Shown: piece by piece, positions 1-7,536 of the stretch
How positions within the stretch are numbered: position 1 is the first letter of the stretch
Layout: the number at the start of each line of letters is the position of its first letter
DNA from: Promethearchaeota archaeon
Lineage (GTDB): Archaea; Asgardarchaeota; Lokiarchaeia; Sigynarchaeales; SOKP01
Direction: 5' to 3'
DNA: 7,536 bases
Assembly (NCBI GenBank): GCA_004524515.1
Contig: SDNV01000129.1
Location: forward strand, 1 to 7,536
Notes under the pieces: generated by a model
The model's input: only the letters and a program-made list of their open reading frames with translations
What the model was told of the DNA's origin: nothing
The model's database searches: none
Translations under genes and position numbers: made by a program

Positions 1-838
1 TATATTGATCAATTATTTCTTTTGAAGGGATAACATTAATCTCATCAAAGTCATTAGTTCCTAAACCCTTTTCAGCAGCCATATTAATATGGATGGCGTC
101 ATCAATCCCTATCAGCTTGCTACCAACAGTATCAACAGCTACAGGATCTTTACCGCTAATAAGAACACCCATTGGAATTACAAAACTGTCATCCATTATG
201 GGTCCTGGTCCGTAGTTTAAAACTGTTGTTGCATCTACAATATTAAAATCAGGTTTAAAAATACTTGTTATTTCCACAATTTTTTCATTAATCAGATGAT
301 GGTTATATATTTTTTCTGCATCATATACAAGCCCATGCGAGTTTTTAAGGCAAATGGTGACGCCACACATTACATGAGATTTTAATTTTGGGATATTGAT
401 GTAGGTATTTTCTCCTCTATGTTCTACTAAATTTTCATACAAAATTTTCGGCACTGGGATTGGTTTGTCAAATGCTACACCGTTAAAATCTATATTAATT
501 GATTCTTGTTCGTCTAAATAAAGTGATTTTGCTCCTAATTCCTCAATTCTTTTAGATAAATTGTTAATTTCAAAAGAAAGCCTAGCACAGAAACCAACTG
601 CTGGATTTTCCATAACATAAATATTTTCAGGATTAATAACTTCTTTTACGACTTTCACAGTGGATAAAATAACATCACTATTAGTCATGATATCTGGATC
701 TGGTCCAGTACCATTAAACTTTATAAAGACATTTCCTTTACAAACGGTCCTTACGCCTCCAAATTGGGTAAAACAATCTCTAACGCAATCAAAAAGGGCA
801 TCATCACCAATTGGCCTAATAAATACATCGGATTTCAA
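1..838 (-). CDS. DUF362 family protein, 3' end beyond the window
   Basis: This is the first 279 codons of a DUF362 protein; the reading frame is still open at base 1, so the C-terminus is missing. The family call rests on recognisable core blocks: the IPKLKSH segment near residue 149 followed by a Cys/Gly-rich GVTICLKN block and an HH pair (180-181), the PDFNIVDA strand near 196-203, and the SGKDPVAVDTVGSKLIG block at 228-244. DUF362 proteins are poorly characterised. Many carry an iron-sulfur domain, often C-terminal, which would lie outside this window. Cys at 18, 22, 33, 84, 158 and 163 are present in the visible part. I chose a TTG start at 838 because an AAGGTG ribosome binding site sits seven bases upstream and an in-frame TAA occurs at 857-859. 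There is no membrane segment or signal peptide. It appears to have its own promoter and I see no functional tie to the GTPase cluster to the right. Confidence 0.88.
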   Translation of the reverse strand, partial: MKSDVFIRPIGDDALFDCVRDCFTQFGGVRTVCKGNVFIKFNGTGPDPDIMTNSDVILSTVKVVKEVINPENIYVMENPAVGFCARLSFEINNLSKRIEELGAKSLYLDEQESINIDFNGVAFDKPIPVPKILYENLVEHRGENTYINIPKLKSHVMCGVTICLKNSHGLVYDAEKIYNHHLINEKIVEITSIFKPDFNIVDATTVLNYGPGPIMDDSFVIPMGVLISGKDPVAVDTVGSKLIGIDDAIHINMAAEKGLGTNDFDEINVIPSKEIIDQY

Positions 839-845
839 CCTATTG

Positions 846-851
846 CACCTT
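846..851 (-). promoter_or_regulatory. Ribosome binding site fixing the TTG start of the DUF362 gene
   Basis: AAGGTG on the minus strand matches the archaeal anti-Shine-Dalgarno sequence. It ends seven bases before the TTG at 838. Since no ATG lies between the upstream stop (857-859) and the conserved protein, this site decides the start. Confidence 0.6.
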
Positions 852-887
852 AATGGTTATTGGATTTTAAAAGATATTTGAATTAAA

Positions 888-895
888 TTATAAAA
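888..895 (-). promoter_or_regulatory. Candidate TATA box for the DUF362 gene
   Basis: TTTATAAT on the minus strand lies 50 to 57 bases before the TTG start. A transcript starting about 25 bases downstream would begin near 865 and have a leader of roughly 27 bases that includes the AAGGTG site. In DNA this AT-rich such matches are common, so the support is positional only. Confidence 0.35.
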
Positions 896-970
896 TTACT
901 TCTTAAACATTTAAATTTTTACTTTTTAAACAAATAAAGTGTGAGTAAGTGGAGGGTAGGGAAGTTATTT

Positions 971-977
971 AAAAAAA
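971..977 (-). terminator. T7 run after the coiled-coil/zinc-ribbon gene
   Basis: Seven T residues on the minus strand begin four bases after the stop codon of the coiled-coil gene. Archaeal terminators are often simple T-runs without a hairpin, so this is a plausible end of that transcript. I see no stem in front of it. Confidence 0.45.
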
Positions 978-980
978 TAT

Positions 981-1610
981 TTAGGATTTAGTCCATTCAG
1001 TGCCGCATTGGCCACATTGATATTTCTTACCATATAATTTGGGATAATCCGAAATTATTATTGACTTATCCGTCATCTCGCGAATTTGAGAGGGATTATT
1101 ATTTCCGCAAGTTGGACAACTTCTCCGTATCTCAGACCCCTCAAAAAAATTATTTTCTTCTTGAAGCTCAGATTCTTCGAAAGTCTTACTAATTATGGTC
1201 TTCTCTTCTTCGAGAGTTTTAATTGTCTTTTGTAAATTATCAATATTAGTCTCCATGGTAGTAATCTCTTTTTCAAGATAGCTGATGTAATCTTGTTTCT
1301 CCTTTAATTCTTCGGTTTGTTCGAATAGATTTCTATTTTCACTTTCTAAAAGATTAATCCGTTTATTTAATTCATCAATTTGAGTTTCTAAATTAGATAT
1401 AGTATTTTTTTCGAGTTTTATAGTTTCTATTTCATCTTTTAGTCGATTATTCTCACGTTCCAATTCAGAAATTCTTTGTTTTAACGTTTTTAGTTGAGTT
1501 TCTAGTTTAGTCTTTATACCACTTAAATTTTCTATCATGTTCTCTAGTTTTAATGGATGATCTTCTTGGCCATTTTCGGAATTCGTTAAGTTTTTGTAAT
1601 TGTCACTCAT
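981..1610 (-). CDS. Coiled-coil protein with C-terminal zinc ribbon
   Basis: The product is 209 residues from the ATG at 1610. After a polar N-terminus of about 20 residues comes a long uninterrupted coiled coil (about 20-150), with heptad Leu/Ile spacing and many Glu and Lys. It ends in a four-cysteine ribbon: CPTCG (C165, C168) and CGQCG (C199, C202) followed by Trp, with the YGKKYQ strand between the pairs. This should bind one zinc ion. There is no membrane segment or signal, so it is probably cytoplasmic. Coiled coil plus ribbon suggests an adaptor that dimerises and presents a protein- or nucleic-acid-binding ribbon; its partner is unknown. An upstream in-frame TTG at 1625 would add five residues. 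Neither start has a convincing ribosome binding site, and I prefer the ATG because the TTG lacks any other support. A T7 run follows the stop. I do not recognise a named family. Confidence 0.85.
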   Translation of the reverse strand: MSDNYKNLTNSENGQEDHPLKLENMIENLSGIKTKLETQLKTLKQRISELERENNRLKDEIETIKLEKNTISNLETQIDELNKRINLLESENRNLFEQTEELKEKQDYISYLEKEITTMETNIDNLQKTIKTLEEEKTIISKTFEESELQEENNFFEGSEIRRSCPTCGNNNPSQIREMTDKSIIISDYPKLYGKKYQCGQCGTEWTKS

Positions 1611-1676
1611 ATTTACCGAGTTCAAAAAAAATTATTAAAAAATATGTTTACTTTAAAAGCTAATAGGGTTATTATT

Positions 1677-1682
1677 AAAAAA
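1677..1682 (-). terminator. T6 run after the Cys-rich membrane protein gene
   Basis: On the minus strand a CCTTAGG segment leads into six T residues about 70 bases after the stop at 1753. It is the best T-run in the 142-base gap and could end that transcript. There is no stable hairpin, so the call is weak. Confidence 0.3.
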
Positions 1683-1752
1683 CCTAAGGATTTCTAAAAA
1701 TTGTCTGATATTGGATAAAATTTATTAGTAATTTTAAGAAGTTCTATTTCTT

Positions 1753-2385
1753 TCAATCAATTTTATATCCCTGTTCTAACCAAGCATCTTTCATGATAGG
1801 ATTTTTTTTCAGATAGGCGTCTACAATATTTTTAGGTACTCTATTGAAAGGACAGGAGAAATTGATACATCTGGAACATGTCTTTAATAATAAAATTGTA
1901 AAAAAAGAAATTAGGCCTAGAATTGAGATAAATAGGATAAGACATTGCTGATTGAGTAGCATAAAACATAGTGGATACCCTCCGAGAATCATAAATCCTA
2001 AAATTAATTGGAATTTTTCTAATTTGTTCATTGGTTTAGGATTATATTTCCAGAGTTTATAACTGCCATAATTGGCAATACAATGGAGAATATTCCCATC
2101 TTCCGCATAAAAAGGACAGTGCCTACATAATATGCGTGATTCCCAAAAATTAAAAAAAAATAGCATAAAACCAATCCATCCAAGGATGAACCACCCATAT
2201 CCCGAAATTATTAGGCCTAAAATCGCTGGAATGGCAAAAATCAAAAAGGATATTAAAAAACTTAATAAATATTTTTCATGAAATTTACATTTTAAATTAT
2301 ATTGAAGAGAGCATTCTTTGCAACCTTTTGGATCTTTCCAAGTACAAACTTTAGGAGAGTTTCTATCTTTAATTTCATTCAACAA
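1753..2385 (-). CDS. Four-helix membrane protein with three cysteine clusters
   Basis: The protein has 210 residues. Four hydrophobic segments at about 39-61, 65-80, 125-145 and 147-168 should span the membrane, which puts both ends on the same side. Cysteines cluster outside the helices: C14, C22, C25, C33 with H36 in the N-terminal tail; C87, C90 (CRHCPF) and C102 between helices 2 and 3; and C170, C173, C178 (CSRCINFSCPF) just after helix 4. The second and third clusters share a CxxC-type, Cys-Pro-Phe pattern, and all three lie on one face under this topology. They could form metal or iron-sulfur sites or redox thiols. I do not recognise the family and assign no reaction. The start is TTG (2385, or the adjacent TTG at 2382); an in-frame stop lies four codons upstream and no ATG occurs before the first helix. 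A TATA-like element about 20-27 bases upstream suggests a leaderless message. Confidence 0.8.
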   Translation of the reverse strand: MLNEIKDRNSPKVCTWKDPKGCKECSLQYNLKCKFHEKYLLSFLISFLIFAIPAILGLIISGYGWFILGWIGFMLFFFNFWESRILCRHCPFYAEDGNILHCIANYGSYKLWKYNPKPMNKLEKFQLILGFMILGGYPLCFMLLNQQCLILFISILGLISFFTILLLKTCSRCINFSCPFNRVPKNIVDAYLKKNPIMKDAWLEQGYKID

Positions 2386-2404
2386 TTTTCTTGTTTAGTT
2401 AAAG

Positions 2405-2412
2405 TATAATAA
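2405..2412 (-). promoter_or_regulatory. TATA-like element placing a leaderless TTG start
   Basis: TTATTATA on the minus strand is 20 to 27 bases before the first TTG of the Cys-rich membrane protein gene. The usual archaeal spacing puts the transcript start at about 2382-2385, on the start codon itself. No Shine-Dalgarno motif is present, which fits leaderless translation. Confidence 0.45.
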
Positions 2413-2430
2413 AACACTTTAATTATGTTC

Positions 2431-2437
2431 AAAAAAA
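2431..2437 (-). terminator. T7 run after the 766-residue membrane longin gene
   Basis: Minus-strand ACC followed by seven T lies 14 bases after the stop of the large membrane gene and just before the TATA-like element of the next one. This placement between two genes supports a terminator that separates them. Confidence 0.5.
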
Positions 2438-2451
2438 GGTAAAAGTAACTT

Positions 2452-4752
2452 CTAAATTTTTGGTTGGAACACTCCTTTATCAACTAATTTTAAAATCGCG
2501 TCTATTGGTTTTGTATCATTTATATTCTCTGGTATTAAATGTCTTGCATAAAAAAATTTAGAATTACTCTTTTTCGTCATTATTAATGCTCGATTTACAA
2601 GTGCTTTTTCTTCATGAGTAAGTGGAAGATCCTTAGATAAGACTACTTCAAGTGGTAAGATCAATGAAATGTTTAAATGGTTCTTGAGTATATTTGTGAT
2701 ACCCTCAAAATGAGTTCTTTCGCCTTTAAAAGTCTCAAGCGATTTCCCAAATTTTTCTTCAATTTCATAAGATAAGGTTTTGATTGATTCTTTAACAAAA
2801 TCATGCGAGGGTGTTGTACGCATGATTATAATCAATCGAAAATCTTTAAAATCAGACATTATTATTTTAGAATTTTTGTATTCTAATTTGATTGTCTGGG
2901 AAATATCTTCTGCATCGGTAAGTTCGATTCCAAAACCTCTTATGGCTTCTAAAAATCCAGATATTAATGTAGGGTCAATTTTTTTACCAGAGAATATTTT
3001 TTCATATACATTCACTCCTGATTTCTTAGAAATAACTATTAAACTATTGAGATTCAACAAATCTTTATATTGATTAAATTTTTTTTGTTTTAAAGCTTCA
3101 TTTTTTAATTTATATTTCTTTAGGACTTTTAAAGATCCCACACTTAATATAACTAACCCTGTGGATATTGCAAGTACTATATAAATTATAAAGAGATCTA
3201 ATTCAGCGACGTTTATTGGAGTTCTGCTATTATCTTCCCCATTTTCTGCAGTAATAGGAACAGCTGATACTGTAAAAATTATCACATCTACACCCGCAGC
3301 CGTATCATTATACCAAAAAGTAATTGCTTTCCACTCCCCAAGAGGATCATTTACTCTGATTAGATATGAAAAGTTCATTAATTTAGAGGTTACTTTTTCT
3401 GATTTCTTGTAGATTTCCTCGTTATTAGGTCCAATTAGAATAAAAGTTAAATTCCCCTGAATACTTGGTGTTTCTATCGAAACCTCTAAATCTTGGGCTA
3501 AATTAAAATTAAGTGTTGGTAGTTGAATAGTACATATTATTATAGGCGAGAAGGCAGTAATTAACCAATTTGCTTCATTATAAATAGTATTATTTAATAT
3601 GTGAATAAAACTTTCAGTCATGATTACTTCTAAGGTAACATTTATTTCATTTCTATAAACTGTAAGATCATTCCAATCTGAGGGATAATAAACTTTTATT
3701 GAATAATTAAAACCAACTCGATTTATTGTTGGGGTTATATACCAATTATTATGCTCTGAACCTTCCTCAATATTTACATATCCTTCGGAAATTTTCCCTT
3801 TTAGTAATTTAATATGATAAGTTAGATTAAATATTAGGTTTTTCGATTGGTTATGAGAAATGGGTATGGTTAATCTATTTTCAGAAAGTGTATAATTTAG
3901 ATTAGGAATATCTAAATGACCTGTACCTGATTCGGGACCATCTAATATATTATAAGATTGGTTACCGACTTCTACAGTCATATTAATCTCTGATGGAAGA
4001 TACGAGCGATTGACCCAACGTGTATATTTGTGGAGCATAATATACCCTTGAATACTCTGCCATTTCATAGAACCCGAACTATTATAATATCTAGCAGCCC
4101 ACAGATTTGTTAAATGCGACTCATCATTTGCATAAATATAATATATATCATTTCCCGCAATAAGGGACCCATTTATGACTAATGAATAAAATCCAGGATA
4201 TAAGTGTATAGCATTAGGGAAATTACAGTTATACCATTTAAGGGTACTTGACATATTTAATAATACTCTCTCTCCATACCGGGTATTATTAGGGATTGAC
4301 TCCCCAGAATTCCATCCATTTATCTGGACATAAACAGGACTCTCGGTTCCTTCACGTTTTGATCCATAAATTTCTACAGCATAAATCATAGTAACTTCCG
4401 TTATATTGAGCTGTACACTTAGAATATGATTTTTATCGTCCATAATACGTAAAAAATCTGCTATTTCTTCTTCAATAATTACAGTTTCATTTTCTAAGCT
4501 AATGTTATCTAGATTTAATTCAATATCAGAAACGTTCCATTCAGAGGAGGGCATTTCTAAACTAATCTTATTAATATTATTTTTAAATCCCTTGGATTCA
4601 CTAAATTCGATCATATTAAATTCAGAATACCCTGTTAGAGTTTTTTCCTCTCCATTGGCCCTACAATAATTTAAAATTTGAAATAAAAAAATAAAATTAA
4701 TCAGTATTAAAAATCCCAATATAAATATCTGTGAATACCTAGCTTTTATCAT
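2452..4752 (-). CDS. Type I membrane protein: glycosylation-rich ectodomain plus cytoplasmic longin domain
   Basis: The 766-residue product starts with a Sec-type signal (hydrophobic 9-28) and has one further membrane span at about 518-541. Between them lies a beta-rich ectodomain that I do not recognise. It holds 20 N-x-S/T sequons (residues 73 to 482); only two occur in the 225 residues after the span, which supports N-out, C-in topology. A basic helical stretch (542-565) leads to a longin-like domain at about 566-677: two strands (SLIVISKKSG, VNVYEKIF), a helix (DPTLISGFLEAI), three strands (about 618-647) and a second helix ending in FKG. A further conserved module of about 85 residues closes the protein. 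Longin folds bind or regulate small GTPases and SNARE or trapping complexes. The gene follows the GTPase and a small longin on the same strand, so a receptor that passes an outside signal or position to that GTPase is my inference. The ATG at 4752 is the only start that keeps the signal. Confidence 0.85.
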   Translation of the reverse strand: MIKARYSQIFILGFLILINFIFLFQILNYCRANGEEKTLTGYSEFNMIEFSESKGFKNNINKISLEMPSSEWNVSDIELNLDNISLENETVIIEEEIADFLRIMDDKNHILSVQLNITEVTMIYAVEIYGSKREGTESPVYVQINGWNSGESIPNNTRYGERVLLNMSSTLKWYNCNFPNAIHLYPGFYSLVINGSLIAGNDIYYIYANDESHLTNLWAARYYNSSGSMKWQSIQGYIMLHKYTRWVNRSYLPSEINMTVEVGNQSYNILDGPESGTGHLDIPNLNYTLSENRLTIPISHNQSKNLIFNLTYHIKLLKGKISEGYVNIEEGSEHNNWYITPTINRVGFNYSIKVYYPSDWNDLTVYRNEINVTLEVIMTESFIHILNNTIYNEANWLITAFSPIIICTIQLPTLNFNLAQDLEVSIETPSIQGNLTFILIGPNNEEIYKKSEKVTSKLMNFSYLIRVNDPLGEWKAITFWYNDTAAGVDVIIFTVSAVPITAENGEDNSRTPINVAELDLFIIYIVLAISTGLVILSVGSLKVLKKYKLKNEALKQKKFNQYKDLLNLNSLIVISKKSGVNVYEKIFSGKKIDPTLISGFLEAIRGFGIELTDAEDISQTIKLEYKNSKIIMSDFKDFRLIIIMRTTPSHDFVKESIKTLSYEIEEKFGKSLETFKGERTHFEGITNILKNHLNISLILPLEVVLSKDLPLTHEEKALVNRALIMTKKSNSKFFYARHLIPENINDTKPIDAILKLVDKGVFQPKI

Positions 4753-4938
4753 TATCTGCGCTAAAAAATATATTACTGAAGTTCTCTTAACAAATATTCT
4801 TATACAAAGTAGTAACTATATTCTCTTTATTTAAATTTTGATTAAATATTGAATAAGTTAGATTCATTTTCTCATAAGACAATAGGGACATCAATTCGGA
4901 TTATATTGGATTAATGAAGATTAAGCAAAATGAAAGAG

Positions 4939-4969
4939 ACTTAAATTCTGAATACCCTTGTATTTAAGT
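4939..4969 (-). repeat. Inverted repeat just after the second small longin gene
   Basis: Perfect 8-base arms, ACTTAAAT at 4939-4946 and ATTTAAGT at 4962-4969, enclose 15 bases. It begins three bases after the stop codon of the small longin gene at 4972. It could fold in the transcript as a 3' hairpin or terminator, although no long T-run follows and AT-rich arms form weak stems. Confidence 0.35.
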
Positions 4970-4971
4970 TT

Positions 4972-5403
4972 TTATAGAGTTTCAGCAAATTTTTGAATAT
5001 TCGACTTTTGTTTAAGTATTACCTTTACGTCTTCTCTAAACGCATTTAATAGCTCAATTTTATCCTCTATTACTAATTTAAAATGCCCAGTAAACTTTTC
5101 AAGAAATTTTTCTTTGACTTCTTGTAAAATTGGCTTAATCACCAGAGAATCGGCATCTCTATTAGTTTTTAATATGAAGAGATAATTAGACATTTTTTCT
5201 TTGCATAAAAAAAACCGATTATTGCCAATCTCTACACCTCTTATTTCATTCTCTTTAAGAGTTTTAGCTATAGATTGTAGAGCAAAAAGAAAATGGGACA
5301 ATAATGCTAAATTACCATTACCCCCCCCTTGAACGTGATTTTGATAACTGAATATATTCGCACCCGACTGATCAATTATATATATCCAGTTAATCTCGTT
5401 CAT
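4972..5403 (-). CDS. Small soluble longin-like protein, copy A
   Basis: The 143-residue product is a single small domain with no membrane segment. The order of elements is two strands at the very N-terminus (about 5-11 and 14-23), a glycine-rich turn (QGGGNGN, 25-31), a helix (32-49), three strands (about 55-79), and a helix ending in EKFTG (about 86-106), followed by a helical tail. Starting with a strand pair, not a helix, is the longin/SNARE-like order, as opposed to roadblock. It aligns without gaps to the product of 6161-6592, with about 81 of 143 residues identical by hand count. Only 29 bases separate it from the upstream GTPase gene, so the two are probably co-transcribed. Its likely job is to bind that GTPase, perhaps as a dimer with the paralogue; this is inferred from context. 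The ATG at 5403 has only a weak AGTGGG upstream. A run of eight G residues encodes the glycine turn. Confidence 0.85.
   Translation of the reverse strand: MNEINWIYIIDQSGANIFSYQNHVQGGGNGNLALLSHFLFALQSIAKTLKENEIRGVEIGNNRFFLCKEKMSNYLFILKTNRDADSLVIKPILQEVKEKFLEKFTGHFKLVIEDKIELLNAFREDVKVILKQKSNIQKFAETL
5321..5328. repeat. Eight-base C/G homopolymer inside small longin copy A
   Basis: Eight C residues on the plus strand encode the Gly-Gly-Gly turn at residues 26-28. It is the longest G/C run in this AT-rich window. The paralogue encodes the same turn with mixed codons, and the frame here is intact. Confidence 0.8.
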
Positions 5404-5432
5404 ATTTAAAAACCCACTTTCTTAGTTTATTA

Positions 5433-5990
5433 TTATAGATTAATTATTAAAGATTTCTCAAATATTGTATAAATCGTAGTCTTAAAAATTTTACACTTAT
5501 ATCCAGAAGGGATTATTTCTGTTATGTTTTTAATTAATCTCGGAGTAGATACTTTATCTATATCTTTAAATATGTCTTGCTTAGTTAACAAAGGATCATA
5601 TTTATGAAAATATATCGTAATATCCACTTTTACATTATTTTCTCTAAGTAATTTAATGATGTTCTTAAAATATTCTAAGGATAATTCATATCTCTCAATA
5701 TCTTGAATATCAATAACGTAAATAATATTATCCACTTCATCAAAATACCGATCAAAATTATCTAAATATTCCTGACGATATTGTTCTTGTCCCCCAAATT
5801 CCCAGATAATCATATCCGATTGGGGGCCTTTAAAATTGTCAATATTTACTCCTCTTGTAGGTTTCAAGGAGAGATACGATAGTAAATTAGTTCCCTCTCT
5901 TAAACTTAATAAAATAGTAGATTTTCCACTATTATCTAACCCCATAATCATAATTTTTTTATTATCTCGGTCTTGAATAATATTACTCAT
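5433..5990 (-). CDS. Rag/Arf-like small GTPase
   Basis: The 185-residue protein has the full set of GTPase motifs. G1 is GLDNSGKST (17-25), the P-loop that holds the phosphates. The G2 threonine is T45 in KPTRG. G3 is WEFGGQE (63-69), like the WDxGGQ of Arf, Rag and SRbeta proteins but with Glu in place of the Asp. G4 is HKYD (129-132); His in place of Asn is typical of Rag/Gtr GTPases. G5 is probably KTTIY (170-174), resembling the TSIW/Y segment of Rags. It lacks the C-terminal roadblock domain of Rag proteins, stopping about 11 residues after G5, so the last helix is very short. No N-terminal Gly for myristoylation and no lipidation Cys is seen. It presumably switches between GTP and GDP states, with the flanking longin proteins as regulators or partners. 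An ATG at 5990 is well supported by GAGGTAG at 5997-6003. The small longin gene starts 29 bases downstream. Confidence 0.92.
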   Translation of the reverse strand: MSNIIQDRDNKKIMIMGLDNSGKSTILLSLREGTNLLSYLSLKPTRGVNIDNFKGPQSDMIIWEFGGQEQYRQEYLDNFDRYFDEVDNIIYVIDIQDIERYELSLEYFKNIIKLLRENNVKVDITIYFHKYDPLLTKQDIFKDIDKVSTPRLIKNITEIIPSGYKCKIFKTTIYTIFEKSLIINL

Positions 5991-5996
5991 CGTGAA

Positions 5997-6003
5997 CTAC
6001 CTC
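5997..6003 (-). promoter_or_regulatory. Strong ribosome binding site of the GTPase gene
   Basis: GAGGTAG on the minus strand ends six bases before the ATG at 5990. It is the best Shine-Dalgarno match in the window and supports that start. Its strength suggests that the GTPase is translated independently. Confidence 0.6.
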
Positions 6004-6011
6004 GTATCTGT

Positions 6012-6028
6012 AAAAAAACTGAAAAAAA
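6012..6028 (-). terminator. Double T7 run between the first small longin and the GTPase
   Basis: Two runs of seven T (6022-6028 and 6012-6018 read on the minus strand) are separated by CAG. They lie about 130 bases after the stop of the small longin gene at 6161 and just before the GTPase ribosome binding site. They may end the upstream transcript, overlapping the GTPase promoter. If the genes are co-transcribed they would instead be a point of partial termination. Confidence 0.35.
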
Positions 6029-6030
6029 TG

Positions 6031-6038
6031 TTATAATT
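6031..6038 (-). promoter_or_regulatory. Candidate TATA box for the GTPase-longin pair
   Basis: AATTATAA on the minus strand would place the transcript start near 6008, leaving a leader of about 18 bases that just contains the GAGGTAG site. The geometry fits, but the match is in AT-rich DNA and is not unique. Confidence 0.35.
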
Positions 6039-6160
6039 ATTTAATAATAGTCGGATTATTTATCTTTGAGTATTTTGTCAAATTATTATCTTTTAATCTA
6101 ATAAAAAGAGAAAGTTCAATCGTATTTAATTTTAATATTTTGTTAGTTCAATGAACAATT

Positions 6161-6592
6161 CTATATAGTTTCCATGAAATTCTCCATGTTCGATTTATGT
6201 TTAAACATCATTTTTAGATTCTCCTTGAATTCACTTAATATTTCGATTTTTTCATCTATATGTAAGGGAGCATCCCCGGTGAATTTCTCGAGAAAATTAT
6301 CTTTAATTTCTTTGAGCATTGGCTCTATTTTCTGAGAACTGGTTTCCCTATGAGATTTTACGATAAAAAGAAACCTTGTTTTTTTTTCTCGATTTAAAAA
6401 AAATTTATTATTACTGATTTCAACACTCTTAAGCTCATCTTCCTTAAGATCTTTCGCAATGGATTTTAAGGCATAAAGAAAATGAGATAATAGGGCTAAA
6501 CTGGCATTGCTTCCTCCCTGGATATGATTTTCATAACTAAGAATAATTGCTCCCGTAGAATCGATAATATATAACCCAGTAATTTCATTCAT
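6161..6592 (-). CDS. Small soluble longin-like protein, copy B
   Basis: This 143-residue protein has the same length and fold order as the product of 4972-5403. Strands lie at 6-11 and 15-23 (GLYIID, AIILSYENH), then the QGGSNAS turn, a helix (31-49), strands at about 56-79 including RFLFIVKS, a helix at 87-106 ending in EKFTG, and a basic helical tail (about 110-140). Residues shared by both copies cluster in the first strands, helix 1 (LALLSHFL and ALxSIAK) and the EKFTG end, which suggests a common binding surface. The tail and the strand edges differ more. There is no membrane anchor. It lies 170 bases upstream of the GTPase gene, so it may be a separate unit or part of a longer operon. 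The ATG at 6592 is preceded by AAGGAT nine bases upstream. A homodimer, or a heterodimer with the other copy, acting on the GTPase is the likeliest role, by analogy with eukaryotic longin pairs. Confidence 0.85.
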   Translation of the reverse strand: MNEITGLYIIDSTGAIILSYENHIQGGSNASLALLSHFLYALKSIAKDLKEDELKSVEISNNKFFLNREKKTRFLFIVKSHRETSSQKIEPMLKEIKDNFLEKFTGDAPLHIDEKIEILSEFKENLKMMFKHKSNMENFMETI

Positions 6593-6600
6593 TTTCGTAA

Positions 6601-6606
6601 ATCCTT
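6601..6606 (-). promoter_or_regulatory. Ribosome binding site of small longin copy B
   Basis: AAGGAT on the minus strand is followed by eight bases before the ATG at 6592. The surrounding AAAAAGGATTT string also occurs about 20 bases further upstream (near 6619-6629), so the leader holds a short direct repeat of the site. Confidence 0.4.
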
Positions 6607-6692
6607 TTTTCTAAGCTTAAAATCCTTTTTACATGAATAAGAGTAGTTCAGTAAATATAGAACTGCCTATTTTAAAAAATTTATATTTATGA

Positions 6693-6710
6693 ATTATCAA
6701 AATTGATAAT
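6693..6710. repeat. Perfect 18-base dyad upstream of small longin copy B
   Basis: ATTATCAA (6693-6700) and TTGATAAT (6703-6710) are perfect inverted 8-base arms with two bases between them. A two-base loop is too small for an RNA hairpin, so a binding site for a dimeric regulator is more likely. It lies directly upstream of AT-rich TATA-like sequence at about 6651-6690 and downstream of the T-run that follows the membrane longin gene. Confidence 0.45.
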
Positions 6711-6713
6711 ACA

Positions 6714-6736
6714 CATAAAAATAAAAAAAATGAAAA
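6714..6736 (-). terminator. T-rich terminator after the partial membrane longin gene
   Basis: On the minus strand this stretch holds four T, then eight T, A and five T in close succession, 40 to 60 bases after the stop codon at 6776. It is the richest T tract in the window outside genes and fits an archaeal T-run terminator. Confidence 0.5.
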
Positions 6737-6775
6737 GTAAGCTGTTTTTGGACAAAATTTTGAATTATTGGGTGT

Positions 6776-7536
6776 TTACTCAATTGAGGTGGGAACAAAA
6801 ATCTTCTTCTCGATTAAATTGAAGATAGTTCTGGTTTTCTTAGGGTCGTAAGACTGTTCGGGTAATAAGAAGCTTGTAAAGAAGTAATTGAGATTATTTT
6901 GTTTCATAATGGACTTTGCTTTGTTGATCATTGCGAGTTCCTCATCCTTTAATTCCATATTACTCACATCAATTACTTGTAATGGTGCTATAAATGAAGT
7001 ATTGAGATTTTTCTCTACTAATTTACTTATATCTCTAAACTTAGTCGTATCTCCCTTGAAGTTTTGCATTAGAGCTCCAAAATTATCGTCGATATCCTTA
7101 GATAACTGATTTATTGTAGTTAAAAAATCATCTGAGGGATTCTCTGTCATAACAAATATTATTCGAAAATCTTTAAATTCCGTCATGATAATTTTAGAAT
7201 TTTGGTATTCTAGTTTTACCGTCTGCGATTGAGTATAGGTCCCCGTTAGTTCAATTCCAAAATTGCGAATCGCTTCAAAAAATCCAGAAATTAAGCTGGC
7301 GTCTATCATCGTTCCCGCAAAAAATTGTTCATATACATTTAATCCGGTTTTCTTATCAACTACTAAAAGATAATTTAAACTGAGAATATCAATAAACTTG
7401 CTATGTAATCTCTTTAATGCTAAATCACGTTTCTTCTTGATATTTGTAGCGGTTTTGTAGGATATTAAACCCGCAATCGTTCCAATAATTACAATTAGGC
7501 TAATAATAAAAACTAATAACGGATCTAATCCTGTCA
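6776..7536 (-). CDS. Membrane-anchored longin protein, N-terminal part beyond the window
   Basis: The frame is open to the right edge, leaving 252 visible residues of a longer protein. The visible part begins with a membrane span (LLVFIISLIVIIG and on to LISY), then a basic helix, then a longin-like domain (LNYLLVVDKKTG, LNVYEQFF, DASLISGFFEAI, strands around KLEYQNSKIIM and FKDFRIIFVM, helix to NFKG), and a C-terminal module ending in IEKKIFVP. This matches the C-terminal third of the 766-residue protein at 2452-4752: about 55 of the first 90 aligned longin residues are identical. By analogy an extracellular domain should precede the span, but it is not in the window. The first internal ATG (7309) lies inside the longin domain and would cut off its first two strands, so it is not the real start. 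It lies upstream of the longin-GTPase genes on the same strand and is probably a paralogous receptor or anchor for the same GTPase system. Confidence 0.85.
   Translation of the reverse strand, partial: TGLDPLLVFIISLIVIIGTIAGLISYKTATNIKKKRDLALKRLHSKFIDILSLNYLLVVDKKTGLNVYEQFFAGTMIDASLISGFFEAIRNFGIELTGTYTQSQTVKLEYQNSKIIMTEFKDFRIIFVMTENPSDDFLTTINQLSKDIDDNFGALMQNFKGDTTKFRDISKLVEKNLNTSFIAPLQVIDVSNMELKDEELAMINKAKSIMKQNNLNYFFTSFLLPEQSYDPKKTRTIFNLIEKKIFVPTSIE

What the first reader, a model, noticed from the sequence alone, without database searches (positions are those of the whole stretch)
2452..7536. GTPase-longin membrane module: one Rag/Arf-like GTPase with two soluble and two transmembrane longin proteins
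Five consecutive same-strand genes encode one small GTPase and four longin-like proteins, two soluble and two anchored with the longin inside the cell. In eukaryotes longin pairs (Nprl2-Nprl3, FLCN-FNIP, Mon1-Ccz1, SRX of the SRP receptor) regulate or anchor small GTPases on membranes. A compact archaeal locus that joins an ectodomain, a longin and a GTPase looks like a signalling or membrane-positioning system. I know of no characterised system with this exact make-up, but I cannot search for one.
Basis: partly seen in the sequence, partly recalled or inferred. Interest (0 to 1): 0.85.

Follow-up and report, generated by a model that had tools for sequence, protein, structure and literature searches.

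The report
Asgard GTPase wired to membrane longins
In archaea closely related to complex cells, a small molecular switch protein is encoded together with one soluble and one membrane-spanning partner of a type that controls such switches in our own cells, and the trio recurs in related genomes, which suggests a way to pass signals from outside the cell to the switch.

The parts
6776..7534 (-). TML1: C-terminal part (252 aa seen) of a transmembrane longin; TM helix near its start, cytosolic longin domain; 5' end lies outside the window
   Evidence: ORF; TML C-terminal profile 312 bits; TM segment; groups with TMLs of the TML-GTPase-SOL unit
6161..6592 (-). SOL1: soluble longin, 143 aa
   Evidence: ORF; 57% identical to SOL2; no TM; SOL tree clade with P0022, P0025, P0035, P0037, P0042
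5433..5990 (-). Rag/Arf-like small GTPase, 185 aa; P-loop GLDNSGKS, WEFGGQ, HKYD, TTIY all present; no TM, no C-terminal extension
   Evidence: Pfam, PDB sequence matches, motifs, TM scan, tree
4972..5403 (-). SOL2: soluble longin, 143 aa, 29 bp downstream of the GTPase gene
   Evidence: ORF; AlphaFold model pLDDT 81.4; PDB fold matches
2452..4752 (-). TML2: 766-aa type I membrane protein: signal peptide, ectodomain, TM, cytosolic longin-like domain and C-terminal extension
   Evidence: ORF; AlphaFold model pLDDT 85.1; TM scan; belongs to the solo TML lineage
3217..4671 (-). TML2 ectodomain (residues about 28-512), 20 N-glycosylation sequons; lectin-like beta-sandwich about 87-249 and macroglobulin-like domain about 402-502
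3130..3216 (-). TML2 transmembrane segment (residues about 513-541), followed by a lysine-rich flank
2674..3051 (-). TML2 cytosolic longin-like domain (residues about 568-693)
   Evidence: secondary structure order in the model; profile link to SOL

Best explanation
This is an Asgard membrane-signalling module. A Rag/Arf-like GTPase without a membrane anchor of its own is held at the cell membrane by longin domains: one belongs to a single-pass membrane protein with a large, glycosylatable ectodomain (TML), the other is a small soluble protein (SOL). The two longins form a dimeric platform that binds the GTPase in one nucleotide state and changes its GTP turnover. A change in the ectodomain (ligand, contact, surface glycan) alters the platform and so the switch. 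Shown here: the genes, the SOL fold, the TML topology, recurrence of the unit, intact GTPase motifs, fusions of the same longin type to GTPases, exchange of the ectodomain. Inferred: longin pairing, GTPase binding, direction of regulation (GEF, GAP or effector) and ligand sensing.
For: Unit recurs: of 23 SOL loci at E <= 1e-14 in 227 genomes, 7 have TML>GTPase>SOL (one of them, G108, over two contigs whose ends share 149 identical bases), 4 GTPase>SOL, 4 TML>SOL, 8 neither; chance of 11 of 23 with this GTPase directly upstream about 3e-24 at an assumed 0.002 per locus, kinship not corrected. 10 of the 12 best GTPase matches in the same genomes lie next to SOL. In an independent protein collection SOL and GTPase hits share 10 contig lengths, 0.85 expected. 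Gaps in the trios are mostly -8 to 99 bp. SOL is a longin. The SOL-type longin is fused to an Arf-type GTPase in G174 (A1 E 4e-14 plus Pfam Arf 65.9 bits) and to a Ras/Roc/Arf-type GTPase in G099. G motifs intact in 28 of 28 GTPases inspected. TML topology: signal peptide, 20 sequons outside, TM, lysine-rich inner flank. Module-linked TMLs fall together on the tree, 1-2 label changes among 43 labelled rows.
Against: No binding or activity was tested. 8 of 23 SOL loci have neither partner beside them and the solo TML lineage does without SOL and this GTPase next door, so partners are not obligatory. In the window, only GTPase-SOL2 is tightly spaced. The TML longin domain was not matched to solved longins by fold or by sequence. 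PMC10933270 states that MK-D1 GTPase genes generally are not in operons with longin genes, so this is one pairing, not a rule.
Confidence: 0.62

Rival explanations
1. Anchor without signalling, as in the SRP receptor turned round: the TML longin only fixes the GTPase to the membrane so that it can recruit a cytosolic machine (vesicle, protrusion or secretion factor); the ectodomain is a surface or adhesion structure and gives no input.
Against: Relatives of the same GTPase sit with sensor kinases and response regulators, which points to signal input. Does not explain a separate soluble longin.
Confidence: 0.22
2. Loose neighbourhood: these gene families are abundant in Asgards and stand together by co-regulation or common descent, without a physical complex.
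For: Asgard genomes hold many such GTPases (74 in MK-D1, PMC10933270). 8 of 23 SOL loci lack the partners; window gaps of 170-219 bp.
Against: 11 of 23 with the same GTPase clade directly upstream against about 0.05 expected at 0.002 each; flanking genes differ between the trio loci apart from a few shared among close pairs; longin-GTPase fusions.
Confidence: 0.08
3. Surface recognition system: the TML ectodomain is under pressure from phages or neighbours and is swapped by recombination; the GTPase-longin part is a constant response module (contact, self/non-self or infection).
For: G109 against G108: ectodomain 37% identical, dS 1.25; TM plus cytosolic part 94%, dS 0.20; GTPase dS 0.18. The G107 ectodomain has no BLAST match to those two although TM plus longin is 87-91% identical.
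Against: Seen in one of five module pairs compared; the other four diverge evenly or nearly so. The G107 ORF is cut by the contig end. No defence genes were searched for in the flanks.
Confidence: 0.25

Closest known systems
Actinobacterial conservons and bacterial MglA-MglB/RomR
   Same: Operon-encoded small GTPase plus a roadblock/longin-superfold partner and a signalling membrane protein (histidine kinase CvnA; PMC4316618 section 18 read). MglA works with the response regulator RomR.
   Different: Here the GTPase is Rag/Arf-like, the partner is a longin, and in the window the membrane protein is an ectodomain-TM-longin protein, not a kinase.
Eukaryotic SRP receptor (SRX longin of SR-alpha with the Arf-like SR-beta)
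   Same: A longin domain and an Arf-like GTPase at a membrane (recalled; SRX chains among fold matches).
   Different: In SR the GTPase carries the TM anchor (recalled); here the longin protein does. No SRP-GTPase domain is present.
Rag/Gtr GTPases with Ragulator, GATOR1 or FLCN-FNIP
   Same: Rag-type G domain (Pfam Gtr1_RagA above cut-off in 31 of 31; PDB RagC/RagD aligned over the whole G domain); longin and roadblock partners on a membrane (recalled).
   Different: No C-terminal roadblock domain in this GTPase; one GTPase, not a Rag heterodimer.
Asgard longin-GTPase and roadblock-GTPase fusion proteins (Lokiarchaeum, MK-D1)
   Same: Same domain pair, seen here too; reported in PMC4917890 passages and PMC10933270 Results.
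   Different: Separate genes in a conserved unit with a transmembrane ectodomain protein.

Membership tests
Longin fold (SOL) | b-b-a-b-b-b-a-a order and structural match to solved longins | tested here: met
Longin fold (SOL) | Pfam longin-clan model above its cut-off | tested here: not met
   Window SOLs below cut-off; of 45 SOLs, Sybindin in 21, Longin in 7, weak (best E 0.0016-0.0017)
Longin fold (TML cytosolic domain) | b-b-a-b-b-b-a-a order in a model | tested here: met
   pLDDT 63-89 over residues 561-700
Longin fold (TML cytosolic domain) | match to solved longins | tested here: inconclusive
   Whole-protein search filled by ectodomain rows; sequence search of PDB with A8: 5 weak non-longin rows, E 0.22-0.42
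Longin SNARE | longin followed by SNARE coiled coil and C-terminal TM (recalled) | tested here: not met
   TM lies before the longin in TML; none in SOL
Rag/Gtr GTPase | Rag-type G domain | tested here: met
Rag/Gtr GTPase | C-terminal roadblock domain for heterodimers (recalled) | tested here: not met
   185 aa, ends with the G domain
Arf family | Arf profile | tested here: met
   74.8 bits; aligned only over residues 3-132
Arf family | N-myristoylated Gly2 and NKxD motif (recalled) | tested here: not met
   Ser at position 2, HKYD
SRP receptor beta | N-terminal TM anchor on the GTPase (recalled) | tested here: not met
Conservon / MglAB | MglA-type GTPase with roadblock partner | tested here: not met
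   GTPase is Rag/Arf-like; the partner's best solved matches are longins
Any of these | longin or roadblock partner binds and regulates the GTPase | not testable with these tools
   Only single chains could be modelled

The most novel reading that the evidence does not exclude
Asgards have a plug-in receptor system: a constant longin-GTPase core that takes different sensors. In one version the sensor is a transmembrane ectodomain fused to a longin, whose ectodomain can be exchanged by recombination; in the other it is a MASE3 histidine kinase with a receiver-longin response regulator. That would be a direct link from surface sensing and from two-component signalling to a Rag/Arf-type switch, before eukaryotes.
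Probability: 0.35. Interest if true: 0.92.

Novelty: new variant of a known kind. Interest (0 to 1): 0.74.

Why it matters
Asgard archaea hold dozens of Rag-, Arf- and Rab-like GTPases, but PMC10933270 says that matching them to regulators from genome layout is difficult because MK-D1 GTPase genes generally are not in operons with longin or roadblock genes. This unit gives a specific GTPase its likely partners and a membrane protein that could carry the signal, in several lineages. It makes testable how such switches were placed on membranes and given input before the eukaryotic systems (SRP receptor, Rag-Ragulator, GATOR1, FLCN) existed.

Tried and rejected
Five-gene unit as the conserved thing: not seen elsewhere; the recurring unit has three genes. 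TML2 as a core member: holding it with the module-linked TMLs is rejected (AU p 5.6e-5), whereas TML1 with them is not (p 0.448), though p above 0.05 does not prove a clade. TML2's nearest relatives P0054 and P0055 have unknown gene context, so TML2 may still work with the unit here.

Response-regulator C-terminal domain as a longin: only a pattern (WDDxxGP, recalled) and a similar arrangement. hhalign against SOL and TML longins gave E 0.28 and 0.46, no better than controls; no PDB match up to E 10; Pfam saw only the receiver in 11 of 11. Kept as unproven.

Intact whole genome of the window: none held. Viral origin: no relative of SOL in viral contigs. The viral fold search with SOL found weak synaptobrevin-like hits of giant viruses, read as shared longin fold. 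Whole-length Foldseek of TML2 gave TM-scores of at most 0.18 among the rows shown and was not used. Papers found for PDB entries 8YL2, 8YQG, 8ZLA: none.

Novelty searches (listings only unless stated); none of the listed titles or abstract starts describes this unit. One search matched 127 papers of which 12 were listed. The library lacks most subscription papers and holds no bioRxiv collection, so absence is weak. Read: PMC10933270 abstract, Results parts 1-2 of 3 and Discussion; PMC4316618 section 18 and passages; PMC4917890 passages.

Limits: the genome search scored only part of the candidates per genome (at most 17, 4 and 14), so tallies are lower bounds; genome completeness is not told. 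Of 38 SOL matches at E <= 1e-10 the 15 weaker than 1e-14 were left out of the 23-locus count; several are longer multidomain proteins. The genome-contig scan returned 2 loci. My ORF caller found only 91-93 aa of SOL in L089 and L091 although the profile match is longer, so their start codons are unsure.

Full report
What is in the window. The window holds eight ORFs on the - strand that I treat as genes. Five are the finding: TML1 (cut by the window end), SOL1, GTPase, SOL2, TML2. Downstream follow a Cys-rich membrane protein, a coiled-coil protein with a zinc-ribbon-like end and a DUF362 protein. Named relatives of these proteins are Asgard (Promethearchaeota and the like), and the protein collection lists a contig of exactly 7,536 bases for TML2, so the window is probably a whole metagenome contig.

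Recurrence. I searched 227 genomes of the phylum with SOL, TML and GTPase profiles: 31, 95 and 106 had a match at 1e-10, 1e-20 and 1e-30. For the 23 SOL loci at E <= 1e-14 I read the neighbourhood. Trio TML>GTPase>SOL: G107, G108 (two contigs with 149 identical bases at their ends), G109, G112, G113, G124, G157. GTPase>SOL: G082, G085, G110, G155. TML>SOL: G001, G002, G103, G104. Neither: 8 loci in G101, G102, G108, G109, G110, G154, G156, G157. In G085 the order is SOL-GTPase-SOL, as in the window. In G103 two Ras-type GTPases stand before TML>SOL, and in G001 a Ras-type GTPase converges on it. Flanking genes mostly differ between loci. In the large protein collection SOL and GTPase hits share 10 contig lengths where 0.85 is expected, and 8 of the 20 best GTPase hits are among them.

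Trees. GTPases beside SOL or TML fall in one clade (46 rows, support 100/97), which also holds two beside an ArsR regulator only; trios occur on separate branches of it. Module-linked TMLs fall together, with TML1; TML2 falls among TMLs from loci without SOL or this GTPase next door. The two SOLs of the window belong to two clades that also occur together on contigs of 3,074, 33,517 and 1,826,018 bases, so the duplication is older than this organism.

Links between longin and GTPase beyond neighbourhood. A 313-aa protein of G174 is a SOL-type longin (A1 E 4e-14; TML profile 30 bits) fused to an Arf-type GTPase (65.9 bits); in G099 the same pair gives Pfam Longin 25.1 bits (cut-off 26.2) and Roc 58.1 bits. 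Such fusions are known from Lokiarchaeum (PMC4917890, passages).

A second kind of input. I read 16 further regions centred on GTPase matches. Eight have ArsR>GTPase>histidine kinase>response regulator; one has the same without ArsR at a contig end; one ArsR-GTPase-regulator; one GTPase-regulator; three ArsR only; one regulator-GTPase-SOL (G098); one ArsR-GTPase with a converging SOL-like longin (G084). The kinases were checked by Pfam in L113, L121 and L096 (MASE3, PAS, HisKA), the others by BLAST to L113. The same regulator type stands beside SOL and GTPase genes in G098, G110 (divergent, with the kinase) and G085. Its C-terminal domain looks longin-like but no search confirmed it.

Ectodomain exchange. 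G109 and G108 share 94% of the TM and cytosolic part (dS 0.20) but 37% of the ectodomain (dS 1.25), with the signal peptide again 80%. Unequal dS inside one gene means recombination, not selection alone. In G107 the ectodomain has no BLAST match to either, while TM plus longin is 87-91% identical; its ORF is cut by the contig end, and its membrane-proximal part aligns weakly with TML2 of the window. The other four module pairs show no such break; one of three solo pairs shows a lower ectodomain dS (0.035 against 0.196), again mosaic.

How it may work. The GTPase has no anchor, TML has one, and SOL is a second longin. Longin and roadblock domains work as pairs that bind small GTPases (established for SRX, TRAPP, Ragulator, Mon1-Ccz1; recalled). 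I infer a TML-SOL longin pair that holds the GTPase at the membrane and sets its nucleotide state according to the ectodomain. Whether it is GEF, GAP or effector platform is open.

Verdict. It works like a conservon or an SRP-receptor-type pair but is a member of neither.

Noticed in passing
L113, L114, L115, L117, L120, L121, L126, L127: Conserved ArsR>GTPase>MASE3 histidine kinase>response regulator order around close relatives of the window GTPase; the regulator's C-terminal domain is unassigned and looks longin-like.
   Followed up: partly
L081:2-5887 and L081:8726-14176; many matches: Open frames of about 1,100-1,960 aa whose C-terminal part matches the TM+longin part of TML, with repetitive ectodomains in L081: a wider family of large longin receptors.
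   Followed up: partly
L069, L070, L071, L072, L067, L084: TML genes in tandem (2-3 copies) or close together in Lokiarchaeia, near sulfatase, FMN reductase, U32 peptidase, PCMT and GH57 genes.
   Followed up: partly
L098, L101, L104: A SOL paralogue without GTPase or TML beside it lies in a shared neighbourhood in G110, G108 and G109.
   Followed up: no
L102:2810-4894: 694-aa TPR protein with a SOL-type longin at its C-terminus, convergent with the GTPase-SOL pair of G155; its start resembles the response-regulator C-terminal pattern.
   Followed up: no
L124:2946-7905: Response regulator>SOL>Rag-type GTPase (406 aa)>Arf-type (321 aa)>Rag-type (416 aa) on one strand in G085.
   Followed up: partly
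window 1753-2385: Cys-rich membrane protein, 210 aa, with no Pfam match above cut-off.
   Followed up: no
window 981-1625: Coiled-coil protein with a C-terminal CxxC zinc-ribbon-like end; related proteins lie near several TML loci (cluster c3, 11 loci), which may be coiled-coil similarity only.
   Followed up: no
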